From Oscillospiraceae bacterium (GTDB lineage Bacteria > Bacillota > Clostridia > Oscillospirales > CAG-272): 64,000 bases of DNA. This document shows positions 1 through 64,000 of the stretch, piece by piece (positions within the stretch are counted from its first letter, which is position 1; the number at the start of each line of letters is the position of its first letter). The translations under genes were made by a program, and so were the position numbers. Under the pieces are notes generated by a model. It did no database searches. It saw nothing but the letters and a program-made list of their open reading frames with translations, and had not been told where the DNA came from. The stretch is from assembly GCA_015064885.1 (NCBI GenBank), contig SVRJ01000004.1:18623-82622 (forward strand), given 5' to 3'.

Positions 1-20
1 CTGCATATGTGAAAAGAGTG

Positions 21-50
21 TATAAAAAACGGCGGGAGCAAGCCCCCGCC
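21..50 (-). terminator. Rho-independent terminator-like hairpin
   Basis: Minus strand GGCGGGGGCTTGCTCCCGCC followed by GTTTTTTATAC; lies ~110 nt downstream of the JAB-domain gene. Confidence 0.55.
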
Positions 51-70
51 CTACGTTGTATAGATATTTT

Positions 71-133
71 TTCTGTATTTATCGCCAGTTCCGCATTTAT
101 TTAACAAATGCACAGGGCTATGCCCATACCCCT
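71..133 (+). repeat. Dispersed intergenic repeat, copy 1
   Basis: TTCTGTATTTATCGCCAGTTCCGCATTTAT...GGGCTATGCCCATACCCCTA; matches the reverse complement of 15773-15850 at both ends. Confidence 0.65.
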
Positions 134-163
134 ATCTTATTTCTCCGATAAGGGCATCAGCCA

Positions 164-889
164 TTAATTCTCAGCCGTTTTTATTTTTTTGGGGATCATA
201 TCAATTATCCGAACGTCCTCATAATATTCTGCGGAATGCTCAAGGAAATGGCAATTAATTTTACCGTTGCCTTGCGAAAGGATAACGTGCTCTATCAAAG
301 TCGATCTCGAAAATGCCAAAAGCTTTTTTATATCACTGTGTATATAAATATCCGCTTCCGACGGTGTACTGTCTCCGAACGGGTGCGAATGTATTATTAC
401 AAATGCGTTTTCGCTGTTTTCCTTCAAGACCGAATAAAGCTCGTCAAGATTCATATAGCAAAAATCCAATAACGCACCGTCGCTTTCGTACACCGCGCTG
501 CAATAGGAATCCGGGCCTATTTTGAATATGAGCAGTTTTTCGAGATCATGCATACCAAAACAAGCCCACGCATATTCTATCACGTCGCGAAGCACGGTGA
601 CCTTTCTTCTCACACGGTAAAGAGAACTCTTTTGAGATCCGACCGATCGCTTATCCATCATATAGAGCAGTTTGAACAAGGCCTTTGTTTTCAAACAGCC
701 GTAATCCTCATACCGATTTACAAAACGGTACGCAGCCGTGAATACATCTTCAGTGGTGTTCGCTGTTGAAAGCAGCTTTTCGGCGATTCTTTCGGAGTCT
801 GAAGCGGAAGCTATACGGCATACCTCAAAGACCAGCTCCTTATCCTCGTCTTCCGTTTCAAGCATATTTCTTATCTCTTCTTTTGTCAT
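164..889 (-). CDS. RadC-like JAB/MPN domain protein
   Basis: Metalloprotease-like HSHPFGDSTPSEAD motif near the C-terminus. Confidence 0.8.
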   Translation of the reverse strand: MTKEEIRNMLETEDEDKELVFEVCRIASASDSERIAEKLLSTANTTEDVFTAAYRFVNRYEDYGCLKTKALFKLLYMMDKRSVGSQKSSLYRVRRKVTVLRDVIEYAWACFGMHDLEKLLIFKIGPDSYCSAVYESDGALLDFCYMNLDELYSVLKENSENAFVIIHSHPFGDSTPSEADIYIHSDIKKLLAFSRSTLIEHVILSQGNGKINCHFLEHSAEYYEDVRIIDMIPKKIKTAEN

Positions 890-922
890 AACAGATGAAG
901 TAATCGTTTATTCAAAGCAACG

Positions 923-1738
923 TCAACCGAGCAGAGCCCTGTCATTTGCAAACTCTTCACCGCTCGCCTCCGAGAATTTTGCGAGAAGCATTTCAACTGT
1001 GAGGTTCTTCTTCTCCTCACCTCTTACGTCGTATATGATCCTTCCGTTATTCATCATGATAAGTCTGTTTCCGTGAGTTATGGCGTCACGCATATTATGT
1101 GTTACCATAAGAGCGGTAAGATCGTTTTCGTTTATAAGCTTATCTGTTATTTCGAGTACCTTTGCAGCGGTCTTGGGGTCGAGAGCAGCGGTGTGCTCGT
1201 CAAGAAGAAGGAGCTTCGGTTTCTGTAAAGTTGCCATGAGAAGGGTAAGAGCCTGCCGCTGTCCGCCCGAAAGCAGACCGACCTTTGCGGTCATTCTGTC
1301 CTCAAGTCCGAGATCGAGTATCTTAAGCTGCTCGTAAAAGCTCTTTCTCTCATCAGAGGTAATGCTCCACTTAAGCGATCTGAGCTTTCCTCTTCTTGCG
1401 GCAATGGCAAGGTTTTCTTCTATCTGCATATTGGCGGCTGTTCCCGTCATGGGATCCTGGAAGACACGGCCGATGTATTTTGCTCTTTTGTGCTCCGGAG
1501 TCTTTTCAACGCTTACTCCGTCAATAACGATATCTCCGTTATCAATCGGCCAAACTCCGGCGATCGCATTGAGCATAGTTGACTTTCCGGCACCGTTACC
1601 GCCGATCACGGTAACAAAGTCACCGTCTTCAAGGTCAAGAGAAATATCGTTCAGAGCCACCTTCTCGTTGACGGTTCCGGGATAAAAGACTTTACGCACG
1701 TTGCGTAGAGAAAGCTTAACTTCAGAAGATTCAGTCAT
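923..1738 (-). CDS. ABC transporter ATP-binding protein (TrpZ-like)
   Basis: Walker A GGNGAGKST, signature LSGGQRQ, Walker B LLLLDEHTAALD; overlaps the upstream permease gene. Confidence 0.9.
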   Translation of the reverse strand: MTESSEVKLSLRNVRKVFYPGTVNEKVALNDISLDLEDGDFVTVIGGNGAGKSTMLNAIAGVWPIDNGDIVIDGVSVEKTPEHKRAKYIGRVFQDPMTGTAANMQIEENLAIAARRGKLRSLKWSITSDERKSFYEQLKILDLGLEDRMTAKVGLLSGGQRQALTLLMATLQKPKLLLLDEHTAALDPKTAAKVLEITDKLINENDLTALMVTHNMRDAITHGNRLIMMNNGRIIYDVRGEEKKNLTVEMLLAKFSEASGEEFANDRALLG

Positions 1739-2642
1739 TTCTCTTTACCTCCTTTTTCTTTGTTTTAACAAACTTATTTTTAAAGTCTGATCCGAAGTTG
1801 GAGATGCAAAGAGCAACTACAACCACGAAAGCAGTCATGATCTTTACGTCGTCGGTATCCATATCGAGATAGAGAACTACGGCTACAACTATTCTGTAGA
1901 TCAACGCGCCCGTAACTATTCCCGTCATCATGACGAAGAAATTCTTTGCTTTGGAGAAGATAGCCTCACCTATTATTATAGAAGCAAGCCCTATAACTAT
2001 GGCACCGACACCCATTGTAATATTCGCAAAATTCTGATACTGGCAAAGGAAAGCCCCCGAAAGAGCGATAAATCCGTTTGAGAGGGAGAGTCCGATTATC
2101 TTGGTAAGGTCAGTATCTATACCCTGAGCGCGGCACATCTTACCGTTTATACCCGTTGCACGTATGCTCGCGCCGAGTTCTGTGCCGAAGAACCAATAGA
2201 GAACTATCATGATGATAATGCAAACGATCCCGCCGAGAATGAGGGAGGTATACATTTTGTTCAAGGGAAGAAGACCTGTAAGAACGGTATATACCGTAGA
2301 GTTATTCATAAGCTGAATATTGGCGGTTCCCATGATGTGAAGGTTAACAGAGAAAAGTGCCGTCATAGTAAGGATTCCGGCAAGTATCGGAGGTATCTTA
2401 AGCTTTGTGTGGAGCACGCCCGTAACGATTCCCGCAATACAACCTGCCAAAAATGCTATAACAAGTGCAAGAAAAGGATCAAGATCTTTGCTTATAAGCA
2501 TAGCCGCAACCGAAGCGCCGAGAGTAAAGGTGCCTTCACATGAAAGATCGGCAAAGTCAAGAATTCTGTATGAGATGTACACTCCAAGTGCAAGTATCGC
2601 CCAAATAAATCCTTGTGACGCTCCTTTTAACAAGAAATCCAT
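1731..2642 (-). CDS. ABC transporter permease (TrpY-like)
   Basis: Hydrophobic multi-TM protein in operon with ATPase and substrate-binding protein. Confidence 0.88.
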   Translation of the reverse strand: MDFLLKGASQGFIWAILALGVYISYRILDFADLSCEGTFTLGASVAAMLISKDLDPFLALVIAFLAGCIAGIVTGVLHTKLKIPPILAGILTMTALFSVNLHIMGTANIQLMNNSTVYTVLTGLLPLNKMYTSLILGGIVCIIIMIVLYWFFGTELGASIRATGINGKMCRAQGIDTDLTKIIGLSLSNGFIALSGAFLCQYQNFANITMGVGAIVIGLASIIIGEAIFSKAKNFFVMMTGIVTGALIYRIVVAVVLYLDMDTDDVKIMTAFVVVVALCISNFGSDFKNKFVKTKKKEVKRND

Positions 2643-2727
2643 AATATAAATGTTCCTTTCAAAAACTCATTTGAGGGTTGCGGAAAATATCCGCAGCCCT
2701 CATATATTTATTTTTATCCGTACCGTA

Positions 2728-3768
2728 TTATTCGCCGATATTTGTGGAATGTACAAGCGCGGATGCGTTTGCGAGAAGGTTATCCGTAGGAATGTAGATG
2801 GCGTCAACGCCTTCCTTAACGAGAGCAGCCAAAGCGCTTTCGATATCGTTCATATCTACTATTCCCTTTTCAACGTAGGTATATCCCTTGCTATCGCAAT
2901 GAGTCTTACCCATATTGACCTGCATTACAGAGTTTGTCTCGGCAGACGTGTAGAGGAATCCTATCTTTACGTTATCCTTACCGAGAAGCTCTGCGATAAG
3001 ATCGATCTGCTTTTCAACGGGGTTCATATCCGTAACACCGGTTACGTTCTTGCCGGGGGCATCAAGAGACGCTACGAGTCCTGCATCAACGGGATCTGTA
3101 ACCGCGTTGAAGACTACCGGTATCTTATTCTCCGCGGTTGCCGTAACAGCTGCCTGCGAGGAGGATGTTGCTATCGTGTATATAAGATTTACGTTCTGAG
3201 AAACAAATGTATCTGCTATAGTGATATTGTTTGCTTCGTCTCCGTTTGCGTTCTTATCGAGGATGGCGACCTTCTTGCCGGCGGCGTTCATACGTACCGA
3301 AAGCTGATCCTGGAATCCTTCGTTTGCCTTATCGAGAGCAATGTGCTGAACGAGCTGGAGAATACCTACCGTATAGTCCGCACCGCTGCTTACGATCGCG
3401 GAATCAACACGTGCGACCTTCTGAGCGCCCGAGCCCGTAGCCTTGGAAGAAACAGATTCGGGGATCGTAAAGCCTATAGCCTCGGCAACTGTCTTGTTTA
3501 CACTGAGAGCGGGATTGGGGTCGTTCTGAACCTTCATGGTTGCAGGGTCTGCTCCGTTGAGAAGAATGTCAGCCGCCATGTCGCCGGCCTTAATTCCGAG
3601 ACTGTAATAGTCAACGCCGTACGTTGCTATTCCGCAAAGGTCGTTCATACCCGTTTCTCCGCATACGATAGGGATCATGGGAGCCTTAGAGGCGCAGGAC
3701 GTAAAAGCCATAGCAGAGGATATGATCATAATTACTGCCATTACAAGTGATAAAATTTTCTTTTTCAT
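2728..3768 (-). CDS. ABC transporter substrate-binding lipoprotein (TrpX-like)
   Basis: Signal MKKKILSLVMAVIMIISSAMAFTSCAS with lipobox; start set to ATG 3768 after GGAGT. The ORF track's N-terminal extension runs into the T-box terminator. Confidence 0.88.
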   Translation of the reverse strand: MKKKILSLVMAVIMIISSAMAFTSCASKAPMIPIVCGETGMNDLCGIATYGVDYYSLGIKAGDMAADILLNGADPATMKVQNDPNPALSVNKTVAEAIGFTIPESVSSKATGSGAQKVARVDSAIVSSGADYTVGILQLVQHIALDKANEGFQDQLSVRMNAAGKKVAILDKNANGDEANNITIADTFVSQNVNLIYTIATSSSQAAVTATAENKIPVVFNAVTDPVDAGLVASLDAPGKNVTGVTDMNPVEKQIDLIAELLGKDNVKIGFLYTSAETNSVMQVNMGKTHCDSKGYTYVEKGIVDMNDIESALAALVKEGVDAIYIPTDNLLANASALVHSTNIGE

Positions 3769-3849
3769 AATAGATACTCCTTTGAGCTTGTGATATATTT
3801 CCGGATCGGCATATGCCGTAATGGACTGATTTGATGATAAAAAAACAAA

Positions 3850-4127
3850 AAGTCTCCATAGTCCACCCATAGATGGACTACAGAGACGATATTTTATATA
3901 CCGCGTTACCACTCTGTTTTTCTTCTGCCTCACAGCAGAAAACTTACGAGGTCTCCAACCTCACCGCTTACGGGCGGATATCCGTGACGGTCTACACACC
4001 CATAAAGGGCTTCTCCCGTCAAGCTCAGAGACTGTACCTCGCGGAATCCGACGTTCGGCTCGCATCAACCGCCGACTTTCTGTGCGTCAAAAGACCGCTA
4101 ACGTTTCTCTTCATAGCCTTTTTGATG
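3850..4127 (-). promoter_or_regulatory. T-box leader with intrinsic terminator
   Basis: Minus strand T-box AGAGTGGTAACGCGG (3901-3915); terminator GTCTCTGTAGTCCATCTATGGGTGGACTATGGAGAC-TTTTTG (3852-3887); stem I with AAGAGA/TCTCT base and AGAAAGTCGGCGGTTGATGCGAGCCGA arm. Confidence 0.9.
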
Positions 4128-4132
4128 CAAAG

Positions 4133-4161
4133 ATTATAGCAGATAAATGTTGATTTTTCAA
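4133..4161 (-). promoter_or_regulatory. Sigma70-type promoter for the T-box/ABC operon
   Basis: Minus strand TTGAAA-17 nt-TATAAT. Confidence 0.6.
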
Positions 4162-4230
4162 GGCTATTTTATTAACATTCAGAAAACATTGGGCATTTTA
4201 CCCGATTTTTTTGATTGTTTTTCGCAAAAT

Positions 4231-5178
4231 TCAAACGATTCGGTTCCTTTTTTCTCCTATCGCAAACGACTCGATATTTTTCGCTATCTCCTCTATGCAG
4301 CGGTTTCTCGCCTCGTATGCGCCCCATGCCATGTGCGGAGTAAGGCAGACGTTTTGCATATCTTTTATCGGGTAGAACGGGTGGTCTGCGGGCATCGGCT
4401 CTGTAGAATACACGTCGCAGCCGAGGAAGCCTATCTTTCCGGAAAGCACAGCGTCTGCGAGTGCCTGCTCGTCGGTCACTTTTCCTCTTGCAACGTTTAC
4501 AAGTATTACCCCGTCCTTCATGAGGGCGATAATATCACCGTTTATCATTTTTTCGGTAGAGGCGTTCAGAGGAACGTGAAGACTTATTATATCAGAGGTG
4601 CGGGCAAGCTCCTCAAGACTTACACAGTCCACACCTTCAACGGGTGTTCTTTTGCAAATCTTTATTTTACATCCGAGAGCTCTTGCCACGTCGGAAACCC
4701 TTCTGCCTATTCCGCCGTATCCGACAATTCCCCACGTCTTTCCGCAAAGCTCGTGATATACGGGCGTAAGGATATTCTGCACGTTGCCCTCCGTATATCT
4801 TCCGCTTGCAACAGACTCTCTGTATGCCCGAAGATTTACAGAGGCGGAAAGCACCATCGCAAGCGTAAGCTGAGAGACCGATTCGGATGAATATCCCGGA
4901 ACGTTACACAGAGCTATACCGTGTGCCTTGCAGTATTCGGTGTCTACGTTATCATATCCTGTTGCCGCAACGCATATCAGAGAAAGCCGGTCGAGCTTTG
5001 AGAGTATATCGGCGGTAAGCTTTACCTTGTTCATAACACAGACGTCGCTGTCCGAAAGTCTGGAAACCACCTCCGCGGGAGGTGTGATATCGTATACGTC
5101 TGGTGAGGCTATCATTGCGATCGGACTAAGGTCGATGTCCTCTCCGAGAGTAGCTTTGTCAAGTACAGTTATCTTCAT
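4231..5178 (-). CDS. D-2-hydroxyacid dehydrogenase (glycerate dehydrogenase-like)
   Basis: GIVGYGGIGRRV nucleotide-binding motif and C-terminal catalytic-region pattern; start MKITVLDK after GGAGAA. Confidence 0.88.
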   Translation of the reverse strand: MKITVLDKATLGEDIDLSPIAMIASPDVYDITPPAEVVSRLSDSDVCVMNKVKLTADILSKLDRLSLICVAATGYDNVDTEYCKAHGIALCNVPGYSSESVSQLTLAMVLSASVNLRAYRESVASGRYTEGNVQNILTPVYHELCGKTWGIVGYGGIGRRVSDVARALGCKIKICKRTPVEGVDCVSLEELARTSDIISLHVPLNASTEKMINGDIIALMKDGVILVNVARGKVTDEQALADAVLSGKIGFLGCDVYSTEPMPADHPFYPIKDMQNVCLTPHMAWGAYEARNRCIEEIAKNIESFAIGEKRNRIV

Positions 5179-5337
5179 ATATCGGTTCTCCGCATTATTC
5201 TGCATTTTTGTTTATATTATATCACCATTTTAGCTTTTTGTCAATAAACATACGTATTTTTCATCTTATGCGAGAGCGACTGCGACTTATTGCGCTTTTT
5301 TTCACAGAAAGGAAACTTATTTTTACAAATTACTATA

Positions 5338-5366
5338 TTGACAAGCGGGCGGACGTATGATATAAT
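5338..5366 (+). promoter_or_regulatory. Sigma70-type promoter
   Basis: TTGACA-17 nt-TATAAT upstream of the 5430 CDS. Confidence 0.7.
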
Positions 5367-5429
5367 TATTGTGTATATACTTTTTATTGTTGTGTAAATT
5401 TAATTTCCCCAAAAGGAACTGATATCCAA

Positions 5430-7211
5430 ATGTTGAATATAAAAAATGAAAATGCGGTAAAGAAGATCTTCGTTTCTTCACTGTCTTTGTTTCTGATATT
5501 ATGCTTTTTTGCCGTCCTCATTCCCCAGCCGGCGTCGGCGGCACCCGTCATCGGCACTTACCTCGTCACCGATTCCGTACGTCTTCGCAAGGGACCGAGC
5601 ACTTCGTACGAGGTCGTAAACAACACCCTTATCCCAAAGAACTCCACAATAATCATTGAGGAATTCACAGAGGATTATTCGTGGGGCAGGACCTCATACA
5701 GCGGCAACACCGGGTGGGTCGCTATGGCATATCTCGAAAAGATCGAGGACGACACCACGATAACGGGTAAGACCGGAGAAGAGATCTGTGCAGAGATAAC
5801 CGCTGCGTATAAAGCTATGCGCAAAAAATTCGGACGCTCCTATTCGGGCTGGTGCGGACAGTACGTAAAGGATATGCTCAATCAGCTTAAAATAGGACTC
5901 TACGGAAGCGGAAGTCTTAACGGAAACAAGTGGATGTCCACACTCGTAGATAACGCGGTAACTCCGTACGGCTACAAGCAGGTAAAATACTACGGTGAAA
6001 ATTGCCTTCAGGATATCATTGATGCAAACGGCGGCATTGCATACAATATAGTTCTCTCGTTCAATATTCAGAGCGGACAGTTTGCAAAGTACGGTCACGT
6101 TCTCTTCATCAACGCCATTATCGACGGGAAGGTCTACTATTCGGAAAGCTATTCCACGTCACGCGGAGCAGAGGGTGCTCCGCAGGTAAACACTCTTGCT
6201 AACTTCCTTCGCTACTACAGAAGCTTTCAGATAATCGGCGCAATACATATGACTCAGGGAACCTATCTCAAGCCCGTAAGCGGAACAAAGATAGAAAACA
6301 TCGCGTCATCAAAGTCGATCACGGTAGAAAACAAAAATGATTCGAGCGATTTTGAAGGAGCGGCGATCCAGGTATACTCATCTCTCGGATTCTCGTCGAG
6401 ACAGGCCTTCCACTTTGAAAAAGCTACAGATACGGGAATATTCAAGATACGTCCCGAGTCGTCATCCTCACGCGTTCTTTCCGCCAAAGATCCAAGCTCC
6501 CCCGAAGAAAGTGCGGTGGTTCTATCCACCTATACGGGGCATGCGTCACAAGAGTGGTACTTCCAGCTTATCGACGCTTCAAATTACAGATACGTAATAC
6601 GCCTGAGATCGAATCCCGACTACGTGCTTACCGCCGATTCCACGGGAGATTACGCCTCGGTAAGTATTCAGAAATATGCCTCGGGTAACACCCGTCAGCT
6701 CTGGAAGGTGCCGACAAGCCAGGACCTCTCTTGCCTTGTCGAAAAGATAAGCATCTCACCCTCCAAAACAGACCTTGCCACAGACAGCTCACTCAAATTA
6801 ACCGCAACTGTCTTCCCCTCTTTTGCAAAGAACGCACAGGTAGTCTGGTCATCAGACGATCCCTCGGTAGTTACGGTTCAGGGAGGAACGGTATTCGGAA
6901 AATCCAAGGGAACTGCGATCGTACGGGCAAAGCTCGCGGACGGAAGCCTGTTTGCCGTATGCGTTATCACGGTAAAGGATGAGCTTACACTCCTCGGAGA
7001 CGCAAACAAGGACCACGCGGTAACTCTTCTCGATTACAACACGGTCGCAAGATATATAAACGGTGACACCTCGGCGTCTATGATAAATATAGAAAACGCA
7101 GATATAAACCGCGACGGAAAAATAGACTCCGCCGACCTTGAGGAATATGAAAAATACTTCAGCGGAAACACTGATTGTATTCTCTACAAGGAACACGGCA
7201 GAGTGAACTGA
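5430..7211 (+). CDS. Secreted SH3b / CHAP-like amidase / ricin-type lectin / Big2 / dockerin-like protein
   Basis: Signal peptide; SH3b (VTDSVRLRKGPSTSYEVV..GWVAMAYL); SGWCGQYV plus YGHVLFI; QxW-like ricin repeats; Big2 (ISPSKTDLATDSSLKLTATVFP); dockerin-like GDANKDHAVTLLD / DINRDGKIDSADL. Confidence 0.8.
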   Translation: MLNIKNENAVKKIFVSSLSLFLILCFFAVLIPQPASAAPVIGTYLVTDSVRLRKGPSTSYEVVNNTLIPKNSTIIIEEFTEDYSWGRTSYSGNTGWVAMAYLEKIEDDTTITGKTGEEICAEITAAYKAMRKKFGRSYSGWCGQYVKDMLNQLKIGLYGSGSLNGNKWMSTLVDNAVTPYGYKQVKYYGENCLQDIIDANGGIAYNIVLSFNIQSGQFAKYGHVLFINAIIDGKVYYSESYSTSRGAEGAPQVNTLANFLRYYRSFQIIGAIHMTQGTYLKPVSGTKIENIASSKSITVENKNDSSDFEGAAIQVYSSLGFSSRQAFHFEKATDTGIFKIRPESSSSRVLSAKDPSSPEESAVVLSTYTGHASQEWYFQLIDASNYRYVIRLRSNPDYVLTADSTGDYASVSIQKYASGNTRQLWKVPTSQDLSCLVEKISISPSKTDLATDSSLKLTATVFPSFAKNAQVVWSSDDPSVVTVQGGTVFGKSKGTAIVRAKLADGSLFAVCVITVKDELTLLGDANKDHAVTLLDYNTVARYINGDTSASMINIENADINRDGKIDSADLEEYEKYFSGNTDCILYKEHGRVN

Positions 7212-7221
7212 TAAATAAAAT

Positions 7222-7271
7222 AAAGGCTACCCCGAATACGAGCTTATGAATGTATCCGGGTAGCCTTTTTT
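7222..7271 (+). terminator. Rho-independent terminator
   Basis: AAAGGCTACCCCGAATAC...GTATCCGGGTAGCCTTTTTT. Confidence 0.85.
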
Positions 7272-7315
7272 GTCGCATTGAAACAAATATCTTGTCTATC
7301 TCATTCAAAGCTTAC

Positions 7316-8143
7316 TTATTCAAAATAAGAATCTATTCCGTTCGCTATTCCGTCGACTATTTTTCTTCTGTATTCATCGGTTGCCATAAGCTCGTCTTCT
7401 TCGATATTCGACATATAGCCCATTTCCACTATCGTAACGGGTATACGGCACCAATTTATTCCCGTCATTGTGTCTGTTCCGTATATTCCGCGGTTGAGCG
7501 CCCCGGTAGATGCGCAAAGGCTATCGACTATTATTTTTGAGAGGCGGCGGCTTTCACCGATGATACCCGCAGAGAGAAATTCATTCGCAAACGTAGGCGC
7601 ACACGTAAGTGCTCCTTTTACTTTCGGATCGGAAGAACCGTTTGCGTGTATTCGTACGAATATATCCGCTCCGCTTTCGTTTGCTGTTATTGCCCTTTTC
7701 GCATTGCTTATCGGACAATCGTGAGTTTCTCTTATCATTACGACCTTGTATCCACGTAATAGAAGCTCCTCCTTAAGCATAAGCGACACCTCAAGAGTAA
7801 GGACGTATTCAGGAATACCCGTAGAAACGCCGCGTGTTCCGCTTGAGAGCTTTGCTTTAAGCACGCTTGAACCGGGGCCGTTCGGCTCTTTTTCCGGAAT
7901 TCCCTTTTGCTGGTGTCCCGCATCTATACACACGCAGTATCCGTTTTCATATCCGGTGGTTTCTTCAGCTGAACTGTTTACGGTGTCGGAGGTGTGTAAA
8001 GTCTCGGGCTTCGCAGTATCGCTCTGCTCATCCGAGCTTACCGGATCTGTGTTTTCGGTCTTCTCTTTCCCGGGGCTGCAGCTTTGAAGCAATATGAGGG
8101 TCAGAATTATGAACAAAATCAATATACGCAGAGATATTTTCAT
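7316..8143 (-). CDS. N-acetylmuramoyl-L-alanine amidase (Amidase_3), lipoprotein
   Basis: Lipobox LLQSCS; CIDAGHQ, IRETHD, HANGS, VEMGYMSN motifs. Confidence 0.88.
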   Translation of the reverse strand: MKISLRILILFIILTLILLQSCSPGKEKTENTDPVSSDEQSDTAKPETLHTSDTVNSSAEETTGYENGYCVCIDAGHQQKGIPEKEPNGPGSSVLKAKLSSGTRGVSTGIPEYVLTLEVSLMLKEELLLRGYKVVMIRETHDCPISNAKRAITANESGADIFVRIHANGSSDPKVKGALTCAPTFANEFLSAGIIGESRRLSKIIVDSLCASTGALNRGIYGTDTMTGINWCRIPVTIVEMGYMSNIEEDELMATDEYRRKIVDGIANGIDSYFE

Positions 8144-8253
8144 CTTCTTTTGATATTCCTTTTATCTTTTTTACTATTATAACGCACGATATCGCCAAAG
8201 AATACAAAAAAATATTAACAAAAAGAGAAAAATAAAAAATCTCAAAAAAACTA

Positions 8254-8282
8254 TTGCAAAACAAAAGGTTTTGTGGTATAAT
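8254..8282 (+). promoter_or_regulatory. Promoter of SRP RNA
   Basis: TTGCAA-17 nt-TATAAT with extended TGTGG. Confidence 0.65.
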
Positions 8283-8310
8283 ATATATGTGAGTATATGC
8301 TCACACGGTG

Positions 8311-8612
8311 TCAAGCCGTGAAATAAGGCCATACCAGCCGGGGAATTAGCGGAGCCCTGTACCTGAAATCCGCTACAGCAGGGGTTGATTCCTCTTCTGA
8401 GGGTCGATTCTTTACGGTCCGAGGCATATTTGTTTGTGTTGAGAGATGGGTCTTGCGCAATTAGGCTCTGTGAACCATGTCAGGTGGGAGACCAAGCAGC
8501 ATTAAGCGGATAACCTGATGTGCCGCGAGGGTGCCTGTTTTGAGCAAACGGTATGTTTCCGCGTAGGGAAAACATTCGATTTAGAGGTGTATGGTCTTAT
8601 TTTGCGGCTTGA
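8311..8612 (+). ncRNA. ffs: Signal recognition particle RNA (large, Bacillus-type)
   Basis: Core GTGAACCATGTCAGGTGGGAGACCAAGCAGCATTAAG; ends pair (TCAAGCCG..AAATAAGGCCATAC with GTATGGTCTTATTT..CGGCTTGA); directly upstream of dnaX. Confidence 0.93.
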
Positions 8613-8636
8613 TTTTATTATGTAAAGGTGGTAGCT

Positions 8637-10220
8637 ATGCAAAAAGCTTTATACAGAAAATACCGATCAAAAAATTTTGACGAGGTATACGGTCAGGAGC
8701 ATATAACGAGCGTTCTGAAATATGAATGCGCATCGGGAAACATTTCCCATGCGTATCTTTTCTGCGGTTCGAGAGGAACCGGAAAGACCTCATGTGCAAA
8801 GATACTTGCCAAGGCTGCCAACTGCCTTGATCCGATCGACGGAAATCCATGCGGTGTCTGCGACGCCTGCCGCTCTATAGACGAGGGGTTTGCTACAGAC
8901 GTTCTCGAGATGGACGCTGCGTCGAACAACGGTGTAGACAATATACGCGACATACGTGACGAGGTGATCTTTGCTCCGAGTGTGCTTAAGTACCGAGTAT
9001 ATATAATCGACGAGGTACATATGCTTTCGGCAAGTGCTTTCAACGCACTTCTCAAAACTCTCGAAGAGCCTCCCGCACACTGTATATTCATTCTCGCAAC
9101 GACAGAGCTTCACAAGCTTCCGTCCACCATCATATCAAGATGTCAGCGATTTGATTTCCGACGTATTTCTATCGAAAACATATCTAAGAGGCTTCACTAT
9201 ATTGCAGAACACGAGGGATTCTCTATTGAGCCTTCGGCGGCATTCAGCATAGCGAGATACGCCGCGGGCGGAATGAGAGACGCAATTTCTCTGTTTGAGC
9301 TCTGTGCTTCGACGAGCAAGGACATAACTCTCGAGGTGGTTGAATCGGTCATAGGCTCAAGCGGTCGTGACACGGTCGAAAAGCTTATTCACTCTATCTG
9401 TGAAAAAAACTATGAGGAGATATTTTCTACAGTCCACAATACGGTAATGAGTTCAAAGGAGCTTAACGTTCTCTGGCAGGAGCTCATGGACTATTACAGG
9501 GATATGCTCATTTTCAAATACGCGAGCGATCCGGCGAAATATCTCGATCTTACAGACGTTCAGATGAAGTCGCTTAAAGAAAACGCGCAAAGCTTTACAA
9601 AGGCCGACCTTCTTTTCCAAAGCGGACTTGTAGGCGATGCGTACCTTGAGATGTTGAGATCTCCCGCGTCAAAAAGATCGATCGCGGAGCTCACGCTGAT
9701 ACGCATCTGCGATTCTGCTCTCAACACGTCATACGAGTCTCTTCTCAAAAGAATTGAACTGCTTGAAAACAAGTTGTCCGAGCTTTCCTTCTCGGGTATC
9801 GGCATTTCACCCGCCCCCGTCAAAGAAGTAAAAAAAGAAGAGAGCCCCAAAGAAGCGGTTCCCGAGCCAAAGCCTGAGCCAAATCCCGAAGCAAAGTCTC
9901 CCGTAAAGACGTCACCCGAGACCAAGGAAGAGATCAAGCGGGTAAGATTCAGACAGGCGGCCGAGCTTACAGAAAGAATAAAGACGGAAAACGATTTTAT
10001 GCTCGCATCATTTCTTGAAAACTGCAAAATATTCCGCGAGGGAGATACGGGCTTCGTCTTCACGGTGAACGATTCATTCACCGAGGGCAGAATAAATGCA
10101 AGCCGGGAGAAGATAGCGAGAAACCTTTCTCCTCTTATCGGCAAGGCGGTATCCGCAGATGACGTCAAGGTCGCTGTGGGAAGCACCTCTGACGGTGACG
10201 ATCCCTTTGAAGAGATATAA
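8637..10220 (+). CDS. dnaX: DNA polymerase III subunit gamma/tau
   Basis: MQKALYRKYRSKNFDEVYGQEHI, Walker A GSRGTGKT, CxxC zinc cluster, DEVHMLS; ATG 8637 after AAAGGTGG preferred over GTG 8628. Confidence 0.97.
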   Translation: MQKALYRKYRSKNFDEVYGQEHITSVLKYECASGNISHAYLFCGSRGTGKTSCAKILAKAANCLDPIDGNPCGVCDACRSIDEGFATDVLEMDAASNNGVDNIRDIRDEVIFAPSVLKYRVYIIDEVHMLSASAFNALLKTLEEPPAHCIFILATTELHKLPSTIISRCQRFDFRRISIENISKRLHYIAEHEGFSIEPSAAFSIARYAAGGMRDAISLFELCASTSKDITLEVVESVIGSSGRDTVEKLIHSICEKNYEEIFSTVHNTVMSSKELNVLWQELMDYYRDMLIFKYASDPAKYLDLTDVQMKSLKENAQSFTKADLLFQSGLVGDAYLEMLRSPASKRSIAELTLIRICDSALNTSYESLLKRIELLENKLSELSFSGIGISPAPVKEVKKEESPKEAVPEPKPEPNPEAKSPVKTSPETKEEIKRVRFRQAAELTERIKTENDFMLASFLENCKIFREGDTGFVFTVNDSFTEGRINASREKIARNLSPLIGKAVSADDVKVAVGSTSDGDDPFEEI

Positions 10221-10284
10221 TTACAGCAATGCTGTTACAGACAATAAACACAAATACAAATAAAGTCCGAAAGGAAAATTAAAA

Positions 10285-10641
10285 ATGAAAGCAAGAATAC
10301 CCAAAGGTATGGGCGGCGGCCCCCAGAATATGAACGCAATGATCAGACAGGCACAGAAGCTTCAGGAGGACATGGCTGCTCTTCAGGAGGATCTCAACTC
10401 CAGAGAATACGACGTTGCTGCGGGAGGCGGCATGGTCGAGGTCAAGATCACCGGAACAAAAGAGATACTTGAAATAAAGGTAAAGCCCGAAATAGTCGAT
10501 CCCGACGATATAGAAACGCTTGAGGACATTCTCGTTGCAGCGGTAAACGAGGCTATAAAGCGCGTTGACGAGACTAATACGGCCGAGATGGATAAGCTCA
10601 CAGCGGCAAGCGGTATGCCTAATATTCCCGGAATGTTCTGA
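10285..10641 (+). CDS. YbaB/EbfC family nucleoid-associated protein
   Basis: GGPQNMNAMIRQAQKLQEDM..; between dnaX and recR. Confidence 0.95.
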   Translation: MKARIPKGMGGGPQNMNAMIRQAQKLQEDMAALQEDLNSREYDVAAGGGMVEVKITGTKEILEIKVKPEIVDPDDIETLEDILVAAVNEAIKRVDETNTAEMDKLTAASGMPNIPGMF

Positions 10642-10642
10642 T

Positions 10643-11242
10643 ATGTACGGAACGATAGAATCTCTTGACAGACTTATAGAAAAATTCGCTTCTCTTCCCG
10701 GTGTAGGCAAAAAAACAGCCGAAAGGCTTGCGTACGGTCTTATTATGTCATCCGAGGAAAACGTAAGATCATTCTCTGACGCCATGCTCAAGGCTAAGGA
10801 AAATATACACCTCTGCCCCGTATGTCAATCGCTCACAGACAAGGAGCTGTGCTCGGTATGTGCAAACGAGGCGCGCGATCATTCGGTAATATGCGTGGTG
10901 GAAGATCCGAAGGTAGTCCTCTCTCTCGAAAAAGTAAGACAGTTTTCGGGAGTCTATCACGTTCTTCACGGATCTATTTCACCTACGCACGGAATAACTC
11001 CGGACAAGCTCAAAATATCAGAGCTGACCGAAAGAGTCGCCAAAGGAGGAATACGCGAGGTAATACTTGCAACAAACGCCACCTTCTCGGGCGATACCAC
11101 TGCTCTTTACATATCACAGCTTCTTAAGGAATACGACGTCAAGATAACGAGACTTGCTTACGGTATTCCCGTAGGAGCAGATCTTGAATACGCCGATTCG
11201 ATAACACTTCTCAAGGCTCTTGAGGGGCGCCGCGAATTTTGA
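10643..11242 (+). CDS. recR: Recombination mediator protein RecR
   Basis: SLPGVGKKTAERLAYGL, zinc finger CPVCQSLTDKELCSVC, toprim VVEDPK; start corrected to ATG 10643. Confidence 0.96.
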   Translation: MYGTIESLDRLIEKFASLPGVGKKTAERLAYGLIMSSEENVRSFSDAMLKAKENIHLCPVCQSLTDKELCSVCANEARDHSVICVVEDPKVVLSLEKVRQFSGVYHVLHGSISPTHGITPDKLKISELTERVAKGGIREVILATNATFSGDTTALYISQLLKEYDVKITRLAYGIPVGADLEYADSITLLKALEGRREF

Positions 11243-11330
11243 CCTTACGGGACGCTCTATGAACGTCCCGTTTTTTGTAACTGTTTTTTATTATTGATTT
11301 TTTATTACTGAAATTTGAAAGGAATCTGCT

Positions 11331-12395
11331 ATGAGTACTGAAAACAAACTCAATCTCGGTATCGCTTATCATGGCAACCGCATGCCTCATCACGCAAGAG
11401 AAGACCTTATCTCTATTGCAAGAAACGGCTTTGACACGGTGGTACATATGCTTTCGCACACAGACTGGGACAGGCACAAGCTCGTTATGAAGGATATCGT
11501 ATCAATGTCCGAGCAGTTCGGACTTGACGTATGGGTGGATAACTGGGGACTCGGAGGCCCTCCGGGTGACAAATCGCATTTCCTCGCTTATTATCCGGAG
11601 GCGCACGCACGGTTTTCCGACGGAACGCTCGCTCCCGTACACGCATGTCTCAACAGTCCCGAATTCAGAAAATTCACCTATGATTGGATAGACGCCGTAA
11701 GATTCATCGGCGGAAAGACAATATTCTGGGATGAGCCTCATCTTCCGACGAAGAAGGTTGACGGCAAGGTCTACTACGCTTGCACATGCGACAGATGTAA
11801 GAAGCTCTTTGAGGAAAGATACAACAGACCTATGCCCGAAATTGCTGACGAGGACGTTATAAAATTCGGTGTTGACTCTGTAGTGGATTACTTTAAGGAC
11901 GTTACCGCTTACAGTGCTTCCTTCGGAATAAAGAATATCGTTTGCGTTATGCTGGGAACCTACGGCATGAGCCTTTCCGCGGCAGACGCAATATGCACTA
12001 TCCCCACTATGCAGTCTATCGGCTCCGACCCGTACTGGCTCAAGTGGAAAAAGGGCAATCCCGATTTTGACGTTTACGATTTCGTATATAACGGAACAAA
12101 GGAAAACCTCGACCTTTGCGAACGCTTCGGCAAGGAGCACAACATCTGGATACAGACCTACAGTACACCGAAGGGCGAGGAGGATGATATAATCCTCGCG
12201 GCAGAGGCTGCATACGACGCAGGCGCGAGAACGATCCTCGCATGGGGATATTACGGAAGCGAATCAAACGACTACGGGGCAAAAAACCCGGAGGTAACGT
12301 GGGCAAGGACCTGCGACGCGTTCGCGCGTCTGCGCAACAGACACAGGGACGAGCTTCTTGCGGCGGCAAGAAAGAAAAAAGGAATAATTGTTTGA
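11331..12395 (+). CDS. Predicted TIM-barrel/glycosidase-like protein of unknown function
   Basis: FWDEPHLP acidic motif, alternating alpha/beta character and CTCDRC knuckle; no family recognised with confidence. Confidence 0.5.
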   Translation: MSTENKLNLGIAYHGNRMPHHAREDLISIARNGFDTVVHMLSHTDWDRHKLVMKDIVSMSEQFGLDVWVDNWGLGGPPGDKSHFLAYYPEAHARFSDGTLAPVHACLNSPEFRKFTYDWIDAVRFIGGKTIFWDEPHLPTKKVDGKVYYACTCDRCKKLFEERYNRPMPEIADEDVIKFGVDSVVDYFKDVTAYSASFGIKNIVCVMLGTYGMSLSAADAICTIPTMQSIGSDPYWLKWKKGNPDFDVYDFVYNGTKENLDLCERFGKEHNIWIQTYSTPKGEEDDIILAAEAAYDAGARTILAWGYYGSESNDYGAKNPEVTWARTCDAFARLRNRHRDELLAAARKKKGIIV

Positions 12396-12414
12396 TACAC
12401 GGGAGGAAAATGCT

Positions 12415-13158
12415 ATGACAAAGATACTTATGATAGGAAACAGCTTCGGTCAGGACTCTCTCCGCTATCTTTACGGAATATACCGTGCGGCAGGAAAAGA
12501 TGCAAAGATAGTAAACCTGTATATCGGCGGCTGTTCGCTTTACAGACACTACAGAAATATGCTCAGCGAGGAGAAAGCATACTCGTATGAGATAAACGGT
12601 CACGTAACAGGGCTTTTCGTCTCTCTGAAAGAAACTCTTCTTTCCGACGAATGGGATTACGTGGTCATGCAACAGTGCAGTCCGGACAGCGGAGACTGGG
12701 ATTCTTATCTTCCCTATCTTCCCGAGCTTTACGCATACGTCAAAAAGCTCTGTCCGCCCGCAAAGGTATGTATAAACAAGACGTGGACCTTTGCACACGG
12801 ATGTCCGAGATTCGGAAAGACGGCATTCACGTGTCCGGAAGAAATGTTCCCCGCTCTCAGCGAAGCGTATAACAAGGCGGTAAAGCTTATCGGTGCGGAT
12901 CTGCTTATCCCGAGCGGAGATGCTATGATGAAGCTTTATCAGATATACGGAGAAGACATATACCGCGACGGCTTCCATGCAAACAAGCTCTACACAAGAT
13001 ATATGCTCGGCTGCGTATGGTATATGGCTATAACCAAAAAGAGTATAGAGGGCAATACCTTCCGCGATTTTGACGGTGAGATAGACGAGGAGCATATAGC
13101 AAACGCTCAGAGATGTGCTATCGAAGCGGTAAAGGAAGCCGGCCTTCTGAGGGATTAA
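12415..13158 (+). CDS. DUF4886-like SGNH/GDSL hydrolase-like protein
   Basis: Starts ILMIGNSFGQDSLRYLY; DGFHANKLYTRYM near C-terminus; SD GGGAGG. Confidence 0.7.
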   Translation: MTKILMIGNSFGQDSLRYLYGIYRAAGKDAKIVNLYIGGCSLYRHYRNMLSEEKAYSYEINGHVTGLFVSLKETLLSDEWDYVVMQQCSPDSGDWDSYLPYLPELYAYVKKLCPPAKVCINKTWTFAHGCPRFGKTAFTCPEEMFPALSEAYNKAVKLIGADLLIPSGDAMMKLYQIYGEDIYRDGFHANKLYTRYMLGCVWYMAITKKSIEGNTFRDFDGEIDEEHIANAQRCAIEAVKEAGLLRD

Positions 13159-13162
13159 GCAT

Positions 13163-13816
13163 ATGCAGGATTACAAATATATTCTGTTTGATCTTGACGG
13201 AACGGTAATAGACTCAAGTCCCGGTATCACCAACTCATGCATGTATGCCCTGAGAAAAATGGGAATTGAGCCTCCGAAGCGAGAGGAGTTGTATTGCTTT
13301 ATAGGACCTCCGCTGACAGAAAGCTTTTCAAAATACTACGGTATGAGTGACGACGAGGCAACTCAGGCGGTAGCCTTCTACAGAGAATACTACAAGGATA
13401 CCGGAATTTTTGAGATAACACCCTATCCGGGTATTGAGGAGCTGTTTGCCTCTCTCACAAAAAGCGAAAAAAAGGTCGTACTCGCAACGTCAAAGCCCGA
13501 GCTTTTTGCAAAGAGGATAATCGAGCATCTCGGCTTTGACAAGTATTTCTCCTTTATTGCGGGAAGCCTGTTTGACAAATCGCGTGAGAAAAAGGCGGAC
13601 GTCATCCGTTACGCTCTTGACTCGCTTGGCGTTACCGATATTTCCGAATGCTTAATGGTCGGAGACAGAGAGCACGATATAAAAGGAGCCGCAGCGCTCG
13701 GGATGGACGCATGCGGAGTTCTTCACGGCTTCGGCTCGATAGAAGAATTTAAGGAATGTAACGCAAAATATATCGTAAAAGACTCTTTTGAGCTTCTCGA
13801 TATGCTTACAAAATAA
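13163..13816 (+). CDS. HAD-family hydrolase (phosphoglycolate phosphatase-like)
   Basis: FDLDGTVIDS; VLATSKPE; VGDREHDIKGA. Confidence 0.9.
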   Translation: MQDYKYILFDLDGTVIDSSPGITNSCMYALRKMGIEPPKREELYCFIGPPLTESFSKYYGMSDDEATQAVAFYREYYKDTGIFEITPYPGIEELFASLTKSEKKVVLATSKPELFAKRIIEHLGFDKYFSFIAGSLFDKSREKKADVIRYALDSLGVTDISECLMVGDREHDIKGAAALGMDACGVLHGFGSIEEFKECNAKYIVKDSFELLDMLTK

Positions 13817-13820
13817 AATA

Positions 13821-13856
13821 TAGGGCTGTCTCACTTTCCGCTATGGCAGCCCTTAG
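13821..13856 (+). terminator. Rho-independent terminator-like hairpin
   Basis: TAGGGCTG...CAGCCCTTAGTCTGTTTTC. Confidence 0.5.
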
Positions 13857-14043
13857 TCTGTTTTCACGGTTAAAAGCCGTCGTTTTGGACAAACCGGAAA
13901 TTCTTTTTCTTTAACCATCGGTTTTCAATACATTCCGCAACTCTCGGTTGTCAAAAAATCACCTTTTGGGTGCTTGCAATTTGTCTTTGATTGTGTTATA
14001 CTTATTATAGTGATACAAAACGGCACTAAAAGGAGGTTTTTGT

Positions 14044-15621
14044 ATGTCAATAGATACTGCGATAAGGAAAATAAGAACAGCTGCAAAAATGTCTCAGGAG
14101 CAGTTTGCGTCCGTATTCGGCGTTTCGCGTCAGTCGGTCCAAAAGTGGGAGAGCGGAGAATCTGTTCCGGAGATCGGAAAGATAATAAAAATAGCAAAAT
14201 ATTTTGACGTTTCCGCCGACACCCTTCTCTTTGACAGTGACACGAGAATAACCGAGGAGCTTTCATCTTCAAAGGATATAAAGCCGAAATATGCCAACAT
14301 AAGCGATTGGGAGATGTATTCCGCGAATCTGATGACAGAATACGCTCAGTCTATCGAAGAGGGCCTCGACGTTGAAAGATACAAGGATATTTTCGAGGCG
14401 GTATCCCGTCTTCCCAAGGGGGAAATAAAAAAGAGATTCGGTAACATAATATTCGATATAGTTCTGAATGCCGACACGGCAGAGGGATACAAATACACAG
14501 AGCCGTCCGAGCTTGAAAGAATAAAATGCCTCAGAAAAGGAAACGTGAAAAAACGGGAAAAGCCCGAAAAAAGCATTCTCGAGGATAAGATATACGGTGC
14601 GTGGCTCGGAAGGATATGCGGATGTCTTCTCGGAAAGACGGTGGAGGGTATACGTACCAACGAGCTTGTTCCCTTCCTCAAGGAGACGGGTAATTATCCT
14701 ATGCACAGATACATTATGCGTTCGGAGGTAACCGACGAGATGTGCGAGAGATACAAATACAGATTTGCAAAGAGGTGCTATGCCGACACCTGCAACGGAA
14801 TGCCGGTTGACGACGACACGAATTACACGGTAATGGCACAGCTGATAGTAGAAAAATGCGGAAGAAATTTCACACCGTACGACGTCTCTCGCGCATGGCT
14901 GAAGTATCAGGGTAAGGACGCCTACTGCACTGCTGAAAGAGTCGCATATAAGAACTTTGTAAACGGATACGAGCCTCCCGAGTCCGCAAAATACATGAAT
15001 CCTTACCGCGAGTGGATCGGTGCACAGATACGCGGAGACTATTTCGGATATATAAATCCGGGAGACCCAGAAGCAGCGGCCGATATGGCGTTCAGAGACG
15101 CTTGTATCTCACACGTAAAAAACGGAATATACGGTGAAATGTTTGTCTCCGCAATGATAGCGGGTGCCGCCGTAACGAGCGATATTGAGGAGATAATAGA
15201 GATAGGTCTCGGTGAAATACCGCATACGTCAAGGCTCTACGAAAGCGTTACGTCGGTACTTAACGAATACAGAAGAGGTGTTACCGCGGAGGAGTGTTTT
15301 GGAAACATCCATGAAAAATGGAACGAGTACACAACTCACGGCTGGTGCCATACGATATCAAACGCCATGATAGTTACTGCAGCCCTGCTTTACGGAGGCG
15401 GAGACTACGGAAGATCTGTATGTATGGCAGTAGAAACAGGTTTTGACACAGACTGCAACGGTGCGACTGTCGGTTCTGTTCTCGGAATGGCCCTCGGAAG
15501 CGCATGCATCTCGGACGAGTGGTCAAGGCCTATAAACGATACCCTTTACACCTCAATTTTCGGGGTAGACAAGCTGAGCATAAAGGAATGCGCGAGAAAA
15601 ACTCTCGCACACGTTGAATAA
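14044..15621 (+). CDS. XRE-family HTH fused to ADP-ribosylglycohydrolase
   Basis: HTH (MSQEQFASVFGVSRQSVQKWESG) plus glycohydrolase motifs GAWLGRICGCLLGK, VDDDTNYTVM, ETGFDTDCNGATVGSVLGMALG. Confidence 0.88.
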   Translation: MSIDTAIRKIRTAAKMSQEQFASVFGVSRQSVQKWESGESVPEIGKIIKIAKYFDVSADTLLFDSDTRITEELSSSKDIKPKYANISDWEMYSANLMTEYAQSIEEGLDVERYKDIFEAVSRLPKGEIKKRFGNIIFDIVLNADTAEGYKYTEPSELERIKCLRKGNVKKREKPEKSILEDKIYGAWLGRICGCLLGKTVEGIRTNELVPFLKETGNYPMHRYIMRSEVTDEMCERYKYRFAKRCYADTCNGMPVDDDTNYTVMAQLIVEKCGRNFTPYDVSRAWLKYQGKDAYCTAERVAYKNFVNGYEPPESAKYMNPYREWIGAQIRGDYFGYINPGDPEAAADMAFRDACISHVKNGIYGEMFVSAMIAGAAVTSDIEEIIEIGLGEIPHTSRLYESVTSVLNEYRRGVTAEECFGNIHEKWNEYTTHGWCHTISNAMIVTAALLYGGGDYGRSVCMAVETGFDTDCNGATVGSVLGMALGSACISDEWSRPINDTLYTSIFGVDKLSIKECARKTLAHVE

Positions 15622-15678
15622 AGAAACGGCGGATCCGTTCCCTCTGCATTCTTAGCGAAGAAATGGGCTTCACAAAAA

Positions 15679-15710
15679 CTTCGGCAGAGAACTTGTTTTC
15701 TCTGCCGATT
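15679..15710 (+). terminator. Terminator-like hairpin
   Basis: TCGGCAGAGAA-CTTG-TTTTCTCTGCCGA then TTTG. Confidence 0.5.
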
Positions 15711-15772
15711 TGTGATATAATGGTGGTAGCGTAAAAGCCCCCTCACGGAGGGAGGCTTAGGTCGTGCAGCCT

Positions 15773-15850
15773 TAGGGGTATGGGCTTTGCCCGAAGCTAT
15801 CGTTGCTTGCAACGCCGTAATACAAAGGCGAAACTGGCGATAAAACAGAA
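15773..15850 (-). repeat. Dispersed intergenic repeat, copy 2
   Basis: Minus strand TTCTGTTTTATCGCCAGTTTCGCCTTTGTATTAC...GGGCAAAGCCCATACCCCTA, matching 71-133. Confidence 0.65.
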
Positions 15851-15972
15851 CGATAAATAAGAATTTGACGGTCAAATCCACTCTACCAACGGTTTACTTC
15901 TCCTCACTAAACCAACGGTGGGTGTACTTTATGTGATATAGCAGTTATACTGTATGCGAAAGGAGGTCGCCT

Positions 15973-16581
15973 ATGGATCAATTGAAAATAGGAAAATTTA
16001 TTGCCGATTGCAGAAAACGGAAAAACTTAACGCAAATGCAGTTGGCAGAAAAACTCGGTATCACCGACAAAGCAATATCTAAATGGGAGCGAGGCATCGC
16101 AATGCCGGATTCCTCGATCATGCTTGAACTCTGTGATATTCTCAGCATCAGTGTAAATGAATTATTAAGTGGGGAGAAAATCAGTATGGAAAACAACAAT
16201 CAAAAAAACGAACAGCTTTTGCTTGATATGGCGAAAGAATTAGAGAGAAAAAATAAAACAATTTGGTCTTCTATGTGGGCATTTATGATCGTAAGTATGA
16301 CGGCCCTGTTTGCCGGTATCTTAATTGCTGCATTTTTGATACCCGAAGGGATATGGCAACTCGTTACAATTCTTGGGAGTTGCATTGTATTTTTGATACC
16401 GTGCTTCTATGCATTAAAGCTTGAGGTAAGTGTAGGTGCTTACAAGTGCAAAAATTGCGGTTGCGAAATAGTGCCTACTTATAAAGAAGCAATGAATGCA
16501 ATGCACATGGGATTTACCCGTTATTTAAAGTGTCCGAATTGCAACAAACGTACTTGGTGCAAAAAAGTAATAAAGAAATAA
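15973..16581 (+). CDS. XRE-family regulator with TM helices and C-terminal zinc ribbon
   Basis: HTH KNLTQMQLAEKLGITDKAISKWERG; two hydrophobic segments; CKNCGCEI..CPNCNKRTWC. Confidence 0.88.
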   Translation: MDQLKIGKFIADCRKRKNLTQMQLAEKLGITDKAISKWERGIAMPDSSIMLELCDILSISVNELLSGEKISMENNNQKNEQLLLDMAKELERKNKTIWSSMWAFMIVSMTALFAGILIAAFLIPEGIWQLVTILGSCIVFLIPCFYALKLEVSVGAYKCKNCGCEIVPTYKEAMNAMHMGFTRYLKCPNCNKRTWCKKVIKK

Positions 16582-16632
16582 GATTTCAAATTGAGAGAGC
16601 GTCAAATTCCAATTTATCGAACAAAATAACCG

Positions 16633-16660
16633 AACCCCGACAGATGTCGGGGTTATTTAT
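16633..16660 (+). terminator. Rho-independent terminator
   Basis: AACCCCGACAGATGTCGGGGTTATTTATTTG. Confidence 0.65.
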
Positions 16661-16745
16661 TTGTTTACAGCGGAGCAATTATTAAACAACCGTACATAAT
16701 TCTCTGTTAATTTTGCACGCCCTTCGATCCGCCTTTATTTTTTTG

Positions 16746-17783
16746 TTACGTTTCTTCCGAGTCGGTTTCCTCGGTATCCTCGGGGGAGTTTGTTTCCTCG
16801 GGGGCTGTCGTCTTCTTTGACTGCTCCTTTATATAGTCGTCATAGTATTCTTCCGCTCCCTCGTGAAGAGGAACACACATATTCTTCCACATTGTCTCGG
16901 GAAGAAGCTCCTCTGCCTTGTCGTGCATAAGGAGGAAGGTATCCTCGGCAAGCCGCTTTGTCATATTGTATACGACGTCCTCGTCTACCGAATTTGAAAC
17001 GAGAAGGGTCGCATACAGACCTACCGTAATGAGATCACCTTTCAGAACCGAATAATTATTTTTCTTTACAGTACAAGGAATAAAATACGGATTATCCTCG
17101 CATGCATCCGCTAAAACGTCGTCGGGAAGAGAGAGAAGATTGAATTTTGCAGACGCTGCAAGATCCTTAATCGTAGAGGAAGGAACTCCTGATATAAGTA
17201 TAAGTGCATCGATCTCTCCGTTCTTATACGCCTCGACAGAGCCCGCAACGGTCAAGTTGACCTTTTCATATTCGGTAACACCACATGCTGCCATCAGACT
17301 CTCTGATACCGCCTCGTTAGCACTTCCCTTCTCACCGACAGCGATCCTGCATCCCGAAAGCATTCCCACAGAGGTAATGCGCTCGCCCGCAACGATGTAT
17401 ACGGCTTCAAGGTAAAGATGCGCTATAGCGGAAAATCCTTTTTTCATACTGCCCTTATAGCATCCCGTACCGTTCAGTGCAAAATAGGCTATATCGTTAC
17501 GTACGATAGCAAGGGCTGCTTCTCCGGATGAGAGAGCATCTATATTCTGTTTATATCCGGAGCTTGATCTTACCTGTATATCAGCTCTGAATTTCGTCTT
17601 GTCCTTATCGCCTTTCGTATCCTCATTTTCTTTGAAGAGCTCGGATATCGAATTTCCGAGGTTATAGTAGGTACCTCTTTCTCCTCCGGTATACATCACG
17701 TACGTCGGAAGATCGGCACAGGAGGAAAGTATCGTAAGGATAAGAACGGAAAGTATTATAAACACGGCGGTTTTTTTCATCAT
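16746..17783 (-). CDS. TAXI-family (TRAP-associated) solute-binding lipoprotein
   Basis: Lipoprotein signal LTILSSCAD; YTGGERGTYYNLGNSISELF; start set at MMKK after GGAGGC. Confidence 0.82.
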   Translation of the reverse strand: MMKKTAVFIILSVLILTILSSCADLPTYVMYTGGERGTYYNLGNSISELFKENEDTKGDKDKTKFRADIQVRSSSGYKQNIDALSSGEAALAIVRNDIAYFALNGTGCYKGSMKKGFSAIAHLYLEAVYIVAGERITSVGMLSGCRIAVGEKGSANEAVSESLMAACGVTEYEKVNLTVAGSVEAYKNGEIDALILISGVPSSTIKDLAASAKFNLLSLPDDVLADACEDNPYFIPCTVKKNNYSVLKGDLITVGLYATLLVSNSVDEDVVYNMTKRLAEDTFLLMHDKAEELLPETMWKNMCVPLHEGAEEYYDDYIKEQSKKTTAPEETNSPEDTEETDSEET

Positions 17784-17933
17784 AAGATCAAGCCTCCGAC
17801 CTGAAAATTCATAGTTATATTTTATTATACAACTTTTTTGCCGCGTATGCAAGTCTTTTTTTGCGATTTAATATTTTTTTTACACTTCGTTTAGCACAAG
17901 AACGATTCATTTGAAGTAAAATCGGATAACTTA

Positions 17934-17962
17934 TTGACAAAAAGGGGGTTATGTGATATAAT
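17934..17962 (+). promoter_or_regulatory. Sigma70-type promoter
   Basis: TTGACA-17 nt-TATAAT (extended TGTGA). Confidence 0.75.
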
Positions 17963-18000
17963 AATACTCAACAAACTACTTCTCAAAGGAGAAACTGAAA

Positions 18001-18762
18001 ATGAAAATCAAGGTAATGACATTTAATCTTCGTACAGATACACCCGTAGACGGTATCAATAAGTTCACTGAACGAGTAGACCGCGTTAAAGAGGTAATAA
18101 TGAACGAGGATCCCGATCTTATAGGATTTCAGGAAGCCAAGGACAGCATGCGCGAATGGCTTCGCAACACGCTTTCCGACTACTGCATTTTCGGCTGCGG
18201 AAGAGACAAAAACTACTATGGAGAATCAACTGTTATTGCGGTAAAGAAGAATAAGTTTGAAGTAATCTCAATGGACAACTTCTGGTTATCTACAAACACC
18301 GAGCTCCCCGGAAGCAGATTCGGTATAGACCAGAGCAATTGCCCCAGAATAACCACGTGTGTAAGACTTTGCGCAAAGGAGATATCCGCTCCATTCTGGT
18401 TCTACAACACACACCTCGACCATAAGGGAAGCACGGCAAGACTTCTCGGCTCTACCGCCCTTATGCACGACATCGCGCTCCGCACAAGAGGCGAAAAGTA
18501 CGTTCTCACGGGTGATTTCAACGCCCTTCCCGACACACGCGAGATAGAATTCATCGTTAACGCAGGTGCTGCAGACGCAACAGCCACACTCGGCGGAACC
18601 TTCCACGGCTTCGGCAGACTTGAAAACAAGATAAAGATAGACTACATCTTCACAAACGCGGATTTCGATGCAAGTGAATCCTACGTTGTTGAAGATAACC
18701 CGGTTGAGGGAGTTTACATATCAGACCACAACCCCGTTTGCGGATTTATTGAGCTCAACTGA
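18001..18762 (+). CDS. Endonuclease/exonuclease/phosphatase family protein
   Basis: MTFNLR, GFQEA, TGDFNALPDT, SDHNPV motifs. Confidence 0.9.
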   Translation: MKIKVMTFNLRTDTPVDGINKFTERVDRVKEVIMNEDPDLIGFQEAKDSMREWLRNTLSDYCIFGCGRDKNYYGESTVIAVKKNKFEVISMDNFWLSTNTELPGSRFGIDQSNCPRITTCVRLCAKEISAPFWFYNTHLDHKGSTARLLGSTALMHDIALRTRGEKYVLTGDFNALPDTREIEFIVNAGAADATATLGGTFHGFGRLENKIKIDYIFTNADFDASESYVVEDNPVEGVYISDHNPVCGFIELN

Positions 18763-19156
18763 TATTCTTCTTGCCAGCCCCCTCAAGTGAGATAAAACGC
18801 ATAAGCGATTTATATTCGGCACGTTTGTTTATACGAAACACGGTCGAGCGGGATACGTACATTTTTTCCGACGCATTTTCTATTGTAAGCCCCTTGATAT
18901 AGTGCAGGAAAAAGAGCTGCTTTTCATCGCGGTCAAGATCCACCGACGCGATAAAATCCTCTATACTTCTGCACCTCTGCTTACACTCGAGATAAAATGC
19001 GTGTCTGTATTCCCGCTCGACCTTATTTATAAGATCCGCGTCCGACTCCGCCTCATACATATCGCACGCCGCCTTACACGGCATATAAGAGGACAGAAAG
19101 CTTTTCATTCTGTCGTAAGCGGGTGTCCCCTTGTAGGGGAAAGTTTTATTCTCCAA
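18755..19156 (-). CDS. Sigma-70 region 4-like HTH protein
   Basis: DEKQLFFLHYIKGLTIENASEKMYVSRSTVFRINKRA; probable TTG start at 19156 after GAGGGGG. Confidence 0.65.
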   Translation of the reverse strand: MENKTFPYKGTPAYDRMKSFLSSYMPCKAACDMYEAESDADLINKVEREYRHAFYLECKQRCRSIEDFIASVDLDRDEKQLFFLHYIKGLTIENASEKMYVSRSTVFRINKRAEYKSLMRFISLEGAGKKNIS

Positions 19157-19160
19157 TATG

Positions 19161-19397
19161 TTACACCCCCTCTTCATCATTGTACACATTATTCCCTATA
19201 CCGAGGTAATCGAAAAGATATTCCTCGTACGTTATGCCCAGAACCTCAAGGATCTCATACATACTCATCTCCCTGAGGCATTCAGTGCATAAAACGTTTC
19301 CGTCCACGATCCTGCAGTCGTTCGGATCGTAGATCGCACCGCCGCAACGATCGCATTCGAGCGGCATTTCGTCAAAATACTGATAAAATTCGGTCAT
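19161..19397 (-). CDS. Small zinc-ribbon protein
   Basis: CDRCGGAIYDPNDCRIVDGNVLCTECL; SD GGGAGG upstream. Confidence 0.65.
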   Translation of the reverse strand: MTEFYQYFDEMPLECDRCGGAIYDPNDCRIVDGNVLCTECLREMSMYEILEVLGITYEEYLFDYLGIGNNVYNDEEGV

Positions 19398-19433
19398 TTG
19401 ACACCTCCCTTATTATAAAAAAATTTGCACAGA

Positions 19434-19445
19434 GAACTTTTGTTC
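19434..19445. promoter_or_regulatory. LexA-type palindrome GAAC-TTTT-GTTC
   Basis: Core of AGAGAACTTTTGTTCTCT (19431-19448), just downstream of the minus-strand -10. Confidence 0.5.
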
Positions 19446-19458
19446 TCTTTTCGGAAAA

Positions 19459-19487
19459 ATTATATCACAAACGCAATTGAATGTCAA
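19459..19487 (-). promoter_or_regulatory. Sigma70-type promoter for the zinc-ribbon/sigma-like operon
   Basis: Minus strand TTGACA-17 nt-TATAAT. Confidence 0.75.
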
Positions 19488-19541
19488 TACCAAAAAAGAC
19501 TTTTTTCTCTTTTTGGAATTTATCACAAACTCAGAATATCA

Positions 19542-19553
19542 GAACATATGTTC
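19542..19553. promoter_or_regulatory. LexA/DinR-type box GAACATATGTTC
   Basis: Perfect 12-bp palindrome within AGAACATATGTTCT, ~40 nt upstream of the ABC-F start codon. Confidence 0.6.
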
Positions 19554-19591
19554 TTTAGTATAAATAGCAACAAAACAGGAGCGAGCATACG

Positions 19592-21520
19592 ATGATAAGC
19601 ATAGGAGCGGGAGATCTTTCCTTTTCCATAGGAACAAAAACAATACTCGACAGGATATCCTTTTCGCTTGAGGTCGGTGACAGACTCGGAGTCGTCGGAC
19701 TGAACGGAAGCGGAAAATCCACTCTTTTTAAATTGATAACGGGAGAATACGAAAGTACGGGCGGCTCGGTATACATTGCAAGCGGCGCTACCGTCGGCAT
19801 CCTAAAACAGAACGACGCATTTCTCAGCTGCAAGGAGAATGACACACCGCTTTCGATAATGTATTCCGCCTTCGATCATCTGATAAAGGAAGAAGAGCGA
19901 TTAAAGGAACTGGAAAAGAAAATAGAGATATACGGCAAGCACTGTCCGGAGCATATGACGAACGATTATGCCGAGGCATACAAAAGATTCTCGGACAACG
20001 GAGGTCTTCAGTTCCGCTCGCGCTGTACCTCTACCCTTCTGAAGATGGGATTTACCGAAAGTGAGATAAACGATTCCGCGGCAAAGCTGAGCGGAGGTCA
20101 GAAGACGCGCCTTGCTCTTGCCAGTCATCTGTGCACAGAGCCTGACATACTGCTTCTCGACGAGCCTACAAACCATCTTGATATAGGAACACTTTCCTGG
20201 CTTGAAGGCGTTCTCGCATCGTATAAAAAGACTCTTCTCGTTATTTCGCACGACCGTCTCTTCCTTGACCGTGTTACGAACAAGACTCTTTCCATAGAAT
20301 ACGGAAAAGCAAAGCTCTATAAGGGCAACTATACTCAGAGCCTTGCACAAAGGAAGGAGGACAGAGCGGCAGCCGAAAAGGCGTATATCCTTCAGCAAAA
20401 GGAGATCGCTCATCAGGAGGCGGTAATAGCAAAGCAAAAGCAATTCAACCGAGAGAGAAACATCAAAATGGCGGAGAGCCGGCAGAAAGCGCTTGACAGA
20501 ATGGTTCTCGTAGAAAAACCGAAGTCTGATCCCGCAAAGATGAAGCTGACCTTCAACCGATCGCTTGACGGCGGAAACGAGGTCATCATCTGCAAAAAGG
20601 TCACTGCGGGCTACGGTGACAATATTCTCTTCTCCGACCTCGACCTCCTTGTATCAAAGCAGGAAAAAGCATTTATCATCGGAGGAAACGGGTGCGGTAA
20701 GTCAACACTGATAAAAATAATTCTCTCAAAACTCATGCCTATATCGGGTAAGGTCGTTATGGGATACAACGTCCGAATAGGATACTACGATCAGGAAAAC
20801 CAAAATCTCGACGAGAGCAAGACCGTCCTTGCCGAGCTATGGGATGCCTATCCCAAAATGGCTGAAAAGGACGTGCGATCTACTCTTGCTTCCTTTCTGT
20901 TCTCTTATGCAGACACAGAAAAGCCGATCTCCGTACTCAGCGGAGGAGAACGCGCAAGGCTCACTCTTGCCAAGCTTATGCTTTCAGACAACAACTGCCT
21001 CGTTCTTGACGAGCCGACAAACCATCTCGATATAAATTCACGCGAGGTACTTGAGGATGCTCTTGAAAGATATACCGGAACCATCCTTTGCGTTTCACAC
21101 GACAGATATCTTATAAATAAGCTGGCAAGCAGGATAATAGAGATCGCGCCCAAGGGCTTCACCGTTCCCTCCATTGAATGCAAGGTCACGCCCGGTAAGG
21201 CATACGAGGAGTTCTGCGAATTCAAGGAGACAAGAGAGCGAAGCGGCATGCAAGGCGCGGAAGTGCAGATCCCCCAACGCACAGCCGGAAAGGATGACTA
21301 TCTTGCAAGCAAGCGCGATCTTGCCGAACAAAGAAAACAGCAACGGCTTATAGAAAAGCTGACAAGAGAGTCCGAGCAGCTTGAGCATGAGCTTTCCGAA
21401 ATAGAGAAAAAAATGAGCGGTGAGCTTTCCACCGATTATCATGCTTTGGCAGAGCTCTGTGAAAGGAAGGACGCCATTGAGGAGCGGTTGCTTGAGATAT
21501 ACGAGGTAATAATGAAATAA
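19592..21520 (+). CDS. ABC-F family ATPase
   Basis: Two ABC domains ([42 protein letters not shown]), no TM segments, interdomain linker and C-terminal coiled coil. Confidence 0.93.
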
Positions 21521-21607
21521 AATGCACAAATATTCATCGCGATTGCATATTTATTCATTCATTTAGCTGTTTTTTTCGATAATTTTACATTTTTTTGCGA
21601 AAAGCTA

Positions 21608-21636
21608 TTGACTTATCGGCAAATTCGTATTATAAT
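21608..21636 (+). promoter_or_regulatory. Sigma70-type promoter of serC-serA
   Basis: TTGACT-17 nt-TATAAT. Confidence 0.7.
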
Positions 21637-21761
21637 ATTTAGTATATTTTAAAGATTGCGTTGAAACAATGCCCGATCAAGAAGATCAGGCTCGACGCGG
21701 TACATTTAATTTTATTCGTATGAAAGGAAATCGCCCGCCTTGCGAGCGAACGGTTACACAC

Positions 21762-22847
21762 ATGAACAGAGTTTACAATTTCTCGGCAGGTCCCTCCATG
21801 CTTCCCTTGAGCGTACTTGAAAAGGCGCAGTCAGAGCTCGTTTGCTATGGCTCCTCGGGTATGAGCGTAATGGAAATGAGCCACAGATCGCCGGATTACG
21901 AAGAAATTATCAAGTCCGCAGAAGCTCTTCTCCGCAAGCTCATGAATATCCCCGACAACTACAAGGTCCTGTTCTTACAGGGTGGTGCTTCCACACAGTT
22001 CGCATCCGTTCCTCTTAATCTTCTTCCCGTAGGCGGAAAAGCTGATTACATCGTTTCGGGTCAGTTCTCCGGTAAGGCTTACAAGGAGGCAAAGAAGTAC
22101 GGTGACGTAGTGGTTGCCGCTACAAGCGAGGCTGATACGTTCTCGCACATTCCTTCGTTCGACAAAGATTCCTTCCGTAAGGATGCGGCATACGTTCACG
22201 TCTGCTACAACAACACGATCTACGGAACAAAATTTGCCTCGGTGCCCGATACGGGAGATATTCCGCTTGTTGCTGATATGTCCTCCTGCATTCTTTCGGA
22301 ACCGGTAGACGTTTCAAAGTTCGGCGTTATTTACGCAGGAGCTCAGAAGAATATGGCTCCCGCGGGCCTCACGGTCGTTATAGTCAGAGAGGATCTTCTC
22401 GGAAACGCACGTCCCGAGACACCTTCCATGCTTGACTGGAAGCTCATGGCCGACAATGATTCTATGTACAACACTCCTCCTTGCTACGCTATCTATATGG
22501 CTAAGCTCGTATACGAATGGCTTCTCGACCTCGGAGGTCTTGAGGTAATGAAGAAGATGAACGAAAAGAAGGCTGCTCTTCTTTACGACTATCTCGACAG
22601 CCAGGACTACTATAAGGCTCCGGTTCACAAGGACTCGAGATCTATGATGAACGTTACCTTTGTAACAGGCAACGCTGATCTTGACAAGAAATTCGCTTCC
22701 GAAGCAGGCAAGGCAGGACTCAAGAACCTCAAGGGTCACCGCTCTGTAGGAGGAATGAGAGCTTCCATATATAATGCAATGCCGTATGAAGGCGTTGTCG
22801 CCCTCGTTGAATTTATGAAGAAATTTGCTGAGGAAAATCAGAAATAA
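21762..22847 (+). CDS. serC: Phosphoserine aminotransferase
   Basis: MNRVYNFSAGPSMLP; YGSSGMSVMEMSHRSPDYEEI; AGAQKNMAPAGLTVVIVR. Confidence 0.95.
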   Translation: MNRVYNFSAGPSMLPLSVLEKAQSELVCYGSSGMSVMEMSHRSPDYEEIIKSAEALLRKLMNIPDNYKVLFLQGGASTQFASVPLNLLPVGGKADYIVSGQFSGKAYKEAKKYGDVVVAATSEADTFSHIPSFDKDSFRKDAAYVHVCYNNTIYGTKFASVPDTGDIPLVADMSSCILSEPVDVSKFGVIYAGAQKNMAPAGLTVVIVREDLLGNARPETPSMLDWKLMADNDSMYNTPPCYAIYMAKLVYEWLLDLGGLEVMKKMNEKKAALLYDYLDSQDYYKAPVHKDSRSMMNVTFVTGNADLDKKFASEAGKAGLKNLKGHRSVGGMRASIYNAMPYEGVVALVEFMKKFAEENQK

Positions 22848-22864
22848 GTAAAGGATACATCACT

Positions 22865-24028
22865 ATGAAAAACGTAAAGCTTATGAATAAAATAGCGAAG
22901 GTCGGCACCGATAAGCTCGACCCGAGCGTATACAACGTAGGAGCAGACGTTACCGGAGAGGACGCTATAATGGTCCGCTCGGCTGCGCTCCACGATCTCG
23001 AATTCGATAAAAACCTCAAGGCTATCGCAAGATGCGGTGCCGGAGTAAACAACATTCCGATAGACAGATGCTCTGAAAACGGTATAGTTGTATTCAACAC
23101 TCCGGGTGCCAACGCAAACGGAGTAAAGGAGCTTGCACTTTGTGCGCTTCTCCTTGCCGCACGCGACGTAACCGGCGGAATCGAGTGGGCTCTTACGCTC
23201 AAGGACGATCCGAATGCGGCAAAGGCCGTTGAAGCCGGAAAGAGCGCATTCGCAGGAAACGAGCTTCTCGGAAAGACTCTCGGTGTTATCGGCCTCGGTG
23301 CTATCGGTGGTCTCGTGGCAAACGCTGCCGCAAGCCTCGGTATGAACGTCATCGGCTGCGACCCGTACATAACGGTTGAAGGTGCATGGAGCCTTTCAAG
23401 TGCTGTAAAGAAGGCTGCTTCCTATGAGGACGTATACAAGGCTGCTGACTACGTTACCATCCACGTTCCCTCTACCCCCACTACCAAGAACATGATCAAT
23501 GCCGAAGCGATCGCCATGATGAAAGACGGTGTAAAGATAATCAACCTCTCCCGTGCAGATCTCGTAAATGCGGCAGACGTCAAGGCAGCTCTTGAATCGG
23601 GTAAGGTAAAGAGATACGTAACAGACTTCCCCACACCTGAAACCATCGGTGTCAAAGGAATAGTCAACATTCCTCATCTCGGTGCTTCCACAGAAGAGAG
23701 CGAGGACAACTGTGCCGTTATGGCAGCTCTTCAGCTTGATACCTTCCTCAGAACGGGTAACATCAAGAACTCGGTAAACTATCCCAACGTTTTTCTTCCC
23801 TACGGCGGACATTCGAGAATTTGCGTATTCCACAAGAACATTCCCAACATGATCTCAAGCGTAACAAGCGCAGTCTCCTCTTTCAATATCAATATTGAAA
23901 ATGCGGCTAACGCCTCCAAGGGTGATAACGCTTACACGCTTATGGAAGTATTCGGAGATATTCCCGCAGAACTCAAAGAAAAGATCGGTTCAATAGACGG
24001 CGTATCGAGAGTTAATATTATTAAATAA
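22865..24028 (+). CDS. serA: D-3-phosphoglycerate dehydrogenase with ACT-like C-terminus
   Basis: GVIGLGAIGGLVANAA; hydroxyacid dehydrogenase fold; adjacent to serC. Confidence 0.93.
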   Translation: MKNVKLMNKIAKVGTDKLDPSVYNVGADVTGEDAIMVRSAALHDLEFDKNLKAIARCGAGVNNIPIDRCSENGIVVFNTPGANANGVKELALCALLLAARDVTGGIEWALTLKDDPNAAKAVEAGKSAFAGNELLGKTLGVIGLGAIGGLVANAAASLGMNVIGCDPYITVEGAWSLSSAVKKAASYEDVYKAADYVTIHVPSTPTTKNMINAEAIAMMKDGVKIINLSRADLVNAADVKAALESGKVKRYVTDFPTPETIGVKGIVNIPHLGASTEESEDNCAVMAALQLDTFLRTGNIKNSVNYPNVFLPYGGHSRICVFHKNIPNMISSVTSAVSSFNINIENAANASKGDNAYTLMEVFGDIPAELKEKIGSIDGVSRVNIIK

Positions 24029-24033
24029 CAAAC

Positions 24034-24066
24034 TGCGCCAAAGCATCAAACGCTTTGGCGCTTTTA
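24034..24066 (+). terminator. Rho-independent terminator
   Basis: GCGCCAAAGC-ATCAAAC-GCTTTGGCGC-TTTTATTT. Confidence 0.8.
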
Positions 24067-24079
24067 TTTGGAGAACGGT

Positions 24080-25414
24080 ATGTGTAAAGTAAACTATTCA
24101 AAGCTCATTGACGTAAATAAGGCGTACGACGTGGCAGTAGTCGGAGGCGGCCCTGCAGGAATATGCGCGGCGGTAAGTGCCGCACGCGAGGGTGCAAACG
24201 TTATCCTCATCGAAAGACACGGTGTTCTCGGCGGAAACCTCACCGCCGGATATATAAGTCCTATTCTCGGGGCGGTTTCCGAGGGAACAATGTATGACGA
24301 GATAAGTGACCTTCTTGCAGAAAACCACAAAGGCGCACGCGAGGTCATAACGAGAAACGGCAAGGAAATACACATAGATCATGAGGAGGCCAAGCAGATA
24401 CTTACCCGTCTCGTTGCAGATAGCGGAGCAAGCTTTCTTCTTTCCACCGCACTTGCCGACATAGTAAAGTCAGACGGCGGAGACTACGTACTGCTTCTCT
24501 GCGGTCAAAGCGGTATTTTCGGTGTAAAAGCGAAAATAGTTATAGACTGCACGGGCGACGGTCTTGCCTCCTACCTTCTCGGGGCGGAAATAAAAACAGG
24601 ACGCGAAAGCGACGGAAGAGTTCAGCCATGCACAATAGAATTCGTTGTTGAAAACGTTGACGAGAGTATCGGTATTGCGGCATGGGGCGGAAGCGACCCG
24701 GTTAAAGTTCCTGCGGGCGAATTTGCAGGAATGGAATACAGAGAGCTTTGCAAGCTTAAGAACAAAGAGGGCGAGCTTCCCGAAAACGTTACTATAGTCC
24801 GTCTCCATAGGACGTTCTATGATGGTGAGCGTTCTGTAAATGCGACTCAGGTAAACGGTATAGATTCAACAGATCCGTACGACGTATCAAGAGCAGAGAC
24901 AGATCTCCGCTCTCAGATAGGCTCTATCCATCTGTTTCTGAAGAAATACGTTCCCGGTTTTGAGAACTGCACTATAAAGGGCTCTGCCTCAACTCTCGGT
25001 GTAAGAGAGTCAAGAAGAGTGTGCGGTCTTTCTTCGGTGGAGGACGCCGACGTTGAATGCGGAAACAAGAAATCAGACGTCGTTGTTCACAACGCTTGGT
25101 TCCTTATAGACATACACAACCCGTCCGGCGGAGGTCAGGCAGAGGGACACTCACAGCCGGCAAAGCCGTACGATATCCCGCTCGGTGCACTTATCCCGAG
25201 AGGGGTAAAAAATCTCCTCACGGCAGGCAGATGTATATCCGGTTCTCACCGAGCCCACGCCTCTTATCGGGTAATGTCGATCTGTATGGCTACCGGCGAA
25301 GCGGCAGGCGTCACAGCGTCTATCGCTTTGAAAAAGGGTATCCCCGTGGCGGAGGTAAACGCGACCGACGTGCAAAGCGTCCTTTCAAACAGAGGAATCA
25401 AGCTGTTTGACTGA
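24080..25414 (+). CDS. FAD-dependent oxidoreductase
   Basis: N-terminal DVAVVGGGPAGICAAVSAAREGANVILIERHGVLGGN; C-terminal GRCISGSHRAHASYRVM; ATG 24080 after GGAG. Confidence 0.88.
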   Translation: MCKVNYSKLIDVNKAYDVAVVGGGPAGICAAVSAAREGANVILIERHGVLGGNLTAGYISPILGAVSEGTMYDEISDLLAENHKGAREVITRNGKEIHIDHEEAKQILTRLVADSGASFLLSTALADIVKSDGGDYVLLLCGQSGIFGVKAKIVIDCTGDGLASYLLGAEIKTGRESDGRVQPCTIEFVVENVDESIGIAAWGGSDPVKVPAGEFAGMEYRELCKLKNKEGELPENVTIVRLHRTFYDGERSVNATQVNGIDSTDPYDVSRAETDLRSQIGSIHLFLKKYVPGFENCTIKGSASTLGVRESRRVCGLSSVEDADVECGNKKSDVVVHNAWFLIDIHNPSGGGQAEGHSQPAKPYDIPLGALIPRGVKNLLTAGRCISGSHRAHASYRVMSICMATGEAAGVTASIALKKGIPVAEVNATDVQSVLSNRGIKLFD

Positions 25415-25519
25415 ACTGTTTAATTCGAGCCTTCCGAAAGGATCATATGCTTTTCGGGAGACTCGGTTGTCTTTTTTAATCCTACGAAACATTTTTTAAA
25501 ATTCACAAAAATTTTTTCT

Positions 25520-25549
25520 AAAAAGGCGTAGACTTTTACGCCTTTTTCT
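25520..25549 (+). terminator. Rho-independent terminator
   Basis: AAAAAGGCGTA-GACTTT-TACGCCTTTTT. Confidence 0.75.
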
Positions 25550-25587
25550 TGATATATATTTATGAGGGGTACCGTAAGGAGGAACGT

Positions 25588-26145
25588 ATGGACGACAGAA
25601 CAATAATAAATCTCTTCTTTGACCGTTCTGAGGACGCGATAAAAGAGCTTGACATCAAATACGGTAAGTGTTGCCATGAGCTCTCTTACTCGATAGTGGG
25701 AAACAGGCAGGATGCTGAGGAATGCGTAAACGATTCATATCTCGGCGTATGGAACGCAATACCACCCAAAAGACCTAATCCTCTGCTCGCATTCGTTTGC
25801 AAAATAGTACGCAATATCTCAATAAACAGATTTAATGCGAACAAGGCGAAAAAGAGGAACACCGAATATGATATTTCCCTTGAAGAGCTTGGCGATATAA
25901 TAGAAGATCCAAATACGTTAGAGAGCGAATACGCTGAAAAAGAAATACTCGGATACATAGAAGAATTTCTCGATATGCAAACTCAGGAAAACAGAGTGAT
26001 CTTCATTCGAAGATACTGGTTCTCCGACTCACTCGCAGATATAGGAAAATACACAAGCATGAGCAAAAAAGCCGTTGCGGCAAGACTCAGAAGAATGCGT
26101 GAAAAGCTGAAAGTATACTTGGAAGAAAGGGGTATAACCGTATGA
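25588..26145 (+). CDS. ECF-type RNA polymerase sigma factor
   Basis: QDAEECVNDSYLGVWNAIPP; C-terminal sigma4 RRYWFSDSLADIGKYTSMSKKAVAARLRRMREKL; ATG after GGAGG. Confidence 0.88.
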   Translation: MDDRTIINLFFDRSEDAIKELDIKYGKCCHELSYSIVGNRQDAEECVNDSYLGVWNAIPPKRPNPLLAFVCKIVRNISINRFNANKAKKRNTEYDISLEELGDIIEDPNTLESEYAEKEILGYIEEFLDMQTQENRVIFIRRYWFSDSLADIGKYTSMSKKAVAARLRRMREKLKVYLEERGITV

Positions 26146-27419
26146 CGAAAAAAGATTTTTCATTAATGCTCGGAAATATCGGCGATAAGTATATCGTCGA
26201 GGCGTACGCCTACGTTGAATCACACAAAAGAAAGTTCATATCAAAGCGGTGGATAGCGCTTGCGGCGTGTATAATTCTGATAGCGGCAGCGTTTCCCATT
26301 GGGATCATGTTACAAAACAGCGTATGGTTTGTGCCGGTCGGCACCGGGCCTATTACCACCGCGCCTACAGTGGTTACAGATCCGCCTCCTTCGCACGTAC
26401 ATGAGTGGGGAAAGTGGAGTCTTATCAGGATGGCAACGGCAAGTGAGGAAGGTCTTGAAGAAAGAGTCTGTGAATGCGGTGAAAAGGAAACCAATGCCTT
26501 CCCCTTAGGTTCTGAAGGACTCGAATACAAATTGAAAGAAAATGAAACGAACGAAATAATTATAACGGGAATAGGAACGTGTACGGATATAGAGCTTGTA
26601 ATCGGTACTTATATTGACGGATATAGAGTAACAGAGCTGGCTGAAGAAGTATTCAATGATCGCTATGACATTACTTCTGTAGAAATTCCATATAGTATTA
26701 CAAGTATAAGCAAAGGGGCGTTTTCGGGGTGCAGACGCATTAAAAAAGTTATACTTCCGGATGGACTTATACAGATAAGTGAAAAAGCGTTCAAGGATTG
26801 CTCGTCACTAATAAGTATCAAGCTGCCTGATGGTCTCAGAATATTGGGCGATAGAGCTTTCGCTTGTTGTTATGAACTAAGTAACGTCACTATACCGAAA
26901 AGCATAGAAGAAATAGGACTCAGGGCGTTCTACGAATGCTTCTCGCTGAAAAACATCAACCTCCCGTCAAGTATAAAGAAAATGGGTAACGGAATCTTTA
27001 TGAGATGTACAACTCTTAACAGCGTAACTATAGAAAACGGAATTACCGAGATCCCGACTCAGATGTTCTATCATTGCACTTCTCTAAATAACGTCATTAT
27101 TCCCGAAAGTGTAAAAGTCATTAATAATGAAGCATTTGAAGGATGCACAGTGCTTGAAAGCATAACACTCCACGACGGTATCACCTCAATAGGATCATAC
27201 GCTTTTAAAAGCTGCCCGTCACTTCATAGCATATATATACCGAGATATCTTAAAGAAATCAAACTGCAAACGTTTCACAGTTGTCAGTCTCTTAAAGACA
27301 TAACATTCAACGGCACAAAAGCAGAATGGGTGGCTATTCCGAAATCCCGTGAGTGGGAGCCATCCTTCAAAGACTACACTATCCACTGCACCGACGGTGA
27401 CATAAAGAAGGGTGAATAA
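26142..27419 (+). CDS. Membrane protein: short cytoplasmic N-terminus, TM helix, BspA-type LRR ectodomain (probable anti-sigma/sensor)
   Basis: TM WIALAACIILIAAAFPIGIML; HEWGKW...CECGEKET module; repeats such as SITSISKGAFSGCRRIKKVILPDGL; ATGA overlap with the ECF gene. Confidence 0.8.
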   Translation: MTKKDFSLMLGNIGDKYIVEAYAYVESHKRKFISKRWIALAACIILIAAAFPIGIMLQNSVWFVPVGTGPITTAPTVVTDPPPSHVHEWGKWSLIRMATASEEGLEERVCECGEKETNAFPLGSEGLEYKLKENETNEIIITGIGTCTDIELVIGTYIDGYRVTELAEEVFNDRYDITSVEIPYSITSISKGAFSGCRRIKKVILPDGLIQISEKAFKDCSSLISIKLPDGLRILGDRAFACCYELSNVTIPKSIEEIGLRAFYECFSLKNINLPSSIKKMGNGIFMRCTTLNSVTIENGITEIPTQMFYHCTSLNNVIIPESVKVINNEAFEGCTVLESITLHDGITSIGSYAFKSCPSLHSIYIPRYLKEIKLQTFHSCQSLKDITFNGTKAEWVAIPKSREWEPSFKDYTIHCTDGDIKKGE

Positions 27420-27435
27420 AGTAACCTTTTACTCT

Positions 27436-27480
27436 CCCCCCGAAGGCGTTATCGCCTTTGGGGGAAGCTTTTACATTTTT
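27436..27480 (+). terminator. Rho-independent terminator
   Basis: CCCCCCGAAGGCG-TTAT-CGCCTTTGGGGG then T-rich tract. Confidence 0.75.
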
Positions 27481-27515
27481 TTTTGAAATTTCTCAAAAAA
27501 CTTTTGAAAAAGGTA

Positions 27516-27544
27516 TTGACAAACGTTTTGATTTGTGGTATAAT
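27516..27544 (+). promoter_or_regulatory. tRNA promoter
   Basis: TTGACA-17 nt-TATAAT. Confidence 0.8.
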
Positions 27545-27563
27545 ATTTAGGCGCTGAAGAGAT

Positions 27564-27640
27564 GGGCCATTAGCTCAGTTGGTTAGAGCTACCGGCTCAT
27601 AACCGGTCGGTCCGGGGTTCGAGTCCCTGATGGCCCACCA
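27564..27640 (+). tRNA. tRNA with CAT anticodon (elongator Met or Ile2)
   Basis: GGGCCATTAGCTCAGTTGG...GGCTCATAACC...GGTTCGAGTCC...TGGCCCACCA; cloverleaf, anticodon 27598-27600. Confidence 0.95.
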
Positions 27641-27671
27641 AGACAAATTCCATCTTAAAGCGAAAAGATTG

Positions 27672-27705
27672 CCGAGGAATATTCCTCGGCAATCTTTTTT
27701 ATAAA
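27672..27705 (+). terminator. Rho-independent terminator
   Basis: ATTGCCGAGGAATATTCCTCGGCAATCTTTTTT. Confidence 0.88.
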
Positions 27706-27720
27706 AATTTCCGCTTTCTA

Positions 27721-27749
27721 TTGACTTATTGCAAATAATGTGATATAAT
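27721..27749 (+). promoter_or_regulatory. Sigma70-type promoter
   Basis: TTGACT-17 nt-TATAAT (TGTGA-TATAAT). Confidence 0.7.
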
Positions 27750-27819
27750 TTTATGTATGAATTTATTTTAATTTCAAAATATATTTATGCCGCCTTTGTG
27801 CGGCGGAACGGAGATTATT

Positions 27820-29046
27820 ATGAACGCAGTTATGTATGGTGCCGGCAATATCGGCAGAGGCTTTATAGCACAGAGATTTTATCTTTCCGGATTTCACACG
27901 ACATTTATCGACGTTAACGAAAGCGTTGTAAACGCCATAAACGAGAGAGGAAGATATCCTATTCACGTTACAAAGGGTACAAAATTTGAGGCTGAGTACG
28001 TTGAAAACGTAAGCGCCGTAAACGGCAGAGACGAGGAAGCTGTTGTAAACACAATTGCAGGCTGCGACATTATGGCTACCGCTCTCGGAGTTAACATTCT
28101 CCCCTTTGTTGCTCCTCTTATAGCAAAGGCTATTGTAAAGAGACACAAGGAATCGGGTGCTCCCCTGAACATTCTCATATGCGAAAATCTTATCGGCTCC
28201 AACGAATATCTCTGCGGGCTCGTTAAAAAATACATTCCCGAGGAGGACGAGCAGTATTTCAACGATATGGTAGGCTTTGTTTGCGTCTGCGTAGGACGTA
28301 CCGTTCCTCCCACGGCGCCCGAATTTCTCGAGGCTGATTCGCTCGCTATATGTGCCGAGCCCTACAGTGAGCTTCCGGTTGACGCCAAGGGCTTCCGTCC
28401 CGTAGGTTGTGAGTATCCGCCTATCCTCGGTCTTGTTCCCTTCTCTCCCTTCAGCTACTTCATAGAAAGAAAGCTTCTCATACACAATATGGGACACGCT
28501 CTTATGGCTTACATGGGCTGGCTCAAGGGTCATAAATTCATATTTGAGGTTGCTTGTGACGGTGAGATAAAGTATATTCTCACACGCGCTCTTCTCGAAT
28601 CCTCTCGCGCTCTTGCGGTTCGCCACGGTGCTTCTCTCGACGATACTCTCCAGTTTGTAGAAGATCTCGTCGTAAGATTCGAAAACAAGCTTCTCGTTGA
28701 CAGCCTTGACAGAGTGGGCCGTGATCCCAAGAGAAAGCTCTCTAAGAACGACAGACTCGTCGGCGCGTTCAATTGCGTTCGTGAAAGCGGAAAAATCCCC
28801 GCTCACATCGCGGTAGGCATCGCGGCGGCACTCTTGTTCGACAATCCCGAAGACGCGGCAGCGGTTGAAATTTCGACCTTCACAAAGGAAAACGGTGTAA
28901 AGGCAGCTCTTGAAAAGTACTGTGAGATAACCGCGGACGAAGACGTCGCTATGATAAGCGAATTCTACTTTATGCTTAAGGACGGCAAGCCTTTTGCGGA
29001 ATTCGTTGAAAAGCTTTCATCCTACAAGGACGCAGCTTCACACTGA
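27820..29046 (+). CDS. Mannitol dehydrogenase family (mannitol-1-phosphate 5-dehydrogenase-like)
   Basis: MYGAGNIGRGFIAQRFYLSGF; SNEYLCGLVKKYIP; LLIHNMGHALMAYMG. Confidence 0.85.
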   Translation: MNAVMYGAGNIGRGFIAQRFYLSGFHTTFIDVNESVVNAINERGRYPIHVTKGTKFEAEYVENVSAVNGRDEEAVVNTIAGCDIMATALGVNILPFVAPLIAKAIVKRHKESGAPLNILICENLIGSNEYLCGLVKKYIPEEDEQYFNDMVGFVCVCVGRTVPPTAPEFLEADSLAICAEPYSELPVDAKGFRPVGCEYPPILGLVPFSPFSYFIERKLLIHNMGHALMAYMGWLKGHKFIFEVACDGEIKYILTRALLESSRALAVRHGASLDDTLQFVEDLVVRFENKLLVDSLDRVGRDPKRKLSKNDRLVGAFNCVRESGKIPAHIAVGIAAALLFDNPEDAAAVEISTFTKENGVKAALEKYCEITADEDVAMISEFYFMLKDGKPFAEFVEKLSSYKDAASH

Positions 29047-29075
29047 ATATTATCCTTACGAAAGGACACACTTAA

Positions 29076-30083
29076 ATGAACAAGGTTTATATCCCCGACG
29101 GTTACAAGCCGAGTCTTGATGCATATCAGACACAGAGGGCTATCGAATATATAAAACGCACGTTCCAGTCGGATTTCTCCTCCGCTCTTCACCTCAAGAG
29201 AGTTTCCGCGCCTCTTTTCGTTACCGAGGAGTCGGGACTTAACGATAATCTGAGCGGTGTCGAGCGTGCAGTATCCTTTGACGTTCCCGCAATAGGCCTT
29301 GATGCGCAGGTAGTACATTCGCTCGCAAAGTGGAAGAGACTCGCTCTGAAGCGTTACGGCTTCGGTGTCGGCGAAGGTCTTTATACAGACATGAACGCTA
29401 TCCGCAGAGACGAGGAGCTTGACAACATCCATTCGATATACGTTGACCAATGGGACTGGGAAAAGGTCATAACGAAGGAAACGAGAACTCTCGATTATCT
29501 GAGGCTGATAGTACGCGCTATCGTAAACGCGATCTGCGATACGAACGATCAGCTCCACGTAAGATTTCCGCAGTTATCAACGAAGCTCTGCAGAGAGGTA
29601 TCCTTCATAACGACGCAGGAGCTTGAGGATCTTTATCCCGACCTTACGCCCGTAGAGCGTGAGGATGCGTACCTCAAGGAGCACAAGACGGCATTTATAA
29701 TGCAGATAGGAGAGAAGCTCAGATCGGGCAAGCCGCACGGAAGCAGGGCACCGGACTATGATGACTGGCAGCTCAACGGTGACCTGCTCTTCTGGAACGA
29801 CGTTCTCGGTCACGCGCTCGAGATATCCTCAATGGGTATCCGTGTTGATGAAAAGTCTCTCGACTATCAGCTCACGGCGTCAGGACACGATGAAAGACGC
29901 GCTCTTCCCTTCCACAAAATGCTTCTCTCAGGCGAGCTTCCCCTTACTATAGGAGGCGGTATCGGTCAGTCGAGACTCTGTATGCTTATGATCGGCTGCG
30001 CTCACATCGGTGAAGTTCAGTCAAGCATATGGGACAGCGAAACTATCAGAGTTTGTGAAAAAGCGGGAGTACCGTTACTTTAA
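29076..30083 (+). CDS. asnA: Aspartate--ammonia ligase
   Basis: KRTFQSDFSSALHLKRVSAPLFV; GLYTDMNAIRRDEELDNIHSIYVDQWDWEKVI; GGGIGQSRLCMLM. Confidence 0.95.
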   Translation: MNKVYIPDGYKPSLDAYQTQRAIEYIKRTFQSDFSSALHLKRVSAPLFVTEESGLNDNLSGVERAVSFDVPAIGLDAQVVHSLAKWKRLALKRYGFGVGEGLYTDMNAIRRDEELDNIHSIYVDQWDWEKVITKETRTLDYLRLIVRAIVNAICDTNDQLHVRFPQLSTKLCREVSFITTQELEDLYPDLTPVEREDAYLKEHKTAFIMQIGEKLRSGKPHGSRAPDYDDWQLNGDLLFWNDVLGHALEISSMGIRVDEKSLDYQLTASGHDERRALPFHKMLLSGELPLTIGGGIGQSRLCMLMIGCAHIGEVQSSIWDSETIRVCEKAGVPLL

Positions 30084-30094
30084 TGAATATAAAA

Positions 30095-30122
30095 AGCCTC
30101 GCATCGCGCGAGGCTTTTTACG
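30095..30122 (+). terminator. Rho-independent terminator
   Basis: AAAAGCCTCGC-ATCGC-GCGAGGCTTTTTA. Confidence 0.85.
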
Positions 30123-30126
30123 TTTA

Positions 30127-30750
30127 TCATCTTCCGAAAAATTTTTCACCGTAATCGTTATATTGCATTTCATTATCTACGGTCTCTTTTATACCGAAAT
30201 GGCGGAAGAAATCCCGCGTATCCTGATTTGCGTGAAGCGCGCACATGGGGGTACCGTTTTTTGAAACAACGATATACCTTACCTTTGTCACCTTGCCGTT
30301 AGATATAACGTTTTGTACGAGAGCTCCTACAGAGCTTACAGAATATTTTCTTGTTTTTTTGAATATCCTCACCTCTATCGTGTCGCCACCGTCCCATATC
30401 ATATAAGAATTATACATAGCAAAGACAGATAAGGTCAGCCAAACGACACCGAGTAAACAAGGACCGCAGACGGGCAGCAGCATTATCCATGCTCCCGGCT
30501 TCATTTCGGTCACCGAAAAAACCGCAATTATGATCCATATAAGGCCTACTATACAAAAAGCAAACACTCCGAGAAGCGGGATCCTTCCCCACGGAGAGGT
30601 CGACATATGTAAATAATACTTTTTATTCGGATACGCCGGATAGAGGCTTGCATAATCGACCACGAGGGTCTTGTTGCAGTACGGGCATTTTTCTTCATCC
30701 GGGCGGATCTGTTCTCCGCAGTGCTTGCAGCTTATCATTCTTTCTTTCAT
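30127..30750 (-). CDS. Zinc-ribbon, two-TM membrane protein of unknown function
   Basis: CKHCGEQIRPDEEKCPYC plus hydrophobic segments; SD GAAAGGAG. Confidence 0.65.
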   Translation of the reverse strand: MKERMISCKHCGEQIRPDEEKCPYCNKTLVVDYASLYPAYPNKKYYLHMSTSPWGRIPLLGVFAFCIVGLIWIIIAVFSVTEMKPGAWIMLLPVCGPCLLGVVWLTLSVFAMYNSYMIWDGGDTIEVRIFKKTRKYSVSSVGALVQNVISNGKVTKVRYIVVSKNGTPMCALHANQDTRDFFRHFGIKETVDNEMQYNDYGEKFFGR

Positions 30751-30865
30751 CGGGTTTCTCCTTTCACGGGTTACGATTCAATTATATCATATTTGTTTTC
30801 GCTTGTCAATAGAAATACGTTTAGAAAAGAGAATTTTGGAATTCATCAGCTTATTTTGCAATATA

Positions 30866-30899
30866 AAAATCACCTGCGGTGAGGTGATTTTTATATTTT
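30866..30899. terminator. Bidirectional terminator-like hairpin
   Basis: AAAAATCACCT-GCGGTG-AGGTGATTTTTAT. Confidence 0.7.
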
Positions 30900-30929
30900 G
30901 ACGATTGGTTTTAAAGATTGCTGCAGACG

Positions 30930-31136
30930 TCATTCATCCCATGGTGAGAAAAGTTGACATCCCGATTTTCTGTAACGTATTATAAGGTTTTCAAGGTCCT
31001 CTCTCGACGCTCCGAATTTTTTCCCGAGACAATCTATACAAAGTCTCACCTCGGTATCTCTCCCGATAAGCTTTTCACAGAGACCTTCCTCATCCGGGTG
31101 CATAAGAGCACCGCATTTTTGACACGGTGTTTTCAT
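30930..31136 (-). CDS. Small double-zinc-knuckle protein
   Basis: MKTPCQKCGALMHPDEEGLCEKLIGRDTEVRLCIDCLG. Confidence 0.55.
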   Translation of the reverse strand: MKTPCQKCGALMHPDEEGLCEKLIGRDTEVRLCIDCLGKKFGASREDLENLIIRYRKSGCQLFSPWDE

Positions 31137-31141
31137 GAATA

Positions 31142-32290
31142 TCAAAGCGTAACGAGTTTTGCGCGGAAGATGCGGCATGAGTGAGCCTTTACTCTTATTC
31201 TCATATCGTCACGGCGGATACCAAAGTGCTCTGTTTCACCTATTCTGTCCTCGGTAAGAAGTATCTCGGTAAGATCAACACCTACCCCGGAATGATACTG
31301 AATACCGAGATCCGGGAACGGCATTTCAAGAGTTCTGTCTGCGTCCTTGAGGTTAAAGAATGCAAGCGCAAACTCGCCGTTTTCAAGGAAGCGTATCATT
31401 ATCGGATAATCCTTGGTAGTTCCGTTTGCCTGATACAGAGGACGGCATTCAAGATCCTGATTTATTGCGATAAGGTGCTTATTCAAAAGGAGCTTTTTAC
31501 ATCCGTCATCAACGTCACGAATATCGCACCCCATCATAAGAGGAGCTCCCGAGAAGCACCAAAAGGCAAACTGTGTAGCATATTCGTCAAAGGTACAGCT
31601 GCTCTCTCTGGAGACATGTCCTTTTCCGTACATACCTACCGTGAGCATATCTATATCGTTAAAGCATCCCGGTGAGTTCGCATTCATATTGTCTATCTGA
31701 AGACGGATTATGTTTGCAAAAGACTCGTACGTATCTATAATATCACCTGTAGAGCGGTACATATGAGCGCCTATGCTTCTCATCCAGTTCCACGGTTCTC
31801 CCTTTCCCCAGTTGCAGGCGGAAAAAAGTATGTCTCGGCCGGTTGATTTGAGAGCCATACTCATGGTAAGGTATCTGTTCTTATTATTGGCATAGTTCGG
31901 AAAATTGCAGTAATCATATTTAAGAAAATCTATTCCTATCCTTGCAAAGAGGCGTGCGTCCTGATACTCATGATCGTAGCTTGACGGGAAGCCCTGGCAG
32001 GTTCTCACTCCCGCACAGGAATACATTCCGAATTTAAGTCCCTTGGAATGTATATAGTCAGCGACGTACTTCATTCCGTGAGGAAACTTTTCAGGATCTG
32101 TAACAAGGTCACCGTTCTCGTCTCTGTCCATAAGCAACCAGCAGTCATCAATAACGATATATTCGTATCCGGCGTCCTTATATCCCTGCTCAACTATAGT
32201 GTCCACAGTTTCAAGTATCATCTTCTCATTTATATCCGCACCGAAGGTGTTCCAAGTATTCCAACCCATAGGAGGTGTTCTTGCTATCAT
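31142..32290 (-). CDS. GH27 alpha-galactosidase
   Basis: TPPMGWNTWNTFG; YIVIDDCWL; FLKYDYCN; start ATG 32290 after AAAGGAAG. Confidence 0.92.
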   Translation of the reverse strand: MIARTPPMGWNTWNTFGADINEKMILETVDTIVEQGYKDAGYEYIVIDDCWLLMDRDENGDLVTDPEKFPHGMKYVADYIHSKGLKFGMYSCAGVRTCQGFPSSYDHEYQDARLFARIGIDFLKYDYCNFPNYANNKNRYLTMSMALKSTGRDILFSACNWGKGEPWNWMRSIGAHMYRSTGDIIDTYESFANIIRLQIDNMNANSPGCFNDIDMLTVGMYGKGHVSRESSCTFDEYATQFAFWCFSGAPLMMGCDIRDVDDGCKKLLLNKHLIAINQDLECRPLYQANGTTKDYPIMIRFLENGEFALAFFNLKDADRTLEMPFPDLGIQYHSGVGVDLTEILLTEDRIGETEHFGIRRDDMRIRVKAHSCRIFRAKLVTL

Positions 32291-32401
32291 AATATTTCTT
32301 CCTTTCTTTACGGCTTTCCACCGCATTTATTACATTATAGCACAAAAAAAGACGGGTGTCAATAACAGTTTGAAAAATCCCGTCTTTTTTATATTTGATT
32401 T

Positions 32402-33691
32402 TCAGGTCTTTATTTTAGCAAAGGACATATCTACGTCTTTCTTCTTCCAGCCGAGTCCGAGGTAATCATTCTCCTCCCACGCCTGCCTTGCTTTTTCCAG
32501 AGCTTTATCTGTAGGCTTCCAAGGAGAAAGAGTTCTCGGGGGCATACCCGAGTCGTCCTCGCCCTCTTTTCTGAAGACCGTCCATCTGTCGTTTTCGTAC
32601 TTTTTTCTCTCCTCCTCATTTGAGAAGTCGGGAACGTCGTACGTTCTTCCGCCCTCACATGCAGATCTCCACGCGAGCATACCTATAGCTGACATCGCAC
32701 AAGCTCTGTAAACGTTAAGCCATGGCTGCTCATTTTTTCTTATCGCCTCAGCAAAGTAGTACATTACCCAGAAGTCGCCTCCACCGTGTCCCGCAGCCGA
32801 CGCAAGGTCCGCGTGCTCGGGCCAATCGGGAGAATACGTACGTGTTTTCGGCATTTCCCCTCTGTTAAAGTCCTCATGCCACACCGTCATGGAATCTGCA
32901 TTTCTATCCGTCTCGCAAGCTCCCATTGTGCAATGCAGTCTCGTGGAGCGAGAGGTGTTCCGAAAGGCTCCCTGCATGGTTCTGACGACCGCGCCGTTAT
33001 CCATCTGGCATACGATGATACCGCCCGGGTCCTGCATACGGAGCTCGTCTCCTCTGAAGGACTGATCCTTTATCTTGGGCACAAATCCGTTTACCTTTAC
33101 CGGCATTGTATTTGTTATATACATTATGGGTGCTATAGCGTGTGTGGAATAATATGTTGAGGGTATCTGATTGCGCCAATGGTATTCGCCGGGTGCGATA
33201 TCATAGGAGTACTTGCCTGTTATGGGATGTGCGTATTCGCCTTCCCCGTAAAGAAGCTCACCGAGCTCTCCCAAATCGTAAAGACGCTTCATCTCCATGC
33301 GGTTCTTTGTAAACGGGTAATTCTCCGCGATCATATAGATCATACCGGTCTCCTCGACAGCACGGCACAGCTCAACGCCCTCTGCGAGAGTTCCCATCGC
33401 GATGCACTCGGACATAACGTGTTTTCCCGCCTTCATTGCTTTTATAGCAAATTCGGCATGCTCGTGAAAGAAATTTGCAAGTATTACCGCATCGATATCG
33501 CTTTTCAGCATTTCATCATAGTCGGTAAACGTCATAAGAGTACCGTCTTTATCATATTTGCTCTTTATTATTTCAAGCTTATCCTCTCGTCTGTCGCATA
33601 CTGCGGCAAGCTCCATTCCCGTACATTCGGGCGGAGTCATAAAGGTCTTGCCTCTTCCGGTTCCGACTACTCCGTATCTTATCTTTCTCAT
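32402..33691 (-). CDS. Gfo/Idh/MocA oxidoreductase, GH109-like
   Basis: RYGVVGTGRG Rossmann motif; HGGGDFWVMYYFAEAIR resembles the GH109 HGG-D segment. Confidence 0.82.
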   Translation of the reverse strand: MRKIRYGVVGTGRGKTFMTPPECTGMELAAVCDRREDKLEIIKSKYDKDGTLMTFTDYDEMLKSDIDAVILANFFHEHAEFAIKAMKAGKHVMSECIAMGTLAEGVELCRAVEETGMIYMIAENYPFTKNRMEMKRLYDLGELGELLYGEGEYAHPITGKYSYDIAPGEYHWRNQIPSTYYSTHAIAPIMYITNTMPVKVNGFVPKIKDQSFRGDELRMQDPGGIIVCQMDNGAVVRTMQGAFRNTSRSTRLHCTMGACETDRNADSMTVWHEDFNRGEMPKTRTYSPDWPEHADLASAAGHGGGDFWVMYYFAEAIRKNEQPWLNVYRACAMSAIGMLAWRSACEGGRTYDVPDFSNEEERKKYENDRWTVFRKEGEDDSGMPPRTLSPWKPTDKALEKARQAWEENDYLGLGWKKKDVDMSFAKIKT

Positions 33692-33739
33692 AAACAAGTC
33701 CTCCATTAATTCTATCTTTGATACCGTCTATGTAGGATA

Positions 33740-34591
33740 TCACTTTGTATAAAAAAGTACTCCGAGTGTATTTGGACCGCAGTGGCTTGATATTACGCCT
33801 CCTGCCTGAGTTATAAGGATCTCCTCAAAATAACCGAGCGCCTCTATCTTTTCTTTCACCAGGTCGATGATCGCCTGCTCGCATCCCGAGTGAGTAATAA
33901 ATACTCTTTTACTGTCGGCATTCACCAGCTGCGAGGAAAGATCGTCAACGTAAGCGGAAAGAGCCACCGACATACGTCCGCGGTACTTTTTGCCTACTCC
34001 CATTTTTCCGTCCTTGACTATTATCATGGGATGAAGCTTGAGCGTATTTGCCATAATAGCGGTTATGGCAGTGCATCTTCCTCCCCTTGCAAGGAAGGTA
34101 AGCGTATCTACAACAAAGCTCGCTCTGACCTTTGCTCTGTCGGCATTGATCATGTCGACTATCTCTTCCGCGGTACGCCCTTCAAAAGCAAGCTCGGCAG
34201 CTTTTATCACCTGAAGCCCTATCCCCGTAGAAAGGTTCTCGGAATCTATAACGAATATACGGTCATAATCCTCCTGTGCACCGAGAATGCGCGGAACGTT
34301 ACACGTACTGCTCATATGTGAGGATATTCCGAAAAAGATAATATCGTCTCCGTTATCCATAAACGGCTTAAAGACCTCAAGCGTTTTTTCAAACGTAATG
34401 GCTGCGGTCTTCGGGGTGGTTTTGTTTTCGTCAGACCACCTGAATATCTCATCCGGAGTTATTTCGAGACCGTCAAAATAGCTTTTTCCGTCGAGAAGAA
34501 TACAAAGCGGAACTATGGAAATGTCATATTTTTTAATAATGTCTTCACTAAGGTCACACGTACTGTCGGCAATTATTTTTATTTTTTTCAT
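33740..34591 (-). CDS. DegV family protein
   Basis: ADSTCDLSEDIIKKYDISIVPLCILLDGKSYFDG; SSHMSSTCN; GPNTLGVLF. Confidence 0.93.
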   Translation of the reverse strand: MKKIKIIADSTCDLSEDIIKKYDISIVPLCILLDGKSYFDGLEITPDEIFRWSDENKTTPKTAAITFEKTLEVFKPFMDNGDDIIFFGISSHMSSTCNVPRILGAQEDYDRIFVIDSENLSTGIGLQVIKAAELAFEGRTAEEIVDMINADRAKVRASFVVDTLTFLARGGRCTAITAIMANTLKLHPMIIVKDGKMGVGKKYRGRMSVALSAYVDDLSSQLVNADSKRVFITHSGCEQAIIDLVKEKIEALGYFEEILITQAGGVISSHCGPNTLGVLFYTK

Positions 34592-34609
34592 AGCATACCT
34601 CTTATATTT

Positions 34610-34645
34610 TTAAAAAAAAGGCTGTTGAAAACAACAGCCTTTTTT
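34610..34645. terminator. Terminator hairpin
   Basis: AAAAAAAAGGCTGTTGAAAACAACAGCCTTTTTT. Confidence 0.8.
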
Positions 34646-34656
34646 AATCCTTGGAA

Positions 34657-35850
34657 TTATTCTGTTGTATAATTATCAAAATATCCCTGAATATGAACGA
34701 TAGGTGTTCCCTTGTCTCCCGAACCGGACGTAAGGTCACAGAGTGAACCGATAAGGTCTGTAAGGCGTCTGGGTGTAGTTCCTTCGGATACCATCTGACC
34801 TACAAGGTTACCATCCTTCTGAGTTATCTTCTCCTTGATAGCCTCCTTGAGCGCATCGCCCGAAAGATCTGCAAAATCATTGTCTGCAAGATATTTGAGC
34901 TTCAACTCGTTGGGAGTTCCTTCGAGACCTGCCGTATATGCGGGAGAAACTACCGGGTCAGCAAGCTCCCAGATCTTACCGATGGGATCCTTGAATGCAC
35001 CGTCTCCGTACACCATTACCTCAACGAGCTTGCCTGTTGCCTCGAAAAGTCTTCTCTGTATGTCCTCAACGAGGGGCTGGCAATCTCTCGGGAAAAGCTT
35101 CACCTGATTTTCGGTAGCCTTATTGGATCCGAGAAGTCCGTAATCCTTGTTATAGCCGCTTCCGTTAACGGGAGCATTGAGGATCTCATCAAGTCCGAAT
35201 ACGCGTTCTGCACCTGCAGCCTTGAGAAGGCGCTTTGTACGGAAGCGAGTGTGTATATCGCAGTTTATTACGTTCTTTGTATAATTGAGAACGGCTCTGG
35301 GATCGTTAGCGAAAACTATCTCAGCCTCTGCTCCGCAATCACGGATAAGGCCCTCGTAATATTCAACGTAATCAACTCCGGTGAAAGGATGCTTTTCGTA
35401 TCCGAAGAGCTCGCGGTACTTTGCGAGGTCAAGAACGTCACGGTAAGGATCCACTCCCTTTTCATCCATTGCATCTATGCTTATAAGGTGGTTTCCTACC
35501 TCGTCGGATGGATATGAGAGCATAAGTACCACTTTTTTAGCGCCCTTTGCTATTCCGCGAAGGCATATAGCAAAACGGTTTCGGCTGAGTATCGGGAAGA
35601 CAACGCCTACAGTTTCACCGCCGAGCTTTTCTTTGACGTCTGCAGCTATATCTTCAACTGTAGCGTAGTTTCCCTGTGCGCGGGCCACTATAGCCTCTGT
35701 CATAGCAACGATATCGCGGTTGCGGATCTCATAGCCTTCCTCTTTGGAAGCATCGAGAATAGAATCGGTAACGATCTGTGCAAGATCATCGCCGTTTCTG
35801 ATTATAGGCGCACGAACGCCTCTTGATATGGTACCTACCATACGACTCAT
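34657..35850 (-). CDS. Coenzyme F420-0:L-glutamate ligase (CofE)-like protein
   Basis: Domain pattern [49 protein letters not shown]. Confidence 0.78.
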
Positions 35851-36032
35851 TATAAACCACTCCTTTAATTAACTCACGTGTTCTGTGATGGGTTTGAATT
35901 TTTTTGCACAATATAGTATACCATAAAATCTTCAAAAAGTAAAGAACAATTTTAACAAAAAACTCCCTCTTGATTTTTTTTTACAAATAGTTAATCTTTT
36001 CGACGCAAGAAAAACGGTATACGCGTTTATTT

Positions 36033-36716
36033 TCAGAGTCTGAGCGTTTTGAGATAGGCTTTATGCTCTTCAGTAATTCTGAAGCTTTCGCATGCTTTTC
36101 TTATGCTCATACCATGAACGAATGGTGGGAGACGCCTCTGCTCTATATATTTCACTGCGCTTTCATACTGAAGAGCAAGTGCCGTGGCAAAGAACCACGC
36201 TGTCATCATATTGACGTAGTATTCATCGCTTATTATTCGTGCGCATCTGAGAAGGTACTCCTCCTTAAAATCCTCCCCGTCAAGGAAATGGAGCATAAGC
36301 ATCTCTTCTCCGAATCTCACCGTATAAGGGTGTACAGATGCTATCCACCCGTCAATAAGGGGCAACAGCTTCTCCTTGTTTTTTGCAAAGCATTTCGGGC
36401 GCAGGCCGTCGCACGTCGCCCAGTTATCCACATGCGGAAGGAATCTCTCGATCTCGGTTATACATCTGTCAAAGTCATTTATCTCCGAGATCAGAAATGC
36501 GTGCAGATTATTCTCGTCATAATATTCGTGCGGAAGCTCGCGAAGAAAGCTTTCATCTATTCCTTCTTTTTTCATTTTTCTTGCAAGCGCTCTGAGAGAC
36601 GGTACTCTGACACCGATCATTCTCTCAAGACTAACGGTCGGAACAAGCCTTGACTGAAATTCTCTGTATTCAGCGTCTTGCATATTTATCAGTTGTTCAT
36701 ATATAATGCTTTTCAT
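36033..36716 (-). CDS. DNA alkylation repair protein (AlkD-like HEAT repeats)
   Basis: VRVPSLRALARKMKKE; VDNWATCDGLRPKCF; SVHPYTVRFGEEMLMLHFL. Confidence 0.88.
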   Translation of the reverse strand: MKSIIYEQLINMQDAEYREFQSRLVPTVSLERMIGVRVPSLRALARKMKKEGIDESFLRELPHEYYDENNLHAFLISEINDFDRCITEIERFLPHVDNWATCDGLRPKCFAKNKEKLLPLIDGWIASVHPYTVRFGEEMLMLHFLDGEDFKEEYLLRCARIISDEYYVNMMTAWFFATALALQYESAVKYIEQRRLPPFVHGMSIRKACESFRITEEHKAYLKTLRL

Positions 36717-36799
36717 ATAAACACTCCGTTTTTTACTCTGTTATTATAATAACACAGACAGGATAAAAAGTCAAGCCGCTTTGAAAATATTTATATAGT

Positions 36800-36819
36800 A
36801 AAGTGCAAAAAAGCACTTT
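36800..36819. promoter_or_regulatory. Perfect inverted repeat, candidate operator
   Basis: AAAGTGC-AAAAAA-GCACTTT ends 5 nt before the -35 of the GH110-like gene. Confidence 0.45.
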
Positions 36820-36824
36820 GGATA

Positions 36825-36853
36825 TTGACATTGCAAAATATAAATGCTATAAT
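36825..36853 (+). promoter_or_regulatory. Sigma70-type promoter of the GH110-like/GH95 operon
   Basis: TTGACA-17 nt-TATAAT. Confidence 0.75.
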
Positions 36854-36893
36854 TAATATATAAAATTATATACCGAAGGTAAGGATAAGCAAG

Positions 36894-38483
36894 ATGACAC
36901 TTTTAAGCTCTCCTTTTGATTCTGTAGCTCACTCTCTTGCGCTGACTTTAAAGTACGCAAAGGAAACGGGAGAAAAGGAAATATGTATTCCCAAAGGGAC
37001 CTATCACGTCTATGCGAGCGAGGCTTCCGCTCCGCCGATCTGCGTCGCAAATCACGGCCATAACGGATTTAAAGCCACCGCTCTTTCAATAGAGGCTATG
37101 AACGATATCACGGTAGACGGATCGGGAAGTGAGTTTATTCTCCACGGGCCTATGGACTTTGCGATAATAAGCAGATCAAGGAACGTAACCGTCAAAAATC
37201 TTACTGTCAGATGTGCCGACACATGCAATTTTCAAGGAAAGGTCACAGAAAGCACAGAGGAATATGTTAAAATAAAACTCGATGAACATCCCGAGCTTCA
37301 TTTCTTCGGTGATACGCTATTTCAGAAATTCAGCGACAACCAATACGAGGCTATGGGTAGAACTCTCGATTACGTCACAGAGACTATGGAGCTTCGCAGA
37401 GGCACGGGAGACGAAAATTTCGGAACGTCGATAAACAAGCTGAAAAAGGCACTTGACGGTGACGTTCTAACGATATACGGAGCAAAAAACATTCCTCCGG
37501 TAGGTGATACCATAGTCTTTACTATGTCGAGAAGGTGCAATCAGGCTTTTCTCGTATCACATTCTGAAAACGTGGTCCTCGAGAATATAATAGTGAATAC
37601 CTGCTGGGGAATGGCTTTTATCGCACAAAAATCCAAGGACGTGACGGTACGCTCATGTACGGTAACTCCGGACGCGGGCAGATACTGGTCTGCAGGTCAG
37701 GACGCGACTCATTTCGTAAACTGCCGCGGAAGAGTCATAATAGAGGACAGTCTGTTTGAAAATCAACTTGACGACGCCGTCAATCTTCACGGAATATATA
37801 CCGTCATTGCCAAGAAGGCTTCCGATTCAATACTCGTTCGCTACGGACATTTTCAGGCAAGGGGTATAGACATATATTCGGTCGGTGACAAAATTCAGAT
37901 ACTCGACAGAGAAAGTCAGCAGCCGAAGGCTTTTGCAAGAGTAAAATCTGTCGACGTTCTAAGCGCGGAATACACATCTCTGGAGTTATCTGATATCGAT
38001 GGAGAGATATGCGAAAATATGATAGTCGAAAATCTTTCGGACAAGGCTGACGCGATCATCAGAAACAACGTCATCAGAAACAACCGCGCACGCGGTATGC
38101 TGATTGCTGCCAAGGGACACATAGAGATCGTCGGTAATTATTTTCACAGCGGCGGTGCGGCAATACAGTTTGAGTCAGACCCAATGAAATGGCTTGAATG
38201 CGGATCTGTAAACGACGTAACGATAAAGAATAATTTCTTCGACGACTGCCGTCACGGTAAATGGAGCCGTGCCGTAATCGACATAAACAAGCGAAGAAAG
38301 ACGGTTGACGGCTTCTACTACCACGGAAGCATAAGAATAACAAACAACCGATTCACACAGACAAGCGTTCCCTGCGTCTGTGCAGACAACGTCAGGGATC
38401 TCGTATTTTCGGATAACGAATACGTATGCGAAACTCCTGTAGTTGCGGCACACGCCTATGTAAACCGAGAAATGTTTGAATAA
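36894..38483 (+). CDS. Right-handed beta-helix, GH110-like (alpha-1,3-galactosidase family)
   Basis: Parallel beta-helix repeats; CTVTPDAGRYWSAGQDATHFVNCRG; ENQLDDAVNLHGIY; no signal peptide. Confidence 0.75.
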   Translation: MTLLSSPFDSVAHSLALTLKYAKETGEKEICIPKGTYHVYASEASAPPICVANHGHNGFKATALSIEAMNDITVDGSGSEFILHGPMDFAIISRSRNVTVKNLTVRCADTCNFQGKVTESTEEYVKIKLDEHPELHFFGDTLFQKFSDNQYEAMGRTLDYVTETMELRRGTGDENFGTSINKLKKALDGDVLTIYGAKNIPPVGDTIVFTMSRRCNQAFLVSHSENVVLENIIVNTCWGMAFIAQKSKDVTVRSCTVTPDAGRYWSAGQDATHFVNCRGRVIIEDSLFENQLDDAVNLHGIYTVIAKKASDSILVRYGHFQARGIDIYSVGDKIQILDRESQQPKAFARVKSVDVLSAEYTSLELSDIDGEICENMIVENLSDKADAIIRNNVIRNNRARGMLIAAKGHIEIVGNYFHSGGAAIQFESDPMKWLECGSVNDVTIKNNFFDDCRHGKWSRAVIDINKRRKTVDGFYYHGSIRITNNRFTQTSVPCVCADNVRDLVFSDNEYVCETPVVAAHAYVNREMFE

Positions 38484-38508
38484 TACAGACCGCAAAGGAG
38501 ATAAAACT

Positions 38509-40803
38509 ATGGAAAACAGGCTCAGATATTCATTACCCGCAACCTGTTTTGAGGAAGCACTTCCCCTCGGTAACGGTTCGGTAGGAGCCATGGTATACGG
38601 AAAACCGGGCGTTGAAAAAATATCACTTAATCATGATACGCTCTGGTCGGGAAAGCCGAAAAGAGTAAAAAAGGAAGGCGCCTATGATGCCTATATAAAA
38701 AGTCAGGCACTTGTCCTTTCCGGCAAGGTCGAGGAAGCAGAGGCTCTTATAGAAAAAGAGTTTACGTCCGATTTTTCACAAACGTATATGCCTCTCGGAA
38801 ATCTTTATATCAGATCCGAGTGCGAGGGAGAAATAAGCGATTATTACCGTGAGCTTGACTTTGAAACGGCAGCGGTAAACGTAAGATACAAGCAAAACGG
38901 AATAGCCTTCAACAGAAAATACATTGTTTCGCATCCCGACAACTGCATTGCGGTATTCCTATCCTCCGACGCACCGTCAAGCTATACCTTCTCGGCCGAC
39001 TCTCAGCTAAAAAGTATCACTACGGCATATCAAAACATGCTGTTTTTGACAGGTGAGGCTCCTTCCAATATGCCGGCAACAGATTATACGAAAACGTCAC
39101 CGATCGAATACGACGGAAGCGGTATAAAATTTGCGGCTATAGGCGCTGTAAAAACAAACGGAAGCATTTCGTTTGAGAGATCCGAGCTTACGGTAAAGGA
39201 TGCTACCGAAGTTTATTTTACGATGTGTATTGAGACAAGCTTTGTCTCATTCGATTCGCTTCCCGTAAAGGATCATTATTATCCTTGCAGATCCCGCGTT
39301 GAAAAGCTTTCGGAGGTTCGGTTCTCCGAGATACTCAAGAGGCATACGGAGGATCACTCTTCTCTTTATTCACGTATAAAAACCGATTTCGGATTCCCTA
39401 TATCCGATAAAAATACAGATGAACGCTTAAAAGCTGAGGATAAATCGCAGGATCTCGGACTTATTGAGCTGATCTATAATTTCGGCCGTTATCTCATCAT
39501 AGCATCATCGAGAGAAGGTAGTGAGGCAACCAATCTCCAAGGTATTTGGAATGAGATGTTTATTCCTCCGTGGCAAGCAAATTACACGGTAAACATCAAT
39601 ACCCAAATGAATTACTGGCCTGTGCTTATGTGCAATCTCGCAGGACTTGATATGCCGCTTGTAGATCTGATAAAAAAGATAAGCGTCACCGGAATGGATA
39701 CGGCAAAGGAGTTTTACCGTGCAAACGGCTATTGTGCACATCATAACGTTGACATATGGGGACATTCATCACCGGTAGGGCTTCAAAGACCGAGAAGCAC
39801 ACAGTGGGCATTCTGGAACATGTCAGCGGGTTGGCTTTGCAGACATCTCTTTGAGCATTATGAATATACACTCGACAAGGATTTCCTCCGTGATACAGCT
39901 TATCCGCTCATGAAGGGTGCGGCAGAATTCTATCTTTCGGTAATGATAAAGGACGGTGAAAACTATATTGTATCTCCTTCCACATCACCCGAAAACTCAT
40001 ACAAAAATGCAGAAGGAAAACGCCTTGTGCTCGCAAAGCACACTGCAATGACACAGGCTATACTCACCGATCTTTTCACATGTATTTCAAAGTCTGCGGA
40101 TATTCTCGGCATCGATGACGACTTTGTAAAAAAGGTTCGTCAATTGCTTCCTGCCTTCAACACGTATAAAATAGGCTCGCAAGGACAGCTTCTCGAATAC
40201 GACGAAGAATATGAGGAGTTCGATATAAAGCACCGTCACACATCACATCTGTACGGTCTTTATCCGGGTGATGAGATCACTGTTGAAGGAACGCCGGAGC
40301 TTGCCGACGCATGCAGAGTTACTCTTGACCGCAGAGGCGATTTCAGCACGGGATGGGCTATGGGCTGGCGCGTATGCTTTTGGGCAAAGCTGAAGGATGG
40401 AAACAGAGCTCTCAATATCCTAAATAATCAGCTGAGATTCACAGATCCAAAAAACAGAAGCACTTGGAAAGGCGGCGGAAGCTTCCTCAATCTCTTCTGT
40501 GCGCATCCTCCATTCCAGATAGACGGAAATTTCGGTGTTTGCGCGGGAATAACGCTCATGCTTCTTCAATGTGAGGACAGCAAGATACGGATCCTGCCTG
40601 CTCTTCCGGACAAATTCACCGACGGAAGCATAAGTGGGCTTAAGGCAAAGGGTAATATCACTGTGGATATTGAGTGGAAGAATAAAAAGGCTTCACGTGT
40701 TACTCTTGAAAGTCCATACACGCAGAAGGTTACGCTCGACGTACAGGGCAAAGAAATAAAAGCTCTGCTCTTTGCTAACGAAAAGCTTGTGTTGGAGTTT
40801 TAA
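38509..40803 (+). CDS. GH95 alpha-L-fucosidase-like glycoside hydrolase
   Basis: EALPLGNGSVGAMVYG; LNHDTLWSGKP; NLQGIWNEMFIPPWQANYTVNINTQMNYWP; SPSTSPENSY; HRHTSHLYGLYPG. Confidence 0.95.
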   Translation: MENRLRYSLPATCFEEALPLGNGSVGAMVYGKPGVEKISLNHDTLWSGKPKRVKKEGAYDAYIKSQALVLSGKVEEAEALIEKEFTSDFSQTYMPLGNLYIRSECEGEISDYYRELDFETAAVNVRYKQNGIAFNRKYIVSHPDNCIAVFLSSDAPSSYTFSADSQLKSITTAYQNMLFLTGEAPSNMPATDYTKTSPIEYDGSGIKFAAIGAVKTNGSISFERSELTVKDATEVYFTMCIETSFVSFDSLPVKDHYYPCRSRVEKLSEVRFSEILKRHTEDHSSLYSRIKTDFGFPISDKNTDERLKAEDKSQDLGLIELIYNFGRYLIIASSREGSEATNLQGIWNEMFIPPWQANYTVNINTQMNYWPVLMCNLAGLDMPLVDLIKKISVTGMDTAKEFYRANGYCAHHNVDIWGHSSPVGLQRPRSTQWAFWNMSAGWLCRHLFEHYEYTLDKDFLRDTAYPLMKGAAEFYLSVMIKDGENYIVSPSTSPENSYKNAEGKRLVLAKHTAMTQAILTDLFTCISKSADILGIDDDFVKKVRQLLPAFNTYKIGSQGQLLEYDEEYEEFDIKHRHTSHLYGLYPGDEITVEGTPELADACRVTLDRRGDFSTGWAMGWRVCFWAKLKDGNRALNILNNQLRFTDPKNRSTWKGGGSFLNLFCAHPPFQIDGNFGVCAGITLMLLQCEDSKIRILPALPDKFTDGSISGLKAKGNITVDIEWKNKKASRVTLESPYTQKVTLDVQGKEIKALLFANEKLVLEF

Positions 40804-40914
40804 CAGTCATAGATGTTTTAAAAAATAAATTCGCCTTCATAACTAGGTAGTTTGAAATGGCACGTGCTCTCCACACTTACATCATTACAGAAAATACTAT
40901 AACGGAGAAATAAG

Positions 40915-41988
40915 ATGGCTCACAACTTTCAAAAACAAATAGATTTTCTTCTCGAAAACGCCAATCCCTCCATCCGTCTCCGTGTAAAGAAAGAGATTCT
41001 CGGTAACATTGCAGCAGAGGAAGAAACGGATCTTATTGCTCAGATCAAAGAAGAACAGATATACAAGCTCATCGCAAGTTGTCAAAAGGAAAACGGCTGG
41101 CTTGGCAACGGCTTTCACGGACCGAACAAAGATGCCGGACCTTACGAGAACCAAGAGGTCGGCACAAAGTGGCTTGCAGAAAAGGCAGTTGGTAAGAACG
41201 ATCCCGTGCTGAAGCGTGCTATGGATGCCTTTGTGACAACCGAACTGACAGACCTTTGCTATCGTACCAAGGGCAAATATTATGACGAGTTCCGCTATGC
41301 TGCCAACGGTCAGAATCTGATTCGCTCGGCTTGTATCGCACGTGCCGGATATGAAGGTATTATTGATATCAGACCGCAGATACAGTTGGCACTTGACTCT
41401 TTTAAGCGTGTGCTTGAAGTGGATTCTATCTTGGATATCACACGCATTAAAAAGATCAGCGGCAAGGAAAAGCGTGTTTTCAACGATTACGAAAAGTGGC
41501 CTTGCTATTATCATCTTGATATTTTGGCACATACGACCTCGTGGAGAACCGAGGATAATATTAAGATTCTCGCAGAAGCCGTGAAAAAGCTGATGCGCTC
41601 TGACCGCCCCGAATGTCAAGTCGGCGGTGACAGTTGGGTAGGATACGTTCTTGGAACGGTAGGTTGCCTTAAGGAAGGATACACTCTCGGTTATGACAAG
41701 GACGGCGTTCATTATACATATCTTGACCGTGTAGAATGGCTCTGCCGTTGCGGTCTTGCAACCTATATCCCCGAACTACAAGCGGAAGTAGATCTTCTCG
41801 CCAATGCCATTGACGAAAACGGTATTTGTCGAGCCAACGTTGATGAAAATCAACTAAAAGGCATCAGCACCTACGGCGGTCAACAGCTTGAGGTCGATTG
41901 GAAAAACGATGCAAGAAAACTGTGCGATATTACGTTCCGAGTTCTCTTGATAATGCACTACACCAACGGAGGTAAATATGAGCTTTGA
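40915..41988 (+). CDS. Uncharacterised helical protein, tandem paralogue 1
   Basis: NFQKQIDFLLENANPSIRLRVKKEIL; YYHLDILAHTTSWRTEDNIKILAEAV; C-terminal CDITFRVLL; SD GGAG. Confidence 0.85.
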   Translation: MAHNFQKQIDFLLENANPSIRLRVKKEILGNIAAEEETDLIAQIKEEQIYKLIASCQKENGWLGNGFHGPNKDAGPYENQEVGTKWLAEKAVGKNDPVLKRAMDAFVTTELTDLCYRTKGKYYDEFRYAANGQNLIRSACIARAGYEGIIDIRPQIQLALDSFKRVLEVDSILDITRIKKISGKEKRVFNDYEKWPCYYHLDILAHTTSWRTEDNIKILAEAVKKLMRSDRPECQVGGDSWVGYVLGTVGCLKEGYTLGYDKDGVHYTYLDRVEWLCRCGLATYIPELQAEVDLLANAIDENGICRANVDENQLKGISTYGGQQLEVDWKNDARKLCDITFRVLLIMHYTNGGKYEL

Positions 41989-43093
41989 CTATCAAAAATC
42001 AATAGATTTTCTTCTTGAAAACGGCAGAGATGTGATTCAGTACCGTTTGCATAAAGACATACTCCATGATCTCACCGAAGCTGAGGAAGAACTGCTTCTT
42101 GAAAAGGTGATGCAGACACCCGAATATCAGTTGCTTTTAACTCACGTTAAGCCAAACGGATATATCGGCATCGGTATGCACTCTTGGGAGAAATTCAAAG
42201 CATCACATCTTGATGACGGAGAAAATGCCGCAAGACTCTTACATAATTACGGTATCCCCAAGGATATGCCTATCGTGCAAAATTTCGTGAAAGCCATGCG
42301 TGACGATGCGGTACTCAAGCAAGAGTTTTCGTATTACAATCCCGAAAAGGTGCGATTTGAAACACGTAGTATCGGCATCAACAGCGGCTCGTCTCTTGAC
42401 GTCACACTGTATGCTTGTCAAGCGTTGCTCGGTTATGGTGACGATCCCGAAATGCGACATTTTGTTGATGCTTCTTATAAGGCATTCGTCAGCTTGCTTG
42501 ATTACGAGTCGGCAGATGAGATCACGACCTTCAATCCGAATCTCAAGAGAAAATATAACTACCCCACCATCACGCCCGACACCTATTTCCCGTGTCAATA
42601 CCATCTTGAAACCTTGGCTGAAACGCAGAGTTGGCGCACAGAGGAAAGTATTGCCCGTCTTGCCGAAGCAATCGACCACCACGACAGAATCACAAAGGAT
42701 TTCGGCGGTTTTGCGGTAAAGATCAACGGTAAGCAGGTAGGACCCGGCTGGGCGTATATGAATCCCTTTTTTGCGCTGTCATTTCCGCAGAAAGCTCCCA
42801 ATCACAGAAAGACATTGACCGCGCTTGCAAAGGTCACAGGAGATCGAACACAAGTGGTCAGAGAATCGGTGGAAACCCTGCTTGAAATGCTGTCCGAGGA
42901 TGGCGTACTTCGTACCACGTTCACATCGTCTTATGAAAAAAGTCGTTTCAAAGACAATTTCCGCAGCGGACATCCTTATGCAGAGATCGGGCTTGAACCC
43001 GACCATAGAAAAGATACGGCGATATGGTGTGAGCTTACATTTTGGGCGGTAGAATTTTTGCATATAATTGAACGCATGAAAAAAGGAGAATGA
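41978..43093 (+). CDS. Uncharacterised helical protein, tandem paralogue 2
   Basis: DYQKSIDFLLENGRDVIQYRLHKDIL; QYHLETLAETQSWRTEESIARLAEAI; C-terminal CELTFWAVE; SD GGAGG; overlaps paralogue 1 by 11 bp. Confidence 0.85.
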   Translation: MSFDYQKSIDFLLENGRDVIQYRLHKDILHDLTEAEEELLLEKVMQTPEYQLLLTHVKPNGYIGIGMHSWEKFKASHLDDGENAARLLHNYGIPKDMPIVQNFVKAMRDDAVLKQEFSYYNPEKVRFETRSIGINSGSSLDVTLYACQALLGYGDDPEMRHFVDASYKAFVSLLDYESADEITTFNPNLKRKYNYPTITPDTYFPCQYHLETLAETQSWRTEESIARLAEAIDHHDRITKDFGGFAVKINGKQVGPGWAYMNPFFALSFPQKAPNHRKTLTALAKVTGDRTQVVRESVETLLEMLSEDGVLRTTFTSSYEKSRFKDNFRSGHPYAEIGLEPDHRKDTAIWCELTFWAVEFLHIIERMKKGE

Positions 43094-43096
43094 GTC

Positions 43097-44143
43097 ATGG
43101 CATATAACTTTCAAAAGCAAATAGACTTTCTCCTTGAACATGCTTGCCCAAGTATTAAATATTTGGTATATCGAGATATGCTTGATACTCCCGTGGACGA
43201 GCCTTTTATGATGGCGCTTCAGAATGAGATTTTGGCACAAACAAATACCCAAAAGCACTTGTCCGCACAGCACCCCGACGGATGGTTCGGGCACGAGCTT
43301 CACGGTATTGACGGTATGGATTGCCACATTGGTGGACTTTTGAACTTGGGCGTTGAAGCAAGCTGTCCTGCGATTCAAAAGGCGGTCACTGCGTTGTTGA
43401 CACCCGAAATCGCATCGACACACAAGAATTGGTTTCGCGGTGGTGCGGCATTGGATGCTGAGGGGCGCGGTGGCGACCGTGCCATCGTTGCCAACATCCT
43501 CGCTATGACAAAGGCTCCCGAAGATATTCCCGTTTATGCGGAAGAATTGACCTTGGCGTTTGAGCATTTGGCGGCGGTCTTGGAGTATAACTCGGTTGAC
43601 GATTTTTCTATCAGGGGCAAGAACGAGCGATACTACAAACCAAAAGCCAGATTTCCCGGTGCAAACCATATCGGCATCCTTGCCGCTACGCAGGGATGGC
43701 GTACCGAGGAAAAGATGAATACTGCAAAAGCAGCCATCAATCACGCTTACGAGATCATGAAGGACGTTGACGAATATATCACGTTCAAAAAGCCGACCGA
43801 ATTTGGCGGTGGATTTGTCGGTCCGTTCAACTATAATTGGCAAGCTCTGAAGCCTATGAACGAGGAACAGATCGTCGGTATCATCAACAGCTCCTACAAC
43901 TTCCAATTCGCATTTTGGCTCGGCGCAATTACCGGTGTTCCCGATTGGGTAAAACAGCACAACGGTACATACGAAGCTCTTGCCGATATGCTTGATCGGA
44001 ATGTTATATTCAATCAGATTCCCGAAAGCACACTAAAAGCATTCAAACAGGTGTCGGGTAAAGAGCCTAACTACCGAAAGAAGCATGCCGCAGAATGTGA
44101 CGTTACATACGCGATACTTAATGCGGTTTTAGGAAAAGTATAA
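43097..44143 (+). CDS. Uncharacterised helical protein, tandem paralogue 3
   Basis: NFQKQIDFLLEHACPSIKYLVYRDML; NHIGILAATQGWRTEEKMNTAKAAI; C-terminal CDVTYAILN; SD AAAGGAG. Confidence 0.85.
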   Translation: MAYNFQKQIDFLLEHACPSIKYLVYRDMLDTPVDEPFMMALQNEILAQTNTQKHLSAQHPDGWFGHELHGIDGMDCHIGGLLNLGVEASCPAIQKAVTALLTPEIASTHKNWFRGGAALDAEGRGGDRAIVANILAMTKAPEDIPVYAEELTLAFEHLAAVLEYNSVDDFSIRGKNERYYKPKARFPGANHIGILAATQGWRTEEKMNTAKAAINHAYEIMKDVDEYITFKKPTEFGGGFVGPFNYNWQALKPMNEEQIVGIINSSYNFQFAFWLGAITGVPDWVKQHNGTYEALADMLDRNVIFNQIPESTLKAFKQVSGKEPNYRKKHAAECDVTYAILNAVLGKV

Positions 44144-44263
44144 AAAAAGAGCAGTAAAACCGCTCTAAACAACATACGACCAAAAACGATCGGGCGTTCA
44201 CCGTTTTTGTTATGAACGCTATTTTCAATACGAATATTTTATTACTGCGTGGTTAGTAAAAAA

Positions 44264-44300
44264 GGCAGTGACTGTACCGAAACCGGATACAGTCACCGCC
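44264..44300 (-). terminator. Terminator of tRNA-Pro
   Basis: Minus strand GGCGGTGACTGTA-TCCGGTTTCGG-TACAGTCACTGCC-TTTTTTA. Confidence 0.85.
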
Positions 44301-44303
44301 TAT

Positions 44304-44380
44304 TGGTCGGAGTGACAGGAATTGAACCTGCGGCCTCATGGTCCCGAACCATGCGCTCTACCAAGCTGAGCCACACCCCG
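44304..44380 (-). tRNA. tRNA-Pro (CGG)
   Basis: Minus strand CGGGGTGTGGCTCAGCTTGGTAGAGCGCATGGTTCGGGACCATGAGGCCGCAGGTTCAATTCCTGTCACTCCGACCA; anticodon loop TTCGGGA. Confidence 0.95.
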
Positions 44381-44483
44381 AAATATTCAGCCTTAATATT
44401 ATACCACAAACATAACGGTTTGTCAAGTCTTTTTTTGAAATATCCGAAATATAAATATACAAAAAGTTAACGGAGGTAATATC

Positions 44484-45425
44484 GTGGGTCTTCTCAGAAG
44501 AAACAAATATAAAAAACTCGTAAAAAAATCAGAAAAAATATTTTTGATAATAAATCCTGTCTCGGGCAAGCTGAAGGCGAGAGCTGCGCTGTTCGATATA
44601 GTTCAGACACTTTCGGAAAGCTCGGAGTTCCCCCCCACCGTTGCTATGACAGAATACAAAGGGCACGCTGAAAAGCTTGCCGCAGTAGCGGCTGCCGGCG
44701 GATACGACAGAGTCATATGCTGCGGAGGCGACGGCACTCTCAACGAGGTAATAAACGGAGTTATAAAATCAAAGAAAAAAATAAAGCTCGGCTATATACC
44801 CGCCGGCTCTACAAACGATTTTGCATCCGGAATCGGCATATCGCTTGATCTTCCCACGGCAGCAGTAAACGCGATAGAAGGTACTGACACAGAGCTTGAC
44901 GTCGGAAGCTTCAACGGAGAGAGGTTCTTCTCTTATATTGCATCCTTCGGAATTTTCACCGCAAGCTCATACACTGCGCCTCAGGAGACCAAGAACGTTC
45001 TCGGGCATTTTGCATACGTTCTTGAAGGCTTGAAGGACCTTGCCTCGGTACAGTCGATACACGTAAAATGCGAGCTCGACGGTGAGGAGATAGAAGGTGA
45101 TTATGTTTTCGGTGCTATAGCCAACACGTTTAAAATAGGCGGTATAGTAAAGCTCAGCCGTGATACGGTAAAGCTCAACGACGGTGTTTTCGAGATAGTT
45201 CTTGTCAAGAAGCCTGAAAACATAAACGATTTCAATAAGATCGGAGCAAGCGTTGCTTCATCAAACTTTGACAACGATATGTTCGTGTTCAGAAAGGCGG
45301 AAAAAATCACCGTCACTCTTCCAAATAACGTTATCTGGTCTGTTGACGGTGAACAGCAAAACACGCCCGAGGACGGAAAAACAGTCATCTCGGTAGCCAA
45401 GAGATCTATCACTCTTACAATATAA
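44484..45425 (+). CDS. Diacylglycerol kinase family lipid kinase (YegS/BmrU-like)
   Basis: LIINPVSGKLKA; CCGGDGTLNEVINGV; PAGSTNDFA; GTG start after GGAGGT. Confidence 0.92.
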   Translation: MGLLRRNKYKKLVKKSEKIFLIINPVSGKLKARAALFDIVQTLSESSEFPPTVAMTEYKGHAEKLAAVAAAGGYDRVICCGGDGTLNEVINGVIKSKKKIKLGYIPAGSTNDFASGIGISLDLPTAAVNAIEGTDTELDVGSFNGERFFSYIASFGIFTASSYTAPQETKNVLGHFAYVLEGLKDLASVQSIHVKCELDGEEIEGDYVFGAIANTFKIGGIVKLSRDTVKLNDGVFEIVLVKKPENINDFNKIGASVASSNFDNDMFVFRKAEKITVTLPNNVIWSVDGEQQNTPEDGKTVISVAKRSITLTI

Positions 45426-45435
45426 AAGCAAAAGA

Positions 45436-45478
45436 AGGGGCGTCTCTCTTATCAAACGAGACGTCCCCATTTCTTTTC
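45436..45478 (+). terminator. Rho-independent terminator
   Basis: GGGGCGTCTC-TCTTATCAAAC-GAGACGTCCCC-ATTTCTTTT. Confidence 0.75.
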
Positions 45479-45530
45479 TAAAAGAAATGGTCGGCTATAA
45501 AAACCGACCAAAAGTAAAAATAAACTTATA

Positions 45531-45707
45531 TTATTTATACTTGCGCTTTCTTGCAGCTTCAGACTTCTTCTTGCGCTTTACACTGGGTTTTTCGTAGTGT
45601 TCTCTCTTACGAAGCTCGGTAAGAACGCCGCTTCTTGCGCACTGACGCTTAAAACGACGAAGTGCACTGTCAAGAGACTCGCCTTCTTTTACTCTAACTT
45701 CAGCCAT
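45531..45707 (-). CDS. rpsU: 30S ribosomal protein S21
   Basis: [58 protein letters not shown]; start corrected to 45707. Confidence 0.96.
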
Positions 45708-45912
45708 CCTGTTTCCCTCCCCTCGGTCTGAAAACAAATCTATATATATTATTATACACCATTTGAGTTCGTTTGTCAATAGCTTTTTTAAAACTTTTTA
45801 TATTTATTGCGTTTTTTCTTTGATGTTTTAAAGTATTCAGCCAAAAAAACGATGTAATCAGCAATTTTGTGCCCGAGGCAAGCAAAAACTCTCAGCCTCG
45901 GGCACAGGTCTT

Positions 45913-48348
45913 TTATCTTACTACTATGTTAACAATCTTATTGGGAACAGAGATCTCTTTGACTATAGTCTTGCCATCAATAGCTGCCGCTACTCTCTCA
46001 TCGGCTTTTGCTGCTGCTATAGCTTCTTCCTTGGGAGCATCCTTCGGAACCATTACGGTTGCCTTGAGCTTACCGTTGACCTGAACAGCGACCTCTACGG
46101 AATCGTCTGCGGTCTTTGCCTCGTCAAACGTCGGCCACGGCTCGTATGCGATGGTGTTGTCGTGACCGAGGATCTGCCAGAGCTCCTCACCGATATGAGG
46201 ACAGATACAGGACAGCATCTTGACAAGTCCCTCGGCGTATTCCTTCGGGCACTTCTCTTCCTTGTAAACTGCGTTTACGAAGATCATCATCTGAGAAATT
46301 GCGGTGTTGAACGCAAGCTTTTCAAAGTCCTCGGTGATCTTCTTTACGCTCTTGTGATAGATCTTTTCAAGTGCGGGAACTGCCTCGTTTACAATGTTCT
46401 TTTCCTCTGTGAAGAATGCCCACACACGGTTGAGGAAGCGTTTTGCACCGTCAACGCCCGAGTCGCTCCAAGGCTTGGAGACCTCAAGCGGACCCATGAA
46501 CATTTCGTAAAGGCGGAGCGTATCTGCACCGTAATCTCTTACGACGTCGCTCGGGTTAACTACGAATTCGGGGAAGCGCTTACCCATCTTGATGCCGTTT
46601 GCGCCGAGGATCATTCCCTGGTGAACGAGCTTCTTGAAGGGCTCCTTCGTGGGAGCAAGTCCCTTGTTATAGAGGTACCTGTTCCAGATTCTTGAATACA
46701 TCAGATGTCCGACCGCATGCTCCGGGCCGCCAATATAGAGGTCAACGGGCATCCAGTGCTTAAGAAGCTCCTGATTTGCAAATTCCTTATCGTTGTCGGG
46801 ATCGATATAGCGGAGGAAATACCAGCTCGATCCGGCGGATCCTGGCATTGTGGAGGTCTCTCTCTTGCCCTTAATTCCGTTCTTATCGTAATACTTCCAT
46901 TCGGTTGCGTTCTCAAGAGGTGCCTTGCCGCCCTCGCCCTTGTAGTTTTCAAGCTCGGGAAGAATAAGCGGAAGCTCCTCGTCGGGAAGAGCATAAACCG
47001 TTCCATCCTCACCGTGAACAACGGGAACGGGCTCACCCCAATAACGCTGACGCGCGAAAATCCATTCTCTGAAATGGTAATTAACAGTACGCTTTGCAAC
47101 GCCCATCTTTTCGAGCTTTTCTGTGATCGCTTCCTTTGCTTCCTCAACGGTAAGGCCGGTAAATTCCTCGGAGTTTACAAGGCGGTAGCCCTTACCGAGA
47201 TAGCCCTGCTTCTCGAACGCCTTTTCGGATACGTCAACGTGTCCGAGCTTTTCGTCACCGTCGATTACCTGGATCATATCAATGTTATGTGCTATAGCGT
47301 ATTCAAAGTCACGCTGATCGTGCGAAGGAACTGCCATAACCGCACCCGTACCGTAGCTTGCAAGCACGAAGTCACCGATGAACATACGCACTTCCTTGCC
47401 GTTTACGGGGTTGATGCAGGTAACACCCTTAAGCTCACAGCCCGACTTTGTCTTGTTGAGCTCGGTTCTGTCCATATCGTTCTTTTTAAGAGTTTCGTCG
47501 ATGTATGCCTGAACCTCTTCCTTGTTTTCGATTCTGGGCATAAGCTGCTTTACGACCTCACCGTCGGGAGCAAGCACCATGAAGGTAATACCGTAGATGG
47601 TTTCAATACAGGTTGTGAAGATAGAGAACTCACCGCCGCCAACGATGTCGAACTTGACCTCAACGCCGGTAGACTTGCCTATCCAGTTCTTCTGCATGAG
47701 CTTTGTGGATTCCGGCCAATCCATCTCGTCAAGGCCCTCAAGAAGCTCCTCTGCAAATGCGGGCTGATTGATTACCCACTGCTTCATGTTCTTTCTGACT
47801 ACCGGGAATCCGCCTCTCTCGGATTTGCCGTCGATGACCTCGTCGTTTGAAAGGACGGTACCGAGCTCCTCACACCAGTTAACAGGCATATCTATATACT
47901 GTGCATAGCCGTCAAGGTAGAGCTGCTTGAAGATCCACTGCGTCCATTTATAGAAGTCGGGATCGCTTGTCGCAATCATCTTTGACCAGTCATAGTCAAA
48001 GCCGAGCTCACGAAGCTGTGCTGAGAAGGTCTTGATATTCTCCTGAGTAAAACCGTTGGGGTGATTGCCCGTAGTTACGGCGTACTGCTCTGCGGGCAGA
48101 CCGAAGGAGTCGTAGCCCATGGGGTGAAGAACGTTATATCCCTGCATTCTCTTCATACGGGAAACGATATCGGTAGCGGTATATCCCTCGGGGTGACCTG
48201 CGTGAAGACCTACGCCCGACGGATACGGGAACATATCCAACGCATAGAATTTAGGCTTTGAGAAATCCCAGACGTCCGTTTTGAAGGTCTGATTCTCCTC
48301 CCAATATTTCTGCCATTTCTTTTCAATGGCCGAAAAATCGTATTTCAT
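45913..48348 (-). CDS. leuS: Leucine--tRNA ligase
   Basis: MFPYPSGVGLHAGHPEGYTATDI; SAGSSWYFLRYIDPDN; KMGKRF. Confidence 0.98.
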   Translation of the reverse strand: MKYDFSAIEKKWQKYWEENQTFKTDVWDFSKPKFYALDMFPYPSGVGLHAGHPEGYTATDIVSRMKRMQGYNVLHPMGYDSFGLPAEQYAVTTGNHPNGFTQENIKTFSAQLRELGFDYDWSKMIATSDPDFYKWTQWIFKQLYLDGYAQYIDMPVNWCEELGTVLSNDEVIDGKSERGGFPVVRKNMKQWVINQPAFAEELLEGLDEMDWPESTKLMQKNWIGKSTGVEVKFDIVGGGEFSIFTTCIETIYGITFMVLAPDGEVVKQLMPRIENKEEVQAYIDETLKKNDMDRTELNKTKSGCELKGVTCINPVNGKEVRMFIGDFVLASYGTGAVMAVPSHDQRDFEYAIAHNIDMIQVIDGDEKLGHVDVSEKAFEKQGYLGKGYRLVNSEEFTGLTVEEAKEAITEKLEKMGVAKRTVNYHFREWIFARQRYWGEPVPVVHGEDGTVYALPDEELPLILPELENYKGEGGKAPLENATEWKYYDKNGIKGKRETSTMPGSAGSSWYFLRYIDPDNDKEFANQELLKHWMPVDLYIGGPEHAVGHLMYSRIWNRYLYNKGLAPTKEPFKKLVHQGMILGANGIKMGKRFPEFVVNPSDVVRDYGADTLRLYEMFMGPLEVSKPWSDSGVDGAKRFLNRVWAFFTEEKNIVNEAVPALEKIYHKSVKKITEDFEKLAFNTAISQMMIFVNAVYKEEKCPKEYAEGLVKMLSCICPHIGEELWQILGHDNTIAYEPWPTFDEAKTADDSVEVAVQVNGKLKATVMVPKDAPKEEAIAAAKADERVAAAIDGKTIVKEISVPNKIVNIVVR

Positions 48349-48368
48349 AATTATATCCTCCGATGTTA

Positions 48369-48767
48369 TCAGTCAATATTTTCGTAGTCGACCTCTATAG
48401 GCTCGACGTCGGCATAAAGCTTATCGAGATTATAGAACTCTCTTGATTCTCTGTTAAATATATGAACTATGCTGCTTGAGTAGTCGAGTGCCGTCCATGC
48501 CGAGTTGTCTCTTCCCTCTCCTCTTGTCGGTGTTACTCCGAACTTTGAGGTGAAAAACTCGACCGCATCACCGAGCGAACGCACGTGAGTGGATGACGTA
48601 CCAGTCGCAAGTACGAAGTAGTCGGCGATAGACGTCTTATCATCTATTTTGATAAGCTTGATGTTTCTTGCTTTTTTTGAATAGAGTATTCTGCATATAA
48701 ACACCGCGAGCTCCTCGGGTGTAGGGTCTTCGGACAGTTTTACTCTGTTTTCATATAATTCTTCCAT
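48369..48767 (-). CDS. rsfS: Ribosome silencing factor
   Basis: DKTSIADYFVLATGTSSTHVRSLGDAVE; SAWTALDYSSSIVHIF; start ATG 48767 after GGAGGG. Confidence 0.94.
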   Translation of the reverse strand: MEELYENRVKLSEDPTPEELAVFICRILYSKKARNIKLIKIDDKTSIADYFVLATGTSSTHVRSLGDAVEFFTSKFGVTPTRGEGRDNSAWTALDYSSSIVHIFNRESREFYNLDKLYADVEPIEVDYENID

Positions 48768-49423
48768 TATAGTCCCTCCGTAGAGTTTATTTCTGATATT
48801 AAGGCATCCATTGCCCTTTTTGTTTTGTTTGATATTTTTTCTCCGTTTGCCGAAAGATGCTCCGAAATATATTTGAATGAGAGGAGCAAGCATCGGTCAA
48901 GGTGTTTTATTCTTTCTCTGATGCTCATTTTTTCAGCACCGTCAAAAAAGAATCGTCTGCGAACGTCTATGCATGCGTCGTATTTTCTTCCGTTTTCGAT
49001 ATAATCCGCAAGGCATATGATCTTGTCTGTGAGCGTCATTTGAACATCACCGGTTGCATGTCTGTAGACAGCATCAAGGACTGTCCTACATGAAAATTCA
49101 GGATACCTGAGCGACACGTATGTCGGTGCCGTAAACGAGTGCCACAGCTGGACCGCTTCCTCGTCTCCCTTTGGCAGGATTATTTTGTTTTCCGAGATAA
49201 AATCTCTTTGCCATTCGTCACCCTTATCCTTTGTAACGTCGTGAAGAAGGGCCGCTGCTCTGAGAAGGTATACGTCCTCTTCGCTCAGAATATCCGAATA
49301 AAGCGCGGCTATTCTCACCGCACATTCCTCGACACCGAGTATATGTCTGTATCTTTTTTCCGACACCTCATATCCAACGTTCAGTCGCAGATCGGAAAGC
49401 TTTTTTTCTTTTTCATTTGTCAT
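48767..49423 (-). CDS. YqeK-like HD-domain phosphohydrolase
   Basis: RYRHILGVEECAVRIA; AALLHDVTKDK; DKIICLADYIENGR; adjacent to nadD and rsfS. Confidence 0.9.
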   Translation of the reverse strand: MTNEKEKKLSDLRLNVGYEVSEKRYRHILGVEECAVRIAALYSDILSEEDVYLLRAAALLHDVTKDKGDEWQRDFISENKIILPKGDEEAVQLWHSFTAPTYVSLRYPEFSCRTVLDAVYRHATGDVQMTLTDKIICLADYIENGRKYDACIDVRRRFFFDGAEKMSIRERIKHLDRCLLLSFKYISEHLSANGEKISNKTKRAMDALISEINSTEGL

Positions 49424-49424
49424 A

Positions 49425-50036
49425 TCAATTCTCCGAATCTGTAAAGAGCTGATTTTCTTTTATATAGTCTATTACCTTTTCGGGAAGATAAGCGGATACG
49501 TCATCGCCTTTTGACAGCCTTCTTCTTATCTCTGTTGAAGATATTTCTATCGGATCTGCCATGATCCTGCGAACGACCTTTCCGTATTTGCTCAGATATT
49601 CGGATATTTTCTTAACAATGAGGGCATCGTTTGCCTTGTCGTTTTCTCTTCTCATGTAGACGGGGTAGCAAAGTCTGAATATCTCCTCCGGCTCTCTCCA
49701 AGTATCGAGAGTGAGCATCATATCGGTTCCCATCAGAAGGAAGAGCCTGTTCTCTTCTCTGTAAAGTGAGCGAAGAGTATCTACCGTATAGCTCGTCCCA
49801 CCTCTTGCGATCTCGATGTCAGAGACTACAACACCGTCTATGCCTTCAAGCGCAAGCTCGCACATCTTAAGTCTGTGCCTTGAATCTATAACTCCGCTCG
49901 TCTGCTTGTGAGGAGGAATATACGTGGGAATAACGTATACGAAGTCAAGCTGCATCTGATCGAGAAAGGCTTTGAGCGCGCGTATGTGCCCGTTGTGTAT
50001 AGGAGAAAACGAGCCTCCGTATATTCCTATTCTCAT
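49425..50036 (-). CDS. nadD: Nicotinate-nucleotide adenylyltransferase
   Basis: MRIGIYGGSFSPIHNGHIRA; ISSTEIRRRL. Confidence 0.95.
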   Translation of the reverse strand: MRIGIYGGSFSPIHNGHIRALKAFLDQMQLDFVYVIPTYIPPHKQTSGVIDSRHRLKMCELALEGIDGVVVSDIEIARGGTSYTVDTLRSLYREENRLFLLMGTDMMLTLDTWREPEEIFRLCYPVYMRRENDKANDALIVKKISEYLSKYGKVVRRIMADPIEISSTEIRRRLSKGDDVSAYLPEKVIDYIKENQLFTDSEN

Positions 50037-50323
50037 TTCAGCTCTATCCTCTTATTGTTTACCGATTCGCGGTAAAGAACTACCTTTTTACCAACGACCG
50101 AAACAACGTCGGCTCCGAGCTCCTCGGAGATCTCGTCGGCCGCCTCGCGAGCCGAATAATCGCTGTTGTCCAGAACGCAAAGCTTTATAAGCTCTCTCGC
50201 TTCGAGTGCGTCTGCGACCGTGCGGAGGAGATTTTCTCCTATACCGCCCTTACCCACCTGAATTATCGCGGGCATATCGTTTGACATTGAGCGAAGTGTC
50301 GCTCTCTGCTTGCTTGTTAACAT
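50033..50323 (-). CDS. CRS1/YhbY-domain RNA-binding protein
   Basis: LTSKQRATLRSMSNDMPAIIQVGKGGI. Confidence 0.92.
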   Translation of the reverse strand: MLTSKQRATLRSMSNDMPAIIQVGKGGIGENLLRTVADALEARELIKLCVLDNSDYSAREAADEISEELGADVVSVVGKKVVLYRESVNNKRIELK

Positions 50324-50334
50324 AATATTCTCCT

Positions 50335-50952
50335 TTAGTCTATCTGACCTATTCTGCGAAGCTCTCCGATAAGAACGTTTACGGCGTCGCCTCTGTGGCT
50401 TATCACGTTTTTCTCGTCTTCGGTCAGTTCTGCAAAGGTCTTGCCCTTACTGTCCACCCAGAAAAGAGGATCGTATCCGAAGCCGCCCTTTCCTCTCTCG
50501 GCCAGGAGTATTTCTCCCCTGCACACACCCTTGCACACAAACGGATCTATTCCGCTCGATTCGGGGAATATGCATGCGAGCGCGCACACGAAAGAGGCGT
50601 CTCTGTAGGACACTCCTTTAAGCTCCTCGAGAAGCTTATTATTGTTGTCCCTATCATTTCCCGTTCCCGCATATCTTGCCGAATATATACCGGGTGCACC
50701 GTCAAGTGCGTCAACGCAAAGTCCGGAATCGTCGGCAATGGCAACTATGCCCTCTCCTGCTACCGCACTTGCCTTTATAAGTGCATTTTCGCTGAAGGTC
50801 CTTCCGTTTTCAACTATATCACCCTCAAAGCCTATTTCCTTGAGAGTATATATCTTTACTTCCTTACCGAGGTGATAGAAAAACAGCTTTTCGAATTCAC
50901 CGACCTTATGGGCGTTGTTCGTGGCGAGAACTATCTTATAATCCTTAAGCAT
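50335..50952 (-). CDS. rdgB: XTP/dITP diphosphatase
   Basis: VLATNNAHKVGEF; ADDSGLCVDALDGAPGIYSARYAG; GKGGFGYDPLF. Confidence 0.94.
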   Translation of the reverse strand: MLKDYKIVLATNNAHKVGEFEKLFFYHLGKEVKIYTLKEIGFEGDIVENGRTFSENALIKASAVAGEGIVAIADDSGLCVDALDGAPGIYSARYAGTGNDRDNNNKLLEELKGVSYRDASFVCALACIFPESSGIDPFVCKGVCRGEILLAERGKGGFGYDPLFWVDSKGKTFAELTEDEKNVISHRGDAVNVLIGELRRIGQID

Positions 50953-51887
50953 TATTCCTCCTCAGCCTCCGCTCCGTCATCGTTTGCGAACAAAGCGTTT
51001 GAAAACTCCGCCGCATCAAACGGCTGCATGTCGTCTATCTTTTCTCCGACACCGATAAACTTTACAGGTATACCGAGCTCCTTTTTTATAGAAAGGATAA
51101 TACCGCCCTTCGCGGTTCCGTCAAGCTTATTCAGTATAAGTCCGGTAAGATTTGCGGCATTTTTGAATTCCTTCGCCTGCATTATCGCATTCTGACCCGT
51201 AGTGGCGTCAAGCACGAGAAGGTTCTCTCTTGATGCTCCGGGATTTTCTCTGTCGATAACTCGGTTTATCTTTGCAAGCTCGTCCATTAGGTTCTTTTTA
51301 TTGTGGAGTCTGCCCGCGGTGTCTACTATAAGAACGTCGGCATTCTTATTTTTAGCATAGTTCACTGCATCGTAAACTACCGCCGCCGGGTCCGAACCCT
51401 CTGTATGCTTGATTATCTGTGCTCCCGAGCGATCGCACCATACCGAGAGCTGATCTATAGCCGCCGCGCGGAAGGTATCCGCAGCAGCCACGACTACCTT
51501 TTTTCCGTCCTTGATAAGTCTGTTTGAGATCTTGCCTATAGACGTAGTCTTACCCGCTCCGTTAACTCCTATTACGAGTATTACTGAAGGAGTACTCGAA
51601 AGATCGAGGGGCTCGCCGTCGCCTATCATTGACGCAACTATCTCCTTGAGCTCGGAGAAAGCCTCATCTCGGGTCTTGATATGCTTTTCCTTTACCGCTT
51701 CTCTTAGGGATTCGCTTATTTCGGTGGCTACCTCAAAGCCTATATCCGCGCAGATAAGTATTTCCTCAAGCTCGTCATAAAAATCGTCGTCTATCTCTTT
51801 ATTTATTCCGAACAGCTCACCGAGACCGCCGAAAAGATTTTCCTTGGTCTTGCGAAGACCGTTCTTAAGCTTGTCCAAAAATGCCAT
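50952..51887 (-). CDS. ftsY: SRP receptor FtsY
   Basis: GVNGAGKTTSIGKI; DTFRAAAIDQL; DTAGRLHNKKNLM; start set at MAFLDKLKNGL. Confidence 0.96.
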   Translation of the reverse strand: MAFLDKLKNGLRKTKENLFGGLGELFGINKEIDDDFYDELEEILICADIGFEVATEISESLREAVKEKHIKTRDEAFSELKEIVASMIGDGEPLDLSSTPSVILVIGVNGAGKTTSIGKISNRLIKDGKKVVVAAADTFRAAAIDQLSVWCDRSGAQIIKHTEGSDPAAVVYDAVNYAKNKNADVLIVDTAGRLHNKKNLMDELAKINRVIDRENPGASRENLLVLDATTGQNAIMQAKEFKNAANLTGLILNKLDGTAKGGIILSIKKELGIPVKFIGVGEKIDDMQPFDAAEFSNALFANDDGAEAEEE

Positions 51888-54800
51888 CCCACTCTTCTCC
51901 TTTTTGCTTTGATATTTCTTCCACGTTGAGAGCAAGCACCTTGGATATTCCCTTTTCGGGCATTGTTACACCGTAAAGAATATTAGCGGCATCCATTGTA
52001 CCTCTTCTGTGGGTTATAAGTATAAACTGTGTTTTTCCGGAATAGCGGCTGATATATCTTGCGAGTCTGTCTACGTTGACCTCGTCAAGTGCCGCCTCGA
52101 TCTCGTCGAGTATGCAGAACGGTGTCGGATTTACTCCGAGTATTGCAAAGAAGAGTGCTATTGCGACAAAGGACTGTTCACCGCCCGAAAGCTGAACAAG
52201 ATTCTTTATGATCTTTCCCGGAGGCGCCGCCTTTATCTCTATTCCGCTCGTCAGAACGTCGTCGGGATCAGTGAGAATAAGCTCTGCGCTTCCTCCTCCG
52301 AACAGCTCGTTGAAGGTCTTGCCGAAGTTTTCGTTTATCTTGTTGAAGGTATCTGTGAACGCAGTTCTCATTTCTTTTTCAAGCGAGGTGATTATACGGA
52401 GAAGATCCTTCTTTGACTCGGTAAGATCGTTCATCTGCTCTGAGAGCTTGTCGTATCTCGTCTTTACCTCCTCGTATTCTTCTATTGCGCTGACGTTTAC
52501 CGATCCCATGACACGAAGCTTGTTTCTGTAATCGTTCTGCGTCTTGGCGACTGCCGCTCTTTCATCCTCAGCAACAGGGGTATATCCCTGCTCGATAGCA
52601 TCTGCTCTGGTCATATTATAGTCCTCCCAGAGCTTGCCTGCGGTTCTGTCCTGCTCCTCGCGAAGCTGGGTAAGCGTATTTTCGTTGCGCATATGAGAAG
52701 CAGATATGGAGTCTCTCGCATCGTTCTTCTCTTTTATATTCGAACGAAGCTCGGACATCTTTTTATCGAACTCGGCATTTCCCTTTTCGGCGTCAAGTCT
52801 TTCGCCGTTCAGCCTTGAAAGCTCTGTTATACCCTCATCAAGCAGATCTGTCTTTTCGCGAGAAAGGTCTCGGAGTATCTCTATCTTGTTCTCAAGCTCT
52901 TCTATCCTTGCCTTCTCGGCATTGATGCCTTCGATAGCAGCGGATATCGCTTCTCTCGCATTCTCGGTATCGAGCCTTTTTATTTCAAGCTCGCTTTCGA
53001 AAACGCCTATTCCAATACGTATTTCGGTAAGCTTTTTATCGTTATCCTCTCTCGCATCATCAAGCTCGGAGAGATTTGTCTGCTCGTCAAGTCGGTATTC
53101 CTTTATTGCCTCGATCCTTTCCCTTATTTCGGAGGATCTTTCCTCAAGCTTTTCTACCTCTTCGTCATACTGCTGCTTCTTGTTTGAGATGCCTATAAGA
53201 TCCTCGTTGAGCTTTTCGATAAGTACACCGTCGGCATTTACCGAAGCGAGAAGCTTCTGGTATTCCGCCTCCTCGGCAGCACGCATACTTCCGAGAATAC
53301 GTATTCTCTCACCGAGCAACGCGTATTCGTTTTCGGCAGAGGACAACTCCTCGGATACCGACGCAAATATCTTTGACTCGGCGTCGTATTTTTTGTTGGC
53401 TTCGTCGAGAGATTCCGTGAGCTTCTTTATCTCGTCACCTCTGCTGAGGAGAGATGAGCTGTGCTTCACTGAACCGCCCGTGAACGATCCTCCGTGATTT
53501 ATCTGCTGACCGTCAAGAGTGACCGCACGCACTCTGTAACCGAGCTTTTTTGCCATATAGATCGCATTATCAATATTATCGAAGACGACTGTTCTTCCGA
53601 GCAGGCTCTCGATTATCGGCAAAAATTCGGCATCACAATCGACAAGCTCGGACGCTCGTCCGACGTATCCCCTGAACGAAGATGCCTTTTCAACCTCTTT
53701 CGGGATACTTGTCTGAGACTGCGACATGCTCGTTATCGGATAGAAGGTGGTAACACCCGCTCTCGCTTCCTTGAGTGCAAGGATAGCATTCTTGGCGGTA
53801 TTTTCGTCATCTACGACTATATGCTGGAGACTTGCTCCGAGAGAGTTTTCTATAGCTGTAAGATATTCGGATCCGACAGATATAACCGACGAGAGAGGTC
53901 CGTAGATCTTTCCCGAAAGCTTCCCTGCTTTATATTCCTTCATGATATATTTTACCGAATAGTGGTAACCCTCGAACTGCTCCTCCATACTCTTAAGAGT
54001 AGTTATACGCTGAGATAGCATATCCACGTTCAGACGAAGCTGCTTTAACGTTTCTTCGGATGAGGCGGATTCCTCCTTCAAGGAAGCAAGCCTTTCGAAA
54101 ACGCTGTCGGCATTGGTATTTTCCTTTGCTATGGCGTTATCGTATTCCTCTACAGTCTGCTTCATTGAAGCAAGCTTTTTGTTTTCGCTTTCGCTTTTGG
54201 CGTTGAAGCGATCTATCTCCTTTTTGAGAGAAACGTGTCTGTCTACGTCCGCATTTCCCGAATTACGTATAACGCTTACTCTGGCATCGTTAGCCGAAAG
54301 CTCGCTTTCAAGAGCAGAGATGTCGGCAAATGCCGTATCTATCTTTTCCTTGCTGCTCTTTATCTTTTCGGCAAGCTCATCCGCCTTTTTCAGAAGAAGG
54401 ATCTGAGTCTCACCGAGCTTTTCTCCTTCAGCCTGCTTTTGCGAAAAAGCAGCCTTTGCGTTCTCAAGGCGTTCGCGAGAAACAGCAAGCTTGCCCTCAA
54501 GGGCCGTAAGCGCTGCCCTTGACGCTCCTATAAGCTCATTTGCATGTGAGATATCGCTTTGTGCAAGCTTTATATCGTTGTCGAGCTCATGGTTAAGATT
54601 CATGCGCTCTTTTATGCTGTCGTTAAGCTTTTCGGAAAGAGCCTTTGTATTCATCATCTCTCCCGACAGAGCTTCCTCTCTGGCGGAAAGAGAATCGAGT
54701 TCCTCATTTATCGAAGCGAGCTCGAGCTCACTCATTCTGTAAGCCTGCTCCGCCTCACGTATCTTTTCACGTATTTTTTCGGTATCATAAAGCCACAGAC

Positions 54801-55488
54801 GTACGTCCGCCTCTTTCTTTATTGCGAAATACTCAACGTAGCGCTTTGCCTTTATGCTTTCTTTTTCAAGAGGACCGAGTCTGCCCTGAAGCTCAGCGAG
54901 TATGTCCGCAGCTCTCTCCATGTTGTCCTCTGTCTGCTTAAGATGTCTCTCGGCCTCATTTTTCTTGTGACGGTATTTTGCAATACCCGCAGCGTCCTCA
55001 AATATGCTTCTTCTCTCATCGTCCTTTCTGGAAATGATCTCTGCGATCTTTCCCTGTCCGATGATAGAGTATCCATCTCTTCCGACACCGGTATTCATAA
55101 ACATCTCGTATATATCACGCAAGCGGACTGCTTTTTTATTTATATAATACTCACTGTCTCCGCCCCTGAAATATTTTCTGGTTACCGTTATTTCATCGTA
55201 AGGATAATCTATTCTTCCCGCTTCCTCCGAATTGTCAAAGGTTACGGATACCTCGGCAAATCCCATAGGACGTCTGCTGTCCGCACCGCCGAATATAATA
55301 TCCTCCATCTTTGATCCGCGGATGCTTTTTGAGGATATTTCTCCGAGAACCCATCTCATAGCGTCCGAAATATTCGATTTTCCGCTTCCGTTAGGGCCTA
55401 TGATAACTGTTGCGCCCTTACCGAATTCAAGCTTGGTTCTGTCGGGGAAGGATTTGAATCCTTGCATCTCCATTGATTTTAAATACAA
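51865..55488 (-). CDS. smc: Chromosome segregation ATPase SMC
   Basis: LYLKSMEMQGFKSFPDRTKLEF; GPNGSGKSNISDAMRWVLGE; hinge; LSGGEQSFVAIALFFAI; probable TTG start at 55488. Confidence 0.96.
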   Translation of the reverse strand: MYLKSMEMQGFKSFPDRTKLEFGKGATVIIGPNGSGKSNISDAMRWVLGEISSKSIRGSKMEDIIFGGADSRRPMGFAEVSVTFDNSEEAGRIDYPYDEITVTRKYFRGGDSEYYINKKAVRLRDIYEMFMNTGVGRDGYSIIGQGKIAEIISRKDDERRSIFEDAAGIAKYRHKKNEAERHLKQTEDNMERAADILAELQGRLGPLEKESIKAKRYVEYFAIKKEADVRLWLYDTEKIREKIREAEQAYRMSELELASINEELDSLSAREEALSGEMMNTKALSEKLNDSIKERMNLNHELDNDIKLAQSDISHANELIGASRAALTALEGKLAVSRERLENAKAAFSQKQAEGEKLGETQILLLKKADELAEKIKSSKEKIDTAFADISALESELSANDARVSVIRNSGNADVDRHVSLKKEIDRFNAKSESENKKLASMKQTVEEYDNAIAKENTNADSVFERLASLKEESASSEETLKQLRLNVDMLSQRITTLKSMEEQFEGYHYSVKYIMKEYKAGKLSGKIYGPLSSVISVGSEYLTAIENSLGASLQHIVVDDENTAKNAILALKEARAGVTTFYPITSMSQSQTSIPKEVEKASSFRGYVGRASELVDCDAEFLPIIESLLGRTVVFDNIDNAIYMAKKLGYRVRAVTLDGQQINHGGSFTGGSVKHSSSLLSRGDEIKKLTESLDEANKKYDAESKIFASVSEELSSAENEYALLGERIRILGSMRAAEEAEYQKLLASVNADGVLIEKLNEDLIGISNKKQQYDEEVEKLEERSSEIRERIEAIKEYRLDEQTNLSELDDAREDNDKKLTEIRIGIGVFESELEIKRLDTENAREAISAAIEGINAEKARIEELENKIEILRDLSREKTDLLDEGITELSRLNGERLDAEKGNAEFDKKMSELRSNIKEKNDARDSISASHMRNENTLTQLREEQDRTAGKLWEDYNMTRADAIEQGYTPVAEDERAAVAKTQNDYRNKLRVMGSVNVSAIEEYEEVKTRYDKLSEQMNDLTESKKDLLRIITSLEKEMRTAFTDTFNKINENFGKTFNELFGGGSAELILTDPDDVLTSGIEIKAAPPGKIIKNLVQLSGGEQSFVAIALFFAILGVNPTPFCILDEIEAALDEVNVDRLARYISRYSGKTQFILITHRRGTMDAANILYGVTMPEKGISKVLALNVEEISKQKGEEWDGIFGQA

Positions 55489-55504
55489 ACGGCTATCCTC
55501 TCTT

Positions 55505-56563
55505 TCATTTGTACGATATTTTGATTTCTGTCTCAAAGCTGCGCAGATGTGCGCTTTCGAGTATTTTTATCTTTCCTATTCTGCCGCTTTTGCAGAATTC
55601 GTTGTAGAATCTTTCCTTGTTGATTTTTTTATGTCCGACCGCTTTACCCGTGCTTCCGTGTGAAACGTACACCTCGACAGACGGTATTCTCTCACGGCTG
55701 TTTTCACACAAGGATATCAGCTGCTCACGTATAAGCTTATAATAAAGCTCTCCGATGCAGAGCTCTCCGATGGCCGGGTGGACAGCTCCGCCGTACACCT
55801 CGTCCGGGTCGCGTATATCCTCATTCGAGCAGAGACCCACACGAAGAAGGGTTATATTCTCTTTTATAAGTATTTCGAGCACGTCCGACGTGCGTTTGAC
55901 AGCCTCTTCATCCGAAAGGACCGTGTATTCCCCTTTCTCCGCCATACGGCAAAGCTTGGTGGATCTGAATACAACGGTTGGATAAACTCTCGCTGCCGAG
56001 CATCCGAGAGATACGATCATTCTTGCCGTTTCGAGCTCGCTTTCCGCGCTTGCTCCCGGAAGACCTATCATCATCTGTCCCACAAGCTCAAAGCCGTACT
56101 CTTTTATAAGACGGCACGCCCTTACCGAATCGGCAGAGGTATGACCCCTTTCGCTTGCTCTGAGCACCTCATCGTCAAAGCTCTGAAGTCCGAGCTCGAT
56201 CGCACTTACCGTATATCCCCGCAGTATATCGAGTATCTCGGTATCAATATAGTCGGGACGCGTGGACATGCGAATACCGATCACTCTTCCGCCTCTGACG
56301 TATTCTTCCGCAATATTCAGGAGGGTTATCATAAGCTGTCTGTCTATTCCGGTAAACGATCCGCCGAAGAAGGCTATCTCAGCCTGCTCTCCCGCACTCA
56401 CGGTAGAAAGTGCCTCCTCTATCTCTGCTCTGACCCTTGAGGTATCGAAAGAGGAATGACCGGATATTTTCTTTTGATTACAGAACACACAGTCATGCGG
56501 GCATCCGAGGTGAGGAATGAATATCGGTATATTCTTATGCCTTACAGCGCTGTTATCTTTCAT
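55505..56563 (-). CDS. Radical SAM protein (Elp3-like)
   Basis: FIPHLGCPHDCVFCNQKKISG; AFFGGSFTGID; between rnc and smc. Confidence 0.9.
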   Translation of the reverse strand: MKDNSAVRHKNIPIFIPHLGCPHDCVFCNQKKISGHSSFDTSRVRAEIEEALSTVSAGEQAEIAFFGGSFTGIDRQLMITLLNIAEEYVRGGRVIGIRMSTRPDYIDTEILDILRGYTVSAIELGLQSFDDEVLRASERGHTSADSVRACRLIKEYGFELVGQMMIGLPGASAESELETARMIVSLGCSAARVYPTVVFRSTKLCRMAEKGEYTVLSDEEAVKRTSDVLEILIKENITLLRVGLCSNEDIRDPDEVYGGAVHPAIGELCIGELYYKLIREQLISLCENSRERIPSVEVYVSHGSTGKAVGHKKINKERFYNEFCKSGRIGKIKILESAHLRSFETEIKISYK

Positions 56564-57282
56564 TTTTCATCTCCGAAAAGGACAAGTGCCTCGTATGCGG
56601 CATTTTGCTCGGCCTTTCTCTTTGAGCGGCCCTCACCGACGCCGATAACGTTGGAATTAAGTCTCGCTTCAACAGTGAAGAGCTTATTGTGTGCAGGTCC
56701 GCTTTCGTTTGTTACAACGTACTCAAGGTGCTCGTTACCCGCCTGCTGAACAAGCGTCTGCAGACGCGTTTTATAGTCTTCGACGTTTCCGCGGCTTCTT
56801 ATTACCTCTATTTCCGCCTTTACAAAAGGAAGCACAAGCTCGGATGCCACGTCAAATCCGTTTTCTCCCGCATCGAGATAAAGTGCGGCCAGAAGCGCCT
56901 CAAACGCATCCGAGGTTATAGATTTATTTGCTCTTCCGTTGTTTTTATCCTCTCCCTTTCCGAGAAAAAGATAATCGCCGAGAGATATCTCAGAGGCATA
57001 TTTCGCAAGTGCCTTTTCACATACCACCTCGGCACGCACCTTTGTCATATCCCCCTCGAGGAACTCATCGAAATTATTATACAAATAGTTGCTCACCACG
57101 ACAGAAAGCACGCTGTCACCGAGAAACTCGAGACGTTCGTTGGATTCGGTATCGTTTCCGTGCGCTCTCACCTCATTTACGTAGGAGGTGTGTGTAAGCG
57201 CAAGCGTGAGAAGCTCTTTATTTTTAAAGCTATATCCGATCCTCTCCTCAAGCAAGGAAGGATCGAGTGGCAGATTACTCAT
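56560..57282 (-). CDS. rnc: Ribonuclease III
   Basis: NERLEFLGDSVLSVVVSNYLY; dsRNA-binding C-terminus (GEGRSKRKAEQNAAYEAL). Confidence 0.97.
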   Translation of the reverse strand: MSNLPLDPSLLEERIGYSFKNKELLTLALTHTSYVNEVRAHGNDTESNERLEFLGDSVLSVVVSNYLYNNFDEFLEGDMTKVRAEVVCEKALAKYASEISLGDYLFLGKGEDKNNGRANKSITSDAFEALLAALYLDAGENGFDVASELVLPFVKAEIEVIRSRGNVEDYKTRLQTLVQQAGNEHLEYVVTNESGPAHNKLFTVEARLNSNVIGVGEGRSKRKAEQNAAYEALVLFGDEK

Positions 57283-57315
57283 TTTTTGAAATTACCTTTC
57301 GAAGTAAAGTTGGTT

Positions 57316-58641
57316 TTAAAGATCTTTATACGTGTCTATTATTTCAAGAGCCCTCTCCGCAAGCGCATTATTTTTTGCCTGCTTTCCGCCCTTTACACGT
57401 TTGTCGAGCGGTCTTACTATACCGAAATTTGCATTCATGGGAACAAATTTTCCGACACCTCCCGTACTAACGTAGGACGCCATAGCACCTATCACCGTGG
57501 CATTGTCGAAAATAACGCTCTCCTTTCCGAGTGCCCTTCTGCACGCATTGAGCCCCGCAACAAACCCGGACGCGCACGACTCTATATATCCCTCGACACC
57601 TGTCATCTGACCGGCAAAAAACAAGTCGCGTCTGTTTTTTACCGAATAATCCGAAAGAAGGTATTCGGGAGAATTTATATACGTATTTCTGTGCATAACG
57701 CCGTATCTGAGAAATTCTGCGTTTTCAAGCCCCGGGATCATCGAAAAGACCCTTCTCTGTTCCGGGAAAGCAAGATGCGTCTGGAATCCGACAATATTGT
57801 ACATGCTTCCCTCGTTATTCTCCTTGCGAAGCTGAACGACTGCATAATAGCTCTCACCGGTGGTCGGATGCTCAAGCCCTACCGGCTTCAGCGGACCGTA
57901 TCTCAAGGTATCGTAGCCTCTCCTTGCCATGACCTCTACAGGCATACATCCTTCGAATACGGTAAGCTTCTTCTGAGATTCCCTGTCGAAATCGTGAAGC
58001 TCTGCCTCGCGCGCGGTTATAAGCTCGTTATAGAATGCGTCGTACTGCTCCTTATTCATAGGGCAATTTATATAATCCGCATCCCCTTTTCCGTATCTTG
58101 AAGCCTTGAACGCGACGTCCATATTTATGCTTTCAAAATCAACTATCGGAGCCGCGGCATCATAGAAATGGAGCCCTTCAAACCCGAGATCGTTTTTTAT
58201 ATATTCGGACATTTTATCCGAGGTAAGGGGTCCGGTAGCGATAACGCTTATTTCTCCGTCGCTTACGCGGTCTGCCTCTGCTTCGACGATCTCAATATTG
58301 GGATCGCTCTTTATCTTTTCGGTTATATATTCCGAAAATTTGACTCTGTCGACTGCAAGTGCGCCTCCCGCCGGAACCTTCGTGGCATCAGCCGCCTCCA
58401 TTATAAGAGAGCCGAGGCGCCGTAATTCTTCCTTGAGAAGTCCTATTGCGTTCGTAATATTGTCCGCTCTCAGAGAGTTAGAGCAAACGAGCTCGGCAAA
58501 GGACGGTGAGGAATGAGCGGGTGTATACTTTTTCGGCTTCATCTCGATAAGCGTTACCTTAACGCCTCTCTTTGCCGCCTGATACGCCGCCTCACAGCCT
58601 GCAAGACCCGCACCGTAAACGGTTATTCTGTTTTCGCTCAT
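57316..58641 (-). CDS. trmFO: tRNA (uracil-5-)-methyltransferase TrmFO
   Basis: VYGAGLAGCEAAYQAAKRGVKVTLIEMKPKKYTPAH; FAELVCSNSLRAD; FFAGQMTGVEGYIESCASG. Confidence 0.97.
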   Translation of the reverse strand: MSENRITVYGAGLAGCEAAYQAAKRGVKVTLIEMKPKKYTPAHSSPSFAELVCSNSLRADNITNAIGLLKEELRRLGSLIMEAADATKVPAGGALAVDRVKFSEYITEKIKSDPNIEIVEAEADRVSDGEISVIATGPLTSDKMSEYIKNDLGFEGLHFYDAAAPIVDFESINMDVAFKASRYGKGDADYINCPMNKEQYDAFYNELITAREAELHDFDRESQKKLTVFEGCMPVEVMARRGYDTLRYGPLKPVGLEHPTTGESYYAVVQLRKENNEGSMYNIVGFQTHLAFPEQRRVFSMIPGLENAEFLRYGVMHRNTYINSPEYLLSDYSVKNRRDLFFAGQMTGVEGYIESCASGFVAGLNACRRALGKESVIFDNATVIGAMASYVSTGGVGKFVPMNANFGIVRPLDKRVKGGKQAKNNALAERALEIIDTYKDL

Positions 58642-58674
58642 TTCCTTTGAGTATCCTTTCTCTTATTTGCTATC

Positions 58675-60939
58675 TTATTCGGTCTTTGTAGCTTCTGTTG
58701 CCTCTTTTTTAAATCCGCAGCCCTCTCTGTTACATACTATGAGAGCCTTGCCTTTCTTTCTGAAAAGCTGATCTCCGCATTTGGGACACTTTTCATTTAC
58801 GGGGATATCCCAGGACGAGAAATCACATTCGGGATATCTCGAGCAGCTGTAGAAGGTGGATTTTTTGCCCTTCTTCACTATTATAGGAGCACCGCACTTA
58901 GGGCATGCAACGTCGATCTCCTTGGTTCTCTGCTTTATAAACTTGCACTCGGGGTATCTTACGCAAGCAAAGAAGCTTCCGAATCTGCCCGTGCGCAACA
59001 CCATATCAGATCCGCACTTTTCGCATTTGAAGTCAGCGATTATCTTTTTATCAGACTGCTCCTCCTGTTCTTCGGGCTTTGTAAGCGGCTTTGTATTACG
59101 GCACTGAGGATAATTGGGACAAGCGGCGAATTTACCGAACCTGCCGTTTTTAACTATCATTCTCGAACCGCACTTATCGCATATGATATCAGTTTCTTCT
59201 ACAGGAAGCGCAACCTTTATTTCATCAGCTATCTCTTCAGCGGCGGAAAGCTCCTTCTTGAAGTCCTCCCAGAATTCTCCGACAACGTTGTCGATGCCGA
59301 CCTTTCCGTCTTCAATATCGTCAAGCTTCTCCTCCATCTCCGCGGTAAACTTATAGTCAACAATGTCCGGGAAATGCTTCAGCATTATATCCGTGGTTAT
59401 CTCTCCGAGTTTTGTGGGAACAAAACTCTTTCCCTCTCGTTCAACGTAATTACGAGCGAGAATTGTCGTTATAATGGGAGTATAGGTACTCGGACGCGCT
59501 ATTCCGGTTTCCTCAAAGAACTTTATAAGAGAGGCTTCGGTAAACCTCGGAAGCGGCTCGGTAAAGTGCTGCTGGGGATTCATCTCTCTGCACTCAAGAA
59601 GCTGTCCCTCACTGAGCGTGGGAAGCTTAATATTCTTTATTTCTTCCTCGTCAGAAGTCTTTGTACTGTCTTCCGTCTCCTCGTAAAGCGCCATATAGCC
59701 CTGGAACTTTACGTTATATCCGCTCGTTCTGAAGATATATCCGTTCGCATCAAATTCAACGCTTACGGTATCGAGCACGGCAGACTGCATCTGGCTTGCG
59801 ACAAAGCGTTCCCAGATGAGCTTGTAAAGTCTGTACTGGTCGCTTGTCAGATATTTCTTTATCTTAAGAGGCTCTACAGTGACCTTAGAGGGTCTTATCG
59901 CCTCGTGTGCGTCCTGCGCACTCTTCTTTGTTTTGTACTGGTGGGGAGTCTCGGTGAGGTATTCGCTTCCGTACTTCTTGGCAATATATCCTCTTGCACT
60001 CTCCTGCGCCTCTGCGGATATTCTGAGGGAGTCTGTTCTCATATATGTGATAAGACCCTGCATACCACCGTTTTCGGATCCGATGTTAACGCCCTCATAA
60101 AGCTCCTGAGCCACCTTCATTATTCTTTCGGATCTGAAGCCGAGCTTCTTGGATGCTTCCTGCTGCATGGTAGAAGTAGTAAATGGAGGTGCGGGGAGCT
60201 TCGATCTCTGAGCATGCTTGACAGAAACGACCTTGAATTTCTCACCGTTTACAGCCTCAAGGACAGTCCTTACGTCATCTTCGGAGGAAAGCTTTATCTT
60301 TCCGTCTGTGTTTCCGTAGAACTTTACCGTAAATGCCTTTTTACCGTCGAAGAGAACGGCATCCGCAGTCCAATACTCGGAAGGAACAAATGCACGTATT
60401 TCGTTTTCTCTCTCGACTATAACTCTTGTGGCAACAGACTGAACTCTTCCGGCGCTGAGCCCACTCTTTACCGTTTCCCAAAGGAACGGACTAAGCTTAT
60501 ATCCCACTATTCTGTCGAGTATTCTTCTCGCCTGCTGAGCGTTCACGAGGTCCATATCGATGCTTCTCGGAGTTTTGATCGCCTTTTTGATGGCGGTCTT
60601 AGTAAGCTCGTTAAATGAGGCACGGAGGGCCTTTTCGGGCGGAATACCGAGCGTCGTGGCGAGGTGCCAGCTTATTGCTTCTCCTTCGCGGTCAGGGTCG
60701 GTCGCGAGGAAGACCTTATTTGCCGCCTTTGCTTCCTTCTTGATCTCCTTTATGAGATCTCCCTTTCCTCTGATGTTTATATAGTGAGGTTCAAATCCGT
60801 TCTCCATGTCTATACCGAGCATGCTTTTGGGAAGATCTCTGATATGACCCTTTGAGGATATGACCTTATAATTCGATCCGAGATAAGAGCCTATCGTCTC
60901 AGCCTTGGACGGAGACTCAACTATAACAAGATTAGCCAT
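58675..60939 (-). CDS. topA: DNA topoisomerase I with multiple C-terminal zinc ribbons
   Basis: MANLVIVESPSKAETIGSYLG; DPDREGEAISWH; TYMRTDSLRIS; repeated CxxC...C motifs. Confidence 0.97.
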   Translation of the reverse strand: MANLVIVESPSKAETIGSYLGSNYKVISSKGHIRDLPKSMLGIDMENGFEPHYINIRGKGDLIKEIKKEAKAANKVFLATDPDREGEAISWHLATTLGIPPEKALRASFNELTKTAIKKAIKTPRSIDMDLVNAQQARRILDRIVGYKLSPFLWETVKSGLSAGRVQSVATRVIVERENEIRAFVPSEYWTADAVLFDGKKAFTVKFYGNTDGKIKLSSEDDVRTVLEAVNGEKFKVVSVKHAQRSKLPAPPFTTSTMQQEASKKLGFRSERIMKVAQELYEGVNIGSENGGMQGLITYMRTDSLRISAEAQESARGYIAKKYGSEYLTETPHQYKTKKSAQDAHEAIRPSKVTVEPLKIKKYLTSDQYRLYKLIWERFVASQMQSAVLDTVSVEFDANGYIFRTSGYNVKFQGYMALYEETEDSTKTSDEEEIKNIKLPTLSEGQLLECREMNPQQHFTEPLPRFTEASLIKFFEETGIARPSTYTPIITTILARNYVEREGKSFVPTKLGEITTDIMLKHFPDIVDYKFTAEMEEKLDDIEDGKVGIDNVVGEFWEDFKKELSAAEEIADEIKVALPVEETDIICDKCGSRMIVKNGRFGKFAACPNYPQCRNTKPLTKPEEQEEQSDKKIIADFKCEKCGSDMVLRTGRFGSFFACVRYPECKFIKQRTKEIDVACPKCGAPIIVKKGKKSTFYSCSRYPECDFSSWDIPVNEKCPKCGDQLFRKKGKALIVCNREGCGFKKEATEATKTE

Positions 60940-61002
60940 ATATACGTTCACCGTAATTGCGAATCAACGCATTCCTTTCATTTTTTGGATTTCCGAAAAG
61001 CC

Positions 61003-62457
61003 TCATGACCTTCGGATGATATACACTCCTCCGACAGTCTCCTCGACCCTTCCCGTCTGGGAAAGTATCGTGAGTGCCTGAAGGGAAGCCTTTGTGGAGC
61101 ATCCGTTATGGTGCAGAACGTCCACCGTAATTTTTTCGTTTTCAGAAAGCACCTTACACACCTTTTTCATCTCGTCATCCATCACGATGCCGAAGCTCTC
61201 GCATTCTTCCACGAGCTCATTATATCCGACCGTCTTGTTTTCGGATGATACCGATCTTGTGCTTTCGTTTTTGTTTTCTTCACGTTTATCCGACGCGTCT
61301 TTCGCAGTCGGCTTTTGTTTTTCGGCAAGCTTTTTGCTTGCTTTGAACTTTGAGGTACCGTTGCTCATATACACGGAAACGGGAAAATCCGCGTTGCTTC
61401 CGCTTGCTCCGCTGCTTCTGATCGCAGACGCAGATACGTCAGAGGAAAATATCTTTTTAGCCTCAGCGTCATTTACCGGTTCTCTCGGCTTATCCGACGC
61501 TACCTTAAACTCGTCAATGGCGCGGTCGCAGATTTCCGCAGTAGCGGGTGCTTTTTTGCCTATGCGGGGATTCAGCCTTATACCGCTGATGTTCTTATAC
61601 TCGGCAAGAAGCTCCTCGCTGTTTCGGATAAGTCTTGCTCCGCCTTGTATAAGCTCGTTCGTTCCGTATGCGTTTTCAGCACTTATATTTCCCGGGAGAG
61701 CGAACACCTCTCTTCCCTCCTTGATAGCCTCACCGGCGGTTATGAGAGCTCCGCTGCCCTTAGGTGCTTCAACAACAACGGTAGTATAGCTTATTCCGCA
61801 AATTATTCTGTTTCTTTGAGGGAAGAAGCGCGGCTGAGGAGACGTACCCGGCAGATACTCACTTACTACCGCCCCTCCGCTTTTTATTATACTGTTATAC
61901 AGTGTTCTATGCTCGGGCGGATATATAACGTCCACACCGCAACCGAGAACGGCAATCGTTTTACCTCCCGCTGTGAGAGCCGCGGCATGAGTTACAGAGT
62001 CGATACCCCTTGCCATTCCGCTGACTATAACTCCTCCAACAGAAGCTATATCATAGCTCAGCTTAAAGGCACAGTATTTCCCGTAGGGAGTCATCCTTCT
62101 CGTTCCGACCGTGCTTACGCAAAATCGTTCCTTCAGCACTCGGGCATCTCCCTTTACGAAGAGGAGATAGGGCGGATTTTCTATATCCTTGAGGAAAGCG
62201 GGATAAAACTCACTGTGGTAAGGAACGGCAGCTATATTAAGCCTTGCGCACTTTTCCACCAGGCTTATGGCCTTAGTGAGATTTTTGTCCATAAGTGCCC
62301 TTACGCATCCTTCCGAAAGATACAGTGAATCAGAATCTGCCTCGAACGAATGAGCAAAAACGTCATAAGACGATTTGAATGCTTCGCAAAGCGGACGAAC
62401 ATCTTTTCTGAAGTCAAGCATTTTTATGGCAAGCCACAGATCGTATACCGTTTTCAT
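61003..62457 (-). CDS. dprA: DNA processing protein DprA with long linker and C-terminal winged helix
   Basis: VSTVGTRRMTPYGKYCAFKLSYDIASVGGVIVSGMARGIDS; GCGVDVIYPPEH; SGALITAGEAIKEGREVFALPG. Confidence 0.95.
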   Translation of the reverse strand: MKTVYDLWLAIKMLDFRKDVRPLCEAFKSSYDVFAHSFEADSDSLYLSEGCVRALMDKNLTKAISLVEKCARLNIAAVPYHSEFYPAFLKDIENPPYLLFVKGDARVLKERFCVSTVGTRRMTPYGKYCAFKLSYDIASVGGVIVSGMARGIDSVTHAAALTAGGKTIAVLGCGVDVIYPPEHRTLYNSIIKSGGAVVSEYLPGTSPQPRFFPQRNRIICGISYTTVVVEAPKGSGALITAGEAIKEGREVFALPGNISAENAYGTNELIQGGARLIRNSEELLAEYKNISGIRLNPRIGKKAPATAEICDRAIDEFKVASDKPREPVNDAEAKKIFSSDVSASAIRSSGASGSNADFPVSVYMSNGTSKFKASKKLAEKQKPTAKDASDKREENKNESTRSVSSENKTVGYNELVEECESFGIVMDDEMKKVCKVLSENEKITVDVLHHNGCSTKASLQALTILSQTGRVEETVGGVYIIRRS

Positions 62458-62507
62458 ACAATTCCCCTTTCTCTAAGTTTGAAAAGTGTTTTTGCGTCAG
62501 CGGGGAG

Positions 62508-63380
62508 TTATTTCTCCGTCTGTCTTTTCTGCTCCCACGCGCACACCGCCGCCGCAACGGCGGCATTGAGAGATTCGCATCCGGGGCCCGAATACATATC
62601 GATATAGACACATAAGTCTGCAGCAGACAGCATTCTGTCCGAAAGACCGTGCCCCTCGTTTCCTATAACGAAAACGTCATTTTCTCCGAGCTTTGCTTTT
62701 GAGAGAGCCACCGAATCCCTATAGAGCGCCGTAGCGAGTATTCTGTAGCCTTCATCCTTGAGAGCAACAAGCGCCTCTGTCAGATCCTCCTTAACGCGCA
62801 CGTCAAGGGCAAAAACCGCTCCCATAGAGCTGCGTATCACCTTTGAGGAAAGCACGTCGGCACAATCAGAGCTGAGCCAGAGTTCATCTACCCCGAACGC
62901 AATGCACGTCCTTATCACTGTACCGAGATTGCCGGGGTCTCTGAGTGATTCCGCCGCCATGATCTTTTTTCGCATATTATTGAAGGATTTTTCACGCGAA
63001 AAATTTTCTCTTCTTATTATTGTACCACTTTTTTCGGATTTGTCAAGACTTTTTGCAATACAAATTATACCTTCGGGTGCATTTTCTTCGGATATTACTG
63101 CAAACGCACTGTCTTTTATAAGGATAACACGGGCGGAAAGCTCCTCTCTCCAACCCGCGCATCTTCTGTCCATCTCAGAGAGCATCTGCTCCGACGTCTC
63201 GCTTCTGAGCAGAACGGTGTCTATTTTCACTCCGCATCTGTATGCTTCCGCAAACAGTTTTACACCGTCAAAGCGATATGCTCCTTCCTTCTTTCTTCCC
63301 TTCGGCGTAAGCAGGGAGGTAGCGTATTTTACAACATCATTCTTTCTTGAGGTTATCTCCTCAGACATAAAAACAACCAT
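62508..63380 (-). CDS. TrmH/SpoU-family RNA 2'-O-methyltransferase
   Basis: RDPGNLGTVIRTCIAFGVDELWLSSDCAD; VIGNEGHGLSD; ESLNAAVAAAVCAWE. Confidence 0.93.
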   Translation of the reverse strand: MVVFMSEEITSRKNDVVKYATSLLTPKGRKKEGAYRFDGVKLFAEAYRCGVKIDTVLLRSETSEQMLSEMDRRCAGWREELSARVILIKDSAFAVISEENAPEGIICIAKSLDKSEKSGTIIRRENFSREKSFNNMRKKIMAAESLRDPGNLGTVIRTCIAFGVDELWLSSDCADVLSSKVIRSSMGAVFALDVRVKEDLTEALVALKDEGYRILATALYRDSVALSKAKLGENDVFVIGNEGHGLSDRMLSAADLCVYIDMYSGPGCESLNAAVAAAVCAWEQKRQTEK

Positions 63381-63458
63381 TTTGCTCTCCGTAGATCTAA
63401 AAATAAAAGCTTCTGAAAATTAAGAAAAACCCGGCTAATATATAACCGGGTCAAAGTC

Positions 63459-63812
63459 TCAGAGGGCAGCCTTTGCCTTCTCAACGAGAGCTGCAAATGC
63501 TTCCGGATTGGAAACTGCAAGCTCAGCAAGCATCTTGCGGTTGAGGTCAATTCCTGCTTTTTTAAGACCGTTCATAAATCTTGAATAATTGATACCGTTA
63601 ACCTTTGCCTGAGCAGAGATTCTTGTTATCCAAAGACGACGGAAATCTCTCTTCTTCTGCTTACGGCCTACGAATGCGTAGTTACCGCTCTTCATAACAG
63701 CCTGCTTAGCCATCTTGAAATGCTTGCTCTTTGCACCCCAGTAGCCCTTAGCAGCCTTAAGTACCTTATTTCTTCTCTTGCGCGTCATCATTGCGCCCTT
63801 AACTCTTGCCAT
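63459..63812 (-). CDS. rplT: 50S ribosomal protein L20
   Basis: [70 protein letters not shown]. Confidence 0.98.
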
Positions 63813-63831
63813 CTTTCTAACCTCCGTTCAA

Positions 63832-64000
63832 TTACTTCTGTATCATAGCTCTGACATTAGATGCCATAGCCTCGCTCAAAATTGCTCCGCCTCTGAGCTG
63901 TCTCTTTCTCTTAGCAGTCTTCTTGCCGAGCTTGTGACGGCGGTTTGTGTGGTTGAGCTTTACCTTACCGTTAGCGGTAACAGAAAAGCGCTTGCATGAT
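63832..64000 (-). CDS. rpmI: 50S ribosomal protein L35, truncated by window edge
   Basis: Manual minus-strand translation ..SCKRFSVTANGKVKLNHTNRRHKLGKKTAKRKRQLRGGAILSEAMASNVRAMIQK*, directly upstream of rplT; absent from the ORF track. Confidence 0.92.
   Translation of the reverse strand, partial: SCKRFSVTANGKVKLNHTNRRHKLGKKTAKRKRQLRGGAILSEAMASNVRAMIQK

Follow-up and report, generated by a model that had tools for sequence, protein, structure and literature searches.

Three tandem paralogous genes of an Oscillospiraceae bacterium point to an undescribed, mobile family of probably toroid-like helical proteins

The closest described system to the proteins reported here is the squalene-hopene cyclase/prenyltransferase-beta superfamily. 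The likeness lies in an all-helical, toroid-like character, the latter from the structure matches of one protein, and in a sequence link through an intermediate group, A4. Unlike that superfamily, the present proteins are single domains of about 350 residues and have no direct sequence match to it. DxDD is absent from all three proteins and from 73 of 80 family members (present in 7), and a terpene cyclase reading was rejected on this ground. The canonical squalene-hopene cyclase QW motif, Q-x(2-5)-G-x-W, occurs in 0 of the 80. Two uncharacterised groups also share sequence with the family. A5, from Clostridia (L158, L182-L185), has the N-terminal IDFLLE...IRYRV block and the HG motif but lacks the W-R-T-E block, and is likewise unnamed in Pfam and NCBIfam. 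The A4-type proteins (L178-L181) share an N-terminal WLLE..NPSVRY..L block and the first repeats; however, the alignment covers only about 142 columns, and His68, invariant in the family, is not evident in A4. The A4-type proteins may resemble those commonly labelled squalene-cyclase-like or, wrongly, NifH.

The locus lies in a window of 64,000 nucleotides (contig SVRJ01000004.1, positions 18,623 to 82,622). Three consecutive genes, A, B and C (Table 1), are each preceded by a GGAG-type Shine-Dalgarno sequence; A and B overlap by 11 bp, and a gap of 3 bp separates B from C. The three proteins are homologous. Nearly full-length BLASTP alignments show 26.5% identity between A and B (E 4e-25), 24.9% between A and C (E 2e-24) and 23.4% between B and C (E 2e-19), and the pairwise local alignment scores are 26–40 standard deviations over 500 shuffled controls. 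The initial annotation had described three tightly packed, Shine-Dalgarno-preceded paralogous reading frames, as the coordinates, ribosome-binding sites, BLASTP and shuffle scores bear out, and the four shared sequence blocks that it listed were all found in A, B and C. The genes are probably co-transcribed as a cassette. The N-termini carry no hydrophobic stretch, so the proteins are predicted to be soluble and cytosolic. A search with A as query found the trio as the only copies in the source genome. Antisense reading frames across the trio, of 271 and 393 residues, are without support as genes.

Table 1. Features of the trio and its downstream flank, in window coordinates.
Feature	Coordinates	Strand	Basis
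Subfamily A protein, 357 aa	40915..41988	+	ORF with Shine-Dalgarno; clade A; AlphaFold2 pLDDT 85.9, pTM 0.88
A motif GWLGNGFHG, residues 61-69, including invariant H68	41095..41121	+	conservation and motif check
A motif HLDILAHTTSWRTE, residues 200-213, including invariant W210	41512..41553	+	conservation and motif check
A CDITF block, residues 337-341	41923..41937	+	conservation and motif check
Subfamily B protein, 371 aa	41978..43093	+	ORF with Shine-Dalgarno; clade B; cross-genus identity
Subfamily C protein, 348 aa	43097..44143	+	ORF with Shine-Dalgarno; clade C; AlphaFold2 pLDDT 95.0, pTM 0.91
tRNA-Pro(CGG), 3' end towards trio, ~160 bp past C stop	44304..44380	-	

Searches of Pfam and NCBIfam with A, B and C gave nothing near or above a curated cut-off, and no Pfam or NCBIfam family is common to most of 34 family members. 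Neither A nor the family profile matched a PDB sequence, and literature searches found no description of the family. Together with the PADLOC result given below, these null results agree with the first impression that the proteins belong to no named family. The best fit is that the trio belong to a family not described before, whose fold is of a known type. With a profile built from the 34 members (A2), relatives were detected in 33 of 298 genomes from this bacterial family; at class level the count was 15 of 392, and at phylum level 12 of 399. The samples overlap and the counts are not additive. A DNA scan located relatives in named MAGs, many of ruminants and rabbits, and in one Anaerolineales MAG.

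A maximum-likelihood tree of 80 homologues resolves clades A (33 rows, support 100/99), B (22 rows, 100/100), C (14 rows, 100/99) and D (5 rows, 100/100). Clade D is nearest to C with high support, though long branches meet there. In this tree the separation of the four subfamilies is ancient, which confirms the earlier proposal of an old duplication rather than recent copying. Across the 80 homologues, His68, Pro196 and Trp210 (A numbering) are conserved at 100%, Gly61 and Leu204 at 99%, Thr207 at 96% and Glu326 at 91%. A conserved W-R-T-E pocket had been anticipated; the Trp is invariant, but the R-T-E that follows it varies among the homologues.

The AlphaFold2 models of A and C are confident and mostly helix, and they predict an all-helical family. 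The best 50 PDB structure matches of the A model are mostly alpha/alpha-toroids, including lyases, GH88/105, complement, alpha2-macroglobulin, squalene-hopene cyclase and prenyltransferase; these matches are weak, with a best E of 4e-3, none reaching 1e-3, and a TM of at most 0.43. Nothing matched in a BFVD structure search. With hhalign, whose E-values refer to one comparison each, the A2 profile matches A5 over 330 columns (E 6e-16) and A4 over about 142 columns (97% probability). The A4 profile in turn matches squalene-hopene cyclase (E 8e-7) and Rab GGTase beta (7e-4). From the structure matches of A and this two-step sequence link, the alpha/alpha-toroid is probably the best-fitting fold. 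It is considered probable rather than proven because the structure matches are weak and the sequence link takes two steps, with single-comparison E-values. The initial annotation had offered an alpha/alpha-toroid or a HEAT-like fold; the helical models agree with it, the toroid is now the probable form, and the HEAT-like fold is kept as a rival.

Protein B is 94–97% identical to copies in four other genera; the LeuS proteins there are 44–50% identical to that of the window. When the whole window was compared with the fetched loci by blastn, DNA similarity ended at or near the toroid genes, and the sole further match was a short conserved gene. The family is under purifying selection, with a dN/dS (Nei-Gojobori) of 0.03–0.05 for B and 0.06–0.11 for A and C, B being under the tighter constraint. 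Horizontal transfer under purifying selection is the simplest reading of these comparisons. The family moves across genera of gut bacteria, singly or a few genes per transfer, and this horizontal movement is newly seen here. The GC content of the trio is 0.464 and that of the window 0.460, so composition shows no sign of import. We regard it as likely that the genes form an undescribed, mobile, toroid-like family.

Locus content was classified by tblastn to the subfamilies; some loci are cut by contig ends, and a few are orthologous between related species. At about 20 of some 62 A–D loci, at least two different subfamilies are present, and the remaining loci hold a single gene in unrelated surroundings. 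The gene order is ABC in the window, L038 and L121, BAC in L117 and L128, CBA in L123, AB in L036, AC or CA in L034, L035, L113, L115 and L122, and DA in L126, L135 and L137. B and C are adjacent in L174, a locus from another class. The clusters combine different subfamilies, the exceptions being two A genes on opposite strands (L125) and a piece of A beside A (L144). Co-occurrence of the paralogues, which had been named as support for a common system, is therefore found in other genomes. The opposite outcome, genes mostly single and in unrelated contexts, holds for about two-thirds of the loci, yet about one-third hold paralogue sets.

Remnants also occur: in L045 a fragment of A precedes C, in L113 a fragment of B adjoins A, and in G089 B is followed by the start of C. 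The pattern is consistent with gene sets being assembled and then decaying. A few family copies carry stop codons; a C copy in L049 (4707–5750) has two, and other genomes hold intact copies. The existence of such copies indicates that the function is dispensable.

The flanking genes vary between the inspected loci. Contiguous neighbours on the same strand include GNAT and NUDIX proteins, methyltransferases, a nucleotidyltransferase, an alpha/beta hydrolase and an AraC/GyrI-like regulator. A P-loop protein with weak AAA matches only lies beside the family in L037 (2831–3496), L038 (10819–11829) and L133 (7535–8287). A 167-residue protein, A7, has copies 64–96% identical in L110 (540–1040), L121 (1886–2386), L134 (10421–10921) and L037 (7780–8280), where it adjoins or sits inside the toroid cluster, and it occurs in L114 too. 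A7 has no match in Pfam, and a GyrI-like identity was dropped for this reason, the GyrI-like domain being found only in an AraC neighbour. A family of 308–323 residues, A3, neighbours the toroid genes in three loci (L034 9415–10338, L126 911–1879, L149 11147–12100) and has a QNxDGG repeat-like motif; its homology to the trio family is not established (profile comparison probability 9%), and more remote relatives occur on plasmids of Arthrobacter and Cytobacillus. In L034, a 724-residue protein (5790–7961) without a Pfam or NCBIfam match is encoded 39 bp upstream of A, and a relative of it sits upstream of A in L035.

The reading that we tentatively prefer is that the trio may be a co-transcribed cassette of cytosolic, all-helical, probably toroid proteins, each with a pocket that might accept a small molecule. 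The evidence bears most firmly on the family itself, its subfamilies, selection and mobility. The pocket reading is drawn from the fold type, the conserved His, Trp and Glu residues, the cytosolic character and the neighbours; no catalytic motif was recognised in the family. Each protein would be a pocket protein, either enzyme or binder, with His68, His200, Trp210 and Glu326 (A numbering) near the putative site, and each subfamily might handle its own ligand or its own step. A role in small-molecule processing or detoxification is possible but doubtful. A rather improbable extension is a multi-protein system in which three or four ancient toroid paralogues cooperate in handling a small molecule, their genes travelling between gut bacteria as a gene-sized cassette that in some cases settles beside tRNA genes.

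A still-live rival to the pocket-protein reading is that A, B and C assemble into one hetero-oligomer, a scaffold or enzyme complex that would itself keep the genes linked. Different subfamilies are repeatedly found together, closely spaced or even overlapping, and a subfamily is almost never duplicated within one cluster, as such a complex would lead one to expect. The family nevertheless stands as a single member at about two-thirds of the loci, also outside the bacterial family, the gene order is permuted between sets, and selection holds B more tightly than A or C, so that a complex seems unlikely.

The proteins might instead be HEAT/armadillo-like helical-repeat scaffolds that bind a protein or peptide and have no small-molecule site. 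The structure list of C is headed, by E-value, by armadillo-repeat and importin-like proteins. Their TM values are only 0.14–0.24, however, against 0.39 for alpha2-macroglobulin, the highest in the same list; the A list consists mostly of toroids, and the sequence route ends at squalene-hopene cyclase. The scaffold is thus a minority possibility.

The tRNA-Pro(CGG) gene downstream separates the trio from a diacylglycerol-kinase-like gene, and its region (44263–44426) includes a hairpin terminator as well as a promoter of perfect TTGACA-17-TATAAT form. A tRNA lies within 600 bp of 7 of 58 family blocks, all 7 on the tRNA 3' side; among 375 other genes the figure is 14, of which 6 are 3'-sided. 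The enrichment depends on the cut-off (p 0.06 at 300 bp, 0.014 at 600 bp and 0.06 at 1000 bp). The preference of family blocks for the tRNA 3' side is suggestive, since the test was chosen after inspecting the window, three cut-offs were tried and no convincing att repeats were found at the tRNAs.

This location, the horizontal transfer and decay, and the patchy spread over the family, class and phylum genomes would suit a conflict cassette, and an anti-phage defence or other conflict function was considered. PADLOC assigned A, B and C to 0 families, and searches of phages, plasmids and viral contigs returned no relatives, so defence was set aside. No nuclease or toxin partner was seen, and purifying selection on the family is strong; a conflict role is very unlikely.

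A GLAA-B/beta-helix protein (a possible GH110 alpha-galactosidase) is encoded upstream, with GH95 directly after it (36894–40803), and the two are a possible blood-group-type glycan pair. That the trio serves host-glycan breakdown with these genes, as the 111 bp between GH95 and A, the lack of a forward terminator-like site in that interval and the GLAA-B protein upstream might suggest, is extremely improbable and largely refuted by the survey: GH95 is as frequent in carriers (16 of 33) as overall (140 of 298 genomes; family-level, counted from two lists), the upstream genes differ at other inspected loci, and the window is the only inspected locus with the trio directly behind GH95. The link to fucosylated glycans proposed in the initial annotation was rejected accordingly.

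On the preferred reading of pocket proteins, the family may be retained for a useful yet dispensable chemistry, for instance one that modifies or neutralises some small molecule present in the guts of herbivores. If this is right, a family unnamed in Pfam and NCBIfam, under strong selection, moves between genera in the guts of ruminants and other herbivores. Its permuted sets of ancient paralogues would then pose a testable choice between one complex, sequential action and separate ligands.
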